A stretch of 64,000 nt of DNA from Bordetella hinzii LMG 13501 (lineage in GTDB: Bacteria; Pseudomonadota; Gammaproteobacteria; Burkholderiales; Burkholderiaceae_B): positions 1 through 64,000 of the forward strand of contig NZ_LRUJ01000025.1 in NCBI RefSeq assembly GCF_001548475.1. The letters run 5' to 3'. A program made the position numbers and the translations under genes. The notes beneath the pieces were generated by a model, which was not told the DNA's origin, ran no database searches, and saw only the letters and a program-made list of their open reading frames with translations. This document shows positions 1 through 64,000 of the stretch, in pieces. Numbering within the stretch: position 1 is the first letter of the stretch; every line of letters starts with the position of its first letter.

Positions 1-2
1 GC

Positions 3-62
3 ATCCTGGCCAGGCGCTTGAACGGCGCGCGCGGCCTGGGCAAACCGGAGGCCCGTCCATGA
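3..62 (+). CDS. C-terminal end of an upstream gene, cut by the window edge
   Basis: The last 19 codons of a reading frame end in TGA and overlap the phnE start as ATGA. The visible tail (ILARRLNGARGLGKPEARP) is basic and not diagnostic. The four-base overlap suggests a co-transcribed partner, and in phosphonate transport operons this would usually be another phn transporter gene. That identity is inferred from position only. Confidence 0.45.
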   Translation: MLARRLNGARGLGKPEARP

Positions 63-880
63 CGACGACATTGGCTTCCCAGGTCCAGGCCGGCCACCGC
101 GGATGGCAGCGCTACAGCGCCGGCCAGCGCCTGCTGCGATTCATGCTCTACCTGCTGGTGGTGGCCGCCGTCGTGCAGGCGGTGCGCAGCGTCGAGGTGA
201 TTCCGGAGTTTCTCTACGATGCGCCGGAACAGATGGCCGACCTGCTCAGCCGCATGTGGCCCGTGGACTGGTCCTTCTATGCCGAAGGCGTGCACGGCCC
301 GCTGGTCGAGACCCTGCACATCGCCACGCTGGGCACCTTGCTGTCGGTGGTGCTGGCCGTGCCGGTGGGCCTGCTGGCGGCCAACAACCTGACGCCCAGC
401 CGCCTCCTGAACCAGCTGGCGCGCCTCATCCTCGTCTCCAGCCGCTCGGTCAACTCGCTGGTGTGGGCCCTGTTGTTCATCGCCATCTTCGGGCCGGGCG
501 CCCTGGCCGGCACGCTGGCCATCGCCTTTCGCTCGATAGGCTTTGTCGGCAAACTGGTGGGCGAGGCCATCGAACAGGCGCACCGCGGCCCCATCGAAGC
601 GCTGACGGCCACAGGCGCCAGCCGGGGCGCGGTGCTGTGGTATGGCTATTGGCCGCAGATCCGCCCGGCCTTCTGGTCCATCGTGCTCCTGCGCTGGGAC
701 ATCAATGTGCGCGAGTCGGCCGTGCTGGGCCTGGTGGGCGCCGGCGGCATAGGCATGGCCCTGGACACCGCGCTCAATCTCTTCCAGTGGGACCGCGTCT
801 CCCTGGTGCTGGCCTCGATCTTCGCCATCGTGGTCGTGGCCGAGGTCATCATCACCCAGGCGCGCAAGCGCATCCTCTGA
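59..880 (+). CDS. phnE: phosphonate ABC transporter permease PhnE
   Basis: 273-residue inner-membrane permease of the PhnE/binding-protein-dependent transport family, the usual length. Hydrophobic segments lie near residues 26-44, 84-108, 122-150, 205-230 and 245-265. The cytoplasmic EAA loop that contacts the ATPase is visible at about 180-201 (E-A-L-T-A-T-G-A-S-R-G, ending W-P-Q-I). It would move phosphonates or related oxyanions into the cytoplasm together with a PhnD binding protein and PhnC ATPase, which must lie left of the window. The start codon overlaps the stop of the preceding ORF (ATGA), and a strong terminator follows 18 bp after the stop, so this is the last gene of its operon. 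The ligand could also be phosphite or phosphate esters. Confidence 0.88.
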   Translation: MTTTLASQVQAGHRGWQRYSAGQRLLRFMLYLLVVAAVVQAVRSVEVIPEFLYDAPEQMADLLSRMWPVDWSFYAEGVHGPLVETLHIATLGTLLSVVLAVPVGLLAANNLTPSRLLNQLARLILVSSRSVNSLVWALLFIAIFGPGALAGTLAIAFRSIGFVGKLVGEAIEQAHRGPIEALTATGASRGAVLWYGYWPQIRPAFWSIVLLRWDINVRESAVLGLVGAGGIGMALDTALNLFQWDRVSLVLASIFAIVVVAEVIITQARKRIL

Positions 881-897
881 TCCCCGGAAACCCGTCG

Positions 898-922
898 GGC
901 CGCCCTCCGGGGCGGCCTTTTT
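898..922 (+). terminator. rho-independent terminator after phnE
   Basis: Perfect 8-bp GC stem (GGCCGCCC at 898-905 with GGGCGGCC at 910-917), a TCCG loop and a run of five T. It ends the phn operon. Confidence 0.9.
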
Positions 923-1067
923 CATGGCCGGGCGCTTTGATGGCCCGTTCGCCGGCGTTGGACGTATTTTCCTGAAGATTTCTTGATTTATTTCCGGATT
1001 ATGACCGGTCATCAAGAAACGGTTGTGCCATGATTACTATCCCGACTTTTGCGTGGGCAAGGCCGAC

Positions 1068-2651
1068 ATGTCAGAACAAGAGTTGAAACTGCACGTCCCC
1101 GCCGCCGCGGTCGGCGGCGTCAGGCAGGAAATCGCCGGGCGGCAGGCCACGCGCCTGCCTTTGCGCGCCATGTATTTCGATACCCCGGAGCGCGAACTGG
1201 TCAAGGCCCGTATTGCCTTGCGGCTGCGCCAGGAAGGCGATACCTGGGTGCAGACGGTCAAGATGCCGGGTGCCAATGCCATCAGCCGCATCGAGCTGAA
1301 TCACCTGCGGCCCGGTCCCGTGCTGGATCTCTCGGTCTACGCCGGCACCGAGGTGGGCGAGGCCCTGTCGCGCCTCCAGGGTCAGCTGGGCGTGCGCTAC
1401 GAAACCGATGTGCAGCGCCTGCTCTGCAAACTGCGCGCCCGCGAGGGCACGGTCGAGGCCGCCCTGGACCTGGGCGTGCTGCGGGCCGGCGGCCTGGAGC
1501 TGCCCATCTGCGAAATCGAGTTCGAGCTGCTCTCCGGCCGCCCGCAGGCCATCTTCAGCATCGCCCGGGGCTGGCAGAAGCGCCATGGCCTGGTGCTGGA
1601 CTCGCGCAGCAAATCCGAGCGCGGCGATGCGCTGGCGCAATTGGCCGCCGAACTGGGCCTGGCCGGCGATGAGGCCGCGGCCCGGCAGATCGTGGCGCGC
1701 TTCTGGGCGCCCCGCGGCTCGGTCGGCATCAGCCTGGACGCTGGGATGACGCCCGAACAGGCCATGAGCCGCGTGGCCGGGGAATGCCTGGAACAGATCA
1801 TCCGCAACGCGGCCATGCTGGCCGAGGTCGACACGGCCGGCGTCTATGCCGCCGGCGGCCCCGAGCATGTGCACCAGCTGCGCGTGGGCATGCGCCGGCT
1901 GCGCTCGGCCTGGCGGCTGTTCGAGGGCGCCATCGAAGCGCCGCCCGCCCCGCTGCAATCCGGCATCCGCGAATACTTCGGCGCCCTGGGCGCCAGCCGC
2001 GACCAGGACGTACTGGCCGACACCATCGTGCCCGCCCTCATCCAGGCCGGCATGCCCGACATCCCGGTCGAGCCGGTGGTGCGCGGCGCCGACGCGCATG
2101 CGCTGTGCAGCGGCGCGGCCTTCCAGGGCTGGCTGCTGGATCTGTACGAATGGAGCCTGAATGTGCGCCCGGCAAGCGCGGACCGGACCGCGCCCGCTTT
2201 GGCCGATGGCCAGCCCTTCGAGCCGGCCATCATCCCGCTGGACGCCGCGCCGCCCAAGCCCACCCTGCTGCCCTTTCTGACGCGGCGCCTGCGCAAATGG
2301 CATAAACAGGTGGTGTCGCAAGGCATGCACTTCGGCGACCTGGAGCTGGCCGCCCGCCACGAGTTGCGCAAGCGCGCCAAGCGGCTGCGCTACGGGCTGT
2401 CATTCGCCGAATCGCTCCTGCCCGGGGCCCGCCTGCGCGGCTACCGCAAGCAACTGGCGGAGGTGCAGGACCTGTTGGGCGAAATCAATGATCTCGCGGT
2501 GGCCGCCGACCACTATCGCGCCCAGACCCTGAACCATCCGCAGGCCTGGTTCGCGCTGGGCTGGATCGCCGCCCGCCTGCAGACGCTGGCCACCCAGGCC
2601 CAGCCCGCCTTCGCCAGGCTGGCCAAGGGCAAGGGCTTCTGGAAGGCGTAG
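1068..2651 (+). CDS. CYTH and CHAD domain protein (putative inorganic triphosphatase)
   Basis: 527-residue fusion of an N-terminal CYTH domain (about 1-205) and a C-terminal CHAD domain (about 225-520). The CYTH signature E-x-E-x-K is at residues 3-7 (EQELK) right after the chosen ATG; an in-frame TTG at 1023 would add 15 residues before the motif and is less likely. Basic and acidic residues typical of the tunnel fold follow (YFDTPERELVKARIALRLR). The CHAD part is His/Arg-rich helical sequence (HQLRVGMRRLRSAWRLFE; HELRKRAKRLRY), as in polyphosphate-binding CHAD proteins. E. coli YgiF has the same architecture and hydrolyses inorganic triphosphate, so this is the most likely activity. Transcribed alone; it converges on ftsY with only 10 bp between the stops. 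Confidence 0.85.
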   Translation: MSEQELKLHVPAAAVGGVRQEIAGRQATRLPLRAMYFDTPERELVKARIALRLRQEGDTWVQTVKMPGANAISRIELNHLRPGPVLDLSVYAGTEVGEALSRLQGQLGVRYETDVQRLLCKLRAREGTVEAALDLGVLRAGGLELPICEIEFELLSGRPQAIFSIARGWQKRHGLVLDSRSKSERGDALAQLAAELGLAGDEAAARQIVARFWAPRGSVGISLDAGMTPEQAMSRVAGECLEQIIRNAAMLAEVDTAGVYAAGGPEHVHQLRVGMRRLRSAWRLFEGAIEAPPAPLQSGIREYFGALGASRDQDVLADTIVPALIQAGMPDIPVEPVVRGADAHALCSGAAFQGWLLDLYEWSLNVRPASADRTAPALADGQPFEPAIIPLDAAPPKPTLLPFLTRRLRKWHKQVVSQGMHFGDLELAARHELRKRAKRLRYGLSFAESLLPGARLRGYRKQLAEVQDLLGEINDLAVAADHYRAQTLNHPQAWFALGWIAARLQTLATQAQPAFARLAKGKGFWKA

Positions 2652-2661
2652 CGGCCGGCCG

Positions 2662-3900
2662 TCAGTCGGCCAACAGCGCGGTGGCGAACTCCTCGGCCAC
2701 GAAGGGCTGCAGGTCTTCGAGCCCCTCGCCCACGCCGATCCAATAGACCGGCACGGGGCGCACGCCCTGGCTGCCGGCCGCGACCGCGGCCAGCGTGCCG
2801 CCCTTGGCGGTGCCGTCCAGCTTGGTCACCACCAGGCCGGTGAGCTGGATGGCGGCGTCAAAGGCGCGGATCTGGGCCAGCGCGTTCTGGCCCGTATTGC
2901 CGTCGACCACCAACAGCACTTCATGGGGCGCGGCCGCATCGGCCTTGCCGATGACGCGGCGGATTTTCTTGAGCTCTTCCATCAGGTGCAGCTGTGTCGG
3001 CAGGCGCCCCGCGGTGTCGATCATGACCACGCCGGCGCCGCGCGCGCGGCCCGCGTTGACGGCGTCAAACGCCACCGCCGCCGGGTCGCCGCCCTCCTGG
3101 GCGATGACGGTGACGTTGTTGCGGCTGCCCCATTCGATCAGTTGCTCGCGCGCCGCGGCGCGGAAGGTGTCGCCCGCGGCCAGCAGCACGCTGGCGCCCT
3201 GGCGCTGGAAGGTGTGGGCCAGTTTGCCGATGGAGGTGGTCTTGCCCGCGCCGTTGACGCCGGCAATCATCACCACCAGGGGCTGGCTGCGCCGCAGGTC
3301 GAAGCCGCGCTCCAGCGGCTTGAGGTGCTCGGCCAGCAATTGGCGCAGCGCCGCCTTGACCTGGGCGGGATCCTCGATGCGTTCTTTCTTGACGCGGGCG
3401 CGCAGGGCCGTGAGCAGTTTTTCGGTGGCCTCCATGCCCGCATCGGCCATGATGAGGGCCGACTCCAGCTCCTCGAACAGGTTTTCGTCGACTTTGACGC
3501 CGACGAAAATGCCGCCGAGGCTCTGGCCGGTGCGCGCCAGCCCCTGCTTGAGCCGGCTGAGCCAGGACGCCTTCTTGGGCGCGGCGGCGGCCGGCTCGGA
3601 TACCGGCTCGGATACCGGCTCGGATACCGGCTCGGATACCGGCTCGGATACCGGCTCGGATACCGGCTCGGGCGCGGCCTGCGGGGGCACGGGCGGCGGG
3701 GCGACAGGCGCCGGTTCGACGGCCGCCGGTTCAAGGGGAGCCGCTTGAGCCGGAATCGGCTCAACGGGGGCCGTATCAACGGGGGACGGGTCAGCGGGCG
3801 GCGGGACGGGCTCGGCCGGCTGGACGACGGGCTCCGGCGGCGGCGCGGGCGTGGCCGGCGCGGCGGGCGGAGGGGTCTTTTTCTTGAAGAAGCTGAACAT
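2662..3900 (-). CDS. ftsY: signal recognition particle receptor FtsY
   Basis: 412-residue SRP receptor GTPase that docks ribosome-SRP complexes at the inner membrane. The start is the ATG giving MFSFFKKK, the usual FtsY N-terminus; the open frame extends further upstream but would run through the rsmD 5' end. Residues about 9-110 form a Pro/Glu/Ala-rich acidic A-domain containing six PVSE tetrapeptides in tandem. The NG domain follows: G1 loop GVNGAGKTT near 215, DTAGR near 293, TKLDG near 357. Divergent from rsmD with about 70 bp between starts, a common arrangement. The length of the A-domain may vary through the 12-bp repeat. Confidence 0.96.
   Translation of the reverse strand: MFSFFKKKTPPPAAPATPAPPPEPVVQPAEPVPPPADPSPVDTAPVEPIPAQAAPLEPAAVEPAPVAPPPVPPQAAPEPVSEPVSEPVSEPVSEPVSEPVSEPAAAAPKKASWLSRLKQGLARTGQSLGGIFVGVKVDENLFEELESALIMADAGMEATEKLLTALRARVKKERIEDPAQVKAALRQLLAEHLKPLERGFDLRRSQPLVVMIAGVNGAGKTTSIGKLAHTFQRQGASVLLAAGDTFRAAAREQLIEWGSRNNVTVIAQEGGDPAAVAFDAVNAGRARGAGVVMIDTAGRLPTQLHLMEELKKIRRVIGKADAAAPHEVLLVVDGNTGQNALAQIRAFDAAIQLTGLVVTKLDGTAKGGTLAAVAAGSQGVRPVPVYWIGVGEGLEDLQPFVAEEFATALLAD
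3593..3664 (-). repeat. 12-bp tandem repeat inside ftsY, six copies
   Basis: Six identical units of GGCTCGGATACC (plus-strand reading), then a partial seventh. Each unit encodes Pro-Val-Ser-Glu on the minus strand, giving (PVSE)6 in the FtsY A-domain. The unit is a multiple of three, so changes in copy number keep the frame. Confidence 0.95.
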
Positions 3901-3972
3901 ATTCAAAAGTATATTCGGGATCGCCCTTGCCACGCCGCGAACGGCTACTATTCGCGCCAGGAGGTTCCGTTC

Positions 3973-4593
3973 TTGAAGCAATCCGCAAGCGGCGCGCGCG
4001 CCATCCGCATCGTCGGCGGCCAATTCCGCCGCACCCCGATCACCGTGCCGGACGTCCCCGGCCTGCGCCCCACCCCCGACCGGGTGCGTGAAACCCTGTT
4101 CAACTGGCTGGCCCATCTCTGGCATGGCGATTTCCATGACAAGCGCGTGCTGGACCTGTTCGCCGGCAGCGGCGCGCTCGGGCTGGAAGCGGCCTCCCGC
4201 GGCGTGGCGCAGGTCCAGATGGTCGAGCGCGACCGGGCCGCGGTGTCCGCGCTACGGACACTGCGCGATAAATTAAAGGCCGATCAGATCCGCATCCACG
4301 CCGGCGACGCCCTGCAGGCCCTGTCGCGCATGGACGCTTCGCGCTTTGACCTCGTTTTGCTGGACCCGCCCTTCGGACAGGGTTGGCTGGAGCGGATCTG
4401 GCCGCTTCTGCCCCCCGTGCTGGAAGACGGCGCCCTGGTCTATGTGGAAGCGGAATCTCCCGTCCAGGCTCCGCCGGAATTCACACTTTTGCGCGATGGC
4501 AAGGCCGGCGCCGTCCATTACCGCCTGCTCCAATTTGCTGCATTGCGGAAAACGGACAATAATCCGGATTCGGAGGATGGTGTAACGCCATAA
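3973..4593 (+). CDS. rsmD: 16S rRNA (guanine966-N2)-methyltransferase RsmD
   Basis: 206-residue SAM-dependent methyltransferase acting on G966 of 16S rRNA. A TTG start is chosen: AGGAGG lies at 3959-3964, 8 bp upstream, and the N-terminus then reads LKQSASGARAIRIVGGQFRRT, matching the family RIVGG-(Q/E)-xR(R/G) opening. The SAM motif DLFAGSGALGLEAASRG is near residues 56-72, and the catalytic DPPF (N/D-P-P-F/Y) near 130. It heads a rightward group with coaD and yfhL and is divergent from ftsY. The open frame continues far upstream through ftsY, but that part is shadow sequence. Confidence 0.93.
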   Translation: MKQSASGARAIRIVGGQFRRTPITVPDVPGLRPTPDRVRETLFNWLAHLWHGDFHDKRVLDLFAGSGALGLEAASRGVAQVQMVERDRAAVSALRTLRDKLKADQIRIHAGDALQALSRMDASRFDLVLLDPPFGQGWLERIWPLLPPVLEDGALVYVEAESPVQAPPEFTLLRDGKAGAVHYRLLQFAALRKTDNNPDSEDGVTP

Positions 4594-4616
4594 ACATATA
4601 AGGTTTGGGAGCCCGC

Positions 4617-6658
<2,042 letters not shown>

Positions 6659-6662
<4 letters not shown>

Positions 6663-7042
6663 AGCGGCCAGCGCACGGCGTCCATGTCGGGATGCACCTT
6701 GAGCAAGCGCGCCGGGATGCCCAGGTGGTTGGACATCCAGGCCGCGGCCAGCTCGCCTTCGTCGACGACGTCCACCGCCTGCCCGCCGATGAGGATCTGA
6801 TAGCGCACGCTGTCATCGTCCTCGATGACATCCAGCGGGATATCCAGGCGCAGCATGCCCGGCGCGCGCAGCACCAGATAGCCCAGGCGCAGCTCCACGC
6901 TCACCTGCGCCAGTCCGGGGCAGAGCTCGGGCGTCAGCCATTGGCCGGCGTCATTGCTGACCAGCCAGCGGCGCTGGTAATCGGCCGCCTGGGCCTGCCC
7001 GGTGTGGCCGCAGCCGGCCACTGGCTGATAGGTCGTGCTCAT
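6659..7042 (-). CDS. stand-alone MOSC N-terminal beta-barrel domain protein
   Basis: 127 residues resembling only the N-terminal beta-barrel domain (MOSC_N) that normally precedes the molybdenum-cofactor-sulfurase C-terminal (MOSC) domain. Seen: the WLV(S/D) strand near residue 26 (RRWLVSNDAGQWLT), a VDEGELAAAWMSNHLG segment near 92-107 and LLKVHPD near 115. The catalytic MOSC domain is absent, and the frame ends at a stop shared with the convergent benE. The start overlaps the asmA stop (ATGA), so translation is coupled to asmA. It could be a genuine small protein or a truncated gene; function not assignable. Confidence 0.6.
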
Positions 7043-9528
7043 TTGCCCAGGACGCCCTTGAGTGCCTTGCCCACATCGCCCTTGCCGGCCTTGCCGCCCA
7101 GGGCTTCCTTGATCTTGCTCTCCACGCCGCGCTTGAGCAGCGTGCCGGCGATCTCGCGCCATTGCACGGTGTAGACCGGCTTGTCGAACGTGCCGCTGAT
7201 AAGGACCGGCACCGGCAGGTTGCGCAGCTCGGCGAGGTCCTTGCCTTCGTTGCTGGCATTGACCACGCGCGCGATCGCCACGAAGTTGATCGTGCTGTTG
7301 ACGAAATCGATGGCCGCCGGCTGGCCCTGGGACACGCGCAGGTAGTCCGTGGCGATGTCCAGGCGCTTGACCGTGCCCACGCCCTTGGCCAGCGTCATGT
7401 CGCCTTCCATGGCGGTGAAGGCGGTCTGGCGCGCGTTGTCGGCCCCGAACGTCATGTCTTCCGGCTGGCCGCTGACCACGGCCTTGAGGTCGCGCAGGGT
7501 CTGCGACAGGTTGATGCCCTTGACCGCGCCGTCGCGCAGGCGCAGCTGCACCGAGCCGCCCAGATTGGTGGTCAGCGCATAGCTGTTGGCGCCCGCCGTG
7601 CTCAGATCCAGCGCCAGGCTGCCATTGCCGGACAGCGTGTCGCGCTTGGCGACGTCGACCAGCAAGGGCTCGATGGCGATCCCCGTGAGATTGAGCTTGG
7701 CGGCCATCTGGTTGCCGTCGGCCGCGTTGACCGAGAACGCGCCGGCCAGCTTGCCGTTGTAGAGATCGGCGGCCAGGCCGGTGATGTCCAGCTTGCCTTT
7801 CTCCAGCTTGATGTTGGCGCCCACCTGCGACGCCTTCAGGCCGCGCACGACCAGCTGGCCGACCTTGATCGTGCCATTGGCGCTGGGGCCCACCAGCCCG
7901 GAAAGATTGATGCTGTCGTCAGCGGGCTTGGCGGGCGCGGCAGGCTTGGCCGGCGGCTTGGATTCATCCTGCTTGCCGTCGCCGGCCGGCTTGGCCGGCG
8001 CGGCCGCCACGGGCGGCGCCAGCTTGTCGAGGTCCAGCGTGTCCACGGCCAGCGCGAACTTCAGCTGGGGCTGGGCCGAGAGCTGGGCCAGGTCCGCGGT
8101 GAGGTCGAACTTGCCGCCCTCGAGCACGGCGTTGATCTTGGCGCTGGCCTGGTCCTTGAGCAGGTCGGCCGACACGCTGCCGATCACCGGGATCTGCAGG
8201 CTGCCCTTGGGCAGGGCCGGGTCGGTGATGTTGACATCGCCCTTGAGCGCGGCCAGGCCGACCACGCGCTGCGCGAGGTTCAGCGACACCGGCGAGGCGA
8301 ACACGGTCTTGACCAGGCGCTCGCCCTGCTTGAAGCTGCCGTCGACCTTGGCTTCCTTGATGTCCAGTTCGGAAGCATTGCCGCTGATGCCGGTCAGGCC
8401 GAAGCTGGCGTCCAGCGATTGATTGCGGATGCGCCCGGTGAGCGCATCGCCGCCGGCGGAGGCGGGCGAGACATGGAGGCTCGGCGTATCGAGCGCGAAT
8501 TCGAAAGGCCCCTCGGCGGCCGTGCCCTTGGCGCGCACGGCGAGTTTCTCGACCTGCAGCTGGGTCTTGTGCGGGTCCAGGGAGAGCTTGGGCACCGCCA
8601 CGCTGGCGTCCACGCCCGTCAGCTTGGCCGAGGGGTGGGCGATATCGCCCTGGAAGAGCATCTCCAGCCCGGCCACGTCCAGCGAGGACGTCGCGCCATT
8701 GAAGGCCAGGTTGCCGCGCACCACCAGGCTCTTGGCCTGGGCGCTGGGAATCTTGCCCTCCATGCGCAGATCCAGGCGCTGGGCGGCATAGCGCTTGGCC
8801 GCCGGATCCAGCCGCAGCAGCGCCTGGCCGGTCAGGCCGGCGTCAAAGCGCGGATCCCCGCCCTCGACGCGCGCGGTCAGGCTCACGTCGAAAGGCTGGT
8901 TGAAGGTCACCCGCCCGGTATTGGCATTGAGCTGCGTGACCGAGACCGCCATGCCGGTCATGGCATCCTGCATCTGCAGCTCGCCGTCCTTGAGGTCCAG
9001 GCCGGCGATGTCGATCTGCATGCTGCGCGGCGCGCTGACCGTGCCGCTGGCCAGGGCCTGCGCGGCGCCCGAGATGGCGCCCACCGTGGCCTCGGCCGCA
9101 TTGGCCGGCACGCCGGTGTTCTGCACCGATCCGCCGACCAGATTCTCGAAATTGAAATGGCCGTTCTTGTCGCGCATGATGCGCGCCTTGAAGCCATTGA
9201 TGGTGACGTGGTCGACGACCAGGTTGTTGGACAGCAGGGGCCAGACGGCCACGGCCAGGCGCATGCTGTCGATCGACGCGAAGGTCTCGGGGCTCTTGGG
9301 CTCGGACAGGGACACACCCTGCACCGACAGGCCGATGCGCGGGAACAGCGAAAGCTCGATCTCGCCTTCGATCGTCAGCGTGCGCTGATAGCGCTCCTGG
9401 ACCAGTTCCTCAAGCTTGTACTTGTAGGCATTGGGATCGAAGGTCAGCAGGAAGATGGCCAATCCCACGACCGCCACCAGCACCAACACCACCAAGCCTA
9501 TCAAAATGCGCTTGAACCACGTCTTCAT
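7039..9528 (-). CDS. asmA: AsmA family envelope protein
   Basis: 829-residue protein with one N-terminal transmembrane anchor (residues about 7-29, MKTWFKRILIGLVVLVLVAVVG) and a long periplasmic beta-rich body. AsmA_N features are visible (KLSLFPRIGLSV-type segment near 57-68, LPLLS-x-N-LVVDHVTINGF near 85-105) and the AsmA C-terminal domain near 600-780 (NLGGSVQLRLRDGAVKGINL). A Lys/Pro/Ala linker lies near 515-545. AsmA-like proteins belong to the bridge-like lipid transfer group and are linked to outer-membrane phospholipid homeostasis. ATG chosen because the hydrophobic anchor begins immediately after it. Downstream overlap with the MOSC-N gene. Confidence 0.88.
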   Translation of the reverse strand: MKTWFKRILIGLVVLVLVAVVGLAIFLLTFDPNAYKYKLEELVQERYQRTLTIEGEIELSLFPRIGLSVQGVSLSEPKSPETFASIDSMRLAVAVWPLLSNNLVVDHVTINGFKARIMRDKNGHFNFENLVGGSVQNTGVPANAAEATVGAISGAAQALASGTVSAPRSMQIDIAGLDLKDGELQMQDAMTGMAVSVTQLNANTGRVTFNQPFDVSLTARVEGGDPRFDAGLTGQALLRLDPAAKRYAAQRLDLRMEGKIPSAQAKSLVVRGNLAFNGATSSLDVAGLEMLFQGDIAHPSAKLTGVDASVAVPKLSLDPHKTQLQVEKLAVRAKGTAAEGPFEFALDTPSLHVSPASAGGDALTGRIRNQSLDASFGLTGISGNASELDIKEAKVDGSFKQGERLVKTVFASPVSLNLAQRVVGLAALKGDVNITDPALPKGSLQIPVIGSVSADLLKDQASAKINAVLEGGKFDLTADLAQLSAQPQLKFALAVDTLDLDKLAPPVAAAPAKPAGDGKQDESKPPAKPAAPAKPADDSINLSGLVGPSANGTIKVGQLVVRGLKASQVGANIKLEKGKLDITGLAADLYNGKLAGAFSVNAADGNQMAAKLNLTGIAIEPLLVDVAKRDTLSGNGSLALDLSTAGANSYALTTNLGGSVQLRLRDGAVKGINLSQTLRDLKAVVSGQPEDMTFGADNARQTAFTAMEGDMTLAKGVGTVKRLDIATDYLRVSQGQPAAIDFVNSTINFVAIARVVNASNEGKDLAELRNLPVPVLISGTFDKPVYTVQWREIAGTLLKRGVESKIKEALGGKAGKGDVGKALKGVLGK

Positions 9529-9995
9529 TGCCGCCCCGTCGATAACTCGACTTGGAATAATCCCAAAAGGGCCGGCCCCGTCGGGACCGGCGCGTTCACC
9601 GTGGCTACCCTCCGCCAACCAGGACCGCCAGCATTCGAGGCAAGCCACATCGGCCTGGCCGAGGGGACAAGGCAGAGGTTTCAGGGAAAAGGGAGCGTCA
9701 ACGGCTTGATCCGCGCGCAGCCGCGCCGGATAACGCTATCGTAACAAATCAGGGGCGCCTCAATGGAAATGCCACGCATCCTGGAAGACAAAACCCCTGG
9801 GTTTGCGCAAGCATAAGGGAAAATCCCAGGCCTGGCAGGCGCCACAAGCCGGAAAACCCGCCCCAGATCCGCGCTTTCCCAGCGGAGCGCGGCAGGTTTT
9901 GTTGCGCAATGGCGAGTTTTGCAACCTGCCGCGGCCCCTGTGCGCGGCCCGCCGCCGGCCCCAAGTGGCCAAGTGGTCTAGAATCCTTAGCCATC
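9529..9995. other. intergenic region between asmA and the metal-uptake operon
   Basis: About 470 bp separating the divergent asmA and DUF2946 genes. It must hold both promoters. I looked for a Fur-like box (GATAAT repeats) and found only weak matches near 9730-9748 (GGATAACGCTATCG). No convincing ORF, tRNA or hairpin was seen. Confidence 0.5.
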
Positions 9996-10394
9996 ATGCA
10001 GATCCGGGCCACCCCCTTGCCGCGATGCCGCGCCGCCGTTTTCTGGCTGGCGCTGCTGCTGTTCGCGCTCAAGGCCCTGGTGCCCCAGGGTTTCATGCCC
10101 GGTTCGCCGCATGGCGGCACGCTGATCCAGCTCTGCTCGGCCTCCGGCCCCATCTGGGTGCAGGGCCCGTCCAAGGCCGACCACGCGCCCGACGAGCGCC
10201 ATGCCGCGCAGGCCGCCGCCTGTTCGGTGGGCGCGGCCGTGGCCGCCGCGGCCCTGCTGGGCGCGCCGCCCGCGCCGGTGCCGGTCGCCGAACAAGTTTT
10301 CCCCATCGCCGCGCGCGCCCCGCCCACGCCGCGCGTCCATCCCGTCCTCAGCGCGCCGCTCGGCGCGCGCGCCCCTCCCCTGTCTCTCGCCTGA
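9996..10394 (+). CDS. DUF2946-like small exported or membrane protein
   Basis: 132-residue protein: one N-terminal hydrophobic segment (residues about 12-32, AVFWLALLLFALKALVPQGFMPG), then LIQLCSASGPIW, a short His/Asp-containing stretch (KADHAPDERH), a second hydrophobic Ala-rich stretch and a Pro-rich tail. This pattern (LLxFALLxRALVPxGFMP followed by a Cys) is the DUF2946 pattern, often encoded just upstream of TonB-dependent receptors. The 80-bp gap to the receptor gene suggests one operon. The molecular role is unknown. Confidence 0.65.
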   Translation: MQIRATPLPRCRAAVFWLALLLFALKALVPQGFMPGSPHGGTLIQLCSASGPIWVQGPSKADHAPDERHAAQAAACSVGAAVAAAALLGAPPAPVPVAEQVFPIAARAPPTPRVHPVLSAPLGARAPPLSLA

Positions 10395-10473
10395 TCGCCG
10401 CCGGCAGCGTGCTGCCGGCCTGATTCTTGCCGTCCATCGCGGACGGTCCTCAACGATTTGAACGAGAGATTCC

Positions 10474-12573
10474 ATGCGAACCCCCTCCGTCAGGATGCGC
10501 CTGGCCGCGCTTTGCTGCGTGCCCGGCGCGGCCTGGGCCGCGCCCGTGGCCACCCTGCCCAGCATCGCCGTGCGCGGCGATGACACCGTCCTGCAGCAAC
10601 CCGCCGCCACTGGCACCCTGCTGGGCCTGACGCCCTTGCAGACGCCGGCCAGCATCGAGATCATCGACAACGCGCAGCTGCGCGAGCGCGGCGCGGTCAA
10701 TGCCATCGACGCCATTACCCAGGCCACCGGCATCAGCGCCATGCGCCACCCCGGCAACGGCGGCTCCTCGCTGTCTTCGCGCGGATTCACCGACAGCAAT
10801 TCGGTAGCCATGCTCTATGACGGCGTGCGGCAGTTCGGCGGCGTGGGCCAGACCTTCGTCTACGACCCCTGGGCCGTGGACCGCATCGAGGTCCTGCGCG
10901 GCCCGGCCTCGGTGCTGTATGGCGAGGGCGCCATCGGCGGCGTGGTCAACGTCATCCCCAAGAAACCCACGCGCGGCCCCGTCGAGAACGAAATCCAGCT
11001 CACGGCGGGCACGCATGACACCCAGCGCCTGGGCTTTGGCAGCGGCGGCGCGCTGGATGACCGCTGGTCGTACCGGCTGGACCTCAGCGGCAACCACACG
11101 GACTCGGGCCTGAGCCTGGGCGACAGCCGCAATACCGCCGCGACGGCCGCGTTGCGCCTGGACGTCTCGCCGCAGCTCAATTTCACGCTCACCCAGGCCT
11201 TTTCCTGGCAGGAGCCCACGCGCTATTTCGGCACGCCGCTGGTCGATGGCAGCCTGGACTACGGCTTGCGGCGGCAGAACTACAACGTCGCCGACAGCAA
11301 GATCATCTACCGCGATAGCCGCAGCGAACTGAAGGCCGAATGGACGCCCAATGCAACGACCCAGCTGCGCGCGCGCGTGTACTACATCGGCAGCGACCGC
11401 GATTATCGCGACGCCGAGAACTACACCTGGCTGCCCACGGGCATGATCCAGCGCAGCGCCTATACGGATATCCGGCACGACCAGTCCCAGGCCGGCGCCA
11501 TCGCCGACGCCAGCTTCGACGGCCGGTTGCTGGGCCTGCGCAACAAAGTGGCCGTCGGTTTCGAACTCAACCGCGCGTCGCTCAAGCACAGCAACAACTC
11601 ACCCTATGGCGGCACGTCGGTCGTCGACCCCTACGAGGTGGACCACGGGCGCTTCATCAACCTGGCCGGTACCTCGCCGCGCTATCGCAACACGGCCGGG
11701 CAGTACGCACTGTTTGCCGAAGACCGGCTGATGCTCACCGACCGCTGGTCCGTGCTGGCCGGGCTGCGCTACGACCACATCGACCTCAAGCGCCGCGACC
11801 TGGTGGCCGGGCAGACCGCCTACCGCACCCAGTTCGACAATGTGGGCTGGCGCGTGGGCTCGGTCTACGCCTTCACCCCCGATCTCTCGGTCTATGCGCA
11901 ATACGCCGAGGCCGCCGACCCGGTCGGCAGCCTGCTGCTGCTCTCGCCGGCCAACAAGGACTTTGATCTTTCCACGGGCCGCCAGGTCGAGGTCGGCATC
12001 AAGCATGCCTTCTGGGACCAGCGCGGCCAATGGACGCTGGCCGCCTACCACATCCGCAAGAACCACCTGCTCAGCCGCGACCCCAACGATCCTTCGCTGC
12101 GGGTGCAGGTCGGCGAGCAATCCAGCCGGGGCCTGGAAGCCACGCTGGGCCTGCAGATCAGCGCCGATCTGCGCCTGGACCTCAATGCCGCGCTGCTGCG
12201 CGCGCGCTATGACGACTTCAGCGAATCCGCGGGCGGCCAGGCGGTCTCGCGCGATGGCAATGTCCCCGCCGACGTGCCCGAGAGAATCGCCAATGCCTGG
12301 CTGAGCTGGCGTTTCGCTCCCCAGTGGACGGCGGCGGCCGGCCTGCGCTATGTGGGCCGCCGCTATGCCGACGCGGCCAACAAACTGGAGATGGCGGGCT
12401 ACACGACCACCGACCTGGCGCTCATCTGGGAGGCGCGCCGCGACCTCACCCTGGCCCTGCGTGGCTACAACGTCTTCGACCGCCAGTACGCCGAGACCGC
12501 TTATTACAACCAGACCCAATGGCTGGTCGGCGAAGGACGGCGCGTGGAACTGAGCGCCAACTACCGCTTCTGA
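10474..12573 (+). CDS. TonB-dependent outer-membrane receptor, siderophore type
   Basis: 699 residues: signal peptide with AWA cleavage near residue 22, plug domain about 45-155 (TPASIEIIDNAQLRERG; SRGFTDSNSVAMLYDGVR; RIEVLRGPASVLYGEGAIGG), then a 22-strand barrel to a terminal aromatic (NYRF). The plug motif RIEV-x-RGP-x-SVLYG and VVNVIPKKP are typical of siderophore receptors, so energised uptake of a ferric siderophore across the outer membrane is the best guess. No separate N-terminal signalling domain is present, so it is not a sigma/anti-sigma-controlled transducer. It is followed 10 bp later by a PepSY-TM gene. With a DUF2946 partner, a copper-related ligand is an alternative. Confidence 0.87.
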   Translation: MRTPSVRMRLAALCCVPGAAWAAPVATLPSIAVRGDDTVLQQPAATGTLLGLTPLQTPASIEIIDNAQLRERGAVNAIDAITQATGISAMRHPGNGGSSLSSRGFTDSNSVAMLYDGVRQFGGVGQTFVYDPWAVDRIEVLRGPASVLYGEGAIGGVVNVIPKKPTRGPVENEIQLTAGTHDTQRLGFGSGGALDDRWSYRLDLSGNHTDSGLSLGDSRNTAATAALRLDVSPQLNFTLTQAFSWQEPTRYFGTPLVDGSLDYGLRRQNYNVADSKIIYRDSRSELKAEWTPNATTQLRARVYYIGSDRDYRDAENYTWLPTGMIQRSAYTDIRHDQSQAGAIADASFDGRLLGLRNKVAVGFELNRASLKHSNNSPYGGTSVVDPYEVDHGRFINLAGTSPRYRNTAGQYALFAEDRLMLTDRWSVLAGLRYDHIDLKRRDLVAGQTAYRTQFDNVGWRVGSVYAFTPDLSVYAQYAEAADPVGSLLLLSPANKDFDLSTGRQVEVGIKHAFWDQRGQWTLAAYHIRKNHLLSRDPNDPSLRVQVGEQSSRGLEATLGLQISADLRLDLNAALLRARYDDFSESAGGQAVSRDGNVPADVPERIANAWLSWRFAPQWTAAAGLRYVGRRYADAANKLEMAGYTTTDLALIWEARRDLTLALRGYNVFDRQYAETAYYNQTQWLVGEGRRVELSANYRF

Positions 12574-12583
12574 GGAGATCCCC

Positions 12584-14011
12584 ATGTCCCTGCCCCACCC
12601 CCTGAACGAAGGCGCCGCCGAACGCGCGGCCACGGGCGACCTCTACCGCGCGGTGTGGCGCTGGCACTTCTATGCCGGCCTGCTGGTCCTGCCCTTCATG
12701 ATCGTGCTGGCCATCACCGGCGCCCTCTATTTGTTCCACAACGAGATCGAGGACGCCTGGTACCGCGATCTGCGGCAGGTGCCCGTGGCCAACGGCGCGC
12801 CGCGCGCGCCCGAAGCCCTCGCCGCCATCGCGCTGGCCTCCCAGCCTGGCGGCGTCCTGGTCAAGTACCTGCCGCCCGCCTCGCCGCGCGCCTCGGCGCA
12901 GGCCGTGGTGCGCACGCCGGCGGGCGAGCGGCTGTCGATCTATGCCGATCCCTATACCGGACGCATACTGGGCAGCCTGCCGGAGCGCGGCACCCTGATG
13001 TGGACCATCCGGCGGCTGCATAGCCTGGACTACTTCGGCCCCGTGGCCAACGCCCTGATCGAGATTGCCGCCGGATGGTCGCTGCTGCTGGTGGCCAGCG
13101 GCCTCTATCTCTGGTGGCCGCGAGGCCGCCGCCAGGGCGTCATCACGGTGCGCGGCGGCCCCGGCCGGCGGGTCTTCTGGCGTGACTTGCACGCGGTGAC
13201 CGGCCTGTTCACGGCCTTGTTCATCGTCTTCCTCGCCCTGACGGGGCTGCCCTGGTCGCAGATCTGGGGCGCCAAGGTCAACCAATGGGCCAATGGCAGC
13301 AACTTCGGCTATCCGGCCGGGGTGCGCGTGCAGCTTCCCATGTCCGACCTCAAGCTGGCCGACCAGGGGCCGACCACATGGTCGCTGGAGCAGGCGCGGC
13401 TGCCGCGGTCCGGCGGCGGGCATGAAGGCCACGCCGGCCATGACGCCGGCGGCCCGGCGCACACGCATCCGGCCATGCCGATGGGCGCGCCGGCTGCCAT
13501 CGGCCTGGACCGCGCGGTAGCGGTTTTCGAGCATCTCGGCCTGGCGCCGGGCTATGCCATCAACCTGCCCGACGGGCCGCGCGGCGTCTACACGGCCTCG
13601 GTCTATCCCAATGATCTGCACCAGCAGCGCGTCGTGCACCTGGACCAATACAGCGGCAAGCCGCTGCTGGACATGCGCTATGCCGACTATGGCCCCCTCG
13701 GCAGGACGCTGGAATGGGGCATCAATGTGCACATGGGCCAGGAGTTCGGCCTGGCCAACCAGATCATCCTGGCCCTGGCCTGCCTGGCCATCGTGCTGCT
13801 GTCGGTGTCGGCCGCCGCCATGTGGTGGAAGCGGCGGCCCGCCGGCCGGCTGGGCATACCGCCCGCGCCGCGCGAGGCGCGCGCCCTGCGCGGCGTGCTG
13901 GCCATCATGGCGATCGGCGGCCTGATCTTTCCCTTGGTGGGGCTGTCGCTCATCCTGATGTGGCTGTTCGACCGGCTGGCCCTGCGGCTGGCGAGGGCCC
14001 GCGCCAGCTGA
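12584..14011 (+). CDS. PepSY-associated TM protein (putative siderophore or metal reductase)
   Basis: 475-residue inner-membrane protein of the PepSY_TM family. The first helix (about 26-50, WHFYAGLLVLPFMIVLAITGALYLF) carries the family W-H-x-Y-A-G motif; further helices lie near 160-185, 206-225, 385-410 and 440-465. PepSY-like extracytoplasmic segments lie between them. Members next to TonB receptors are proposed to reduce ferric siderophores in the periplasm. A His-rich loop at residues 280-295 (His 280, 283, 286, 293, 295) could bind metal. GAGGAG precedes the ATG. Last gene of the operon; it converges on the FAH-family gene. Confidence 0.82.
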   Translation: MSLPHPLNEGAAERAATGDLYRAVWRWHFYAGLLVLPFMIVLAITGALYLFHNEIEDAWYRDLRQVPVANGAPRAPEALAAIALASQPGGVLVKYLPPASPRASAQAVVRTPAGERLSIYADPYTGRILGSLPERGTLMWTIRRLHSLDYFGPVANALIEIAAGWSLLLVASGLYLWWPRGRRQGVITVRGGPGRRVFWRDLHAVTGLFTALFIVFLALTGLPWSQIWGAKVNQWANGSNFGYPAGVRVQLPMSDLKLADQGPTTWSLEQARLPRSGGGHEGHAGHDAGGPAHTHPAMPMGAPAAIGLDRAVAVFEHLGLAPGYAINLPDGPRGVYTASVYPNDLHQQRVVHLDQYSGKPLLDMRYADYGPLGRTLEWGINVHMGQEFGLANQIILALACLAIVLLSVSAAAMWWKRRPAGRLGIPPAPREARALRGVLAIMAIGGLIFPLVGLSLILMWLFDRLALRLARARAS

Positions 14012-14026
14012 GCCGGCCGATCCTGG

Positions 14027-14875
14027 CTAGCGCGCGAAGGCCACCACGCGCTGGCGCTGGCTGCCCAGGCCCTGCACGCCGAGGGTCATGACGTCGCCTT
14101 CACGCAGGAAGACCGGCGGCTTCATGCCCAGGCCCACGCCGGGCGGGGTGCCGGTGATGATGATGTCGCCCGGCAGCAGCGTCATGAAGCGGCTGACGTA
14201 GCTCACGATGGTCTTCACCCCGAAGATCATCGTGCGCGTATTGCCGGTCTGCATGCGCTGGCCGTTGAGGTCCAGCCACAGATCCAGCGATTGCGGATCG
14301 GGCACCTCGTCGCGTGTCACCAGCCAGGGGCCGATGGGCCCGAAGGTATCGCAGCCTTTGCCCTTGTCCCAGGTGCCGCCGCGGTCCATCTGGAATTCGC
14401 GCTCGCTCACGTCATTGACCACGCAATAGCCGGCCACGTAATCCAGCGCCGCCTCCTCCTCGACATAGCGCGCGCGCTCGCCGATGACGATCCCCAGCTC
14501 CACTTCCCAATCTCCCTTCTGCGACCCTTCGGGCAGCATGACGGGATCGTCCGGGCCCTGGATGCAGGAGGTGGCCTTCATGAAGATCACGGGCTCTTTG
14601 GGCACCGGCGCGCCGACCTCGGCCGCGTGGTCGAAATAGTTCAGGCCGATGGCGATGAATTTACCCACATTGGCCACGGGACATCCCATGCGCGGCTCGC
14701 CCGCCACGGCCGGCAGGCTGGCCGGGTCACGGGCGGCCAGCGCGGCCAGCGCCTGGCGGCCGAGTTGCGCGGCGCCGATATCGGGCACCACGCCCGACAG
14801 ATCCCGCAACACGCCTTGCGCGTCGATCAGGCCGGGCTTTTCCTGGCCCGCCGGGCCGAATCTCACCAGTTTCAT
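14027..14875 (-). CDS. fumarylacetoacetate hydrolase (FAH) family enzyme
   Basis: 282-residue single-domain FAH-family protein. Seen: an N-terminal cap (MKLVRFGPAGQEKPGLID), the core GLNYFDHAAE near 77-86, the acidic metal-binding residues in GDWEVELGIVIG near 121-132 and VVNDVSERE near 153-161, and ITGTPPGVG near 240-249. The family covers ureidoglycolate lyase, acylpyruvate hydrolase, 2-oxo-hept-3-ene-1,7-dioate hydratase and OPET decarboxylase; the exact reaction cannot be assigned. It is the third gene of the leftward GntR - Bug - FAH transcription unit, so it probably acts on the same carboxylate as the rest of the locus. Confidence 0.85.
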   Translation of the reverse strand: MKLVRFGPAGQEKPGLIDAQGVLRDLSGVVPDIGAAQLGRQALAALAARDPASLPAVAGEPRMGCPVANVGKFIAIGLNYFDHAAEVGAPVPKEPVIFMKATSCIQGPDDPVMLPEGSQKGDWEVELGIVIGERARYVEEEAALDYVAGYCVVNDVSEREFQMDRGGTWDKGKGCDTFGPIGPWLVTRDEVPDPQSLDLWLDLNGQRMQTGNTRTMIFGVKTIVSYVSRFMTLLPGDIIITGTPPGVGLGMKPPVFLREGDVMTLGVQGLGSQRQRVVAFAR

Positions 14876-14942
14876 GCTTGCTTCCTCATTGTTTCCTTGA
14901 TGATGAAAGGCGCGGGGACCGCGCCGCGACTTGCTCGCCGCC

Positions 14943-15905
14943 CTATTCCAGCTGGACGTTGGCGGTCTTGATCGTGTCGCCCCAGCGGGCGATTTCAGCC
15001 TTGATGTAGGTGTTGGTCTGGTCGGGCGTGCTCAGCATCACCTCCGCGCCCAGCGCGGCCAGCTGCTGCTGCACGGCCGGTTTCTGCAAGGCGATCTGCA
15101 TGGCCTTGTTGAGTTTCTCGACGATGGACGCGGAAGTGCCCTTGGGCACCAGCAGCGCGGCCCAGGTCTGGGCGTCAAAGCCGGGCACGCCGGCGCGATC
15201 CATGGTCGGGATATCCGGCAAGGCCTTGGACCCGTTGCGGCTGCCCACGGCAAAGACCTTCAAGGCGCCCTTCTGCACATGCGGCATGATGGCCGGGCCC
15301 GACTCGAACATCATCGCCACATCGCCGCTCATCAGCCCGGTCAGGGCGGCGGCCGCGCCGCGATAAGGAACGTGCATGATGTTGAGCCCTGCCTGGCGCT
15401 TGAACATTTCCATCGTGAGGTGATTGGTCAGGCCCGTGCCGCCCGAACCATAGTTCAGCTGCCCGGGGTGTTTTTTTACGTAGTCGATCAGTTCCTTGAG
15501 ATTATTGGCCGGAAAATCGGCGCGCGTCACGAGAAACTGCGGCACCACCACCACCATGGACACCGCGGTGAAGTCCTTCAGCGTATCGTAGGGCAGCTTT
15601 CTGTAGAGCCCGGGGTTGATCGCCAGCGGCCCGCTGGAGGCCATCAGCAGCGTATACCCATCGGCATCGGAGCGCTTGGCGCCCTCCATGCCGATGATGC
15701 CGCCGGCGCCGCCGCGGTTGTCGACGAAAAATGCCTGGCCCAGTGACTCCGTCAATTGCTGGCCGATGGTGCGGGCCAGCACGTCGGTCGTCTGTCCAGC
15801 CGGGAAAGGCACGATGATCTTCACGCCCCGGTCGGGGTAATCGGCCTTGGCGCCCGCGCCGAACAGGGCGCCCAGGCATAACAGTGCTGCGAGTGCTCGT
15901 TTCAT
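14943..15905 (-). CDS. Bug-type tripartite tricarboxylate transporter substrate-binding protein
   Basis: 320-residue periplasmic binding protein (TctC/Bug family) with a signal peptide (about 1-21, cleaving after AGAKA). Family motifs: VKIIVPFPAGQTTDVLARTIGQ near 28-49, FVDNRGGAGGIIGME near 60-74, LNYGSGGTGLTNHL near 141-154. Bug proteins bind carboxylates with a conserved loop in this region. No TctA/TctB membrane genes are nearby, so it is an orphan binding protein, as is usual in Bordetella relatives. GGAGGAG lies just upstream of the ATG. Very similar to the second Bug protein of this locus. Confidence 0.92.
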   Translation of the reverse strand: MKRALAALLCLGALFGAGAKADYPDRGVKIIVPFPAGQTTDVLARTIGQQLTESLGQAFFVDNRGGAGGIIGMEGAKRSDADGYTLLMASSGPLAINPGLYRKLPYDTLKDFTAVSMVVVVPQFLVTRADFPANNLKELIDYVKKHPGQLNYGSGGTGLTNHLTMEMFKRQAGLNIMHVPYRGAAAALTGLMSGDVAMMFESGPAIMPHVQKGALKVFAVGSRNGSKALPDIPTMDRAGVPGFDAQTWAALLVPKGTSASIVEKLNKAMQIALQKPAVQQQLAALGAEVMLSTPDQTNTYIKAEIARWGDTIKTANVQLE

Positions 15906-15968
15906 GGATTGTCTCCTCCATCCTTTTTTGTCCGAGCACGCTGCAAATGCGCCGAAGGGAAACTCAGC

Positions 15969-16763
15969 TCATGGCTCCTCTCCACGTTCCCATTCGGTCT
16001 GCAACTTGAAGCGGTCGGCCACATAGAAGTTTTCAGATACCGTCAGCAGACGGTCTTGCGGGTCGAAATAAGCGCGCAGCATCCGCAGGGCGGGGCTGCC
16101 GCTGTCCAGGCCGAGCTGGAACAAGGCGTTCTCAGGCATCAGCGTGGCCTCAATCTGCTGGCGGATCCGGTGGATCTCCTGACCGTAGTCGTCCTGCAGC
16201 ATCTTGTAGATGCTGGGATGATTGCCATGCAGCTTTTCTTTGATCCTCTCGAACTCGGGACGCAGGTAGACGCGCGTGTACGAAATCACGCGGCCGTTCT
16301 CGACCAGGCAGCGGTTGGTATGCAGCACCAGCCATTTCGAGCCGGCCTCGCAGCGCAGCGACTCGGCCATGGCCTCGTCGGCCACCGCCACGGTTTCGCC
16401 GAAGACTTCCAGGCGGGTCTGGTCCGTGTAGGCCAGGAGGTCCTTCATGGACCCCAGGCCCGCCACATAGCTGGGCTGGGTGGCGCCCGGCTGGGCCGAC
16501 ATCACCACCGTGCCGATACTGGGATAGCGCACGATCATGCCGGTGTCGACCAGGCGCCGGGTGGCCTCCCGGACCGTATGGCGGCTCACGCCGAAAGTGG
16601 CGCTCAGCTGCGCCTCGGTCGGCAACAGGGAGCCCACGGGGTACTTCCCTGACGTGATGCCGTCCAGCAGGCTTTGGTGCAGCCAGGCATAGCGCGGCTG
16701 GGTTTTGCTCCTGGGCGTGGCCCGCGTGGGCTTGCCCAGGGGCTTGCCGTCGTTCTTGGACAT
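15969..16763 (-). CDS. GntR family regulator, HutC subfamily (UTRA domain)
   Basis: 264 residues: winged-helix DNA-binding domain about 28-95 (LLPTEAQLSATFGVSRHTVREATRRLVDTGMIVRY) followed by a UTRA ligand-binding domain (about 110-258). HutC-type regulators are usually repressors released by a pathway metabolite. The gene diverges from the CoA-transferase operon, and two copies of a perfect palindrome lie between them, which fits autoregulation plus control of the operon. A third promoter region with the same site lies near 24.95 kb. The effector is probably a carboxylate or its CoA ester from the pathway (inference). Confidence 0.9.
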   Translation of the reverse strand: MSKNDGKPLGKPTRATPRSKTQPRYAWLHQSLLDGITSGKYPVGSLLPTEAQLSATFGVSRHTVREATRRLVDTGMIVRYPSIGTVVMSAQPGATQPSYVAGLGSMKDLLAYTDQTRLEVFGETVAVADEAMAESLRCEAGSKWLVLHTNRCLVENGRVISYTRVYLRPEFERIKEKLHGNHPSIYKMLQDDYGQEIHRIRQQIEATLMPENALFQLGLDSGSPALRMLRAYFDPQDRLLTVSENFYVADRFKLQTEWERGEEP

Positions 16764-16798
16764 GCGTCCACCTTAGATCCAAAAAAAGTTTAGAAAGC

Positions 16799-16847
16799 AA
16801 TGTACGTACATTAAAACTCAATGTAAAGTGATAAATGTACGTACATT
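16799..16847. promoter_or_regulatory. paired operator palindromes between gntR and the CoA-transferase operon
   Basis: Two perfect 14-bp palindromes AATGTACGTACATT at 16799-16812 and 16834-16847, centres 35 bp apart, with a loose half-site (AATGTA) at 16820-16825 between them. The GT-AC core fits GntR-family operators. They lie in the 136-bp divergent promoter region. The same core recurs upstream of the second Bug gene. Confidence 0.8.
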
Positions 16848-16899
16848 GAACAAAGCGTTTGAGCGCCCGCCCGCGGGGGCATTGGACGGAGACAAATCC

Positions 16900-18087
16900 A
16901 TGCAACACACGAGCGACACCGCCCCGGACTCGCCCGCCCGCCCCTTCGAGGGCATGGTGGTGGTCGAGCTGGGACACAGCGTGGCCGCGCCATTCGCCGG
17001 ACAGATTTTCGGCGAACTGGGCGCCACGGTCATCAAGGTGGAAAAACAGGATGGCGATGCCGCCCGCGCCTGGGGCCCTCCCTTCCAGGAGGGCGCCGCC
17101 ACCCTCTTCCAGGCGCTTAACCGCAACAAGCAGTCCGTCGTCTGCGACCTGCGCGATGCGGCGCAGACCGAAGCCCTCAGGCAGCTGATCGCCGAGCGCG
17201 CCGATGTGGTGCTGCAGAACCTTCGACCCGGCCAGGTCGACGCGCTGGGGCTGGGCGGCGCGGCGCTGCTGGCGCTCAAGCCCTCCCTGGTCTACTGCAA
17301 CATGGGCGCCTTCGGCGGCGTGGGCCCGCTGCGCCAGCACCCGGGCTACGACCCCTTGATGCAAGCCTTCGGCGGCATCATGAGCACCACCGGCGAGGCC
17401 GGCCGGCCCTCGGTGCGCGTGGGCGCGTCCATCGTCGACATGGGCACCGGCATGTGGGCGGTGATCGGCGTGCTGGCCGCGCTGCTGCAACGCCAGGCCA
17501 GCGGACGTGGCCGCATCGTCGATGTCTCGCTGTTCGAGACCGCGACCACCTGGGTGTCGCTCATCGCCGCGCAAGTGCTGGTCTCGGGCGAGGCGCCGCC
17601 GCGCTACGGCTCGGGCACGGCCAGTATCGTGCCTTACAAAGGCTATGCCACGGCCGACGGCGAGATCGTCGTGGCCGCCGGCAATGATGGGCTGTTCCGC
17701 AGCCTGGCCAAGGTGGTCGGCCACCCCGAGTGGGCCCAAGACCCCCGCTACGCGGACAACCCCAGCCGCGTGGCCAACCAGGCCGAACTCTACGGGGCGC
17801 TGGACGCCATCTTCGCGCGCCAGCCTACCGCCTACTGGCTGGAGCGGTTGGAGGCGGCCGGCCTGCCCTGCTCGCCGGTCAACGACATGAACCAGATGCT
17901 GGCGCACCCGCAGACCCAGGCCCTGGGCCTGGTGCAGCGCGTGCCCGGCACCGGCATGGATTTCATCGGCCTGCCCCTGAGCTTCGACGGCCAGCGGCCC
18001 CGGCCCCGATCACGCCCGCCGATGCTGGGCGAACACACCGCGACGCTGCTGGGACAGACCCCGGCCACCCTGGAGACCCGCACATGA
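16900..18087 (+). CDS. CaiB/BaiF (class III) CoA-transferase
   Basis: 395-residue class III CoA-transferase. N-terminal LxGMVVVELGHSVAAPFAGQ near 13-32, the SVVCDLRD segment near 84-91, and the conserved catalytic Asp at about 180 in GASIVDMGTGMW. Such enzymes move CoA between a donor (often succinyl-CoA) and a carboxylic acid. ATG at 16900 is chosen for the GGACGGAGAC site upstream; an upstream in-frame start would put translation inside the operator. First gene of a tightly packed six-gene operon: its stop overlaps the next start (ATGA). Probably activates the imported acid. Confidence 0.9.
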   Translation: MQHTSDTAPDSPARPFEGMVVVELGHSVAAPFAGQIFGELGATVIKVEKQDGDAARAWGPPFQEGAATLFQALNRNKQSVVCDLRDAAQTEALRQLIAERADVVLQNLRPGQVDALGLGGAALLALKPSLVYCNMGAFGGVGPLRQHPGYDPLMQAFGGIMSTTGEAGRPSVRVGASIVDMGTGMWAVIGVLAALLQRQASGRGRIVDVSLFETATTWVSLIAAQVLVSGEAPPRYGSGTASIVPYKGYATADGEIVVAAGNDGLFRSLAKVVGHPEWAQDPRYADNPSRVANQAELYGALDAIFARQPTAYWLERLEAAGLPCSPVNDMNQMLAHPQTQALGLVQRVPGTGMDFIGLPLSFDGQRPRPRSRPPMLGEHTATLLGQTPATLETRT

Positions 18088-18896
18088 GCCCGACCCCACC
18101 GCCCCTGCCCGACTACGAGACCGTGACCGCGCGGTCGCATGGCGAGCACGTCCTCGTGGTGACACTGAACCGCCCGCAGGCGGGCAACGCCATCAACACG
18201 CAGATGGGCCGCGACCTGCTCGACCTCTGGAACCGCCTGACCGAGGATGCCGGTCCGGTGCGCTGCGTGGTGCTTACCGGCGCGGGCGAGCGCATTTTCT
18301 GCGCCGGCGGCGACCTCAAGGAGCGCAACGGCATGAGCCGTGAGACCTGGCAGCGCCAGCATGAACTCTTCGAGCGCATGTACTGGACCCTGGTGGACCT
18401 GCCCCTGCCGGTGATCGCGGCCGTCAATGGCCACGCCTATGCCGGCGGCCTGGAAATGGCGCTGTCCTGCGACTTTCTGTACGCCAGCCGCGAGGCGCGC
18501 TTCGCGCTGACCGAAGTCACGCTGGGCATCATGCCCGGCGCTGGCGGCACGCAGAACCTGCCGCGCGCGGTGGGCGAGCGCCGCGCCAAGGAGATCCTGA
18601 TGACCGGCCGTCCCTTCGACGCCGCGCAAGCCTTGAACTGGGGGCTGGCCAATGCGCTGCACGCGCCGGCCGACGTCCTGCCGGCGGCGTTGGCCACGGC
18701 CGGGATCATCGCTGGCAACGCCCCCTTGTCGGTACGCCAGATCAAGAAATCCGTGCGCTACGGCGGCCAGATGGAGCTGCGCACCGCCTTCCGCTTCGAA
18801 ATCGAGGCCTACAACCACCTGGTCGATACCGACGACCGCCGCGAGGGCGTGCTGGCCTTCAACGAAAAACGCAAGCCCGTCTTCACGGGCCGCTGA
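18084..18896 (+). CDS. enoyl-CoA hydratase/isomerase (crotonase) family protein
   Basis: 270-residue crotonase-fold enzyme. The oxyanion-hole segments are FCAGGDLKER near 72-81 and NGHAYAGGLEMALSCD near 114-129, with EVTLGIMPGAGGTQNLPR near 145-162. A Glu is present at the first catalytic position region (ALTEVTLG), and Gly-Ala-Gly in place of the second Glu region, so hydratase or another crotonase reaction are both possible. The start overlaps the CoA-transferase stop. In the operon it would hydrate an unsaturated CoA ester before the lyase step. Confidence 0.88.
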   Translation: MSPTPPPLPDYETVTARSHGEHVLVVTLNRPQAGNAINTQMGRDLLDLWNRLTEDAGPVRCVVLTGAGERIFCAGGDLKERNGMSRETWQRQHELFERMYWTLVDLPLPVIAAVNGHAYAGGLEMALSCDFLYASREARFALTEVTLGIMPGAGGTQNLPRAVGERRAKEILMTGRPFDAAQALNWGLANALHAPADVLPAALATAGIIAGNAPLSVRQIKKSVRYGGQMELRTAFRFEIEAYNHLVDTDDRREGVLAFNEKRKPVFTGR

Positions 18897-18906
18897 GGAG
18901 AACATC

Positions 18907-19842
18907 ATGGCAAGAGACGTCATCCTGCGCGAGGTGGGGCTGCGCGACGGCCTGCAAAGCGTCGCCACCTTCGTGGCGACCGACACCAAGCTCGAATGGA
19001 TACGCCGCGAGGCGGCCGCCGGCGTGGCCGAGATCGAGGTCACCTCCTACGTGCCGCCCAAGCTGCTGCCGCAGTTCGTCGATGCCGCCGAAGTCACCGC
19101 CGGCGCCCTGCGCGTGGGCGGGCTGACGGTGGCCGCGCTGGTGCCCAACACGCGCGGCGCGCAGCGCGGGCTGGAACTGGGCGTGCACAAGATCAATTTC
19201 GTCATGTCGGTGAGCGAGACGCACAACATGAAGAATGTGCGCCGCAGCCGCGAAGCGTCGCTGGCAGACTTCCGCGACATGGCCGGGCTGGCCCGCGCCC
19301 AGGCCCGCCGTCCCATCCTCTGCGGCGGCCTGGCGACCGCGCTGGGCTGCTCCTATGAAGGGGAGGTGCCCGTGGACGACGTGGTGCGCTACGCCGTGGC
19401 GCTGGCCGAGGCCGGCGCCGATGAGCTCATCATCCCCGACACGGTGGGCTATGCCAACCCCGCGCTGGTGCGCCGTGTCTTCAAGGCCGTGCTGGCCGAG
19501 GTCGGCTCGCTGCCGGTCGCGGCCCACTTCCATGACACGCGCGGCACCGGCCTGGCCAATCTGCTGGCCGCGCTGGATTGCGGCGTGCGCGCCTTTGACG
19601 CCTCGCTGGGCGGGTTGGGCGGCTGCCCCTTCGCGCCCGGCGCCACCGGCAACATCGTCATGGAAGACGCCGCCTACATGCTGGAATCCATGGGCGTGGA
19701 CACCGGCATCGATCTGAACGCCCTGTTGGACGTGCGCCAGCTGCTGCAGGCCGCGCTGCCCGAGACCCCCCTCTACGGCGGCCTGGCGCGGGCCGGCCTG
19801 CCGCGCGGCTTCACCCCGGCCCGCGAGGCCCTGGCCGCCTGA
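18907..19842 (+). CDS. hydroxymethylglutaryl-CoA lyase family protein
   Basis: 311-residue TIM-barrel lyase of the HMG-CoA lyase group. Signatures: REVGLRDGLQ at residues 8-17, metal ligands in AHFHDTRGTG near 204-213, and the catalytic-Cys loop GGLGGCPFAPGATGN with Cys240. It cleaves a 3-hydroxy-3-methyl-acyl-CoA into acetyl-CoA plus a keto acid; in this locus the substrate could be HMG-CoA, citramalyl-CoA or a homologue. GAGGAG lies just upstream of the ATG. It is the carbon-carbon cleaving step of the operon. Confidence 0.9.
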   Translation: MARDVILREVGLRDGLQSVATFVATDTKLEWIRREAAAGVAEIEVTSYVPPKLLPQFVDAAEVTAGALRVGGLTVAALVPNTRGAQRGLELGVHKINFVMSVSETHNMKNVRRSREASLADFRDMAGLARAQARRPILCGGLATALGCSYEGEVPVDDVVRYAVALAEAGADELIIPDTVGYANPALVRRVFKAVLAEVGSLPVAAHFHDTRGTGLANLLAALDCGVRAFDASLGGLGGCPFAPGATGNIVMEDAAYMLESMGVDTGIDLNALLDVRQLLQAALPETPLYGGLARAGLPRGFTPAREALAA

Positions 19843-19861
19843 CCCCTTCATCCGAGACACC

Positions 19862-21046
19862 ATGGACACTTGTTCCCCCCCGCTAGCCATGCCCCTGGGC
19901 GAAGACTTCCCCGATGTGCGCGACAGCGTGCGCCGCATCTGCGAGCAGTTTCCCGGCGAGTACTGGCGCCGCCTCGAGCAGGACGAGCGCTACCCCGACG
20001 AATTCGTCGCCGCGCTCACCGAATCGGGCTTCCTGGCCGCCCTCATCCCCGAAGAATACGAAGGCAGCGGCATGCCGCTGCGCGCGGCCGCCGTCATCCT
20101 GGAAGAAATCCATGCCGCCGGCTGCAACGCCGGCGCCTGCCACGCCCAGATGTACACCATGGGCACCTTGCTGCGCCATGGCAGCCCCGCGCAGAAAGCC
20201 CGCTATCTGCCGGCCATCGCGCGCGGCGAACTGCGGCTGCAGGCCTTTGGCGTGACCGAACCCACCAGCGGCACCGACACCACGCGCCTGAAGACGCGCG
20301 CCGTGCGCGAGGGCGACAGCTATGTCGTCAATGGCCAGAAAGTCTGGACCTCGCGGGCGCTGCAATCCGACCTCATGCTGCTCCTGGCGCGGACCACGCC
20401 CTATGACGACGTGCAGAAAAAAAGCGACGGCCTGTCGGTCTTCCTGGTCGATATCCGCGCCGCGCTCGGCCACGGCATGGAAATCCGGCCGCTGAAGGCC
20501 ATGATCAACCACAACACCACGGAAGTCTTCTTCGACAACCTGCGCATCCCCGCCGACAGCCTGATCGGCGAAGCCGGCAAGGGCTTCCGCTACATCCTGG
20601 ACGGCATGAACGCCGAACGTATCCTGGTGGCCTCCGAGGCCATCGGCGATGCGCGTTGGTTCACCCGCCGATCGGTGGCCTATGCCAGCGAGCGCCGCGT
20701 CTTCGACCGTCCCATCGGCCAGAACCAGGGCATCCAGTTTCCCATCGCGCGCGCCCATGCCGAAACCCAGGCCGCGGACCTGATGCTGCGCAAGGCCGCC
20801 ACGCTGTTTCAGGCCGGCCTGCCCTGCGGCGACGAGGCCAATATGGGCAAGATGCTGGCTTCCGAGGCGGCCTGGCACGCCGCCGAAGCCTGCCTGCAGA
20901 CCCACGGCGGCTTCGGCTTCGCGCGCGAGTATGACGTCGAGCGCAAGTGGCGCGAGACGCGGTTGCTGCAGATCGCGCCCATCTCCACCAACCTCATCCT
21001 TTCTTACATCGGCCAGCACATGCTGGGCATGCCGCGCTCTTTCTGA
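19862..21046 (+). CDS. acyl-CoA dehydrogenase
   Basis: 394-residue flavoprotein of the acyl-CoA dehydrogenase family. Seen: GFLAALIPEEYEGSG near 56-70, FGVTEPTSGTDTTRLKT near 130-146 (FAD/substrate loop), QNQGIQFPIAR near 286-296 and the C-terminal THGGFGFAREYDVERKWRE near 349-367. It would introduce the alpha,beta double bond in an acyl-CoA and pass electrons to ETF. Alternative ATG at 19889 would remove nine residues. Located between the lyase and MmgE/PrpD genes with gaps of about 20 bp, so co-transcribed. Confidence 0.9.
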   Translation: MDTCSPPLAMPLGEDFPDVRDSVRRICEQFPGEYWRRLEQDERYPDEFVAALTESGFLAALIPEEYEGSGMPLRAAAVILEEIHAAGCNAGACHAQMYTMGTLLRHGSPAQKARYLPAIARGELRLQAFGVTEPTSGTDTTRLKTRAVREGDSYVVNGQKVWTSRALQSDLMLLLARTTPYDDVQKKSDGLSVFLVDIRAALGHGMEIRPLKAMINHNTTEVFFDNLRIPADSLIGEAGKGFRYILDGMNAERILVASEAIGDARWFTRRSVAYASERRVFDRPIGQNQGIQFPIARAHAETQAADLMLRKAATLFQAGLPCGDEANMGKMLASEAAWHAAEACLQTHGGFGFAREYDVERKWRETRLLQIAPISTNLILSYIGQHMLGMPRSF

Positions 21047-21066
21047 GCGCGCGGACGGAGATCCTC

Positions 21067-22434
21067 ATGACAGGACTGACCCAGGCGCTGGGCGCCTATA
21101 TCGCCCACCCCGATTTCGGCCCGCGCCAGGCGCAGGCCGAAGCCATCGCCCGCCAAGGCATGACCGACACCATCGCAGTGGCGCTGGCCGCGCGCGGCGA
21201 GACCGTCACCCGCATCGCGCTCGAACATGCCCGCGGCCTGGGCGGCGCCGGCCAGGCGCCCCTGTGGTTCGCCTCCGACTCGCTGCCGCCCGCCCAGGCC
21301 GCCTTCGTCAATGGCGTGGCCGGCCACGCGCTGGACTACGACGACGTGGCGCTGTCGGGCCACCCCAGCACCGTGCTGACGCCGGCCATCCTGGCCCAGG
21401 CCCACGTCCAGGGCGCCTCGGGCCAGGATTGCCTGCGCGCCTATATCGTGGGCTACGAAGTCTGGGCCGAGCTGACTTCGCGCGAACCCGATCCCTATCA
21501 CATCAAGGGCTGGCATCCGACCGCGGTATTCGGCACCGTGGCCGCCACGGCCGCCCTGGCCCATCTGCGCGGCCTGTCCCCGGCCGACGCCGCCCGCGCA
21601 CTGGCCATCGGCGCCAGCCTGGCCAGCGGACTGGTCGCCAACTTCGGCACCATGACCAAGCCCCTGCACGCCGGCCGCGCGGCCTCGCTGGCCTTCGAGG
21701 CCCTGGCCCTGACCGGCCTGGGCCTGACCGCCGCGGCCGATGCACTGGAACATCACGCCGGTTTCCTGGCGGCGCTCTCGCCCCAGGGCCGCGCCGACCG
21801 CGAGCGCCCCTACACGCCGGGCGAACCGCGCATCCTGGCCACCGGCCTGTCGATAAAAAAATACCCCGTCTGCTACTCAGGCCACCGGGTGATCGACGCC
21901 GTGCTCGACCTGGCGCGCGAGCATGCCCTGGATGCCTCGCAGGTCGAGCGCGTGGCCATCGGCATCGGCCGGCCGCAGGCCTCCATGCTGCGCAACGCCG
22001 CCCCCGTCACGGCGCTGGAAGCCAAGTTCAGCGCCCAGTTCGCCGTCGCCGCGGCGCTGGCGCGCGGCAAAGTGGGCCTGGCCGAGCTGGACGATGACCT
22101 GGTCAATGAACCGGCCCTGCGGGCGCTCTACGGCAAAGTGGATATCGGCATCGTCGAAGCGCCCGATCCCGAGGATGCCGCTTTTTCGCGCTACGACACC
22201 GTAGCCATCACCACGCGCGACGGGCGCGTGCTGCGCTCGGGCGAGATCCGCTATCCGCGCGGCCACGCGCACCTGCCCCTGCCCGAAACGGAGCTGCGCG
22301 CCAAATTCGAGGATTGCCTGGCCATCTGGCGCCGCCAGTCGCCGGACGCCGACCTGCCTTCCGGCGGCGCCCTGTACGACCGGCTGGCCAGCCTGGCGCG
22401 GATCGATGACGTGCGCACCCTGTTCCGGAGCTGA
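21067..22434 (+). CDS. MmgE/PrpD family protein
   Basis: 455-residue MmgE/PrpD-family protein, the fold of 2-methylcitrate dehydratase and cis-aconitate decarboxylase. N-terminal helical domain with AFVNGVAGHALDYDDV near 78-93 and HPSTVLTPAILA near 99-110; KGWHPTAVFGTVAA near 148-161; KKYPVCYSGHRVIDA near 264-278. The longer open frame upstream is shadow of the dehydrogenase gene; ATG with GGACGGAG upstream is chosen. Its presence suggests that the pathway handles a branched di- or tricarboxylate. The exact substrate is unknown. Confidence 0.88.
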   Translation: MTGLTQALGAYIAHPDFGPRQAQAEAIARQGMTDTIAVALAARGETVTRIALEHARGLGGAGQAPLWFASDSLPPAQAAFVNGVAGHALDYDDVALSGHPSTVLTPAILAQAHVQGASGQDCLRAYIVGYEVWAELTSREPDPYHIKGWHPTAVFGTVAATAALAHLRGLSPADAARALAIGASLASGLVANFGTMTKPLHAGRAASLAFEALALTGLGLTAAADALEHHAGFLAALSPQGRADRERPYTPGEPRILATGLSIKKYPVCYSGHRVIDAVLDLAREHALDASQVERVAIGIGRPQASMLRNAAPVTALEAKFSAQFAVAAALARGKVGLAELDDDLVNEPALRALYGKVDIGIVEAPDPEDAAFSRYDTVAITTRDGRVLRSGEIRYPRGHAHLPLPETELRAKFEDCLAIWRRQSPDADLPSGGALYDRLASLARIDDVRTLFRS

Positions 22435-22436
22435 GC

Positions 22437-23924
22437 ATGGCCGACACCATCCCCTGGTCGCTGGAGCTGCATACCCTGGCCCAGCGCTTTGCGCAGGGCG
22501 TGGCCGTCGATGACGGCCAAGACCGGCTGAGCTTTGCCGAACTCAATGCCCGCGCCCATGCGCTGGCCTGCGCGCTGCACGCCGCCGGCGTGGGCGCGGG
22601 CGGCTGTGTCGGCATCTACCTGCCCAACGGCTGCGCGGCGGTCTGGGCCGACTACGGCGCCACGATCAGCGGCGCCTGCCTCGTGCACCTGAACGCGGCC
22701 TATACCCGCGATGAGATCCGCTGGAGCCAGCAGCTCACGCCCATGAGCCACATCATCACCGACCGGGCCCATGCCCAGGCCATCCAGGGCCTGGGCGCGG
22801 CGCTCATCCTCTGTGAAGACATCGCCCCGCTGGCCGCGCCGCCCCTGTTGCCCGCCGTCAACGCCGAGGACTGGGGCCGCGTCATTTTTTCCTCCGGGAC
22901 CACCGGCAAGCCCAAGGCCCTGGTCTATGACCAGGGCCGGCGCTGGCTGGCCGCCGTCATGCTGCGCGCCGTGCTGCCCTTCACCCCCGGGCCGGGCTCG
23001 CGCGTGCTCTTGATGACGCCCTATGTCCACGGCGCGTCCATGCAGGCGCGCGCCTGGATAGACCACGGCGGCACGGCAGTGCTGCTCAAGGGCGTGGACC
23101 TGGAAGCGGCCGGGCGCGAACTGCGCGCCGGCGCCGCCGTGTTCGCGCCTCCGACCGTGCTGGCCAAGCTGGCCGCCGCCTTCGAGGGCGAGCATTTTCC
23201 CGGCGTGCGCTGCGTCTTCACCGGCACGCAGACCCTCATGCCCGGCCTCTACGCCAAGGCCCGCGCCCTGTTCGGCCCGAACGTGCGCATCACCTACGGC
23301 AAGAGCGAAAACGTCAATCCCATCACCGTGCTCGACCCGGCCGCCACCGAAGCCTGCTTCGCCGAAGGCGGCGGCGAAGGCGCCTGCCTGGGCTGGCCGG
23401 CGCCCGGCGTGCAGCTGCGCATCAACGCCGACGGCGAAATCGAACTGCGCTCGCGCCATATGTATATCGGCCATGTCGACCAGGATGGCTTTCACGCTCC
23501 GGACGCCGACGGCTGGCATCGCACCGGCGACCTGGGCCGCCTCGACGACCGCGGCCGGCTCTGGCTCCTGGGCCGCATGGCCGATGTCATCAAGAGCGGC
23601 GGCTACAAAATCTATCCCGACGAAATCGAAGCCGCGTTGGCCGGCACGCCCGATTGCGGCGAGATCTGCGTGGTCGCCCTGCCCTCCGATTACTGGGGCG
23701 AGGTCATCATCGCCGTGGCCGAGCACGCCGGCGCGGGCTGGATAGACCAGGCCCGCCAGCGCGTCCAGGGACTGGCGCGCTACAAACATCCGCGCGCCCA
23801 CATCGCCGTCGAGGCCTTGCCGCGCAATCCGCAGGGCAAGATCAGCCGCCGCGCCGTGCGCGAGCAGGTGCTGTCGGCCTATGCCCTGGTCGACGGCCCG
23901 TATCCCGCCCTGCGGGCGCGCTGA
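22437..23924 (+). CDS. AMP-forming acyl-CoA synthetase
   Basis: 495-residue member of the AMP-binding (ANL) superfamily. P-loop-like motif IFSSGTTGKPKA near 150-161, TYGKSENVNP in place of the usual YG-x-(T/S)E near 284-293, GDLGRLDDRGRLWLLGR near 364-380, hinge and IKSGGYKIYPDEIEAAL near 384-400, and catalytic Lys in NPQGKISRR near 465-473. It adenylates a carboxylic acid and couples it to CoA. Only 2 bp after the MmgE/PrpD stop; last gene of the operon. The locus therefore has two ways to make CoA esters, transferase and ligase. Confidence 0.9.
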   Translation: MADTIPWSLELHTLAQRFAQGVAVDDGQDRLSFAELNARAHALACALHAAGVGAGGCVGIYLPNGCAAVWADYGATISGACLVHLNAAYTRDEIRWSQQLTPMSHIITDRAHAQAIQGLGAALILCEDIAPLAAPPLLPAVNAEDWGRVIFSSGTTGKPKALVYDQGRRWLAAVMLRAVLPFTPGPGSRVLLMTPYVHGASMQARAWIDHGGTAVLLKGVDLEAAGRELRAGAAVFAPPTVLAKLAAAFEGEHFPGVRCVFTGTQTLMPGLYAKARALFGPNVRITYGKSENVNPITVLDPAATEACFAEGGGEGACLGWPAPGVQLRINADGEIELRSRHMYIGHVDQDGFHAPDADGWHRTGDLGRLDDRGRLWLLGRMADVIKSGGYKIYPDEIEAALAGTPDCGEICVVALPSDYWGEVIIAVAEHAGAGWIDQARQRVQGLARYKHPRAHIAVEALPRNPQGKISRRAVREQVLSAYALVDGPYPALRAR

Positions 23925-23925
23925 G

Positions 23926-24888
23926 TCAATCCACGCGCGCGTTCGAGGCCTTGACCGCCTGGCCCCAGACCGTGATTTCGCGTTGGATGAACTGGCGCGT
24001 GTCGGCCGGGCTGACCGACACCGTCTCGGCGCCCAGGCCCGCCAGCTTGTCCTGCAGATCGGCGCGGCCCAGCGCCTTGCGCGTGGCGGCATTGAGCTGG
24101 TCGATGACGGGCTTGGGCGTGCCCGCCGGCGCCAGCAGCGCAATCCAGGCCTGGGCCTCATAACCGGGCACGCCCTCGGTCGACACCGGCCGCGCCTTGG
24201 GAAAAGCGCGGGCGGGCTCCTTGCCGCCCACGGCCAGCACCTTCAGGGCGCCCGACTGCACATGGGGCATGATGGCCGGCCCGGCCTCGAACATCATGGC
24301 CACATCGCCGCTCATCAGGCCCGTGAGCGCCGCCGACGCGCCCCGGTAGGGCACGTGCGTGATGTTCAGGCCCGCCTGGCTTTTGAACATCTCCATCGCC
24401 AGATGATTGGTCAACCCGCTGCCGCCCGAACCATAGTTCAGCTCGCCGGGGTGACGCTTCACATAGTCCAGCAACTCGCGCACATTATTGGCCGGGAAAT
24501 CCGCCCGCACCACGAGGAACAGCGGCACCATGGCCACCAGGGCCACGGGCTCGTAGTCCTTCTCCACGTTATAGGGCAGCTTGCGATAGAGCCCGGGATT
24601 GATCGCCACCGGACCGCTGGCCGTCATCAGCAGGGTATAGCCATCCGGCTCCGAGCGCTTGGCCGCCTCCATGCCAATGATGCCGCCGGCGCCGCCCCGG
24701 TTATCCACGAAGAAAGCCTGGCCCATGGCCTCGCCCAGCTCCTGCCCGATGGCCCGGGCAATCACGTCCGTGGTCTGCCCGGCCGGATAAGGCACGATGA
24801 TCTTCACCCCGCGCTCCGGATAGGCGGCCTGCGCCGCCGTCACCCCACACGCCGCGCCCAGCAGCAGACCTGCAATCCAATTGCGCAT
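23926..24888 (-). CDS. second Bug-type tricarboxylate-binding protein
   Basis: 320-residue periplasmic TctC/Bug protein, clearly paralogous to the one encoded at 14.9-15.9 kb (same blocks VKIIVPYPAGQTTDVIARAIGQ, GGAGGIIGMEAAKRS, LNYGSGGSGLTNHL). Signal peptide 1-21 (MRNWIAGLLLGAACGVTAAQA). ATG at 24888 with AGGAGAGCAAGG upstream is chosen; the longer frame runs through the operator. It converges on the ligase gene (1 bp between stops) and is transcribed from its own promoter, which carries the same TGTACGTACA operator as the gntR region. Confidence 0.92.
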   Translation of the reverse strand: MRNWIAGLLLGAACGVTAAQAAYPERGVKIIVPYPAGQTTDVIARAIGQELGEAMGQAFFVDNRGGAGGIIGMEAAKRSEPDGYTLLMTASGPVAINPGLYRKLPYNVEKDYEPVALVAMVPLFLVVRADFPANNVRELLDYVKRHPGELNYGSGGSGLTNHLAMEMFKSQAGLNITHVPYRGASAALTGLMSGDVAMMFEAGPAIMPHVQSGALKVLAVGGKEPARAFPKARPVSTEGVPGYEAQAWIALLAPAGTPKPVIDQLNAATRKALGRADLQDKLAGLGAETVSVSPADTRQFIQREITVWGQAVKASNARVD

Positions 24889-24934
24889 CCTTGCTCTCCT
24901 TTGACGGTCACGGCGCAGGTCTCCGCCTACATCC

Positions 24935-24976
24935 GTACATAAAAAACACAATGAATATTTATTATGTACGTACATT
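24935..24976. promoter_or_regulatory. GntR-type operator pair upstream of the second Bug gene
   Basis: A full 12-bp palindrome ATGTACGTACAT at 24964-24975 and a half-site GTACAT at 24935-24940. If the half-site is the right arm of a degenerate palindrome, the centres are exactly 35 bp apart, the same spacing as the pair at 16.8 kb. Lies between the Bug gene and the divergent MFS gene and could control both. Confidence 0.7.
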
Positions 24977-25073
24977 GATAGAAGGCCAATCAAAATCGCG
25001 CCTCCCTCCGGCGATTTGATTCCTCGCGCCGTAGCGGCTAGGCTTGCCCCTCCTCCTGCCGCCCCGATCCCTC

Positions 25074-26252
25074 ATGAGCCGACGCACCGCGACCTTCTTC
25101 CTGCTCATCGTCTGCGCGATGCTGTCCCTGGCCGGCACCGACCTCGTCCTGCCCGCCGTGCCGGAACTGCCGCGCCTGTTCGGCAGCAGCGAAGCGGCTG
25201 CCCAGCTCGTGCTGGCCGCCTATGTGGGCGGCTGCGGCCTGGGCCTGCTGCTCTTCGGCCGCCTGGCCGACCATATCGATCGCAAGCCGCTGCTGCTCAT
25301 CTCGCTGGCCGCCTTCGCGCTGGCCTCCCTCGCTTGCGCCCATGCGCCCGGCATTGGCACGCTGATCGCCCTGCGCCTGGTCCAAGGCGCGGCGGCGGCC
25401 GCCGCCCCCGTGCTGGGTCCGGGCATCATCCGCCAGCTCTTCAGCGACCGGGGCGCGGTGCGGGCCATCGGCTTTCTGGGCAGCACCGAATCCCTGGTGC
25501 CCGCGCTGGCCCCCATCGCGGGCGCGGCCCTCCTGGCCCGCTACGGCTGGCAATCCTCATTTGAATTACTGGCCGCGCTCGCCCTGGCCGCGCTCGCGCT
25601 CCTGGCCCTGATCGGCCTGCCGCCCCAGCCGCGCGCCGTCCGCGCCCGGGGCAACTACCGCGCCTTGCTGGCCAGCCCCGTCTTCATGCGCTATGCCCTC
25701 AGCCACGCCATGACCCTGGGCGGCCTCATCACCTTTGTGTTCGGCGCGCCCATCGTCATCATCGAAAGCATGGGCGGCCGCCTCGCCGACTTCATCGTCA
25801 TGCAGGTCATCAACGTCGCCGGCTTCATCATCGCCGCCAACCTCAGCGCCCGCGCGGCCGAACGCCATGGCGCCGAAGCCATCATCCTGGCCGGCACCCT
25901 GCTGTCGGCCGCCAGCGGCCTGGCGCTCGCCGCCTATGGCCTGGCCGGCGGCCGGGACGCCGGCATGCTGCCCTGGCTCTTCACCCCCATGGCCATCGGC
26001 CTGGGCCTGCGCGGGCCCATCGGCTTTTACCGCGGCATCGTCGCCGCCGGCGACAACAACGCCCGGGGCTCGGCCCTGATCATCTTCTTCATCTTCTTGA
26101 TGAGCACCCTGGGCACCGTCATCGCCGCCCCCTTCATCACCCTGGGGCTGGGCGCGCTGGCCGTGGTGGCCAGCGCCATCCATCTCCTCTCCGTCGCCCT
26201 GCTGCTATGGCTGCCCGCCATGGACCCGGCGGCGCCCGAAAACGGCTCCTGA
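25074..26252 (+). CDS. MFS transporter, Bcr/CflA-like
   Basis: 392-residue major facilitator with 12 predicted helices. The loop 2-3 signature is GRLADHIDRKPLLL near residues 61-74, LRLVQGAAAAAAPVLGPGIIRQLF near 100-123 matches the Bcr/CflA drug-efflux group. Substrate unknown: it may be an unspecific efflux pump or exporter of pathway intermediates. It diverges from the second Bug gene across the GntR-type operator, which argues for a link to the catabolic locus. ATG at 25074 gives MSRRTATFFLLIV; an earlier in-frame start is possible but adds a non-family leader. Confidence 0.85.
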   Translation: MSRRTATFFLLIVCAMLSLAGTDLVLPAVPELPRLFGSSEAAAQLVLAAYVGGCGLGLLLFGRLADHIDRKPLLLISLAAFALASLACAHAPGIGTLIALRLVQGAAAAAAPVLGPGIIRQLFSDRGAVRAIGFLGSTESLVPALAPIAGAALLARYGWQSSFELLAALALAALALLALIGLPPQPRAVRARGNYRALLASPVFMRYALSHAMTLGGLITFVFGAPIVIIESMGGRLADFIVMQVINVAGFIIAANLSARAAERHGAEAIILAGTLLSAASGLALAAYGLAGGRDAGMLPWLFTPMAIGLGLRGPIGFYRGIVAAGDNNARGSALIIFFIFLMSTLGTVIAAPFITLGLGALAVVASAIHLLSVALLLWLPAMDPAAPENGS

Positions 26253-26260
26253 CCCGCGCA

Positions 26261-26452
26261 TCAACGCTGGCGCAGCGCGTCCCGGATCATGAATGCCAAG
26301 GTCAGCAGACAAGCGCCGGCCGGCGGCCCCCAGTCGTACAAGCGCAAGGGCCGCTCGCCCATCGAAGTCGAAAATCCAATCACGATAAGGGTCCAGGCCA
26401 ACGCCACCGCGATGACAATGACAAACGGCTTGACGCCGAGCGGGGTCTTCAT
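26261..26452 (-). CDS. small two-helix membrane protein
   Basis: 63 residues with hydrophobic segments at about 9-28 (PFVIVIAVALAWTLIVIGFS) and 42-56, ending in a basic tail (RDALRQR). The start overlaps the stop of the upstream DoxX-like gene (ATGA), so the two are co-translated. I do not recognise a family; a membrane partner of the DoxX-like protein is plausible. Confidence 0.6.
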   Translation of the reverse strand: MKTPLGVKPFVIVIAVALAWTLIVIGFSTSMGERPLRLYDWGPPAGACLLTLAFMIRDALRQR

Positions 26453-26904
26453 ATGCGTGACTCCGACGAAACCGGCTTCTGCCACAAAAACGCCGGCATG
26501 GCCTTCAGCCTCAACATCCCGGCATAGCTCTTGCCATAGGCCAGGATCAGCAAACCACAGAGCAACACCTCCTGCGTGCCCGTGAACAACTGCCTGGGAT
26601 GGGGGGACACGAAGAGATTCAGATAGGCGATCTGGAAAGCAATCCCGGCCATGACCGCCAACACCAGGGGCGTCAGGATATTGAACAGCAGCATCGTGCC
26701 CAGCACGATCTCCAGGTACTTGATGAAGGGATAGAACCCGACATCATTCATCGCATTCAGGTAGGGCCCCACCGCCCCCGCCTTGCTGAAGTCCGGGATC
26801 ACATCAAAGACCGCGTAATTGATCCCCGACTTCAGGAAGTGGATGGCATAGTAAAAGCGCAACCATAGGATCAGGTACTTCCAGGGTGAATGCTCGGCGT
26901 GCAC
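26449..26904 (-). CDS. DoxX-like membrane protein
   Basis: 151 residues with four hydrophobic segments (about 10-27, 54-72, 76-96, 112-128), the DoxX/DoxD-like four-helix layout, with WLRFYYAIHFLKSGI near residues 14-28 and PFIKYLEIVLGTMLL near 52-66. A GTG start at 26904 is chosen because AACGGAGACAGAGCG precedes it, giving GGAG at 8 bp; the open frame extends 25 codons further without a ribosome-binding site. Family members include quinol-oxidase-associated and uncharacterised proteins, so no reaction can be given. Confidence 0.6.
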   Translation of the reverse strand: MHAEHSPWKYLILWLRFYYAIHFLKSGINYAVFDVIPDFSKAGAVGPYLNAMNDVGFYPFIKYLEIVLGTMLLFNILTPLVLAVMAGIAFQIAYLNLFVSPHPRQLFTGTQEVLLCGLLILAYGKSYAGMLRLKAMPAFLWQKPVSSESRI

Positions 26905-27050
26905 CGCTCTGTCTCCGTTATATGGACTGCCCACGAAGCGTGGACGAACCATTGGACGACAGGCCTTGCCCGGCAACAATACCGATTTGCGAAATCCAGC
27001 TATGCACGATCCGTGCTGGCGGACCCTCGTGGCGCGGCGCGAAGACCCGC

Positions 27051-27120
27051 GGGCACGCCCCGCCTAATCCGTGCTTTGCGAACTCAGGTTTCTTCGCAAA
27101 GCGCCCGCCGCGGGCGTCGG
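27051..27120. repeat. 70-bp dispersed repeat, copy A
   Basis: Differs at one base from 37863-37932. It contains two hairpins: TTGCGAA...TTCGCAA around 27077-27099 and CGCCCG-CCG-CGGGCG around 27102-27116. Copy A overlaps the 3' end of the exported transglutaminase-like gene and encodes its last 18 residues. Confidence 0.85.
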
Positions 27121-27885
27121 GAAGTGGAGCAACAACTCGTCCACTTCCTTGCCCCATAGCGGGCCGATACGCTCGCTGAACTTCATATACTCCTGGATAG
27201 AGTCAAAGTAGTAGAGAATGTCGCGCGGCTTGTATTTCCCAAGCAGAATCGCGTCATATACTTTTTTGACAAAGAAATCCAAGTCCGGCTGCTCATGCTG
27301 CCGGAAGATGACGATCTGGCTACGATCCAAAGGTTTGCCTTGCAGCAAGTCATCGAAGCCGATGCGCGCGACCAGGCCGATCGTCGGGTCGAGCAAAAGC
27401 CCTTTTTCCGTGTTGACGAATAGCTGCGCATGATTGCCCACCGCGCCGCCATCAAAGCCCGCGAACTTCAGCTTGCTCGTCCTGCCGGCGAACAGATCAT
27501 TGAAGTAGCCCGTCAAGATTGCGTAGTTGTCGCAATCCATCGAAGTGTCCGCCAGCAGATCCTCGAGCTTCAGTGAACGGCTCGCGCCATACGGCGCCAG
27601 AGAATGCGCAAGGACGGAAAGGAACGCTATCCTTTCTTCTTCCGCGGTCAAGTCCAGAGGGCCCAGCTTCTGGTCTACTTCCGAGGCACAGCTCTCGTAG
27701 AGTGCCGGGATCGCTTTCCTGGGGTCCGCCCGGACACCCGCCAGCTTATCCGGGCTCAGGCAAAGCAAATGATCGCTCGATCGCGCATCCGCGGGCTGAT
27801 TGACATGAGAAGCCGCGGCACCGCCCAGTCCCGCGACGGTGACACAGCCCAGCACCGCTGAGGCCCACCTTACCTTCCTTTTCAT
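27064..27885 (-). CDS. exported transglutaminase-like (papain-fold) protein
   Basis: 273 residues. Signal peptide 1-25 (MKRKVRWASAVLG... ending GGAAA). A Cys-His-Asp triad in transglutaminase-like order is visible: Cys118 in SMDCDNYAILTGYF, His152 in GNHAQLFV, Asp166 in LLLDPTIG. This arrangement is typical of bacterial transglutaminase-like cysteine peptidases or thioesterase-like enzymes of the periplasm. The final 18 residues (PTPAAGALRRNLSSQSTD) are encoded by the dispersed repeat, so the native C-terminus has probably been replaced. The ATG at 27885 is chosen for the signal peptide. Substrate unknown. Confidence 0.65.
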   Translation of the reverse strand: MKRKVRWASAVLGCVTVAGLGGAAASHVNQPADARSSDHLLCLSPDKLAGVRADPRKAIPALYESCASEVDQKLGPLDLTAEEERIAFLSVLAHSLAPYGASRSLKLEDLLADTSMDCDNYAILTGYFNDLFAGRTSKLKFAGFDGGAVGNHAQLFVNTEKGLLLDPTIGLVARIGFDDLLQGKPLDRSQIVIFRQHEQPDLDFFVKKVYDAILLGKYKPRDILYYFDSIQEYMKFSERIGPLWGKEVDELLLHFPTPAAGALRRNLSSQSTD

Positions 27886-28064
27886 ACCGCCAAAATTTCC
27901 GGTCAATACCGCGATTTCCCAATGCGAGCCTCGGGCTGCCTCCCCAGGAAATGCTTCCAAGCTCGCCCATCGACCGTCATTTTACTGTCATATATAACCG
28001 GCCTTTGCCAGCCAGGGCACGCGGCAAGACAGCGGCGGCTTCATCCGCCGCCATGAATCATCCG

Positions 28065-28186
28065 GCCTGGCCTCGGCAAACACCCATGTGGGAATGCCGC
28101 GGCCAATCTGACAGTACAGCCCGATTGACCGTCCGAGCCGCGCCTGCGAACGCCGCCGAGATCCAGCAAAAATCGTCAGACGTTGA
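28065..28186. repeat. left direct repeat (attL-like) of the island
   Basis: 122 bp aligned without gaps to 37935-38056, with five mismatches; the first 67 bases are identical. Its right end holds the last 11 bases of ychF (TCAACGTCTGA on the minus strand), after which the similarity stops. This marks the left border of an inserted segment. Confidence 0.9.
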
Positions 28187-28380
28187 TCACACGTTTAAAC
28201 GTTGATCGGTCGGCAAAGGCCCGTGAGCCTAGGTTTCGCGGGGAAACATTCCCGGGCCTCTCATGCCTCTCTGCAAAGATTCGGCTCCCGGACTTTTAAA
28301 TAGAGATGACCCATTGATCTATATGATATTAAATAAAAACCTCTCTGCAGCCCTCTAATTTCTCTCCGCAATTTTCTCTG
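28187..28380. other. AT-rich non-coding left end of the island
   Basis: No gene seen. The first bases hold CGTTGATC twice (28181-28188 and 28200-28207) around a 12-bp palindrome ACGTTTAAACGT (28191-28202). A clearly AT-rich stretch follows at about 28290-28370. It may be part of the attachment or excision site, or simply decayed DNA. Confidence 0.5.
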
Positions 28381-28964
28381 TCAGCCGCGAGCAAGGGCAG
28401 TATCGGAACCGGTGTTCACGATCACCCCACGACGGCGCAGCCTGGTCAGCAGGCTGCTATCCAGCCCCAGCGAAACCAGGCTTTCGCCCGCGCGAGCATA
28501 GTAGTCTCCCTTTCAGGCAATCGGGATACCCTGTGGCGCAGCAGAGATCTCAAACATCAACACGCGGCCATCGGTGTGTTCCAGTTCATGGATTTCACGG
28601 AAGGTGATGCGAGGTTCTGCATTTTCCGCAACCTGCATCTTCAGCGAATGCAAGCGTTCGGATTGCAGGCGGTAGTCCGTGCCGACCACGCGACGGGTTT
28701 TTTTGTTCACCATCGACAGACGCAAAAAATCGCCGCTATCGGCGATCTCGTTGCATCCATTATTCAGCCACCACCAGGCGCTGGGCCGAGCACCAGCCAG
28801 TCGCCATCGCGTCCGTGCAGGTTGGCTTAGTTTGCTAGCGCAGAGAAGTACTTGCCGATATCGTCGGTGTTGTAGTTATCGCCAGCCTGCTTGAATTCCA
28901 CCACCTCGTTTTCCCAAGTAGCGACCAGGCTGTCCAGCCGTTGACTCAAGTCTGGTTGGGTCAT
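28381..28964 (-). pseudogene. AlbA_2 / Schlafen-like ATP-binding domain gene, broken
   Basis: Starts 22 bp after the hsdR stop. The first 45 codons (MTQPDLSQRLDSLVATWENE..., VVEFKQAGDNYNTDDIGKYF) match the AlbA_2 opening but end at TAA at 28827-28829, where the family reads ALAN-E-ANL. The frame then goes on as ANLHGRDGDWLVLG, is shifted by roughly 70 nt of extra sequence, resumes as VNKKTRRVVGTDYRL, and meets TGA at 28513 where the family has Trp (PIA-W-KGDYYARAGESL). A tail GLDSSLLTRLRRRG follows to 28381. Such genes commonly sit in type I restriction loci. Clearly non-functional. Confidence 0.75.
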
Positions 28965-28986
28965 CGTTTCGCCTCTGTCCGCCTTA

Positions 28987-31900
28987 TCACTTCGACCAAG
29001 CGTTCGACAGTGATTCCGCTTGCTTCAGCACCAGTTCGATGGCGGCATCCTCACCCACCGGTGGGTACTTCCACTTCTTTAGCGTACGCCGTACCAGAAT
29101 CCGCAGCTTGGCGCGTACGCTCTCGCGTACTTGCCAATCTACCGTGGTGCTGTTGCGCAGCTTCTCGGTGATTTCGACGGCAATTTTCTTGAGAATGTCG
29201 TCACCCAGCTCCCGCACGGCGCTTTCGTTGTTGGCCAGCGCATCGTAGAAGGCGATCTCGTCCGGATTCAGCCCCAGCGCTGCTTCACGCTCCAGCGCTG
29301 CCTGGAAGTCCTTGGCCATCTGGATCAGTTCCTCGATGACCTGAGCCGTCTCCACCGCCCGATTGTGGTACCTGCGCAGGGTTTCTAGCAGGCGGTCGCC
29401 GTACTTCTTCTCCTGCACTACGTTGTTGCGGACGCGGGCCCTGATCTCGTCGCGCAACAGCTTTTCCAGCAGTTCCACCGCCAGATTGCGGCTCCGCATC
29501 TGTCGCACGTCTTCCAGGAACTCGTCCGATAGCAGGCCGATGTTGGGCTTGTCCAAGCCCGCCAGGGCGAAGATGTCCGCCACCCCGTCCGCCACGATGG
29601 CGTTGTCCAGAATCTGCTTGAGCGCACTGTTCTTGTCCGCGTCGGAACGCTTGCGATCCACCGTGGTGAACTTGACGATGGCGGCCTTGACGGCAGCGAA
29701 GAAGGCAATCTCCGTGCGCAGGGCGGCGGCCTCGTCCAGCGTGCTGCACAGGGAAAACGCCTTGCTCACCGCCAGCATGGCATCCAGAAAGCGCTGCTTG
29801 CCGTCCTTCAGCCCCAGGATATGGTTGGCGACCGGCACCAGCAGCTTCATCGCATCGGTCTCGAACCCGCTGTAATCGAAGCCGTGCATAAGCCCACGCA
29901 CGATGTCGAGCTTCTCCAGCAGCACGGCCAGGGCCTCGGCTGCGTTGTGCGCCGGGTCGCCCTTGCCCTTGGATTCGGTGTAGGTTTTGAGCGCCGCCTT
30001 CAACTCGTTGGCAATGCCGATGTAATCCACCACCAATCCGCCAGGCTTGTTGCGGAACACCCGATTGACGCGGGCGATGGCCTGCATCAGGTTGTGGCCC
30101 TTCATGGGCTTGTCCACGTACATGGTGTGGCAGCAGGGCGCGTCGAAGCCGGTAAGCCACATGTCGCGCACGATCACCAGCCTCAATGGGTCCGCCGGAT
30201 CCTTGAAGCGCTTTTCCAGGCGCTTTTTCACCTGCTGGCTGTACAGGTGCGGCTGCAGCAAGGGCTTGTCCGCTGCCGAGCCAGTCATGATCACCTTGAT
30301 TGCACCCTTTTCCGCTTCGGCGTCGTGCCAATCCGGGCGCAAGGCAACGATGGCGTTGTACAGCTCGGCGCAGATGTCGCGGCTCATGCACACGATCATC
30401 GCCTTGCCTTCCAGCGTGGCGTTGCGTGTCTCGAAGTGCTGCACCAGATCTGCTGCCACCTGCTCCAGGCGCGGCTGTGCGCCCACCAGCTTGGTCAGTG
30501 CCGCCCAATCACTCTTGGTCTTTTCCCGGGCGGTGATGTCTTCCTCGTCCTCGATGACTTCATCCACCTGGGCATTGAGCGCGTCGATCTCGGCCTGGTT
30601 CACATCCAGCTTGGCCAGACGGCTTTCATAGAAGATCGGCACCGTGGCGCCATCGTCCACCGCGTCCTGAATGTCGTAGATGCTGACGTAGTCGCCAAAC
30701 ACCGCCCGTGTGTCCTTGTCTTCCAAGGCGATGGGCGTTCCGGTGAAGCCGATGAAGGTGGCGTTGGCCAGTGCGTCGCGCATGTGCTTGGCATAGCCGA
30801 ACACGTACTTGCCGGTCTTGGTATCCAGCCGCCCCTTCATGCCGTATTGGCTGCGGTGCGCCTCGTCGGAAATCACCACGATATTGCTGCGATCCGACAG
30901 CAGCGGGTGCTGCTCCTCATCGTCCAGCAGGGCGAACTTCTGCACCGTGGTGAAGATGATACCGCCCGCCTCGCGTGAGGCCAGCATCTCGCGCAATTCT
31001 TCGCGGCTACCGGCCTGCACTGGCGTTTGCCGGAGCAGGTCTTCGGCGGCGCAAAAGGTGCCGTACAACTGCCCATCCAGATCATTACGGTCAGTCACCA
31101 CCACCAGTGTAGGGTTCTTCATCTCCGGCTGCTGCAATAACTTGCCCGCGTAGCAGGCCATGGTGATGCTCTTGCCCGAGCCTTGCGTATGCCAAACCAC
31201 GCCCGCCTTGCGGCTGCCGGGCTGGACTTCCTTGCCATACGTGGCACGTGGCTCCTGCACTTCCAGCAAACCTTTGTTCGAACTGCTGGCGGCGATCACC
31301 GTGGCCTTCACCGCCTCGCGCACGGCATGGAACTGATGGTAGCCCGCGATCTTCTTGATGATATGGTCGGCGTCCTGCTCGAACAGCACGAAGTGGCGCA
31401 CATAGTCGAGAAACAGCGCAGGCTCGAAGAAACCGCGCACCAGCGTTTCCAGCTCGAATTCCAGCAGCGGCCGATCATCCTCGTTGGCAATCGCCCGCCA
31501 GGGCTGCATGCGTTCCTGGTTGGCCGTGAGTGAACCCAGCCGCGCCGTGAAGCCGTCGCTGACCACTACTGCGACATTGCTGTTGAACAGGTCGCTAATC
31601 TCATCCTTGTAGGTCTGGATCTGGTTGAAGGCATCCCAGATGTCAGTCTGCTCGTTGGCCGGGTTCTTCAGCTCGATCACCGCCAGCGGCAGGCCGTTGA
31701 CGAAGGCCACCAGATCGGGACGGCGCGGCTGCTTGGTGCCGGTCACGGTGAACTGGCTGACCAGAAGGAAGTCGTTGTCGCGAGGATTGGCGAAGTCGAT
31801 CAGGCTGACCAGGTCGGTGCGCTTTTCGTCGCCGATGGAGAATTCGACCTGAATGCCGGACAGCAGCAACCGATGCACGCGGCGGTTGCGGGCGATCAGC

Positions 31901-32139
31901 AGTGGCTCGCTCACTGTCATCAGTTCATGCGCGGCTTGCTCCAGCGCGGCAGCCGGAATATGCGGATTGATGCGGGCCAGCGCCGCCAGCAACTGCTCGC
32001 GCAACACCACTTGCCGGTAATCCGTGCGCGCAGGCTGCGCACCATCGGGCGCAATCTCCGGCCCGTTGGCGTAGCGCCAGCCCAGCTCGCCAAACCAGCC
32101 GATGGCGGCGTCTTCGAGTTGTTGTTCAGTAACGCTCAT
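28987..32139 (-). CDS. hsdR: type I restriction endonuclease subunit R (HsdR)
   Basis: 1050-residue motor and nuclease subunit. N-terminal nuclease domain with the PD-(D/E)xK-like signature PDLVAFVNGLPLAVIELK near 139-158; SF2 helicase motifs: Walker A HTQGSGKS near 320-327, VVVTDRNDLDGQL near 350, DEAHRSQYG near 420, GFTGTP near 458, and VDKPMKGHNLMQAIARVNR near 665-683. C-terminal helical region binds the methylase core. It translocates DNA and cuts it when the recognition site is unmethylated. The gene appears intact. Downstream of hsdS by about 330 bp that contain the small ORFs; the same transcription unit is likely. Confidence 0.96.
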   Translation of the reverse strand: MSVTEQQLEDAAIGWFGELGWRYANGPEIAPDGAQPARTDYRQVVLREQLLAALARINPHIPAAALEQAAHELMTVSEPLLIARNRRVHRLLLSGIQVEFSIGDEKRTDLVSLIDFANPRDNDFLLVSQFTVTGTKQPRRPDLVAFVNGLPLAVIELKNPANEQTDIWDAFNQIQTYKDEISDLFNSNVAVVVSDGFTARLGSLTANQERMQPWRAIANEDDRPLLEFELETLVRGFFEPALFLDYVRHFVLFEQDADHIIKKIAGYHQFHAVREAVKATVIAASSSNKGLLEVQEPRATYGKEVQPGSRKAGVVWHTQGSGKSITMACYAGKLLQQPEMKNPTLVVVTDRNDLDGQLYGTFCAAEDLLRQTPVQAGSREELREMLASREAGGIIFTTVQKFALLDDEEQHPLLSDRSNIVVISDEAHRSQYGMKGRLDTKTGKYVFGYAKHMRDALANATFIGFTGTPIALEDKDTRAVFGDYVSIYDIQDAVDDGATVPIFYESRLAKLDVNQAEIDALNAQVDEVIEDEEDITAREKTKSDWAALTKLVGAQPRLEQVAADLVQHFETRNATLEGKAMIVCMSRDICAELYNAIVALRPDWHDAEAEKGAIKVIMTGSAADKPLLQPHLYSQQVKKRLEKRFKDPADPLRLVIVRDMWLTGFDAPCCHTMYVDKPMKGHNLMQAIARVNRVFRNKPGGLVVDYIGIANELKAALKTYTESKGKGDPAHNAAEALAVLLEKLDIVRGLMHGFDYSGFETDAMKLLVPVANHILGLKDGKQRFLDAMLAVSKAFSLCSTLDEAAALRTEIAFFAAVKAAIVKFTTVDRKRSDADKNSALKQILDNAIVADGVADIFALAGLDKPNIGLLSDEFLEDVRQMRSRNLAVELLEKLLRDEIRARVRNNVVQEKKYGDRLLETLRRYHNRAVETAQVIEELIQMAKDFQAALEREAALGLNPDEIAFYDALANNESAVRELGDDILKKIAVEITEKLRNSTTVDWQVRESVRAKLRILVRRTLKKWKYPPVGEDAAIELVLKQAESLSNAWSK

Positions 32140-32161
32140 ACCATTTTCCCAAGGCAGTAAA

Positions 32162-32365
32162 TCACTTGATCGCTTTTCTGCTACCCGCTACAAATTTTTC
32201 CGGCTTGTCTTTCACAAGTTCTAACTGATATCGACGACGATCAAGGACTTGCAAAAATGCCATTTCATGGCCGTCGGCAATGATAACTTTCCCTTTTGAT
32301 TCTGAAATATCAACACCGGTATTCTTGCAAAGCTTCTTGAGCGAACTCTTGTCAATATTCTTCAT
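32162..32365 (-). CDS. small ORF, probable C-terminal remnant of a KwaB-like (DUF4868) protein
   Basis: 67 residues (MKNIDKSSLKKLCKNTGVD, then a GKVII strand, then AFLQVLDRRRYQLELVKDKP and a basic end SRKAIK). The order short strand, leucine-rich FLxVLxDxxY helix and basic tail resembles my recollection of the end of Kiwa KwaB/DUF4868 proteins; I could not search. It is more AT-rich than the chromosome. It overlaps the preceding 39-codon ORF by 14 bases and lies 22 bp before hsdR. Either a translated fragment or a genuine small protein. Confidence 0.45.
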   Translation of the reverse strand: MKNIDKSSLKKLCKNTGVDISESKGKVIIADGHEMAFLQVLDRRRYQLELVKDKPEKFVAGSRKAIK

Positions 32366-32471
32366 CGCGAATGGCCCAAAGCATGAACAGCGGAGAGATG
32401 CTGCTCATCACCATCAGTAGCCGCGCCGTCTTGAGCCCTTCGCCGCAGCTCTTGTTGGGAACGTTACTCAT
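32352..32471 (-). CDS. 39-residue membrane ORF, probable N-terminal remnant of a KwaA-like protein
   Basis: Start overlaps the hsdS stop (ATGA). The product begins [19 protein letters not shown] and holds one hydrophobic segment (about 18-34) ending LFMLWAIR, then runs into a short non-native tail (DEEY) and TGA. A membrane protein that stops right after its first helix, fused to the start of the next ORF, looks like the product of a deletion. Kiwa KwaA is a multi-helix membrane protein encoded before KwaB, so the pair fits a collapsed kwaAB (inference). Confidence 0.45.
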   Translation of the reverse strand: MSNVPNKSCGEGLKTARLLMVMSSISPLFMLWAIRDEEY

Positions 32472-33853
32472 ATCTCCATCCCTGCAAGGAACTTCTCAGT
32501 ATTCGATACATGCAATTCACCAGAGAGGAGTTTGGGAAGGAGGGTGTCGCGGAGTTCGGCGAGCGTCTGCGACGATTCAGCATGCGCGTTAATCACTCTG
32601 AAAATTGGCTCAACAAAACCCGAAAACGCAGGCCAAGTTGAATTTTCCGACGGCGCGGTAATTTTGAATTTCTCAACGGCTTCGACTTGCGCACGCTGGC
32701 GACCAGATGTACCCGTCATGCTGCGTATGGCGTGTTCACGAAATGGCGCATGCCGCACCAGCAAATAGGCGTACTCCTGCGGCACTGGTTTTTTCGACCG
32801 CATGACAATGAACTCCGTTGAACCCCATCCCACCGTTTCATCGGGCAAATTCTGTACGAAAGCCGATTTACCGTTCTCCAGGCATGGTGTGATGCGTGCC
32901 AACAAGGCGTCGCCGTTGCGAAAGCGCATGCCGCTGCCAAATTCTCTGGGCGTCGGTGGCTCTGCCCAGCTACCAGATGTCGGCAATGACGCCATATCCA
33001 GATAAGGTGCAACAGTACCTTTACGCAGCGGCTCTTTGGGGTTGAATTCAATTAATTCACTGGCAGGAACCACCTTCCACCCCTTCGGAATCTCCCCCAA
33101 CTCCGACTCTTCCATGGCATCGGGAAACAGCGCGGCGGTGGTGGCGAGTTGGTCGTGGTGTTCGCGGGGCATCTGGTCGAGTTCGGCGTCGGTTTTGCCG
33201 CTGATGGCGCGCATGGCGGCGCGCAGCGGGTCTTCGCCCTGTTCGATGGCGGCGATCTTGGCCTTGACCGGGTCGAAATCGACAAACCAGGATTTGAAGA
33301 TGGCTTGCGCCATGGCTTCGAGAGTTTGGTTGATACGGCGGTTGAGGTCGATCTTATCGTCGAGGGATCTCAACACCTTTGCCAAACCACGTTGCCTCTC
33401 AATCGGTGGTAGCGGAATCTTCAATTCGGCTAACGCCTTCCCGGTCAAATGCTTGATGGTCGTCCCGGTGAAATACGGTTCAAGCGCTCCGGTCTTGCCA
33501 GCATGCAAGAACCAGTAGTAAAGAAAGTAGTTGTCGAGGCCGCTCTTCACCCTGATTCTGTGCAGCGCCTTTTGAATCTTCATGTTGGGCACTTCACCCT
33601 GCCAGATCGCACACCGCCCTGGCTCTCCTCCCTCGCAAACTACCAAATCTCCGTCACGGAGTCCGTACCGCTCTTCTTCTTGCTGTTCAAAGCGCATTAC
33701 AGCGAGGTCTTGAAGATCAAACGCTCCCCATCGCACGTTGCTATTCCCAAGATAGGGCTGGAAAGCCCCCCGATTCTTCTGGGCGTCTAGCATCTTCCCG
33801 AGACACGCTTCCACGTAATCCCCGAGACGTACCACAGGGTCGTTAAAAGCCAT
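32468..33853 (-). CDS. hsdS: type I restriction-modification specificity subunit S (HsdS)
   Basis: 461 residues with two target-recognition domains and two conserved helical spacers: TRD1 about 10-150, conserved region 1 ([37 protein letters not shown]) about 152-190, TRD2 about 250-400, conserved region 2 ([21 protein letters not shown]) about 425-447. The spacer includes [16 protein letters not shown], usual for this subfamily. It sets the bipartite DNA sequence that the complex recognises. The ATG is chosen inside the end of hsdM (11-bp overlap). No frameshift seen, so the complex is probably active. Confidence 0.95.
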
Positions 33854-35558
33854 AACCCAACCCCGCCAAATTCTTCTTGATCTCCGCTTCCAGCTTCGCA
33901 TTCTCCGCAAGCTGCTCCGCAAGTTGCGACGTCAGTCGCTGCATCTTGTCGGCAAAGGGCTCGTCGTCATCTTCCTGCTCTACGGCGCCCACGTAGCGCC
34001 CCGGCGCCAGCACATGCTCATGCTTGCGGATCTCTTCCAACTTGGCGGAATAGCAGAAGCCAGCCACATCCTCGTACCCTTCGCCCTGCTGCCAAGCATG
34101 GAAGGTATCGGCAATTTTCTGGATGTCTTTCGGGGTAAAGTCGCGCAGTACACGGTCTTTCATATAGCCCAACTGGCGGGCATCGATGAACAGGAATTCA
34201 CCGCGCCGGTCGCGCTTCTTCTTGTCCAGCGCGAAGCCGTTCTGCTTGTCGCGGGTCAGGAACCAGATGCAGGCCGGAATCTGGGTGTTGGTGAACAACT
34301 GGCCGGGCAGCGCCACCATGCACTCCACGTAGTCGTCCTCGATCAACCGTTTGCGAATTTCGCCCTCGCTGTTGGTGTTGGAACTCATCGAACCGTTGGC
34401 CAGCAGTAGCGCCATGCTGCCGGTGGGCGTCAGGTGCCAGAGCATGTGCTGCAACCACGCGAAGTTGGCGTTGCCTTGCGGCGGCGTGCCGGCAATCCAG
34501 CGCGGATCGGCGGCCAGCTTTTCGTTCCACCATTCCTTCATGTTGAAGGGCGGGTTGGCCATGACAAAATCGGCACGCAGGTCCGGGTGCAGATCGTTGA
34601 GCAGCGTGTCCGCCGGGCCTGTACCGAAGTTGAAGTCGATGCCACGAATGGCCATGTTCATCGCGGCCAGCCGCCAGGTGGTAGGGTTGCTCTCCTGCCC
34701 ATAGACGCTGATCTGCCCGCTCCTGCCGTTGGCTGCCTTGCCGCCGTGCTGTTCGATGAACTCCTCGCTTTGCACGAAGAAGCCGCCGGAGCCCATGGCC
34801 GGGTCGTAGACGCGCCCCTTGAACGGCTGGAGCATTTCCACGATCAGGGTGACGATGCTCTTGGGCGTGTAGTACTGGCCGCCCTTCTTGCCTTCTGCCA
34901 GGGCGAACTGGCCGAGGAAGTATTCGTAGACGTGGCCAAGGATGTCCTTGGATTTCAGGTCCAGCGGCTGGCCCTTGTACTCCTTGGCGCTGAAGTCGGT
35001 ATCCGAGAAGTGGCTGATCAGCCCGGCCAGCTTGCTAGAGTCGAGTTGCACGCGGGAAAAGTCCTTGTTCAGTACGTTCTTCAGGCGGGCGTTCTCGCGC
35101 TCGACGGCTTCCATGGCGTTGTCGATCAGCCAGCCGACCGAACGCATTTCCTCCGGCTCGTCCTTGCCCGGCTTGTTCCACGGCAGCGCGGCCTTGGGCG
35201 GCAGTTGCGCACAATCGCGCAGGGTTTTCCAGCGCGCTTCCATCGGCACCCAGAACACGTTCTTCTCGGTGTAGTAGTCGCGGACTTCCAGCTCGGCGGC
35301 AATGTTTTCTTCGTACTCCTGGGTGCCTGCGCCGCCGTATTCGTCCGGATCCAAGTAGTAGTCATGATCCGGGTTGGTGAACTGCTCGCGCAGTTCGCGC
35401 TGCCGTTCTTCGAAGGCATCGGAGACGTACTTGAGGAAGATCAGCCCGAGCACGACGTGCTTGTACACGGCAGCGTCGAGATTGGAGCGCAGCTTGTCGG
35501 CGGCGGTCCAGAGCTTTTTTTCCAGGGCGTTGAAGAATTGTTGCTCAATGAGATGCAT
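33843..35558 (-). CDS. hsdM: type I restriction-modification methyltransferase subunit M (HsdM)
   Basis: 571-residue N6-adenine methyltransferase. N-terminal HsdM_N domain (about 1-180, starting [15 protein letters not shown]), then the SAM motif [10 protein letters not shown] near 254 and the catalytic NPPF near 333 ([14 protein letters not shown]). [18 protein letters not shown] near 225-242 is the usual lead into the methylase domain. It modifies the host recognition site and is required for restriction too. hsdS overlaps its end; the Mrr-like gene ends 26 bp upstream of its start, so the cluster is probably one transcript. Confidence 0.96.
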
Positions 35559-35584
35559 ACGAGTCTATTTAATGATTGTTTAAC

Positions 35585-36577
35585 TCAGGCAGGCCAATAC
35601 AGACGTTTTAAGGGAACGATGCGTTTGGTTTCGGCGTCGGTGGTGTCGTAGTGCTCGATCAGGGCGCGCACCACATGGTCCAGCGTCCACATCGCCAGGG
35701 GGATGGAGGCGCGGTCTGCTTCATACTGGGCATCCTTGGTGAAGCCGCCGGTGCTGACATACAGCCCACGATCATCCTTGTGGCGACCGCCGAGGAAGCT
35801 ACGGATTTCCTGACTGCCCATTTGGCCCTTGCGGTGCTTGACCTCCACGACGATGCGCGGGTGTTCGAAGCCAAATCCGTCCGGCGAAGCCACGATGTCT
35901 TTGCCCCGATCCGAGCCGGGTGGCGATACTTGGGTCTTGTAGCCCATGGCGCGCAGAATGCCGGCGACCAACTGCTGCATGTCGTCCCAGTCGAGTTCGT
36001 TGACCCGATCCTTGATGCGCTCCAGCGCCTGGGACTCGATGTCGGCCAGTGGGTCAGCGATGACGTCCTCTGTTTCATCTTCCACGGCCGGTGCCGGTTT
36101 ACCCTTCAGCGCCGCCAGCACTTCAGCTGCCGCGCTGGACGGCACCTCGAACAGAGTCAGGGTCGAACCCAGGCTGTTCTTTGTGCTGGTGCCCAAGCTG
36201 TCGCGCAGTAGTTCCTGCGTTTGCCACTGCACCTTGCGCGTCAGTGGCATGCCTCGCTCGGCCCACTCTGGGTGATGCTCGGCTGGTCCTGTGATCTTGC
36301 CGATCGAATACAGGCGATTGGCTGGCGAATAGGTGATGACCCAGTCGCCATCCTGGATGTCGTTAACGAAACGCCAGACCTGCGATGCACCCGATACCAC
36401 TGTGCCTTGCTTTGCCTGTGGCTCGACAGACTGGTACAGGGCGATTAGCTGCTTGCGTCCGACGCCGGGTTTGGCATGGGCTGCCAATTGATTCCAGCCC
36501 ACAGCGGCTACGCCGCGTTCTCGGAAGGCGTCATACAAGCTTCCGCCTTCGCCTCGCACCATCCACATCCGTGCCAT
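35585..36577 (-). CDS. Mrr-like restriction endonuclease
   Basis: 330 residues. N-terminal domain about 1-130 (MARMWMVRGEGGSLYDAFRE; WRFVNDIQDGDWVITYSPANRLYSIGKI), a linker with acidic stretch near 160-185, and a C-terminal Mrr_cat nuclease domain: QQLVAGILRAMGY near 200, the catalytic Asp in GSDRGKDIVAS near 220-230, and VEVKHRKGQ near 242-250 (the D-x(n)-E-x-K motif). Such proteins cut modified DNA. ATG at 36577 follows AGAGAGGGAATGCA; an earlier ATG at 36604 overlaps the regulator stop as TGATG and would add nine residues. Lies between the regulator and hsdM. Confidence 0.87.
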   Translation of the reverse strand: MARMWMVRGEGGSLYDAFRERGVAAVGWNQLAAHAKPGVGRKQLIALYQSVEPQAKQGTVVSGASQVWRFVNDIQDGDWVITYSPANRLYSIGKITGPAEHHPEWAERGMPLTRKVQWQTQELLRDSLGTSTKNSLGSTLTLFEVPSSAAAEVLAALKGKPAPAVEDETEDVIADPLADIESQALERIKDRVNELDWDDMQQLVAGILRAMGYKTQVSPPGSDRGKDIVASPDGFGFEHPRIVVEVKHRKGQMGSQEIRSFLGGRHKDDRGLYVSTGGFTKDAQYEADRASIPLAMWTLDHVVRALIEHYDTTDAETKRIVPLKRLYWPA

Positions 36578-36603
36578 TGCATTCCCTCTCTTATTCGTAG
36601 CCA

Positions 36604-36924
36604 TCAATCCAGCACCACCAGAAACTCCGTCGCCAGCGCTGTCGGCTGAACATCCCGAACATTGCGTCGCAGCGATACCAGGCCGTAATTGGCCATCATT
36701 CTCAGAGTGCGTGACAGGTTCGGCACCTTGCGGCCGCTGAGTTCGGCAAGTTCGGTCAGGGACTTGGGTTGCTTGTCATGGATCAGGCGCAGCAGGTGGC
36801 GGTTGTCGTCCGACAGCACCGCTGCCAGTGATGCCAAGGATGGAAACCAGATGCTGGGAACCCCACCTCCTTGCGGAGGAGGCGAACTATCCGGTTGTCG
36901 AACACCGACAATGCAGCGTTTCAT
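36604..36924 (-). CDS. HTH transcriptional regulator (MarR-like, HVO_A0114-type)
   Basis: 106 residues, with IWFPSLASLAAVLSDDNRHLLRLI near 25-48 and a winged helix-turn-helix KSLTELAELSGRKVPNLSRTLRMMANYGLVSLRR near 53-86. The W-F-P-S-L-x-S-x-A-x-V-L-S opening followed by this helix-turn-helix is what I recall of the HVO_A0114-type putative DNA-binding proteins. First gene of the leftward defence operon, so a controller of restriction gene expression is the natural reading. A tandem 20-bp repeat lies 37-76 bp upstream. An in-frame GTG at 36930 would add two residues. Confidence 0.7.
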   Translation of the reverse strand: MKRCIVGVRQPDSSPPPQGGGVPSIWFPSLASLAAVLSDDNRHLLRLIHDKQPKSLTELAELSGRKVPNLSRTLRMMANYGLVSLRRNVRDVQPTALATEFLVVLD

Positions 36925-36960
36925 GATCACAAGCCCAAAGACACGTTAACTTACAATAAT

Positions 36961-37000
36961 ATCAGTCCCTGATAAGCACTATCGGTCCCTGATAAGCACT
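36961..37000. promoter_or_regulatory. tandem 20-bp repeat upstream of the defence operon
   Basis: Two adjacent copies of ATC(A/G)GTCCCTGATAAGCACT, one mismatch, just upstream of the HTH gene and next to AT-rich sequence (TATTAT on the minus strand near 36955-36960) that could be a -10 element. A good candidate operator for the adjacent regulator; no binding evidence. Confidence 0.6.
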
Positions 37001-37159
37001 GTTTGGCGAACCAGGAAAACCTGCCGCGCCCCGCGAGGAAATGGAGCAATTCAACAAAAATTACCCCAATACTCTCAAGCGATTACCCCATTTTCCAACG
37101 CTCCGCACGCGGCAAGGGCAAATGACAAGGGAAGGGCACTCCACGGACAACGGCCCTAT

Positions 37160-37850
37160 CCAGAAAAGGAAAAGGCCGCAAATGGCCTGCGTCGACAACG
37201 GGCTGACATGGTCGCGCCGCGCTTTCATCTTCGTCGCAGGCCGACGCCACAGTGCATCCTCAAAGTCGAACTCCTCCCACTCGGCATCCGCCGCTTCCCC
37301 TGGACGGCAGGCGGTCAGCGCAATCAGCCGCAGACACAAAGAGGTTTCCGGATAGCCGCGGTAGCCACGCAACTCCTGATAGAACTTCTGGATTTGCTCT
37401 CGCTGAACGGTACGCGCAGTAGCCCACGCAGGCTGGGAATCGGATTGGGCTCGACCAGACCACGCACCACCGCGAACTCGAAGATGGCCGAAAGATCGCC
37501 ACGTGACATGGATGGCCGCCCCCGCGCCGTGGGCCTTGCACTCCTCCAGCAACGGGCAGATATGCTTGACGCCAATGTCGCCCATCGGCATCCCATCGAA
37601 CTTGGGCGACAGATGCTTCCTGGTGCGGGATTCTTTCGTGCGGTGGGAACTGAGCGCGAAGACTGGCTTCATCTTGGCCAGGTACGTCTGCGCTACTTTG
37701 GCGAACGAGCTTTCCTTTGCGCGCTTGCGTTCCTCTAGCACTTCCAGGTTGCGCTGCTTGACCTGTCGCCGCTCAGCGCAGGGGATACCTTGCTTGACCA
37801 AGGCACGCGCTTTCTCGCGGGCTGCACGCGCCTCGGCATGGCTTACTTGA
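37160..37850 (-). pseudogene. P4-type tyrosine integrase, decayed
   Basis: From 37850 leftwards: an arm and core-binding region (VSHAEARAAREKARALVKQG; SFAKVAQTYLAKMKPVF; KESRTRKHLSPKF), then a break in frame: LSAIFEFAVVRGLVEPNPIPSL is in a second frame, and the catalytic-domain opening LRLIALTACRPGEAADAEWEEFDF, with the first catalytic Arg context TACRPGE, returns to the first. The sequence degenerates after KMKARRDHVSPLS; no HxxR or catalytic Tyr is seen. The N-terminal arm domain is missing, replaced by the dispersed repeat. It lies just inside the ychF-side repeat, where an integrase is expected. Confidence 0.85.
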
Positions 37851-37862
37851 GGAAAGCCCCGG

Positions 37863-37932
37863 GGGCACGCCCCGCCTAATCCGTGCTTTGCGAACTGAGG
37901 TTTCTTCGCAAAGCGCCCGCCGCGGGCGTCGG
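37863..37932. repeat. 70-bp dispersed repeat, copy B
   Basis: One mismatch to 27051-27120. It sits 2 bp from the right direct repeat and occupies the place where the integrase N-terminus should be, so its insertion or an associated deletion probably inactivated the integrase. Confidence 0.85.
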
Positions 37933-37934
37933 AA

Positions 37935-38056
37935 GCCTGGCCTCGGCAAACACCCATGTGGGAATGCCGCGGCCAATCTGACAGTACAGCCCGATTGACC
38001 GCCCGCGCCGCGCCTGCGAACGCCGCCGAGGTCCAGCAACAACCGTCAGACGTTGA
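37935..38056. repeat. right direct repeat (attR-like) at the ychF 3' end
   Basis: Partner of 28065-28186 (five mismatches in 122 bp, no gaps). Contains the last 11 bases of ychF and about 110 bp of its downstream sequence. Confidence 0.9.
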
Positions 38057-39137
38057 ACAAGAAGTTCATCACGTCGCCGTCCTGCACGACATATTCCTTG
38101 CCTTCGGCGCGCATCTTGCCGGCTTCCTTGGCGCCCTGCTCGCCCTTGCAGGCGATGTAGTCGTCGTAGGAGATGGTCTGGGCGCGGATGAAGCCGCGTT
38201 CGAAGTCGGTGTGGATGACGCCGGCGGCCTGCGGGGCGGTGGCGCCGATGGGGATGGTCCAGGCGCGCACTTCCTTCACGCCGGCGGTGAAATAGGTCTG
38301 CAGGCCCAGCAGCTTGAAGGCGGCGCGAATGAGGCGGTTCAGGCCGGGCTCTTCCATGCCCATGTCGGCGAGGAAGGCCTGGCGGTCGTCGTCGGCCAGG
38401 TCGACGATCTCGGATTCGATGGCCGCGCAGATGGCCACGACGGGCGCGTTGCGCTGGGCGGCGAATTCGGTGAGGCGGTCCAGCAGGGGGTTGTCGGTGA
38501 AGCCGTCGTCGCTGACGTTGCCGACGTACATGGCGGGCTTGGCGGTGATGAAGCACAGCGGCTTGATGAGCGCGAATTCTTCATCGGACAGGCCCAAGCC
38601 GCGCACGGGCTTGGCCTGGTTCAGGTGGGCGATGCATTTTTCCAGCACGCTGACCAGGCGCTGGGCTTCTTTGTCGCCGGAGCGCGCGGTCTTGGAGTGG
38701 CGGTGCAGGGCCTTTTCGGCGGTCTGCAGGTCGGCCAGGGCCAGTTCGGTTTCGATGACTTCGATGTCGGCGATGGGGTCGACCTTGCCGGCGACGTGGA
38801 TCACGTTGGGATCCTCGAAGCAGCGCACGACGTTGACGATGGCGTCGGTCTCGCGGATGTGCGAGAGGAATTGGTTGCCCAGGCCCTCGCCTTGGCTGGC
38901 GCCAGCCACCAGGCCGGCGATGTCGACGAATTCGACCGTGGCCGGCAGCACGCGCTCGGGCTTGACGATCTCGGCCAGCTTGCCCAGGCGGGGGTCGGGG
39001 ACTTCCACCACGCCCACGTTGGGTTCGATGGTGCAGAAGGGGTAGTTCTCGGCCGCGATACCGGCGCGGGTCAGCGCGTTGAAGAGGGTCGATTTGCCGA
39101 CGTTGGGCAGGCCGACGATGCCGCATTGCAGAGCCAT
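38046..39137 (-). CDS. ychF: OBG-family ATPase/GTPase YchF
   Basis: 363-residue P-loop protein. G1 [15 protein letters not shown] at residues 9-23, switch region [22 protein letters not shown] near 30-51, [19 protein letters not shown] near 69-87, then a coiled-coil insert and a C-terminal TGS domain ([28 protein letters not shown]). YchF prefers ATP, binds ribosomes and acts in stress control. The usual pair pth-ychF is here separated by the CPBP gene. Its last codons are part of the island attachment repeat, yet the protein is full length (ends FLFNV). Confidence 0.96.
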
Positions 39138-39306
39138 GGAAATCCTTGAGTGATGATGTCCCGGCGCCGCCGGGTGCGCGGCCGATTGCGCCTGCGCCTG
39201 TGTTGGTTCATCCGGGACGCCGCGCCTGCCTGGCGGGCACCCCGTGATCGATCCGCGAAAACCGTGATTTTACCCGGTTGGCCGGGAGTCGGCCCGGGCC
39301 GGCCGT

Positions 39307-40041
39307 TCAGAGCGTCATGTCCGGCACCAGCTTGAGCAGGAGCCAGATCATCACCATGGGGCCGGCGTTGAACAGGGCGTGCAGGGCGATGGAGGCGGCG
39401 ATGCCGCGCCGCACGCGCATCCAGCCCAGCACCAGCCCGGTCAGCCATTGCGGCAGCACCAGGAGCGGCAACATCCACCAGGGCATGCGGTTGAAGGAGA
39501 AGTTGCTCAGGTGCACGGCGGCGAAGGTCAGCGCGGCCAGGTGGAAAACCAGCCCGAAGTGGCGGTGGTAGAACCGCCGGGGCGCGCGCTTGAAGCCGGC
39601 CATCCGCCGCGTGCCATGGATGGCCAGCAGGATGACGGCCGCCGTGATGCAGCCGGTCCAGAATTTGGGTCCCCACAGCACGGCCGGCAGGATGGCCGGC
39701 ACGACCCACAGCGCCTGCACGGGCCGGCGCAAGCCATAGCGAAACAGCAGTTCTTCGACCAGGGGCGCCCAGATGACGGCGGTGAGCCAGGGGATGTTGT
39801 CCGGGTCCATGCGGTGCTGGGCGCCGCCCAGGGTGGCCGCGCCCACGGCGATGGGGCCCAGTACGACGAGGTTGATCAGCCACAGCAGGCCGGCCCAGGC
39901 CAGCAGGCGGCCGGGGCGGATGTTGAGCCGCCAATCCGCCATGGCGCCGCCCTGGCGCGGGCCCAGGCGGCCGGCCAGCGTGGGACGGCGCAGAAAGCGC
40001 CACCAGTCGGCGACCTCCTGGCGCAAGGTCGGGCGCGTCAT
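39307..40041 (-). CDS. CPBP-family intramembrane metalloprotease
   Basis: 244-residue polytopic membrane protein of the CPBP (CAAX/Abi) family. Motif 1 with paired glutamates EELLFRYGLRR near residues 96-106, motif 2 FAAVHLSNF near 173-181 and motif 3 HALFN near 220-224; these hold the proposed catalytic Glu and metal-binding His. About 6-7 hydrophobic segments. Substrates unknown; some members handle prenylated or bacteriocin-related peptides. Its ATG overlaps the pth stop (TGATG), so translation is coupled. Confidence 0.85.
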   Translation of the reverse strand: MTRPTLRQEVADWWRFLRRPTLAGRLGPRQGGAMADWRLNIRPGRLLAWAGLLWLINLVVLGPIAVGAATLGGAQHRMDPDNIPWLTAVIWAPLVEELLFRYGLRRPVQALWVVPAILPAVLWGPKFWTGCITAAVILLAIHGTRRMAGFKRAPRRFYHRHFGLVFHLAALTFAAVHLSNFSFNRMPWWMLPLLVLPQWLTGLVLGWMRVRRGIAASIALHALFNAGPMVMIWLLLKLVPDMTL

Positions 40042-40628
40042 CAGGCAGCGTGCAGCTGGCGGGTGGCCAGCGCGAAGTCGCCGCGCAGCAGGGCCGGCAC
40101 GACGGCACGGCAGCGGTCGATGACTTTCTCGATCTCCGCCTGTTCGTCGCGGCGCGGCGGGTGCAGCACGAAGTCGGCCACCTGCTGGGCCAGGTTGAGC
40201 GTGCGCGGATGGCCGATGCCGATGCGCAGGCGCCAGAAATTGGGCGTGCCCAGCGCGGCCTGGATGTCTTTCAGGCCGTTGTGGCCGGCATGGCCGCCGC
40301 CTTGCTTCATCTTGACCTGGCCGGGCAGCAGGTCGAGTTCGTCATGCAGGACCAGCACCTGTTCGGGCGCCAGCTTGTAGAAGCGCGCCAGCGCGCCCAC
40401 GGCCTGGCCGGAGCGGTTCATATAGGTGATGGGCTTGAGCAGCAGCACGTTGTCGCCTTCGAAGCGCGCTTTGGCGACCTGGCCCATGAAGGCCTTTTCG
40501 AGCGTGAAGGACGCGCGCAAGTCATCGGCCAGGTGGTCGGCTAGCCAGAAGCCGGCGTTGTGCCGGGTGGTTTCGTAGTCGGGGCCGGGATTGCCCAGCC
40601 CGACGATCAGGCGGATCGGTTCGGACAT
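40041..40628 (-). CDS. pth: peptidyl-tRNA hydrolase
   Basis: 195 residues. It releases peptides from stalled peptidyl-tRNA. Family landmarks: [25 protein letters not shown] at residues 7-31 with catalytic His23, [13 protein letters not shown] near 69-81, [30 protein letters not shown] near 94-123, and RLRIGIGHP near 132-140. ATG giving [12 protein letters not shown] is chosen. A terminator separates it from rplY, the usual upstream neighbour in proteobacteria. Confidence 0.97.
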
Positions 40629-40647
40629 GATGGCGTGTTTAGAACAT

Positions 40648-40684
40648 AAAAAACCCTGCGCATGCAAATCGCAGGCGCAGGGTT
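40648..40684 (-). terminator. rho-independent terminator after rplY
   Basis: On the minus strand AACCCTGCGC pairs with GCGCAGGGTT, followed by six T (plus-strand A run 40648-40653). It lies between the rplY stop and the pth start. Confidence 0.85.
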
Positions 40685-40718
40685 CGGGGCTGTGGCGGGC
40701 GCGGGCCCGCCCGGCCTA

Positions 40719-41312
40719 TCAGGCGGCCGGAGCTTCTTCGGCTTCGGCGGCGCCGCCCTTGACGACGGCGGTGGCGATCACCAGCTCATCGTTGGGGTGG
40801 GTGAAGGTCACGCCCTTGGGCAGGACGATGTCCTTCTGGTGCACCGAAGCGCCGCCCAGCAGATCACCCAGGTTGACTTCGATGAATTGCGGCAGGGCTT
40901 GCGGCAGGCAGGTCACTTCCACTTCGGTGACGACGTGGGAAATGATGGCGCCGCTCAGCTTGACAGCCGGCGAGGTCTCGGCGTTGACGAAGTGCAGGGG
41001 CACCTTGGTGTGCAGGGCCTGGTTGGCGTCCACGCGCTGGAAGTCGACGTGCAGGACTTGCGGCTTGTAGGCGTGCCATTGGACCGAGCGCAGCAGGACC
41101 TGCTCGCTCTTGCCGCCTTCCAGGGCCATCGTCAGGATGGAGGCGTGGAATTGTTCCTTGCGCAGGGCATGGAAGATTTCGTTGTGGTCCAGCTCGATGT
41201 TCAGCGGGGCAGCCGTACCGCCATAGACAATGGCGGGAACGCGGCCCGCGCGGCGCAGGCGGCGGCTCGCACTCGAACCCTGGACGCTACGCGCAGTGGC
41301 ATTGAATTTCAT
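40719..41312 (-). CDS. rplY: 50S ribosomal protein L25, long Ctc/TL5 form
   Basis: 197-residue ribosomal protein: an N-terminal L25 5S-rRNA-binding domain (about 1-95; [28 protein letters not shown]) plus a C-terminal beta domain and an acidic Glu/Ala tail (EAEEAPAA), the general-stress Ctc/TL5 form found in betaproteobacteria. ATG giving MKFNATARS is chosen. It lies between prs and pth, the standard order in this group. Confidence 0.96.
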
Positions 41313-41430
41313 GGAAAAACTCCAAACAATCTGGCGAGCGGACTCGCCTGTTAAAACACGCCAGGCGACATGCCTGGCGCGGCATCCGCCCATCGCCGCG
41401 ACCAGCGACGGGCAAATTCTGGGGTGCGGC

Positions 41431-42381
41431 TCAGTCCGCGAACAGCGAGCTGACCGATTCGGCGTTGGAAATACGCAGGATGGTCTCGCCCAGCAGCGCG
41501 GCGCAGGACAGCTGGCGGATCTTGCCGCAGGCCTGGGCCTCTTCGGACAGCGGAATCGTGTCCGTGACGACCAGTTCGTCCAGCGAGGACGTGGAAATCC
41601 GCTCGACGGCGCCGCCGGACAGCACGGGGTGGGTGCAATAGGCGTACACGGCGCCGGCGCCGCGGTCCTTCAGGGCCTGGGCGGCCTTGCACAGCGTGCC
41701 GGCGGTATCGACCATGTCGTCCATGATGATACAGGTGCGGCCATCCACCTCGCCGATGATGTTCATCACCTCGGAGACGTTGGCGCGCGGGCGGCGCTTG
41801 TCGATGATGGCCAGGTCGGCTTCGAGCTGCTTGGCCAGCGCGCGGGCACGGACCACGCCGCCGATGTCCGGGGACACGACGACCAGGTTGGACAGATTGC
41901 GGCGCCACAGGTCGCCCAGCAGGATCGGACCCGCGTAGATGTTGTCCACGGGGATGTCGAAAAAGCCCTGGATCTGGTCGGCGTGCAGGTCCATGGTGAG
42001 GACGCGGTCGACGCCGGCGACTTGCAGCATGTTGGCCACGACCTTGGCCGAGATGGCGACGCGGGCCGAACGCGGACGGCGGTCCTGGCGGGCGTAGCCG
42101 AAATACGGGATGGCGGCGGTGATGCGGCCGGCCGAGGCGCGGCGCAGGGCATCGACCATCACCATGATTTCCATCAGGTTGTCGTTGGTCGGCGCGCAGG
42201 TCGGCTGGAGCACGAAGACATCCTTGCCGCGGACGTTTTCATTGATCTCGACCATCACCTCGCCATCCGAGAAGCGGCCCACGGTCATTTTGCCGAGGGA
42301 CATGTCCAGATGGTTGACTACGTCCACGGCCAGGCGGGTATTCGCCGTGCCCGTGAAAATCATGAAGCTGTCGTTTGCCAT
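41431..42381 (-). CDS. prs: ribose-phosphate pyrophosphokinase (PRPP synthetase)
   Basis: 316 residues, full length. It makes PRPP from ribose 5-phosphate and ATP for purine, pyrimidine, His and Trp synthesis. Class I landmarks: [17 protein letters not shown] near 8-24, [20 protein letters not shown] near 36-55, [10 protein letters not shown] near 95-104 (ATP and ribose-phosphate flap), the metal and PRPP region [11 protein letters not shown] and [16 protein letters not shown] near 165-180, and [12 protein letters not shown] near 217-228. It follows tRNA-Gln with a strong hairpin between them. Confidence 0.97.
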
Positions 42382-42444
42382 GATGCAGATGATGGTCGTT
42401 TAACACTGAGCGGGACGCGGCAGGCCGCGGGATACCCGCAAAAC

Positions 42445-42497
42445 AAAAAAGCTGCTGAACCTGAGCCAGTCTGAAGGCGGAGTTCAACAGCTTTTTT
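42445..42497 (-). terminator. terminator or leader hairpin between tRNA-Gln and prs
   Basis: Long inverted repeat: AAAAAAGCTGCTGAAC at 42445-42460 against GTTCAACAGCTTTTTT at 42482-42497, one mismatch, with T/A runs at both ends so it could act on either strand. It would end the ispE-tRNA transcript before prs, or attenuate read-through into prs. Confidence 0.75.
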
Positions 42498-42508
42498 ATA
42501 TATTGGTT

Positions 42509-42585
42509 TGGCTGGGGAGGAAGGATTCGAACCTTCGCATGCCGGAATCAAAATCCGGTGCCTTAACCAGCTTGGCGACTCCCCA
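42509..42585 (-). tRNA. tRNA-Gln (anticodon UUG), CCA encoded
   Basis: 77 bases with acceptor stem TGGGGAG/CTCCCCA, discriminator G, encoded CCA at 42509-42511, anticodon stem CCGGA/TCCGG with loop TTTTGAT giving UUG, and a T-arm with GGTTCGAATCC. It begins 2 bases after the ispE stop codon and must be processed from the ispE transcript. Confidence 0.96.
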
Positions 42586-42586
42586 A

Positions 42587-43513
42587 CTAGCTTGCAATCC
42601 AACTTCGCAGCGGATGCTCGTTCAACCCGGCGCATGCCTTGATCAAGCGAAAACCCAGCTGAAATTCGGGCTGCGTTTCGCTGACTGTTTTGTCAGCGCC
42701 GCGCATTGTAGCGGTATTTTCGAACTTTGCCAAAACGCCTTCAGCTTGACTGGCGGCGGACAGTGTAGGGTACTCGGCGAATAGACATGCGCCAGACCCC
42801 GACATGCGAACCCGGATACCGAGCCCTGCAAGCTCCCGGACGCAGGCCTCGATCTGAGGATACAACCGGAAAACCACCGCTTCCATGTCATTCCGGCCGA
42901 AACCGAAATTAGGCAAAGCAAGAAAGTCCGTAATTCTGACGTGTTTTGAGTCGCGTGTCAAATCGGGGGCGGAAAAAATCTCCGCGGTCGGCACGCTGGC
43001 CTCGGGCTGCAGCACCAGGTAGGCGGCCGGCGGCAGCGCCACGGCCTGCAGATCCTCGCCCACGCCCTCGGCGAAGGCCGATTGGCCGAAGATGAACACC
43101 GGCACATCGGCGCCCAGCGGCAGGCCCAGGGCCATGAGCTCGCGGCGCGACAGCCCGCAGCCCCACAGGCGGTTCAGGGCGATCAGCGTGGTGGCGGCGT
43201 CGCTGGACCCGCCTCCCAGCCCGCCGCCCTGCGGAATACGCTTGTCCAGGCCGATGCGCGCGCCTTGCTTCGTGCCGGTGGCCGCCTGCAAGGCGCGGGC
43301 GGCGCGGACCACGAGGTCTTGCCCGGGCGCCACGCCCGGCAGCTCGTAGGCGCGCTCGATGACACCATCGGCGCGCGCCTCGAAGGAGAGCGTGTCGCAC
43401 AGGTCGATGAAGCGGAACACGCTTTGCAGCAGGTGGTAGCCGTCGGCGCGGCGGCCCACGATATGCAGGAAGAGATTGAGCTTGGCGGGCGCCGGTACGT
43501 CGTAGAGCGTCAC
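42587..43513 (-). CDS. ispE: 4-diphosphocytidyl-2-C-methyl-D-erythritol kinase
   Basis: 308-residue GHMP kinase of the MEP isoprenoid pathway. N-terminal PAPAKLNLFLHIVGRRADGYHLLQS near 8-32, ATP-binding RIPQGGGLGGGSSDAATTL near 98-116, and a C-terminal GHMP motif RVRMSGSGACLFA near 260-272. A GTG start at 43513 is chosen because it gives the family N-terminus (VTLYDVPAPAKLN) 11 bases after the lolB stop; no ATG fits. The longer open frame is shadow of lolB. Order lolB-ispE-tRNA-prs is typical for betaproteobacteria. Confidence 0.95.
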   Translation of the reverse strand: MTLYDVPAPAKLNLFLHIVGRRADGYHLLQSVFRFIDLCDTLSFEARADGVIERAYELPGVAPGQDLVVRAARALQAATGTKQGARIGLDKRIPQGGGLGGGSSDAATTLIALNRLWGCGLSRRELMALGLPLGADVPVFIFGQSAFAEGVGEDLQAVALPPAAYLVLQPEASVPTAEIFSAPDLTRDSKHVRITDFLALPNFGFGRNDMEAVVFRLYPQIEACVRELAGLGIRVRMSGSGACLFAEYPTLSAASQAEGVLAKFENTATMRGADKTVSETQPEFQLGFRLIKACAGLNEHPLRSWIAS

Positions 43514-43524
43514 GGTGCGCAGGC

Positions 43525-44112
43525 TCAGCCGGGATTGACGACCAGGCGCACCACGATGCGGCGGCCCGGCTCCTGGCGCTCGAGCATGAGCAGCTGGGGG
43601 CCGGCGTTGTCGTAGCGCGAAAGCTGGGCGGACCAACCGCCCTGCTCGAAGCGCGTGAGACGGCCGGCGTCGTCGCGCTGCACCGATCGCGCCTCGGGCT
43701 GGCTGGCCAGGCGGCCGCGCAGCCAGTCGCGCAAGCCCGAGACGGGCACCGGACTGCCCAGCGCGTCTTCGGCCAGGGTGTCGGGGTCCGCCGCCTGCAG
43801 GCGGGTGCCGTTGGCCCGCGTCAGCAGGGCCGAGCCCGGCCCGCCCTGCACCCGGGCTTCTGTCGACCCCAGGGGGCTGGTCAGGTCCAGCACATAGTCG
43901 CGGCCGTTGTCCTGCCAGCTGAAGCCGCCCTGCACCGCCTGCTGGCGGCCGTCGACCTCGGTGGCGGTGATGGCGAAACGGCCGGCGCGGGCAAAGGTGT
44001 CGCCGGCCACGCCCTGCGACTTGGGCAGGCTGCTACAGGCGGCGATGACGCTCAGCGACAGGACCAGCCCGAGGCGGGCGCCGCGCGCCAGCCAGTCACG
44101 GCGCGTGCTCAC
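43525..44112 (-). CDS. lolB: outer-membrane lipoprotein LolB
   Basis: 195 residues. It receives lipoproteins from LolA and inserts them in the outer membrane. Lipoprotein signal peptide with lipobox VIAAC, Cys26 becoming the lipidated residue. Body with the LolB W-x-D-(x)-G-R-Y segment (GGFSWQDNGRDYVLDLTSPLGSTEARV near 61-87). GTG start at 44112 overlaps the stop of the upstream TPR gene (GTGA). Short of some family members at the C-terminus but complete. Confidence 0.9.
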   Translation of the reverse strand: MSTRRDWLARGARLGLVLSLSVIAACSSLPKSQGVAGDTFARAGRFAITATEVDGRQQAVQGGFSWQDNGRDYVLDLTSPLGSTEARVQGGPGSALLTRANGTRLQAADPDTLAEDALGSPVPVSGLRDWLRGRLASQPEARSVQRDDAGRLTRFEQGGWSAQLSRYDNAGPQLLMLERQEPGRRIVVRLVVNPG

Positions 44113-45935
44113 GGCTGCACCCCCAGGCGCTTCATGGTGTCGGCCACGGTGCGGTTCTTGGGATCCTTGCGATAGGCGCCGCGCAGCATCTCCTCGGCCT
44201 GCTGGCGCTGGCCCTGGGCATACAGCACCTCGGCCAGGTGGGCGGCGATATCCGGTTCCGGCCGCTTGGCATAGGAACGCTTGAGATATTCGGCCGCGGC
44301 CGGCAGGTCACCCATGCGGAATTTGACCCAGCCCATGCTGTCCAGGATGAAGGGATCGTCCGGGGAGAGCTCCAGGGCCTGGGTGATCAGGTCCAGGGCC
44401 TCGGGCAGCCGCTGGTTGCGGTCGGCCAGCGTATAGCCCAGCGCGTTATAGGCATGGGCGTGCTCGGGGTCGAGCGCGATCACCTGGCGCAGCAGTTTTT
44501 CCAGCAGGTCGATCTGGCCCTTGCGTTCATACAGCATGGCCAGCTCGTACTTGATCTCGACCGTGTCGGGCAGCGCCTGGTCGGCCTTGGCCAGCAAGGC
44601 GATGGCCTGGTCCAGGCGGTCGGCATCGCGCAGGATCTGCGCCTTGGTCAGCACGCCCAGGGTGCGCTCTTCGTCATCCTGCGGACCGGCCGCATCGACC
44701 AGCGCCAGGGCGTCGTCGATGCGGCCCTGGCGGGCGCGCAGCGTGGCCTGGCGCATATGGGCGGCATAGCGCATGGACGGATCGTCGACCCGGCCCAGCT
44801 CGGCGATGGCTTCGTCATAGCGCCCCTGGTCCTCGGCGATGCGCGAGAGCAGCACATGGGCGTCGGCCGCCGCGGCGCCGGCATCCGAGGCGCCGGGCGC
44901 GGTGGCCTGCTTGCGCTGGTCCTGGACGTCGAGGTACTGCATCAGCAGCGAACGGGCCTGGTTCAGGTGGTTGGCCTTGTAGGCCAGCTGCGCCTGCATG
45001 AAGAGCAGGTCGAAGTCCTCGGGCGAGCGGCGCGACATGGCCGACAACTCGGCCTGGGCGCCGTCGTAGTCGCCACGCTCGGCCATCTGGCCGGCCAGCA
45101 TCAGGCGCAGCTTGCGGGCATTGGGATTGCGCGCGATGAAGGCGCGCGCGGCCTCTTCGGCGCGCGCCGGATCGACCTTGGAGCCATATTCGAGCACGCG
45201 CTGGGCGGCTGCCTCGGAACGAGGGTCGGCGGCCAGCGCGGCGCGCGCCTCGCTGTCGGCGCGCGGGAAGTCGCCCGCGGCCTGCGCCACGTCGGCCAGG
45301 GCCAGGTGGGCGGCGGGCAGCTTGCGCACATTGTCGGAAAGCGCTTCATCGAGGATGCGCAAGGCCAGGCGGCGGTCGTTCAGGCGGCTGAGCACGCCCA
45401 TGGCCTGGGTGATGCCGGCCACCTTGTCGGGCGTGGCGTCGATGCGCTGGCGCAGCGCCTGGGCCAGGCCCTTGGTCTGTCCGTTGGCCGCGGCCAGGGC
45501 CAGCTCGGTGGAATTGGCTTCGATGTCGCCCGGCGACAGCCGGGCCCAGACGCGCGAGGCGTCCAGCGCGCCAGGCAGGTTGCCGCCGGCCAGCTGGAAC
45601 TCCAGCGCGCGGCGGGCCAGGCGGGGATCGCCCGTCTCGCGGGCCAGGTTGAGCAGCGTCGTGGCCGCCGGACCATACAGCCCGCGCTGGGCGGCGATCT
45701 CGGCGGCAACGATACGGTAGAAGATGTCGCCGGTCAGCGTGACATCAGGCAGGCGGCCCGGATGCAGGCGGATGACCTGGGTTTCCGGTTGCCGCGGCGC
45801 CTCGATCAGCCGGGGGCCGGTGGCGTCCCTCGAAGGACGCGGCTCGGCGGCCTGGGCGGTGACCGCCTGCACACTCGCCAGCGCCAATGCCAACGAGGCC
45901 AATCCGAAATTAATGTGTTTGAGCGACAACTTCAC
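44109..45935 (-). CDS. exported TPR-repeat protein
   Basis: 608 residues: Sec signal peptide (VKLSLKHINFGLASLALALA..., cleaving near AQA-A), then a series of tetratricopeptide-like helices (for example AHAYNALGYTLADRNQRLPE, DPFILDSMGWVKFRMGDLPAA and DIAAHLAEVLYAQGQRQQAEE near the end). TPR proteins upstream of lolB and ispE are common in betaproteobacteria; the role is not known, though an envelope scaffold is plausible. GTG at 45935 is chosen because it puts the signal peptide at the start and has GGACGGG upstream; an ATG at 45983 would add 16 residues and come within 13 bp of mutM. Confidence 0.85.
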   Translation of the reverse strand: MKLSLKHINFGLASLALALASVQAVTAQAAEPRPSRDATGPRLIEAPRQPETQVIRLHPGRLPDVTLTGDIFYRIVAAEIAAQRGLYGPAATTLLNLARETGDPRLARRALEFQLAGGNLPGALDASRVWARLSPGDIEANSTELALAAANGQTKGLAQALRQRIDATPDKVAGITQAMGVLSRLNDRRLALRILDEALSDNVRKLPAAHLALADVAQAAGDFPRADSEARAALAADPRSEAAAQRVLEYGSKVDPARAEEAARAFIARNPNARKLRLMLAGQMAERGDYDGAQAELSAMSRRSPEDFDLLFMQAQLAYKANHLNQARSLLMQYLDVQDQRKQATAPGASDAGAAAADAHVLLSRIAEDQGRYDEAIAELGRVDDPSMRYAAHMRQATLRARQGRIDDALALVDAAGPQDDEERTLGVLTKAQILRDADRLDQAIALLAKADQALPDTVEIKYELAMLYERKGQIDLLEKLLRQVIALDPEHAHAYNALGYTLADRNQRLPEALDLITQALELSPDDPFILDSMGWVKFRMGDLPAAAEYLKRSYAKRPEPDIAAHLAEVLYAQGQRQQAEEMLRGAYRKDPKNRTVADTMKRLGVQP

Positions 45936-45996
45936 GCGGCCCGTCCGGTTGATGGCACAATCTTTGTACACGTAATTGTCCATCTTACACTGGCTC

Positions 45997-46824
45997 ATGC
46001 CGGAACTGCCTGAAGTCGAAACCACGCGCCGAGGAATCGACGCCGTCATCACGGGCCAGGCCCTGCGCCGCCTCGTGGTCCGGGAACCCCGCATGCGCTG
46101 GCCCATTCCCGCCGACCTTCCCGCCCTGTTGGCCGACCGCCCGGTCCTGGCCACGGACCGCCGCGGCAAGTACCTGCTGCTGCGCTTCGAACACGGCGTG
46201 CAGATCGTCCACCTGGGCATGTCGGGCTCCTTGCGCCGCGTCGCCATGGATGAGGCGCCGCGCAAGCACGACCACGTCGATTGGGTCTTCGACCACGCCA
46301 TCCTCCGGCTGCACGATCCGCGCCGCTTCGGCGCCGTGCTCTGGCATCCGGCCACGACCGGCCCGGTCGAGGCGCATCCGCTGCTGGTCGGCCTGGGCAT
46401 CGAACCCTTCGATCCGCGCTTTGACGGCAAATGGCTGCACGACCACTTCCGCGGCAAGCGCGTGGCCGTCAAGCAGGCCTTGCTGGCCGGCCACGCCGTG
46501 GTCGGCGTGGGCAATATCTACGCCTCGGAAAGCCTGTTCCGCGCCGGCATCGACCCGCGCCTGCCGGCCGGCAAGGTCTCGCGCCCGCGCTGCGACCGGC
46601 TGGCCGACGCCGTGCGCGCCACCCTGGCCGACGCGCTGGCCTCGGGCGGCAGCACCTTGCGCGACTACGTCGGCGCCACCGGCGAACCGGGGGCTTATTT
46701 CACCATTCATGCCGCCGTCTACGAACGCGCCGGCCAGCCGTGCCGGGTCTGCGGCACGCCGGTCCGGCGCATCGTCCAGGGGCAGCGGGCCACTTACTTC
46801 TGTCCCCATTGCCAGAAACGCTGA
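45997..46824 (+). CDS. mutM: formamidopyrimidine-DNA glycosylase
   Basis: 275 residues. It removes 8-oxoguanine and formamidopyrimidines and nicks the abasic site. N-terminus [13 protein letters not shown], with the catalytic Pro2 and Glu3 exposed after Met removal; RRGKYLLL near 54-61; helix-two-turn-helix [20 protein letters not shown] near 168-187; C-terminal zinc finger C-x2-C-x16-C-x2-C from about 248. An upstream in-frame ATG (45976) would mask Pro2, so 45997 is the start. Divergent from the TPR gene. Confidence 0.97.
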
Positions 46825-46939
46825 GCCCAGGTATTTGTCTATAACAAACGTATTGCACAAAAACTAACGCCTGGCTATAGTCTCCCTCAGACGCGCCCGC
46901 CCGCAGAGCGCGCGCCCCCTATCAAGGTAAGGAGACAAG

Positions 46940-47893
46940 ATGAGCAAGCAATTCGCATCGCATGCCGATCTTCAGGACAAGGTGGTGTCCTTCGAGAAGC
47001 TGTCCGACAACGCCTATGCCTACACGGCCGAAGGCGATCCGAACACGGGCGTGATCATCGGTGAAGACGCGGTGATGGTGGTCGACACGCAGGCCACGCC
47101 GGTCATGGCCCAGGACGTGATCCGCCGTATCCGCGAGGTCACGGACAAGCCGATCAAATACATCCTGCTGTCGCACTACCACGCGGTGCGGGTCTTCGGC
47201 GCCTCGGCCTACCAGGCACAGGAGATCCTGGCCAGCCGCGACACCTGGGACCTGATCGCCGAGCGCGGCGAGCAGGACAAGGCCAGCGAAATCGGGCGCT
47301 TTCCGCGCCTGTTCCGCAATGCCGAATCGATTCCGCCGGGCCTGGTGTGGCCGACCATGACCTTCAAGGGCGAGATGACGGTCGACCTCGGCAATCTGGA
47401 GGTCAAGCTGCTGCAGGTCGGCCGCGGCCACACCAAGGGTGACACCATCGCCTGGCTGCCCGGGCAGAAGATCCTGTTTGCCGGCGACCTGGTGGAGTAT
47501 CAATCCACGCCGTATTGCGGCGATGCCTATTTCCGCGACTGGCCCACGACGCTGGACACGCTGGCCGGCTTTGGCGCCGAGAAGATGGTGCCCGGCCGTG
47601 GCCCGGCGCTCAAGAATGCCGAGGAAGTGCGCCGTGGCCTGGCCGGCACGCGCGCCTTCCTGACCGACCTGTATGGCGCGGTCAACCGCGGCGTGGCCGA
47701 GGGCAAGGACCTCAAGACCATCTACCGCGAAGTCTATGACTTCATGAAGCCGCGCTACAGCGACTGGGTGATCTTCGATCACTGCATGCCCTTCGATGTG
47801 TCGCGCGCCTATGACGAGGCCCAGGGCATCGTCGATCCGCGCATCTGGACTGACAAGCGCGATCTCGAAATGTGGCAGCAGCTCGAAGGCTGA
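46940..47893 (+). CDS. MBL-fold hydrolase-like protein with altered metal motif
   Basis: 317 residues of the metallo-beta-lactamase fold. ATG after AAGGAGA. The first metal motif, usually HxHxDH, reads H79-Y-H81-A-V-R84, so the Asp and third His are replaced. Later ligands look present (GRGHTKGD near 162-169, FAGDLVE near 183-189). The changes suggest one metal, a different chemistry or no hydrolase activity. C-terminal helical extension about 230-317. It lies upstream of the FAD monooxygenase gene, 96 bp apart, in the homogentisate neighbourhood and may act on a ring-cleavage product or thioester. Confidence 0.78.
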   Translation: MSKQFASHADLQDKVVSFEKLSDNAYAYTAEGDPNTGVIIGEDAVMVVDTQATPVMAQDVIRRIREVTDKPIKYILLSHYHAVRVFGASAYQAQEILASRDTWDLIAERGEQDKASEIGRFPRLFRNAESIPPGLVWPTMTFKGEMTVDLGNLEVKLLQVGRGHTKGDTIAWLPGQKILFAGDLVEYQSTPYCGDAYFRDWPTTLDTLAGFGAEKMVPGRGPALKNAEEVRRGLAGTRAFLTDLYGAVNRGVAEGKDLKTIYREVYDFMKPRYSDWVIFDHCMPFDVSRAYDEAQGIVDPRIWTDKRDLEMWQQLEG

Positions 47894-47989
47894 CCGCCGC
47901 GCAGGATCCGCCGGCGCCGGCTCGCCGATAGCGCGGGCCGGGCCGCGCCATGCTCAATACAAAATAAAAAAGCCACGCAGGAGACCGTC

Positions 47990-49666
47990 GTGGGAGACAT
48001 TGATTACCAGGCGCTGGAGTTCGCCTATCAAGCGTGCGCCGACCAGCAGCCCGGCGCCTCGGCCGCGCATCGCGCGGTGATTGTCGGCGCGGGGCCCGTG
48101 GGCCTGTCCACGGCCCTGGACCTGGCCCGGCGCGGCACGCGCGTGGTCGTGCTGGACGATGATTGCCGGCTGTCCACCGGTTCGCGCGCCATCTGTTTTT
48201 CCAAGCGCACCCTGGAGATCTGGGACCGCCTGGGCGTGGGCCAGCGCATGGTGGACAAAGGCGTGTCCTGGAACGTAGGCAAGGTGTTCTTCCGCGAGGG
48301 CGAGGTCTGGCGCTTCGACCTGCTGCCCGAAAGCGGCCACCGGCGCCCCGCCTTCATCAATTTGCAGCAGTACTACGCCGAAGGTTATCTGCTCGAGGCC
48401 GCCCGTGCCGAGCCCAATATCGAACTGCGCTGGAAGAACAAGGTGACGGGCGTCGCGCCGCGCGAGGCGGGCGTGACGGTGGACATCGATACGCCCGACG
48501 GCCCCTACTCGCTGCAGGCCGAATGGCTCATCGCCTGCGACGGCGCCCGCTCGCCGGTGCGCAAGCTGCTGGGCCAGGAAGCGCATGGCCGCATCTTCAA
48601 GGACCGCTTTCTCATCGCCGACGTGAAGATGAGCGCGCCCTTCCCCGCCGAGCGCTGGTTCTGGTTCGACCCGCCTTTCCATCCCAACCAGTCGGTCCTG
48701 CTGCATATGCAGCCCGACAATGTCTGGCGCATCGATTTCCAGCTGGGCTGGAACGCCGACCCGGCCGAAGCGGTCAAGCCCGCCAACGTGCTGCCGCGCA
48801 TCCGCGCCCTGCTCGGGCCGGACACGCCTTTCGAGCTGGAATGGGTCAGCGTCTACACCTTTGCCTGCGAGCGCATGGACACATTCCGCCATGGCCGCGT
48901 CCTGTTCGCCGGCGACGCCGCGCACCGCGTCTCGCCTTTCGGCGCGCGCGGCGCCAACAGCGGCGTGCAGGATGCCGAAAACCTGGCCTGGAAGCTGCAG
49001 TTGGTGCTCGACGGCCATGCGCCCGACAGTCTCATCGACAGTTATGCGAGCGAGCGCGAATACGCCGCCGACGAGAACATCCTCAACTCTTCGCGCTCGA
49101 CCGATTTCATCACGCCCAAGAGCGAGATCAGCCGGAACTTCCGCAATGCCGTGCTCAACCTGGCGCGCGACCATGCGTTCGCGCGCGGCCTGGTCAATAG
49201 CGGCCGGCTCTCGCTGCCGGCGCGCTATGCGGACTCGCCGCTGAACACGCCCGATGCGCATGCCTTCGCCGGCGCCATGCTGCCCGGCAGTGTGGCGGCC
49301 GATGCGCCCGTGGCCGACGAGGAAGGCCGCCAATGGTGGCTGCAGGTGCTCGACGGGGCCTTCACCCTGGCCTGGTTCGGCGGCGAACAGGCGCCCGATG
49401 CCCAGGTGCTGGCCGACCTGCGCGCCGTGGCCGACAGCCCGTTGGCGCCGCGCATCGTGCTGGTGCGCCCGGCGGGCGCGTCCTGGTCCGCCCCCGCCGG
49501 CACGCGCTGCGTGAGCGATACGGCTGGACTGCTGGCCGCCCGCTACGACGCCCGGCCTGGCAGCTGCTATCTGATCCGCCCGGACCAGCACATCGCCGCG
49601 CGCCGCCGCGATACCGATGCCACCGCCCTGCGCGCCGCGCTCGCCCGCGCCGCCGGCCTGCCCTGA
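47990..49666 (+). CDS. FAD-dependent aromatic monooxygenase (MhpA/PHBH-like)
   Basis: 558-residue group A flavoprotein hydroxylase: GxGxxG Rossmann motif AVIVGAGPVGLSTALDLARRG near 29-49, the DG motif WLIACDGARSPVRKLLG near 177-193, and the GD motif GRVLFAGDAAHRVSPFGARGANSGVQDAENLAWKL from about 301. A C-terminal thioredoxin-like domain (about 440-555) is typical of phenol-hydroxylase-like members. GTG start with AGGAG 7 bp upstream. In this setting a hydroxyphenylacetate- or hydroxyphenylpropionate-type substrate leading to homogentisate is the best guess. Confidence 0.85.
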   Translation: MGDIDYQALEFAYQACADQQPGASAAHRAVIVGAGPVGLSTALDLARRGTRVVVLDDDCRLSTGSRAICFSKRTLEIWDRLGVGQRMVDKGVSWNVGKVFFREGEVWRFDLLPESGHRRPAFINLQQYYAEGYLLEAARAEPNIELRWKNKVTGVAPREAGVTVDIDTPDGPYSLQAEWLIACDGARSPVRKLLGQEAHGRIFKDRFLIADVKMSAPFPAERWFWFDPPFHPNQSVLLHMQPDNVWRIDFQLGWNADPAEAVKPANVLPRIRALLGPDTPFELEWVSVYTFACERMDTFRHGRVLFAGDAAHRVSPFGARGANSGVQDAENLAWKLQLVLDGHAPDSLIDSYASEREYAADENILNSSRSTDFITPKSEISRNFRNAVLNLARDHAFARGLVNSGRLSLPARYADSPLNTPDAHAFAGAMLPGSVAADAPVADEEGRQWWLQVLDGAFTLAWFGGEQAPDAQVLADLRAVADSPLAPRIVLVRPAGASWSAPAGTRCVSDTAGLLAARYDARPGSCYLIRPDQHIAARRRDTDATALRAALARAAGLP

Positions 49667-49676
49667 AGGAAACGCC

Positions 49677-49880
49677 ATGCCCTTGAACCTGACTCCCAAT
49701 CTCGGCGCGCCGGACGCCTTCTACCAGGCCTTGATCGACGCGCACCAGGACCTGAGCGACGAGCAAAGCCGCGAGATGAACGCGGCCCTTATCCTGGTGT
49801 TGTCCAACCATATCGGCGACATGGCGGTGCTCACCGAGGCGCTGGCCGTGGCCCGCGCTTCGGTGGCGCGGCCTGCCTAG
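49677..49880 (+). CDS. DUF2783 small protein
   Basis: 67 residues (MPLNLTPNLGAPDAFYQALI; HQDLSDEQSREMNAALILVL; NHIGDMAVLTEALAVA), the conserved small DUF2783 protein usually found directly after aromatic FAD monooxygenase genes. It follows the monooxygenase by 10 bp, with GAAGGAAACGCC before the ATG. The function is unknown; an accessory of the hydroxylase is a reasonable idea. Its last five codons lie in a 15-bp tandem repeat. Confidence 0.8.
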   Translation: MPLNLTPNLGAPDAFYQALIDAHQDLSDEQSREMNAALILVLSNHIGDMAVLTEALAVARASVARPA

Positions 49881-49925
49881 GCGCGGCCTGCCTAGGCGCG
49901 GCCAGCTCAGGCGCGGCCGGCTCAG
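49866..49925. repeat. 15-bp tandem repeat spanning two convergent gene ends
   Basis: Four units of GCGCGGCCTGCCTAG: copies 1 and 2 (49866-49895) are identical, copies 3 and 4 differ at 3 positions. Copy 1 holds the DUF2783 stop codon; copy 4 reaches the stop codon of the convergent LysR gene. In-frame stops make both protein ends robust to copy-number change. Confidence 0.85.
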
Positions 49926-50848
49926 GCGCGGTCCGCGAAGGTTTCGATGATGAGCGCGCGCAGCCACTGGTTGGCGCCGTCGCGCTGGAAGCGGCGGTGC
50001 CAATACAGATTGGTCTGTAGGAATGGGACCTTCACCGGCGGGGTGAGCACCTGCAGGCCGAAGTGGGGCGCGGCGCTGGCGGCCAGCTTCTGCGGCACGG
50101 TGGCCAGCAGATCGGTGGTGCTGACGATATAAGGCACGGCCGCGAAATGCGGCACGCTGAACTGGTCGGCCAGCACGATGCCGGCGCGCTCCAGCGCCTG
50201 GTTGACCTGTCCGTCGGGCGCCGCCCGCGAGACGACCAGATGCCGCTCGGCACGGAAGGCGCGCAGTGTCATCCCCGCATGAGCGCGCGGATGGCCGGCG
50301 CGGAACAGGGTCGCGTAGCCCTGGCGGAACAGCATGCGCTGCACGATGCCGCCGCCGAGACCCTCGAATGCGCCCAGCGCCAGGTCCACGCGCCCGGCAT
50401 CGAGCTCGCGCTGCAGATCGGCGCCGGCCAGGCGCAGCGAATCGATGCGCGCGCCGGGCGCATGCCGGGCGCACAACTCCATCAGGCTGGGCATGAAATG
50501 GATCTCGCCCACATCCGACATGGCGATGCGCAGCCGCCGCTGGGTGGTGGCCGGCTCGAACGGCTGGGCCGCGTCCGTCAGGTGGGACAGCAGCGACAGC
50601 GCCTCGCCCACCGGCCCGCCCATGCCTTCGGCCAGCGGCGTGGGCAGCATGCCCTGGGCCGTGCGCACAAAGAGCTCGTCGCCGAAGGCCTCGCGCAGCC
50701 GGCGCAGCGCATTGCTCACCGCCGGCTGCGACAGATCCAGCCGGCGCGCGACAGCCGAGATGTTGCGTTCCTCGAGCAGGTGCTGAAAAACCACCAGCAG
50801 ATTGAGATCCAGTTTGCGCAATTCGTGCATATCGGCCGCATTATTCAT
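49922..50848 (-). CDS. LysR-type transcriptional regulator
   Basis: 308 residues. N-terminal winged HTH (DLNLLVVFQHLLEERNISAVARRLDLSQPAVSNALRRLRE near 14-52, with FVRTAQGMLPTPLAE following) and a C-terminal substrate-binding domain of the NodD/PcpR-like type (MSDVGEIHFMPSL; HFAAVPYIVSTTDLLATVPQKLA). Divergent from hmgA with 132 bp between starts, including a perfect 14-bp palindrome. Probably activates the homogentisate genes in response to an aromatic intermediate (inference). Confidence 0.9.
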   Translation of the reverse strand: MNNAADMHELRKLDLNLLVVFQHLLEERNISAVARRLDLSQPAVSNALRRLREAFGDELFVRTAQGMLPTPLAEGMGGPVGEALSLLSHLTDAAQPFEPATTQRRLRIAMSDVGEIHFMPSLMELCARHAPGARIDSLRLAGADLQRELDAGRVDLALGAFEGLGGGIVQRMLFRQGYATLFRAGHPRAHAGMTLRAFRAERHLVVSRAAPDGQVNQALERAGIVLADQFSVPHFAAVPYIVSTTDLLATVPQKLAASAAPHFGLQVLTPPVKVPFLQTNLYWHRRFQRDGANQWLRALIIETFADRA

Positions 50849-50894
50849 GAAATTTATAGTTTGTATTTATACATTCCCATTTCCACGCTAGGCA

Positions 50895-50908
50895 ATTTTG
50901 CGCAAAAT
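50895..50908. promoter_or_regulatory. palindrome in the lysR-hmgA divergent region
   Basis: ATTTTGCGCAAAAT is a perfect 14-bp inverted repeat containing T-N11-A type spacing, about 73 bp before the hmgA ATG and 47 bp before the LysR ATG. An AT-rich stretch (50855-50880) beside it probably holds a promoter. Candidate LysR binding site. Confidence 0.6.
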
Positions 50909-50980
50909 CGACTCAGCTGCCGGCGTCTTGCCCGGCATCCATAACGATCGGGCCCATGCGCGGCCCACCGGAGACAAACC

Positions 50981-52279
50981 ATGTCCCTGAAATACCAGTC
51001 CGGCTTTGGCAACGCCTGCGCCACGGAGGCGCTGCCCGGCGCCCTGCCCGCCGGCCGCAACTCGCCCCAGCAATGTCCCTACGGCCTTTACGCCGAGCAG
51101 CTATCGGGCACGGCCTTCACCGCCCCGCGCGGCGAGAACCGCCGTTCCTGGCTCTACCGCATCCGTCCGGGCGTGGTGCACCGCCCGTTCGAGCCCTACG
51201 GCGGAGCGCGCCGCTGGCTGTCCGACTTCGGCCATGGCCCCGTCACGCCCAACCAGCTGCGCTGGAGCCCGCTGCCCTTGCCCGCCGAACCCACCGACTT
51301 CATCGATGGCATGCAGACCTGGGGCGGCAATGGCAGCCCGGACGAGCACAGCGGCGTCGGGATCCATCTGTATGCCGCCAACCAGAGCATGCAGGGGCGC
51401 TTCTTCTATAACGCCGATGCCGAAATGCTGCTGGTGCCGCAGCAAGGCCGGCTGCGCCTGGCCACCGAAATGGGCCTGATCGACCTGGAGCCGCTGGAAA
51501 TCGCCGTGCTGCCGCGCGGCGTGCGCTTCCGCGTCGAGCTACCCGATGGCCAGGCGCGCGGCTATGTGCTGGAGAACTTCGGCACGGCCCTGCGCCTGCC
51601 CGAACTCGGCCCCATCGGCTCCAACGGCCTGGCCAATGCGCGCGACTTCCTCACGCCCGTGGCCTGGTATGAAGACGTGGAGGGGGATTTCGAGCTGATC
51701 GGCAAATTCAGCGGCGGCTTCTGGCGCGCGCCGCTGGCCCATTCACCGCTGGACGTCGTGGCCTGGCACGGCACGCACGCGCCCTACAAATACGATCTGC
51801 GCCGCTTCAATACCGTCGGCTCCATCAGCTATGACCATCCGGACCCGTCCATCTTCACGGTGCTGACCTCGCCTTCGGACACGCCGGGCACGGCCAATAT
51901 GGATTTCGCCATCTTCCCGCCGCGCATCCTGGCGATGGAAAACACCTTCCGTCCGCCCTGGTTCCACCGCAACATCGCCAGCGAGTTCATGGGCCTGATC
52001 CAGGGCGTCTACGACGCCAAGGCGGAAGGCTTCGCGCCGGGCGGCGCCAGCCTGCACAATTGCATGAGCGGCCACGGCCCGGATGCCGACACCTTCGAGA
52101 AAGCCAGCGTGGCCGACACCAGCAAGCCGCATTACATCCGCGACACCATGGCCTTCATGTTCGAGACGCGCCGCATCATCCGCCCCACCGAACAAGCCCT
52201 GAAATCCCCGCAGCTGCAGGGCGATTACTATCAGTGCTGGCAGGGGCTGAAGAAGCATTTCAACCCCGAGCGCGCTTAA
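50981..52279 (+). CDS. hmgA: homogentisate 1,2-dioxygenase
   Basis: 432 residues, full length. It opens the ring of homogentisate with Fe(II) and oxygen to give maleylacetoacetate. The N-terminus is [21 protein letters not shown] and the C-terminal cupin iron-site region includes [23 protein letters not shown] near 275-297, [18 protein letters not shown] near 324-341 and [17 protein letters not shown] near 357-373. GGAGACAAACC lies before the ATG. It starts a two-gene unit with fahA. Confidence 0.97.
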
Positions 52280-52343
52280 CGCGCCTCGTCAGAAGAACAA
52301 TACCCGGCCGCCGCCGGTGGCCGGCAACCGAGATCCAAGCGAA

Positions 52344-53657
52344 ATGACCCTGAACGAAACCCATGATCCGGCCTTGAAGAGCTGGGTCGCCAGCGCCAAC
52401 GACGGCCAGACCGACTTCCCGATCCAGAACCTGCCCTTCGCGTCTTTCCGCCGCCGCGGCTCGCAAGAGGCCTTCCGCCCCGGCGTGGCCATCGGCCAGG
52501 CCATCGTGGACCTGGGCGCGCTGCGCGCCGCCCGCCCCTTCGACGGCGATGCCGCGCTGGCCCTGGAGGCCTGCGCCGACACGCATCTGAACGCGCTGAT
52601 GGCCCTGGGCCCCAAGGCCTGGAGCGCCCTGCGCCTGGCCCTGTCGCGCGCATTGCGCGAGGGCGCCGCGCAGCGCGCCCTGATCGAGCCCCTGCTGCTG
52701 CCCCAGGCCGAGGCGGAGTTCACCACGCCGGCGCGCATCGGCGACTACACCGATTTCTATATCTCCCTGCACCACGCGACCGCCGTGGGCAAGCAGTTCC
52801 GTCCGGACAACCCGCTGCTGCCCAACTACAAGTGGGTTCCCATCGGCTATCACGGCCGCGCCTCCTCCATCGGCGTCGAGCAGCGCTTTGCCCGCCCGGT
52901 AGGCCAGCAACGCCCCGCCGCGGAAGGCGAAGCGCCGCAGTTCGGGCCCTGCAAGCGCCTGGACTATGAACTCGAATTGAGCATTTTCGTCGGCCAGGGC
53001 AACGCCCAGGGCGACCGCATCGCCCTGGCGTCGGCCGAACAGCATGTCTTCGGCCTGGGCATCTTGAACGACTGGTCGGCGCGCGACATCCAGGCCTGGG
53101 AATACCAGCCCCTGGGGCCTTTCCTGGCCAAGAACTTCGCCTCCACCATCTCGCCCTGGATCGTCACGCTCGAAGCGCTGGAACCCTTCCGCACCCAATG
53201 GAAGCGTCCCGAAGGCGATCCGCAGCCGCTGCCCTACCTGACGTCGGAAACCAACCGGGCCGAGGGCGCTTTCGATGTGCAGATGGAAGTGCTGATCACC
53301 ACCGAGGCCTCGCGCGCGCGGCAAGCGCAGCCCGCCCGCCTGTCGCGCAGCAACTTCCGCGACGCCTACTGGAACGTGGCCCAGCTCATCGCCCACCACA
53401 CCGTCAACGGCTGCAATCTGCAAGCCGGCGACATGCTGGGCACCGGCACGCTGTCCGGTCCCAGCGCCAGCGAGGCCGGTTCGCTGCTGGAACTGAGCCA
53501 GGGCGGCAAGACGCCCGTCGAACTGCCCTGGGGCGAGACGCGCGCCTTCCTGGAGGACGGCGACCAGATCATCATCCGGGCCGAATGCATCAAGCCCGGC
53601 TATCCGCGCATCGGCTTCGGCCAGTGCGTGGGCACCGTGGCGCCGGCGCGCCTGTAG
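52344..53657 (+). CDS. fahA: fumarylacetoacetase
   Basis: 437 residues. It hydrolyses fumarylacetoacetate to fumarate and acetoacetate, the last step of tyrosine/homogentisate breakdown. Two-domain fumarylacetoacetase: FPIQNLPFASFRR near 23-35 (N-terminal domain), DYTDFYISLHHATAVGKQFR near 134-153, YHGRASSI near 170-177, YELELSIFVGQGN near 210-222 and GDMLGTGTLSGP near 362-373. ATG at 52344 chosen; a GTG nine codons earlier is possible. 64 bp after hmgA. The isomerase that links the two enzymes is not in the window. Confidence 0.95.
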   Translation: MTLNETHDPALKSWVASANDGQTDFPIQNLPFASFRRRGSQEAFRPGVAIGQAIVDLGALRAARPFDGDAALALEACADTHLNALMALGPKAWSALRLALSRALREGAAQRALIEPLLLPQAEAEFTTPARIGDYTDFYISLHHATAVGKQFRPDNPLLPNYKWVPIGYHGRASSIGVEQRFARPVGQQRPAAEGEAPQFGPCKRLDYELELSIFVGQGNAQGDRIALASAEQHVFGLGILNDWSARDIQAWEYQPLGPFLAKNFASTISPWIVTLEALEPFRTQWKRPEGDPQPLPYLTSETNRAEGAFDVQMEVLITTEASRARQAQPARLSRSNFRDAYWNVAQLIAHHTVNGCNLQAGDMLGTGTLSGPSASEAGSLLELSQGGKTPVELPWGETRAFLEDGDQIIIRAECIKPGYPRIGFGQCVGTVAPARL

Positions 53658-53666
53658 GCGCGACGC

Positions 53667-53700
53667 AAAAAAACAGGGCCTTGCGTAGGCCCTGTTTTTT
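53667..53700. terminator. bidirectional terminator between fahA and the sulfatase gene
   Basis: ACAGGGCC (53673-53680) pairs with GGCCCTGT (53688-53695); seven A precede and six T follow, so it works on both strands. The last T of the run is part of the sulfatase stop codon. Confidence 0.9.
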
Positions 53701-55616
53701 CACCGCGCCGGCGCTTGCGGCGGGGTCTTGTAGCGCTCCTCCCGATAGGCCCAGCTCGGCCACAAGGCATAGGCCAGCGCCTCTTCGGTCAGCGCGGCGT
53801 CGTCGGCCACGGGCTCGAACCTGTCCTGCTGGTCGCGCGGCAGCCGCACATAGCGGAAAGACGCCGGCGCCTTGCGCGGCTCGATGACCACCAGCGAATC
53901 GCCGCGCAGATAACCGTAGTTGTCGCCATACTGCATGATGGCGCGATTGGGATCGCGCTGCGTCAGGTCGCTGCCCAGCATGGGGTTGACGTTGTCCACG
54001 CCCATGAGCGAGAGCAGGGTCGGCGCCATGTCGATCTGGCTGACCAGGCGCTCGTCCTGGCGCGGCAAGATGCTGCCGCCCAGGATCAGCGCCGGGATCT
54101 GGAAGTGCCGAACGGGCACGAGGTTGGCGCCGAAGACGCGCGAATCATGGTCGGCGATGACCAGGAACACCGTGTTATCCCAGTAGGGCGCCTTGCGCGC
54201 CTTTTCGAAGAACTGCCCGATGGCCCAGTCCGCATAGCGCACGGTATTCTCGACCGAGGCCGGCTCGCCCTGCGGCTGGATGCGTCCGGCCGGGTACTCC
54301 CAGGGAGAATGATTGCTCACCGAGAACGCCAGGGTGAACACCGGCTTGTCGCCGTCCTGGCGCAGCAGGCGGTCCACCTGGGCGAACATATCCTCGTCCG
54401 AAGCGCCCCAGGAGCCGACGAACGCCGGGTTGACGAAGTCCTTGCGATCGACGATCTGGTCGAAGCCATTGCCCAGGAAGAAACCGCGCATATTGTCGAA
54501 GTGCGACTCGCCGCCGTAGACGAAACGCGACTGATAGCCATGCGCGCGGAGCAGGGATGCCAGCGTGAAGAAATTGGTCTGCGAGCGCGGCAGCTTCACC
54601 ACGGCTTCGGCCACGGTGGGCAGGTAGCCCGCCGTCACCGCCTCGATGCCGCGCACCGAGCGGGTGCCGGTGGCGTACGCGCGGTGGAACATCCAGCCTT
54701 CCTTGCCCAGCTTGTCCAGCTCGGGCGTCAGATTGGCGCCGCCGAGGCTGCCGACATACTGCGCGCCCAGGCTCTCCTGCAGGATGATGACCAGGTTCAG
54801 CGGCTTGTCGCGCCGCACCGAGGCCTTCTGGACGTGCACGCTGGGGTATTTGGCATCCAGGGGCGGGCCTTCGATGCCGGCGGCCCGGCGCACCACGTCG
54901 TTCATGCGCTCGACCGGCATCTTGGGATAGAGCGCGGCCGATGAGCGCTCATCCTGCAGCCGGTAGGCCGCGTCCAGCACGTTGTAGAGCGAGTTCAGCG
55001 GCAGGGTGTTGACCATGGCGTCGCCGCTGAAGGCAACGACCGAGGGATTGATGGGCCGGTGTTCCAGCGTGCCGCGTATGGCCAGCACGACGACGGCCAG
55101 CGTGACAACACAAGCAATGGGCCGTTTCCACCAGGGCATGCGCGGATCGGTCTTACCGGTGGGGAAGAGGCGCCATGCCGCCCAGGCCGCCAGCAGCAGC
55201 ACGAGCAAGGCGGCCAGCAGCACGCCCTTGTAACCCTCCCAGAGCATGCCGGCCACCTCGCGCGGATGGACCAGGTATTCAAAATACAGGCGGTTCGGGC
55301 GGGTATCGTATTCGGCGATGAACTGCGGCGTGGACACCTCCAGCAGCACCAGCAGCATCCACCAGAGGCGGAACCACCAGGCGGTGATCCGGGCGGCCAG
55401 CGGCCGATGGCCGAACCAATAGGACAAGACCGCCGGGATGGCGATCACCATGCCCACCATCACCAGATCGATGCGCCAGCCGCCGAACACGACCGGCCAG
55501 AGGCCGCCGGCCGCCTGCACCCGGTCCCATTGCCAGCAGGCCAGGCCCAGCCGGCTTGCCGTGAGCAACAGCAACACCGCGATCACGAATCGTAAAGTCA
55601 ATCTGCGCAAAATCAC
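53700..55616 (-). CDS. LTA-synthase-like membrane sulfatase family protein
   Basis: 638-residue inner-membrane protein with about five N-terminal helices (about 8-28, 40-65, 78-96, 132-152, 170-186) and a periplasmic alkaline-phosphatase-superfamily domain: LNLVIILQESLGAQYVGSLGG near 275-295 (metal site Glu), the Thr nucleophile region YATGTRSVRGIEAVTAG near 317-333, and NTVFLVIADHDSR near 475-487 (metal-binding Asp-His). In Gram-negative bacteria such proteins add phosphoglycerol or phosphoethanolamine to glycans or lipids. GTG start at 55616 (VILRRLTLRFVIAVLLLL) preceded by GGAG. Confidence 0.85.
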   Translation of the reverse strand: MILRRLTLRFVIAVLLLLTASRLGLACWQWDRVQAAGGLWPVVFGGWRIDLVMVGMVIAIPAVLSYWFGHRPLAARITAWWFRLWWMLLVLLEVSTPQFIAEYDTRPNRLYFEYLVHPREVAGMLWEGYKGVLLAALLVLLLAAWAAWRLFPTGKTDPRMPWWKRPIACVVTLAVVVLAIRGTLEHRPINPSVVAFSGDAMVNTLPLNSLYNVLDAAYRLQDERSSAALYPKMPVERMNDVVRRAAGIEGPPLDAKYPSVHVQKASVRRDKPLNLVIILQESLGAQYVGSLGGANLTPELDKLGKEGWMFHRAYATGTRSVRGIEAVTAGYLPTVAEAVVKLPRSQTNFFTLASLLRAHGYQSRFVYGGESHFDNMRGFFLGNGFDQIVDRKDFVNPAFVGSWGASDEDMFAQVDRLLRQDGDKPVFTLAFSVSNHSPWEYPAGRIQPQGEPASVENTVRYADWAIGQFFEKARKAPYWDNTVFLVIADHDSRVFGANLVPVRHFQIPALILGGSILPRQDERLVSQIDMAPTLLSLMGVDNVNPMLGSDLTQRDPNRAIMQYGDNYGYLRGDSLVVIEPRKAPASFRYVRLPRDQQDRFEPVADDAALTEEALAYALWPSWAYREERYKTPPQAPAR

Positions 55617-55689
55617 GCTCCGTAGACAAGCCGGCCGAAATCTGGTCCGGATGAAGTCGGCGGGCGGCGCCCGCCGGATTTGAAGAGGG

Positions 55690-56424
55690 TCAGCGGGGCC
55701 CTTCCATGCGGCGCAGGCGCTCCCGGCTATTGCTCAGGTGCGTGCGCATGGCCGCGCGCGCGGCCTCGGCATCCTGGCGGCGGATGGCCTCGAAGATGGT
55801 TTCGTGCTCCAGATTGACGCGCACCAGATAGGGCTCGTTGTCATCGCCGGCCATGCGCGCCGCGTTGATGCGGGTGCGGGGAATGACGGCCGAACCCAGA
55901 TGCGACATCAGCTCGGCGAAATACCGGTTGCCGGTCGCCTGGGCGACCAGGAGGTGGAACTCGAAGTCGGGCGTGACCGTGTCGCCCTCGGCGCGCAGGC
56001 GGGCCTGGAAAGCGTCGAGCGTGCGGCGCATGGCGGCCAGCTGCTCCGGCGTGCGGCGCTGGGCCGCCAGGCCCGCGGCCTCGGTCTCCAGGCAGATGCG
56101 CAACTCCAGCAGCACAAGCACATCGTGCACCGTGGCGAGCCCGGCCGGGTCGACGCGGAAATCGTCGTTCCCGCTGGGCCGCAAGGCATAGGTGCCCACG
56201 CCATGATGGGTCTCGACCAGGCCGCAAGCCTGCAGGCGCGACAGCGCCTCGCGCACGACCGTGCGGCTCACGCCGAACTGGCGCATGATCTCCGACTCGG
56301 TCGGCAGCTTTTGCCCCGGCGCGATATCGCCGGCGCGGATGCGCCCGGTGAAGCTCTCCACCAGCCCCTGGGCCAGGTTGCGCGGGCGCCGTTGCACGGC
56401 CTGCGGTTCGTTGGGAACAGTCAT
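55690..56424 (-). CDS. GntR family regulator, FadR/FCD type
   Basis: 244 residues: winged HTH about 12-78 (LPTESEIMRQFGVSRTVVREALSRLQACGLVETHHGVGTYAL) and an all-helical FCD ligand domain (DVLVLLELRICLETEAAGLAAQRR near 99-122; FEFHLLVAQATGN near 151-163; HETIFEAIRRQDAEAARAAMRTHL from about 207). The FCD metal-site His/Asp residues appear present. It differs in class from the HutC-type regulator at 16 kb. Target genes are not evident; the neighbouring sulfatase and two-component genes are not typical catabolic partners. Confidence 0.9.
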   Translation of the reverse strand: MTVPNEPQAVQRRPRNLAQGLVESFTGRIRAGDIAPGQKLPTESEIMRQFGVSRTVVREALSRLQACGLVETHHGVGTYALRPSGNDDFRVDPAGLATVHDVLVLLELRICLETEAAGLAAQRRTPEQLAAMRRTLDAFQARLRAEGDTVTPDFEFHLLVAQATGNRYFAELMSHLGSAVIPRTRINAARMAGDDNEPYLVRVNLEHETIFEAIRRQDAEAARAAMRTHLSNSRERLRRMEGPR

Positions 56425-56601
56425 CGAGAAGGCCCCGGTGGCCGGCAGCCGGGCGGAGAAAAGACCACGCCCATTATACCGGCGGGGTACGGCGTCACCA
56501 ACCTGCCCCCCGGTCCCCGGCGGGATTGCGCCGGAGCCGGCCCGCGGCGCCGCTATCGTCCCGGGCGCTCCCCGGTCGGCCCCTGGCGCGATCCGGCCGG
56601 C

Positions 56602-57921
56602 TCAGGCCTGGCCACCCAGGCGCAGCGTGAAGCGCGTGCCGCGCTGCGGGCCTTCGCGCGCGGAGTCCACGCTGAGCACCCACCCCTGCATATCGCAGAC
56701 CTGCTTGGCGATGGCCAGGCCCAGTCCGCGCGGCAGGTCGCTGTCATTGGGCTTGCCGCCGGTGTCGCGCAGACGGCTGCTGTAGTAGCGTTGGAACACA
56801 AAAGGCAGCTCTTCGGGCGCGATGCCGCGTCCGTCGTCGGCCAGCACCAGGTCGCCGCCCTCGTCCAGGCTGGCGCGCAGCTGCGCGGGCGCGGCATGCT
56901 CGATGGCATTGCGCACCAGGTTGCGCAGCACGGTCAAGAGCGCATAGCGGTCCAGCTGGCGGACCGCATCGGGATCGATGTCGTTGGCAAAACCCAGCCC
57001 GGCCAGCTCGGCGCTGCCGGCAAATCCCTGCCAGGCCGCCTGCATGCAGTCGGCCAGCTTGACGCTCTCGGCGGCGCGCGGCTCTTCGCGCGCCATGGCG
57101 CGGGCGCTTTCCAGCGACGCGGAAATGCTGTCCACGCCATCGACGATGCGCGCCAGGCGGCGCTGCGTGTCGGCCGACAGGCTGCCGTCCATCTGCATCA
57201 TCTCGCTGTCGGAACGGATGCTGGCCAGCGGGGTGCGGATTTCATGGCTGAGGTTGGCCGCGAACTCGCGCTGGCGGGCGATGGAGCGGTCCACCTGGTT
57301 CTGCACCCGGTTGAAGGCCTCGACCAGCCGCCCCGCCTCGTCGTCGCGCGTGACCGCCATGTCGGGCGCGCCCGGCGCCCAATTGGCAAGATGGTCCGTG
57401 ACCTCGACGAGGGGCCCCACGACATAGCCGGCCAGGCGGCGCGCCAGGCCATAGGCCACGACGATACACACCGCGCCCACGCCCAGCACGAACAGGCCGA
57501 AATCCTGTACCCGCTCTTCGTTGTCCGTGGCGTCATACATGACGTAGACCTTGCCCCTGCCGTGACTGGCGTCGGCCACCATCACATGCCAGGTGTCGGG
57601 GCCCGGCTCCAGCAGGTGCAGGCCGTTGCCCAGGCCGCGCAGGGCATCGGGCATATCGTCGTCGACCTCGCCCGGCACATGCAGCCAGGCATGCATGGAC
57701 CCTCCCAGCTCGCGCGAACCGCGGTCGGGCACATAGGCCGGCTCGGAAGCCAGGTGCTGGATGACGCGCTCGGTTTCAGTGGTGAGAATGTCATTGACCA
57801 GATCGTCTTCCATCTGGTCGAAGGTGAGATACGACAGCAGGGCCAGCACCGTGACGAAGACCGACACAATGCCGGTCAGCGCCCAGACCACACGCTGGGT
57901 CAAGGTGCCGCTTCCGGTCAT
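56602..57921 (-). CDS. two-component sensor histidine kinase
   Basis: 439 residues: TM1 about 12-32, a periplasmic domain (about 33-135), TM2 about 139-158, HAMP, H-box FAANLSHEIRTPLASI with phospho-His near 226, N-box LRNLVRNAIEHA near 335, G1 LVLADDGRGIAPEEL near 365, G2 GLGLAIAK near 400. The periplasmic domain is rich in Asp/Glu and Gly-His (SHGRGKVYVMYD), so the signal is unknown. Its start overlaps the response regulator stop (ATGA). The longer frame begins nine codons earlier but is less likely because of the overlap. Confidence 0.93.
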   Translation of the reverse strand: MTGSGTLTQRVVWALTGIVSVFVTVLALLSYLTFDQMEDDLVNDILTTETERVIQHLASEPAYVPDRGSRELGGSMHAWLHVPGEVDDDMPDALRGLGNGLHLLEPGPDTWHVMVADASHGRGKVYVMYDATDNEERVQDFGLFVLGVGAVCIVVAYGLARRLAGYVVGPLVEVTDHLANWAPGAPDMAVTRDDEAGRLVEAFNRVQNQVDRSIARQREFAANLSHEIRTPLASIRSDSEMMQMDGSLSADTQRRLARIVDGVDSISASLESARAMAREEPRAAESVKLADCMQAAWQGFAGSAELAGLGFANDIDPDAVRQLDRYALLTVLRNLVRNAIEHAAPAQLRASLDEGGDLVLADDGRGIAPEELPFVFQRYYSSRLRDTGGKPNDSDLPRGLGLAIAKQVCDMQGWVLSVDSAREGPQRGTRFTLRLGGQA

Positions 57922-58607
57922 GACGGATCCGCTTGCACGAGACGCCATCCGGTGCCGTGCACCGTCTCTATGCCGTCAAAGCCGGCTTCGGCCAGCGCGC
58001 GCCGCAGCAGGTGGACCTGGCTGCGCAGGGCGTCGGATGCCGGCGGCTCATCGCCCCACAACGCGGTCTCCAGGGTTTCGCGCGAGACCACCTTGCCCGG
58101 GTCGCGCAACAGCATCTCCACGATGAGCACGGATTTGCGCGCCAGGTGCACGGGCTTGCCGTTGACGCTCACCTCGCGGCTGCGGCTGTCCAAGGACAAG
58201 GGGCCGTAGCGGTAGACCGCGTCCACCACGTTGCGGCGCGAGCGCTGGATGAGCGCCAGCAGGCGCGCCTTGACTTCGGCCAGCGCGAAAGGCTTGGTCA
58301 GGTAATCGTCGGCACCGTGCGAGAAGCCAGCCAGCTTGTCGTCCAGGCCGTCGCGCGCGGTGAGCACCAGCACGGGAACGGGCTTGCGCAGGTCCACGCG
58401 CAAGGCGTTCAGCACGGCATAGCCGTCCATGCCCGGCAGCCCGACGTCCAGCAGCACGGCGTCGAATTCCTGGCGCTCCAGCATGCCCAGCGCGGCACGC
58501 CCGTCGTAGGCCACATCGGGCATGAAACCCTGCGCCTGCAGGTAATCGTAGAGATTGCCCGCGATGGTGAGGTTGTCCTCGACGATGAGCACGCGCGCGG
58601 TCGTCAT
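57918..58607 (-). CDS. OmpR-family response regulator
   Basis: 229 residues. Receiver domain with acidic pocket E10-D11, phospho-accepting Asp54 (LLDVGLPG), Thr83 and Lys105 (LTKPF), and a C-terminal winged helix (about 130-226, SRETLETALWGDEPPASDALRSQVHLLRR) of the OmpR/PhoB type. Transcribed just before its kinase. The targets are unknown; the FAD dehydrogenase gene lies 5 bp upstream and may share the transcript. Confidence 0.95.
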   Translation of the reverse strand: MTTARVLIVEDNLTIAGNLYDYLQAQGFMPDVAYDGRAALGMLERQEFDAVLLDVGLPGMDGYAVLNALRVDLRKPVPVLVLTARDGLDDKLAGFSHGADDYLTKPFALAEVKARLLALIQRSRRNVVDAVYRYGPLSLDSRSREVSVNGKPVHLARKSVLIVEMLLRDPGKVVSRETLETALWGDEPPASDALRSQVHLLRRALAEAGFDGIETVHGTGWRLVQADPS

Positions 58608-58612
58608 CGCCG

Positions 58613-60028
58613 TCAGGCCTGCAGGACTTTGCCGGGGTTCATGAGGCCCCTCGGATCCAGCGCCGCCTTGATGCGCTTCATGAGGGCGAGTTCCACGGCG
58701 CTCTTGTAGCGCGGCAGTTCATCGCGCTTGAGCTGGCCCACGCCGTGCTCGGCGCTGATGGAGCCGGCATGCGCCTGCACGCTCTGATGCACCACGTCGT
58801 AGATGGCCGGCTGCAGGGCCAGGAGATCCGCTTCGGTCTGGCCGGCGCTGCGCGCCACGTTGTAGTGCAGGTTGCCGTCGCCCAGATGGCCGAAGATGAC
58901 GTTGCGCACGCCCGGGAAACGCTCTTGCAGCTCGGCATTGGTCACGCGCACGAAATGCGCGATGGACGAAATCGGGATGGACACATCGTGCTTGACCGAC
59001 TTGCCCAGCTCGGCCTCGGCCAGCGGGATGCTTTCGCGCAGGTGCCACAGCGCCTGGCTTTGCGCCAGGTTCTCCGCGATGGCGGCATCGCCCGCCAGGC
59101 CGTCCTCGATGGCCGCGCCCAGCACGGCCTCGAAGCGCTCGCGCGCGTGCGCTTCGCTCTCGCTGTCGGACAGCTCCAGCAGCGCGAACCAGGGCGCCTT
59201 GAGCGACTCGCCCTCGAAAGGCAGGCGCTGCTGCGGAAACAGCCGCAGCACGGCCTGCAGGCAGTCCGCCGCCATGAGTTCGAAGCCGGTGAGCGAGGCG
59301 CCGAAGCCGGCGCGCGCGCGCGACAGCAGCTCGACGGCGTCGTCCACGCTGGCCAGGGTCAGCAGCGCCGTGCAGCGGGCCACGGGCAGGGGATAGAGTT
59401 TCAGGGTCGCCGCGGTGATGACACCCAGCGTGCCCTCGCTGCCGATGTAGAGGTCGCGCAGGTCGTAGCCGGTATTGTCCTTGCGCAGGCCGCGCAGGCC
59501 GTTCCAGATCTCGCCCTCGGCCGTGACGACCTCCAGGCCCAGGGCCAGCTCGCGCGCATTGCCATAGCGCAGCACCTGGGTGCCGCCCGCGTTGGTGGCC
59601 AGGTTGCCGCCGATGGTGCAGCTGCCTTCGGCCGCCAGGCTCAGGGGAAAGAGGCGGCCGGCCTGTTCGGCGGCCTCCTGGACGGCCTGCAGCACGCAGC
59701 CGGCCTCGACGGTGATGGTGTCGTTGTCGGTGTCGATGGCGCGCACGCGGTTCAGGCGCGCCGTGGAGAGGATCACGGCCGTGCCGCTGTCATCCGGCGT
59801 CGCGCCGCCGCACAGCCCGGTGTTGCCGCCCTGCGGCACGACCGGCGCGCCGTGCCGGTGGCACAGGCGCAGCACGGCGGCGACTTCTTCGGTGGAGCCC
59901 GGCCGGGCGACGGCCAGCGCGCGCCCGCGATAACGGCGGCGCCAGTCCAGGGCATAGGGTTCGGCGTCTTCGCCGGCCAGCACATGTGCCGGGCCCAGCA
60001 AAGACTGGAGTTCTTGCAGCAGAGTCAT
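58613..60028 (-). CDS. FAD-linked D-2-hydroxyacid dehydrogenase (GlcD/D2HGDH-like)
   Basis: 471-residue flavoprotein of the FAD_binding_4 plus FAD-oxidase_C family. FAD loop VVPQGGNTGLCGGATP near 69-84, SCTIGGNLATNAGGTQVLRYGN near 140-161, C-terminal metal/substrate site VIFGHLGDGNLHYNV near 390-404 and SAEHGVGQLKRDEL near 430-443. Likely substrates: D-lactate, D-2-hydroxyglutarate or glycolate. ATG giving MTLLQELQSLLG is chosen; the upstream 48 codons look non-coding. First gene of a leftward group with the two-component pair, which could sense a related metabolite. Confidence 0.9.
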   Translation of the reverse strand: MTLLQELQSLLGPAHVLAGEDAEPYALDWRRRYRGRALAVARPGSTEEVAAVLRLCHRHGAPVVPQGGNTGLCGGATPDDSGTAVILSTARLNRVRAIDTDNDTITVEAGCVLQAVQEAAEQAGRLFPLSLAAEGSCTIGGNLATNAGGTQVLRYGNARELALGLEVVTAEGEIWNGLRGLRKDNTGYDLRDLYIGSEGTLGVITAATLKLYPLPVARCTALLTLASVDDAVELLSRARAGFGASLTGFELMAADCLQAVLRLFPQQRLPFEGESLKAPWFALLELSDSESEAHARERFEAVLGAAIEDGLAGDAAIAENLAQSQALWHLRESIPLAEAELGKSVKHDVSIPISSIAHFVRVTNAELQERFPGVRNVIFGHLGDGNLHYNVARSAGQTEADLLALQPAIYDVVHQSVQAHAGSISAEHGVGQLKRDELPRYKSAVELALMKRIKAALDPRGLMNPGKVLQA

Positions 60029-60102
60029 GTCAGGCGCACTCGCGGTTGCGTCCGGCCCAGGCCGGTCCAGGAATAGCGCCTTTATTGTAGGATCATCCCG
60101 AC

Positions 60103-60747
60103 TCAACTGGCGGCGCGGTGATCGCTCCAATCGGAAATCCGCGCCAAGCGCGCGCCGGTCAGGCCGGAACAAAAGGCCGGCGAGGCGATGCGGTTAAGCA
60201 GGAAGGCGCGCTCGGGCACCGCCAGGCCGGGCATGTCGCCGATCGCCTGATAGGCGCGCCGCAGCGCGTCGCCGCGCGTGACACCCCACACCAGCAGGTT
60301 GGCGCCCGGCCGCCCCGAGGCCGCGCAGGCGCCGATGCCCACCTCCAGCGCATGGGCGGCCAGGGGGTCCATCAGGGCCGCCTTGCCGCTGCGCCCCTGC
60401 AGCTTGGCCTCGATGAGGCGGAACAAGCCGCTTTCGTCATCCAGCGAGAACACCACCGTGCCCAGCCCCAGCCAGCCGCGGTCCAGGGCGATCCGCGAGG
60501 CGACCTCGCGCAGCGTGGCCTCCATGCGCGCCGACAGCCGCGGCGCCGGGCACTCGGCGATCAGCACGCGCTGGTCGCGCCAGACGCAGCGCTCCCAGGC
60601 CCGCCCGGTTTCGGCGCGGCCGTCTTCGTGGACAAGCACATGAATGTCCAATCTGCGCTCGGCGCCGCCGGCCGGGCCGCCCGGCGGACCGCGGCGTTTG
60701 CCAACGGCATCGGCCGAGGGTGTGACGAACGAAACCTTGGCACCCAT
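60103..60747 (-). CDS. orphan protein resembling part of a biotin-carboxylase ATP-grasp domain
   Basis: 214 residues. Its middle reads ERCVWRDQRVLIAECPAPRL, then SARMEATLREVASRIALDRG, WLGLGTVVFSLDDESG and LIEAKLQ, which parallels the biotin-carboxylase stretch RDCSxQRRxQKxxEExPAP...GTVEFLxD...FxEMNxRLQ, followed by AAHALEVGIGA (family: GHAxExRxxAE). The catalytic and ATP-loop residues before this are absent, so it cannot be a working carboxylase. ATG follows CGGGAGGTGGCTC. Function unknown; not obviously a pseudogene, since the frame is open and codon use is like the neighbours. Resemblance judged by eye. Confidence 0.5.
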   Translation of the reverse strand: MGAKVSFVTPSADAVGKRRGPPGGPAGGAERRLDIHVLVHEDGRAETGRAWERCVWRDQRVLIAECPAPRLSARMEATLREVASRIALDRGWLGLGTVVFSLDDESGLFRLIEAKLQGRSGKAALMDPLAAHALEVGIGACAASGRPGANLLVWGVTRGDALRRAYQAIGDMPGLAVPERAFLLNRIASPAFCSGLTGARLARISDWSDHRAAS

Positions 60748-60981
60748 GAGCCACCTCCCGTTCAAGTTCGTACAGATAAGCGTAGCACTTCTGCGAGGAC
60801 GCAATATCCGTGCCGGGCCGGAATCCGCCGCCCGCCGCCCCGGCCGGCGCCGGCATGCCCTCCGGGGGCACCGCCATGAGGCATGGCCGGCGCACCATGA
60901 ACGCCCCCGGACGGAAATGGGGGATAATCCTTTCCTGGCTGCCGCTGGCGGCCCAGCTCGTCCGTGCCAGAAGGAAGCCTC

Positions 60982-62367
60982 GTGAAAAAACCATACCCCG
61001 CCTCGGTATTCAAAGCTTACGACATCCGCGGAACCGTCCCTGATCTCATCGATGCGCGCTTTGCGCGCGCACTGGGATTCGCCCTGGCCGGGCGGGCGCG
61101 CCAGGCGGGCAATACGGAACTCGTGGTCGGCTACGACGGCCGGCTGAGCAGCCCGGAACTCGCCGTCGCGCTCCAGGAAGGCCTCCTGGAAGGCGGCGTG
61201 AACACCCTGGACATCGGGCGTGTGCCCACGCCGCTGGTGTATTTCGGCGCCTATACCGGCCAGCTCGGCGCCGGCGTGGCCATCACCGGCAGCCACAACC
61301 CGCCCAAGTACAACGGCTTCAAGATGATGCTGGGAGGCCGCGCCCTGTACGGCGACGATGTGCAGTCCCTGCGCCAGGACATGGACGCCCCCGAGGGCCT
61401 GTCGGCCACGCGGCCGGGCACGCGCCGCAGCGTCAACCTGGTGCCCGACTACATCCAGCGCATCGTCTCCGACATCAAGCTGGCCCGCCCCATGAAGATC
61501 GCCATCGACTGTGGCAACGGCGTGGCCGGCGCGGTCGCGCCGCAGCTGTTCCGCGCGCTGGGCTGCGAGGTGACCGAGCTGTTCTGCGAGGTCGACGGCA
61601 ACTTTCCCAATCACCATCCCGATCCGGCCGACCCGCACAATCTGCAGGATCTCATCCATTGCCTGGCCACCACCGACTGCGAGATCGGCCTGGCCTTCGA
61701 CGGCGACGGCGACCGCCTGGGCGTGGTGACCAAGTCCGGGCAGATCATCTGGCCCGACCGCCAGCTCATCCTCTTTGCGCGCGACGTGTTGCAGCGCTGC
61801 CCGGGCGAAACCATCATCTATGACGTGAAATGCAGCCGCCATGTGGGCCTGGCCGTGGCCGCCGCCGGCGGCAAGCCGCTCATGTGGCAGACCGGTCATT
61901 CGCTGGTCAAGGCCAAGCTGGCCGAGACCGGCGCGCCGCTGGCCGGCGAGATGAGCGGCCACATCTTCTTCAAGGAGCGCTGGTACGGCTTCGATGACGG
62001 GCTCTACACCGGCGCCCGCCTGCTGGAGATCGTCTCGCGCCAGGCCAATCCGTCCGCGGTGCTCGAAGCCCTGCCCACGGCGGTCTCCACGCCCGAGCTC
62101 AAGCTCGAAATGGAAGAAGGCCAGCCCCACGCCCTGGTGCGCGAGCTGCAGGCGCGAGGCCGCTTCGACGACGCCACGCAGATCATCACCATCGATGGCG
62201 TGCGGGCGGAGTTCGCCGATGGCTTCGGCCTGGCGCGCGCCTCGAACACCACTCCGGTGGTCGTGCTGCGCTTCGAAGCCGAAAACGCCGCGGCCCTGGC
62301 CCGCATCCAGGATCAGTTCAAACGTGAACTCCTGCGCCTGGCTCCCCAGGCCCGCCTGCCCTTCTGA
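60982..62367 (+). CDS. algC: phosphomannomutase/phosphoglucomutase
   Basis: 461 residues of the alpha-D-phosphohexomutase family, PMM/PGM type. N-terminal ASVFKAYDIRGTVPD near 6-20, phosphoserine loop TGSHNPPKYNG with Ser104, metal loop DGDGDR at 240-245, sugar-binding GEMSGHIFF near 325, and a C-terminal phosphate-binding domain with RASNTTP near 420. A GTG start at 60982 is chosen since GAAGGA lies 6 bp upstream; the in-frame GTG at 60964 is a weaker choice. Together with pgi 8 bp downstream it interconverts sugar phosphates for polysaccharide and LPS precursors. Confidence 0.92.
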   Translation: MKKPYPASVFKAYDIRGTVPDLIDARFARALGFALAGRARQAGNTELVVGYDGRLSSPELAVALQEGLLEGGVNTLDIGRVPTPLVYFGAYTGQLGAGVAITGSHNPPKYNGFKMMLGGRALYGDDVQSLRQDMDAPEGLSATRPGTRRSVNLVPDYIQRIVSDIKLARPMKIAIDCGNGVAGAVAPQLFRALGCEVTELFCEVDGNFPNHHPDPADPHNLQDLIHCLATTDCEIGLAFDGDGDRLGVVTKSGQIIWPDRQLILFARDVLQRCPGETIIYDVKCSRHVGLAVAAAGGKPLMWQTGHSLVKAKLAETGAPLAGEMSGHIFFKERWYGFDDGLYTGARLLEIVSRQANPSAVLEALPTAVSTPELKLEMEEGQPHALVRELQARGRFDDATQIITIDGVRAEFADGFGLARASNTTPVVVLRFEAENAAALARIQDQFKRELLRLAPQARLPF

Positions 62368-62375
62368 ACCCATCC

Positions 62376-63953
62376 ATGACCGCGTCCCTATCTTCGAGTC
62401 CCGCCTGGCAGGCGTTCGCGGATGCCGTGCACGGGGCTTCGCACCGTGGCGACCATCTGCGCGTGATCGAGGCCGCCGGCCTGTCCGTCGACCTGACCGC
62501 CCAGGCCTATTCGCCCGGACTGGAGCAGGCCTCGCTCGCGCTGTGCGCCCAGCAAGGCTTGACGCAGGCCATCCACCGGCTCTTCGATGGCGGCGAGGCC
62601 AATTGGACCGAGCACCGCCCGGCCTGGCATACCGCGCTGCGGGCCGCCGTGCCGCCGCCGTCCGTGGCCGAGGCCGTGCTGGCCGAACGCGAGCGCGTGC
62701 GCCGCTTCGTCGAGGCGGCCGACGCTCGCGGCGACTACAAATACATCCTGCACCTGGGCATCGGCGGCAGCGATTGGGGGCCGCGCATGATCGTGCGCGC
62801 CCTGCGCCACCAGGGGATCAAGCGCGAGGCGCGCTTTGCCTCCAACGTCGATTCGCACGCGGTGGCCGATTCGATGCACCAGCTCGATCCGCACAGCACC
62901 CTGGTCATCATCGCCTCCAAGTCCTTCACGACGACCGAACCGCTGGCCAATGCGCAGGTGGCCATCCACTGGCTGGAAGAAGCCGGCGTGGCCGATCCGC
63001 TCAAGCAGGTGGTGGCCATCACGGCCAATGTCGACGCGGCGCTGGCCTTCGGCATCGCCCCCGAGCGCATCTTCCGTTTCTGGGACTGGGTGGGCGGCCG
63101 CTATTCCCTGTGGTCGGCCATCGGCGCCCTGCCCGTGGCCCTGGCCCTGGGCTGCGAGACTTTCGACCAGCTGCTGGCCGGCGCGGCCGACATGGACGAG
63201 CACTTCCTGCATGCGCCGCTGGCGTCCAATGCGCCGGTGCAGATGGCGCTGGCCGGCATGGCCAACCGCAGCGTGATGGGCTTCGAGACGCTGGCCATCA
63301 CGCCCTACGACTCGCGCCTGACCCACCTCGTCCCCTGGGCCCAGCAGCTCGAAATGGAATCGCTGGGCAAGGTGGCCACGCAGGACGGCAGCCCGGTCGG
63401 CGTGCCCACCGGGCCGGTGGTCTGGGGCATGACGGGCACGGACTGCCAACATACTTTCTTCCAGTGGCTGCATCAGGACACGGCCGGCGCGCCGGTGGAC
63501 TTCATTTTCTGCGAACGGCCGGACCACCGCTATGAACACCATCACCGCCTGCTGATCGCCAACTGTCTGGCGCAGCGCGCGGCGCTGTTGCGCGGCAAGT
63601 CCTTCGACGAGGCCCTGGCCGAATGCAGCGCCCAGACCGACGACCCGGCGCAGGCGCGCATCCTGGCGCAGCACCGCATCCACCCGGGGCGGCGCCCGTC
63701 CACCCTCATCGTCCTGCCGCGCCTGACGGGCCACGCCATGGGCGCCCTGCTGGCGCTCTATGAGCACAAGGTTTTCGCGCAGGGCGTGCTGTGGGGCATC
63801 AATCCCTTCGACCAATGGGGCGTGGAGTTCGGCAAGGCGCTGGCGCGCGGCATCATCGACGAGCTCGACAAGCCCGGCGACACGCCGGGGCTCGACGACC
63901 CGTCGACCCGCCACTGGATCGACGTCCTGTCGCGCTCGGGCCCGAAGGCCTAG
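62376..63953 (+). CDS. pgi: glucose-6-phosphate isomerase
   Basis: 525 residues. It interconverts glucose 6-phosphate and fructose 6-phosphate. Family landmarks: YILHLGIGGSDWGPRMIVRAL near 124-144, FASNVDSHAVADSM near 155-168, SKSFTTTEPLANAQ near 182-195, the signature region RFWDWVGGRYSLWSAIG near 229-245, catalytic Glu in TGPVVWGMTGTDCQHTFFQWLHQ near 347-369 and LIVLPRLTGHAMGALLALYEHKVFAQG near 445-471. ATG at 62376. Ends in TAG within a CTAG shared with a convergent reading frame. Confidence 0.96.
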   Translation: MTASLSSSPAWQAFADAVHGASHRGDHLRVIEAAGLSVDLTAQAYSPGLEQASLALCAQQGLTQAIHRLFDGGEANWTEHRPAWHTALRAAVPPPSVAEAVLAERERVRRFVEAADARGDYKYILHLGIGGSDWGPRMIVRALRHQGIKREARFASNVDSHAVADSMHQLDPHSTLVIIASKSFTTTEPLANAQVAIHWLEEAGVADPLKQVVAITANVDAALAFGIAPERIFRFWDWVGGRYSLWSAIGALPVALALGCETFDQLLAGAADMDEHFLHAPLASNAPVQMALAGMANRSVMGFETLAITPYDSRLTHLVPWAQQLEMESLGKVATQDGSPVGVPTGPVVWGMTGTDCQHTFFQWLHQDTAGAPVDFIFCERPDHRYEHHHRLLIANCLAQRAALLRGKSFDEALAECSAQTDDPAQARILAQHRIHPGRRPSTLIVLPRLTGHAMGALLALYEHKVFAQGVLWGINPFDQWGVEFGKALARGIIDELDKPGDTPGLDDPSTRHWIDVLSRSGPKA

Positions 63954-64000
63954 CGGCCGACCGCGGCCAGCAAGCTGGCGTAGATCGCCAGATGCCGGCC
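63950..64000 (-). CDS. C-terminal end of a convergent gene, cut by the window edge
   Basis: The last 16 codons on the minus strand (RHLAIYASLLAAVGR before TAG) form an open frame into the window edge; the stop overlaps the pgi stop in CTAG. The same kind of stop overlap occurs at benE / MOSC-N. Too short to assign. Confidence 0.35.
   Translation of the reverse strand, partial: GRHLAIYASLLAAVGR

Follow-up and report, generated by a model that had tools for sequence, protein, structure and literature searches.

The window, a stretch of 64,000 nucleotides from Bordetella hinzii LMG 13501 (contig NZ_LRUJ01000025.1, positions 1 to 64,000), carries on its minus strand a type I restriction operon with the gene order mrr-like gene, hsdM, hsdS, a short stretch, and hsdR (Table 1). 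All three hsd genes are present at full length, with recognisable motifs in HsdM and HsdR, and since these motifs are kept the restriction system is probably intact. Overlapping the mrr-like gene by 4 bases at its start is a small winged-helix gene (36604-36930, minus strand; HVO_A0114, E 2.4e-18, MarR), a possible regulator of the operon. A phage-type integrase gene (37061-37957, minus strand) lies upstream of the operon; it adjoins a ychF-like GTPase gene (38046-39137) and may mark the edge of an island.

Table 1. Features of the restriction operon and of the Kiwa fragments within it (window coordinates).
Feature	Coordinates	Strand	Evidence and remarks
hsdR	28987..32139	-	PADLOC REase_I, 1185 bits; D142...ELK, GSGKS and DEAH motifs
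kwaB' (last 66 kwaB codons behind an ATG at the junction)	32162..32365	-	PADLOC; comparison with L006
kwaA' (first 35 kwaA codons, then 4 out-of-frame codons and a stop)	32352..32471	-	PADLOC; DNA alignment with L006
Deletion junction, approximate (few bases uncertain)	32362..32366	-	Limits of homology against L006 and L011
hsdS (mechanical ORF from TTG; homology to relatives from about 33856)	32468..33922	-	PADLOC Specificity_I, E 2.3e-158
hsdS 3' block (coding for about 13 residues)	32523..32559	-	95% identical in DNA to L050, which has other slot content
hsdM	33843..35558	-	PF02384, E 6.1e-109; DPAMGSGG and NPPF motifs
Mrr-family nuclease gene (PDC-S02), upstream of hsdM	35585..36607	-	PF04471, E 3.4e-24; PDLC04819, E 3.4e-84

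The short stretch between hsdS and hsdR, hereafter the slot, holds two small open reading frames, kwaA' and kwaB'. The start of kwaA' overlaps the stop of hsdS as ATGA (32468-32471), the two frames overlap each other by 14 bases, and the end of kwaB' is 22 bases from the start of hsdR (32139). A preliminary description of this DNA, made from the letters alone, had reported a 39-codon ORF coupled to hsdS and overlapping a 67-codon ORF by 14 bases, and both are where it placed them. It had also taken the first for the start of kwaA and the second for the end of KwaB, and had suggested a comparison with profiles, which bore out both assignments at the predicted ends. The 39-aa product, with one hydrophobic segment, matched PADLOC KwaA PDLC00218 (E 2.4e-10) over profile positions 4-33 of 186, and the 67-aa product, read across 67 codons without a stop, matched KwaB PDLC00228 (E 6.8e-26) over positions 235-299 of 300. 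Pfam returned nothing above cut-off for either fragment, the 39-aa product giving only sub-threshold matches to DUF7816 and DUF4014, as might be seen if two short ORFs resembled Kiwa by chance. However, PADLOC matches of this strength, each to the expected end of its protein and arranged in Kiwa order, together with identity to the complete Kiwa locus L006 (83% in DNA for the kwaA part, 66% for the kwaB' product over the matching part of KwaB), reduce the probability of chance resemblance to a negligible level, and we treat it as refuted. A profile search with PDLC00218 and PDLC00228 found no second match elsewhere in the same genome, and PF16162 (KwaB) had no match in this genome or in 14 control genomes. 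The locus thus consists of two Kiwa fragments without an adjacent complete kwaA and kwaB and, judged by its sequence, is a Kiwa remnant and not a working member.

We located the junction by comparison with two intact relatives. Measured on L006 and L011, homology to kwaA stops at slot base 106 (window 32366), and homology to kwaB runs from about slot base 110 (window 32362) in the L011 comparison; up to the junction, slot bases 29-106 align with L006 kwaA without gaps and with the register kept. This clean switch from kwaA to kwaB argues for one internal deletion, about 1.17 kb in size when measured on intact L006, and agrees with the earlier suggestion that an internal deletion had left both ends. 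An assembly error at the junction, which is taken from the assembled sequence, would be a point against this reading.

That the frames are open and overlapping, that the first begins in ATGA with hsdS and that the second runs for 67 codons without a stop would also be expected if both were small genes kept by selection, such as a membrane peptide and a small protein made of the KwaB end. A recent deletion, however, would equally leave an open frame, and the KwaA part stops four codons past the junction, where its frame is shifted. The preliminary description had named the unchanged presence of these ORFs in many genomes as the observation that would speak for real small genes; we found no true copy of the 67-codon ORF among 199 other genomes of the family, and therefore the ORFs are not conserved small genes. 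The family search (200 genomes) gave two matches, the genome of the window itself and a weak match in G172 (E 0.006), which we rejected as a copy of kwaB' since its open frame, on visual inspection of the translation, looks like a LysR-type regulator next to metE. No relative of the 67-aa fragment was found by tblastn against plasmids or in a search of viral contigs, and plasmid blastn of the region returned only short hsdS and hsdR matches. We consider it very unlikely that the two ORFs are selected small genes.

PDLC00228 matched in 3 of 398 genomes of the phylum (the window's, G469 and G267) and in 2 of 369 genomes of the class (the window's and a divergent G1072), while profile scans of genome contigs and viral contigs added L011, L012, L013 and L015 and recovered the L007 contig again as L014. 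Complete kwaA-kwaB pairs are present at six close intact loci (L006, L007, L011, L012, L013 and L015). At five of these, all except L015, full-length kwaA lies directly after hsdS, and hsdR follows downstream at four of the five, the contig of L013 ending before it; the combined restriction and Kiwa operon that had been anticipated in intact relatives is therefore found. Locus L006 (genome G469) sits on a 2.56-Mb contig of a three-contig genome. The other four nested loci come from metagenome bins, namely L007 (as L014) from Zetaproteobacteria, L011 from Planctomycetota, L012 from Chloroflexi and L013 from an ANME-2 archaeal bin. The L013 contig (669-3332) shows a partial hsdS, Kiwa and then a GajA-like gene. 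The type I family at L007 is quite different, its HsdR being only about 30% identical to that of L006, which indicates that Kiwa nesting is not confined to one type I family. At L015, from the virus collection, the neighbours of Kiwa are a methylase gene and a PD-DExK/RNase H-like gene, and no hsd gene was matched in that locus or in the divergent locus of G1072 (L104). The L015 stretch (4266-12130) additionally holds a 408-aa gene without matches near Kiwa.

The intact counterparts are related to KwaA and KwaB and not to some other family, the contrary finding having been set out beforehand as one that would count against a collapsed Kiwa system. PADLOC assigned them to Kiwa (L006 KwaA, E 1e-96), the KwaB proteins of G469 and G267 matched PF16162 above cut-off, and an AlphaFold model of L011 KwaB, built with four sequences (mean pLDDT 55.7, the C-terminal part better), had five KwaB chains as its only PDB matches at E<=0.001 (TM-score 0.42-0.46), among them the KwaB crystal structures 9mtn and 9nyu. 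The KwaA profile gave Kiwa KwaA 9mrg as its best PDB match, at an E-value of only 0.012, and the KwaB profile found none among PDB sequences. KwaA is a membrane protein with four membrane helices, and KwaA of L011 and L006 has three hydrophobic segments above the threshold used. Conservation of cargo and host was mixed, KwaB being 72% and HsdR 54% identical between L006 and L011 and several other pairs showing the opposite, so we did not use it as proof of transfer. Kiwa pairs on Rhizobium plasmids were set aside as nested relatives since they are distant (28-29%) and not nested; one adjoins an hsd operon on the other strand and one has no annotated hsd gene nearby.

Taken together, the ends of the profiles that were matched, the clean junction, the lack of a second copy in the genome, the full-length hsd genes and the complete Kiwa in the same slot of relatives lead us to conclude with high confidence that a kwaA-kwaB pair once lay nested between hsdS and hsdR and that the two ORFs are its ends, the middle having been removed in a single internal deletion. 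Points on the other side are the origin of four of the five nested loci in metagenome bins, the lack of hsd matches at L015 and L104, and the weak or missing PDB matches of the KwaA and KwaB profiles. A KwaA reduced to one hydrophobic segment and a KwaB short of about 235 of its roughly 300 residues would leave the remnant without defence activity.

We also examined how general the nesting of Kiwa is. PF16162 was present in 11 of 398 genomes of the phylum, two of which are those of L006 and L007. Among the nine other loci, Kiwa in L096 is preceded by an AbiP2-type reverse transcriptase and is separated by AbiD and PDC-S05 genes from an hsdR downstream; the 2 kb from the contig start to kwaA showed no hsdS. 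The five, from the reverse transcriptase through Kiwa, AbiD and the PDC-S05 gene to hsdR, follow one another consecutively in L096 (736-10427). The remaining eight showed no convincing hsd genes on the stretch that was read, two of them (L100 and L101) lying at contig ends and one (L095) having a weak HsdR match at its edge; the hsd queries were the loci fetched in this analysis, and distant type I systems could escape them. Nesting thus seems to mark particular Kiwa subfamilies.

HsdR relatives occurred in 95 of 250 genomes of the order (E<=1e-30). For a census of the slot we fetched 32 of the 35 best HsdR places outside the window's own genome, with lower-scoring places excluded and three (G651:C26, G750:C37 and G626:C29) omitted for having little upstream DNA, and recognised hsdS in 31 of the 32, the exception being L078. 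The gap between hsdS and hsdR was at least 500 bp in 28 of these 31 related operons, three having no room, and 26 of the 31 had a same-strand ORF of at least 100 aa in it. The ORFs were called mechanically, and some hsdR starts that had been called too early were trimmed for the stub analysis described below. Of 92 slot ORFs of at least 100 aa (Kiwa loci included), 30 were scanned with Pfam and ten of these also with PADLOC. Pfam identified YobI ATPase, SIR2, Schlafen AlbA, AAA_13, GmrSD and AbiEi/AbiEii domains, as well as a HerA-like domain, a reverse transcriptase, a sub-threshold HEPN and several families of unknown function, and 8 of the 30 had no match at E<=1e-3. One cluster of eleven slot ORFs includes the RhuM-Fic protein of L011 and one of four includes its Abi_C protein.

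By tblastn, the Kiwa subfamily of the window was not found in any of the 31 operons of the order. The L057 slot (5029-8990) contains a full Kiwa pair from a different subfamily (KwaA PDLC00215, E 1.7e-44; KwaB PDLC00235, E 2.7e-102, and PF16162, E 2.2e-34), located behind an AAA_13 gene with a weak PrrC match (E 1.3e-10). In the L072 slot (6931-8387), a gene with weak similarity to KwaA (E 3.7e-9) is paired with a 312-aa partner without a match, and the two are perhaps an unknown Kiwa branch. Cargo embedded in the operon is thus found in the relatives, and the window holds a remnant only. These gene contents show that the operons use the gap between hsdS and hsdR as a general site for cargo; its use by many other defence genes did not form part of the preliminary description.

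The cargo also differs between close relatives, since closely related enzymes in three genomes of the order (HsdR 95, 94 and 83% identical) carry other cargo than the window. DNA of the closest of these, L050 (HsdR 95%), is 90% identical to the window in an hsdM block, 92% in the middle of hsdS and 91% in hsdR, with a further 95% over 37 bp at the 3' end of hsdS, while the target-recognition parts and the slot of the window are unmatched. In L052 the hsdS 3' block is 44 bp long at 89% identity; in L051 blastn reported no such block and the identity in hsdR begins 88 bases into the gene. Such blockwise identity with an unmatched slot indicates that the slot behaves like a third exchangeable part.

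We therefore searched 34 slots (97.5 kb) and 148.5 kb of flanking DNA, with trimmed starts, for pieces of HsdS and HsdR, using as queries seven 70-residue segments from 35 or 36 loci each (E<=1e-3). All ten hits within slots came from the C-terminal segment of HsdS or the N-terminal segment of HsdR; the five other segments had zero matches in the 34 slots, and all segments had zero matches in the flanks. Hits in L052 and L073 were set aside because they lie at slot positions 1-3 and were taken as the tail of hsdS itself, and one in L069 because it adjoins hsdR. This left seven end-stubs in 6 of the 34 slots (L006, L012 with both kinds, L050, L053, L059 and L060), all on the operon strand. In an earlier, looser version (E<=1e-2) there were three weak control hits, all from L059 with its wrong hsdR start, and weak slot hits in L011, L013, L065, L066, L069 and L077, which are not counted here. 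In L006 an hsdS stub follows kwaB. In L012 (4318-4539) an hsdR 5' stub continues into an hsdS 3' stub, and the two separate the Kiwa-Abi_C group from the cargo that follows; where it matches, the hsdR stub is 98% identical to the hsdR of the same locus. Stubs of the L012 type would arise if two cargo-bearing operons were joined end to end and the intervening part was lost. The end-stubs suggest recombination at the hsdS and hsdR ends as the route by which cargo is exchanged and stacked, although the count of seven is small and routes other than recombination could leave stubs.

A slot this variable, with end-stubs in 6 of 34 cases, raises the question of whether the fragments in the window stem from recombination between hsd operons in the course of cargo exchange and not from a simple deletion within one Kiwa pair. 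Yet the order and strand of Kiwa and the register from the start of kwaA are kept, there is hardly any sequence between the two pieces, and the slot of the window has no stub, all of which makes such an origin improbable. The remnant itself, left by a deletion within one Kiwa pair, is ordinary decay. For the slot in general we tentatively propose, giving the idea slightly less than an even chance, that it is a third exchange cassette beside the two target-recognition halves of hsdS, where defence modules including Kiwa would enter, stack and leave via homologous recombination at the conserved hsdS 3' and hsdR 5' ends, with end-stubs as scars and the window as a module being lost.

In the intact operon, the restriction enzyme would cut unmodified DNA. 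The part of Kiwa, as described in an excerpt of a review of its mechanism (PMC12904381), would be to detect infection at the membrane and to bind the DNA that is injected, so that Kiwa might cover phages that block restriction. In the window, the ATGA overlap, the 14-base overlap and the start of hsdR 22 bases on make it plausible that ribosomes still travel from hsdS to hsdR through the leftover frames, in which case restriction would outlive the loss of Kiwa. The points of interest are the nested Kiwa subfamily and the end-stubs rather than the remnant. The presence of one Kiwa subfamily within restriction operons suggests a second, built-in layer against restriction-blocking phages and makes cooperation with restriction directly testable. 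For annotation, it helps to recognise that small ORFs between hsdS and hsdR can be the remains of a whole system. The end-stubs, if upheld in a larger survey, would give a concrete exchange mechanism to a site that is suspected, in an excerpt of PMC12255303, to be a recombination hotspot.

The embedding of defence genes at the hsdS-hsdR site is already in print. Excerpts of published work describe TgvAB embedded in a type I operon and RloF between hsdR and hsdS (PMC11411939), DarTG2 between hsdS and hsdR at what is called a potential recombination hotspot (PMC12255303), HEPN toxins, RhuM and Doc with restriction operons (PMC3710099), extra defence systems at an E. coli type I hotspot (PMC10121019) and an active Kiwa in S. 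thermophilus (PMC11514479); Payne et al. 2024, on embedded defences, is cited in the excerpts of PMC11411939 and PMC12255303. A search of a partial library, covering the titles and beginnings of abstracts that were listed, found neither Kiwa nested in type I operons nor hsd end-stubs in slots.

To our knowledge, Kiwa has been studied as a stand-alone pair, and we know of no PrrC-like contact between it and a restriction enzyme; the PrrC gene lies between hsdS and hsdR. In excerpts of PMC3874165 and PMC12707154, PrrC in EcoprrI is an accessory defence gene embedded in an hsd operon, as nested Kiwa is, and encodes a tRNA nuclease that the restriction enzyme keeps inactive. TgvAB and DarTG2 resemble nested Kiwa in being two-gene defence systems inside a type I operon, but they are other cargo, and neither Kiwa nor end-stubs are mentioned in the excerpts (PMC11411939, PMC12255303). 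The window fragments and the intact relatives match the Kiwa models PDLC00218 and PDLC00228 themselves; the differences are that the window keeps the two ends only and that type I operons house five of the six close intact relatives.
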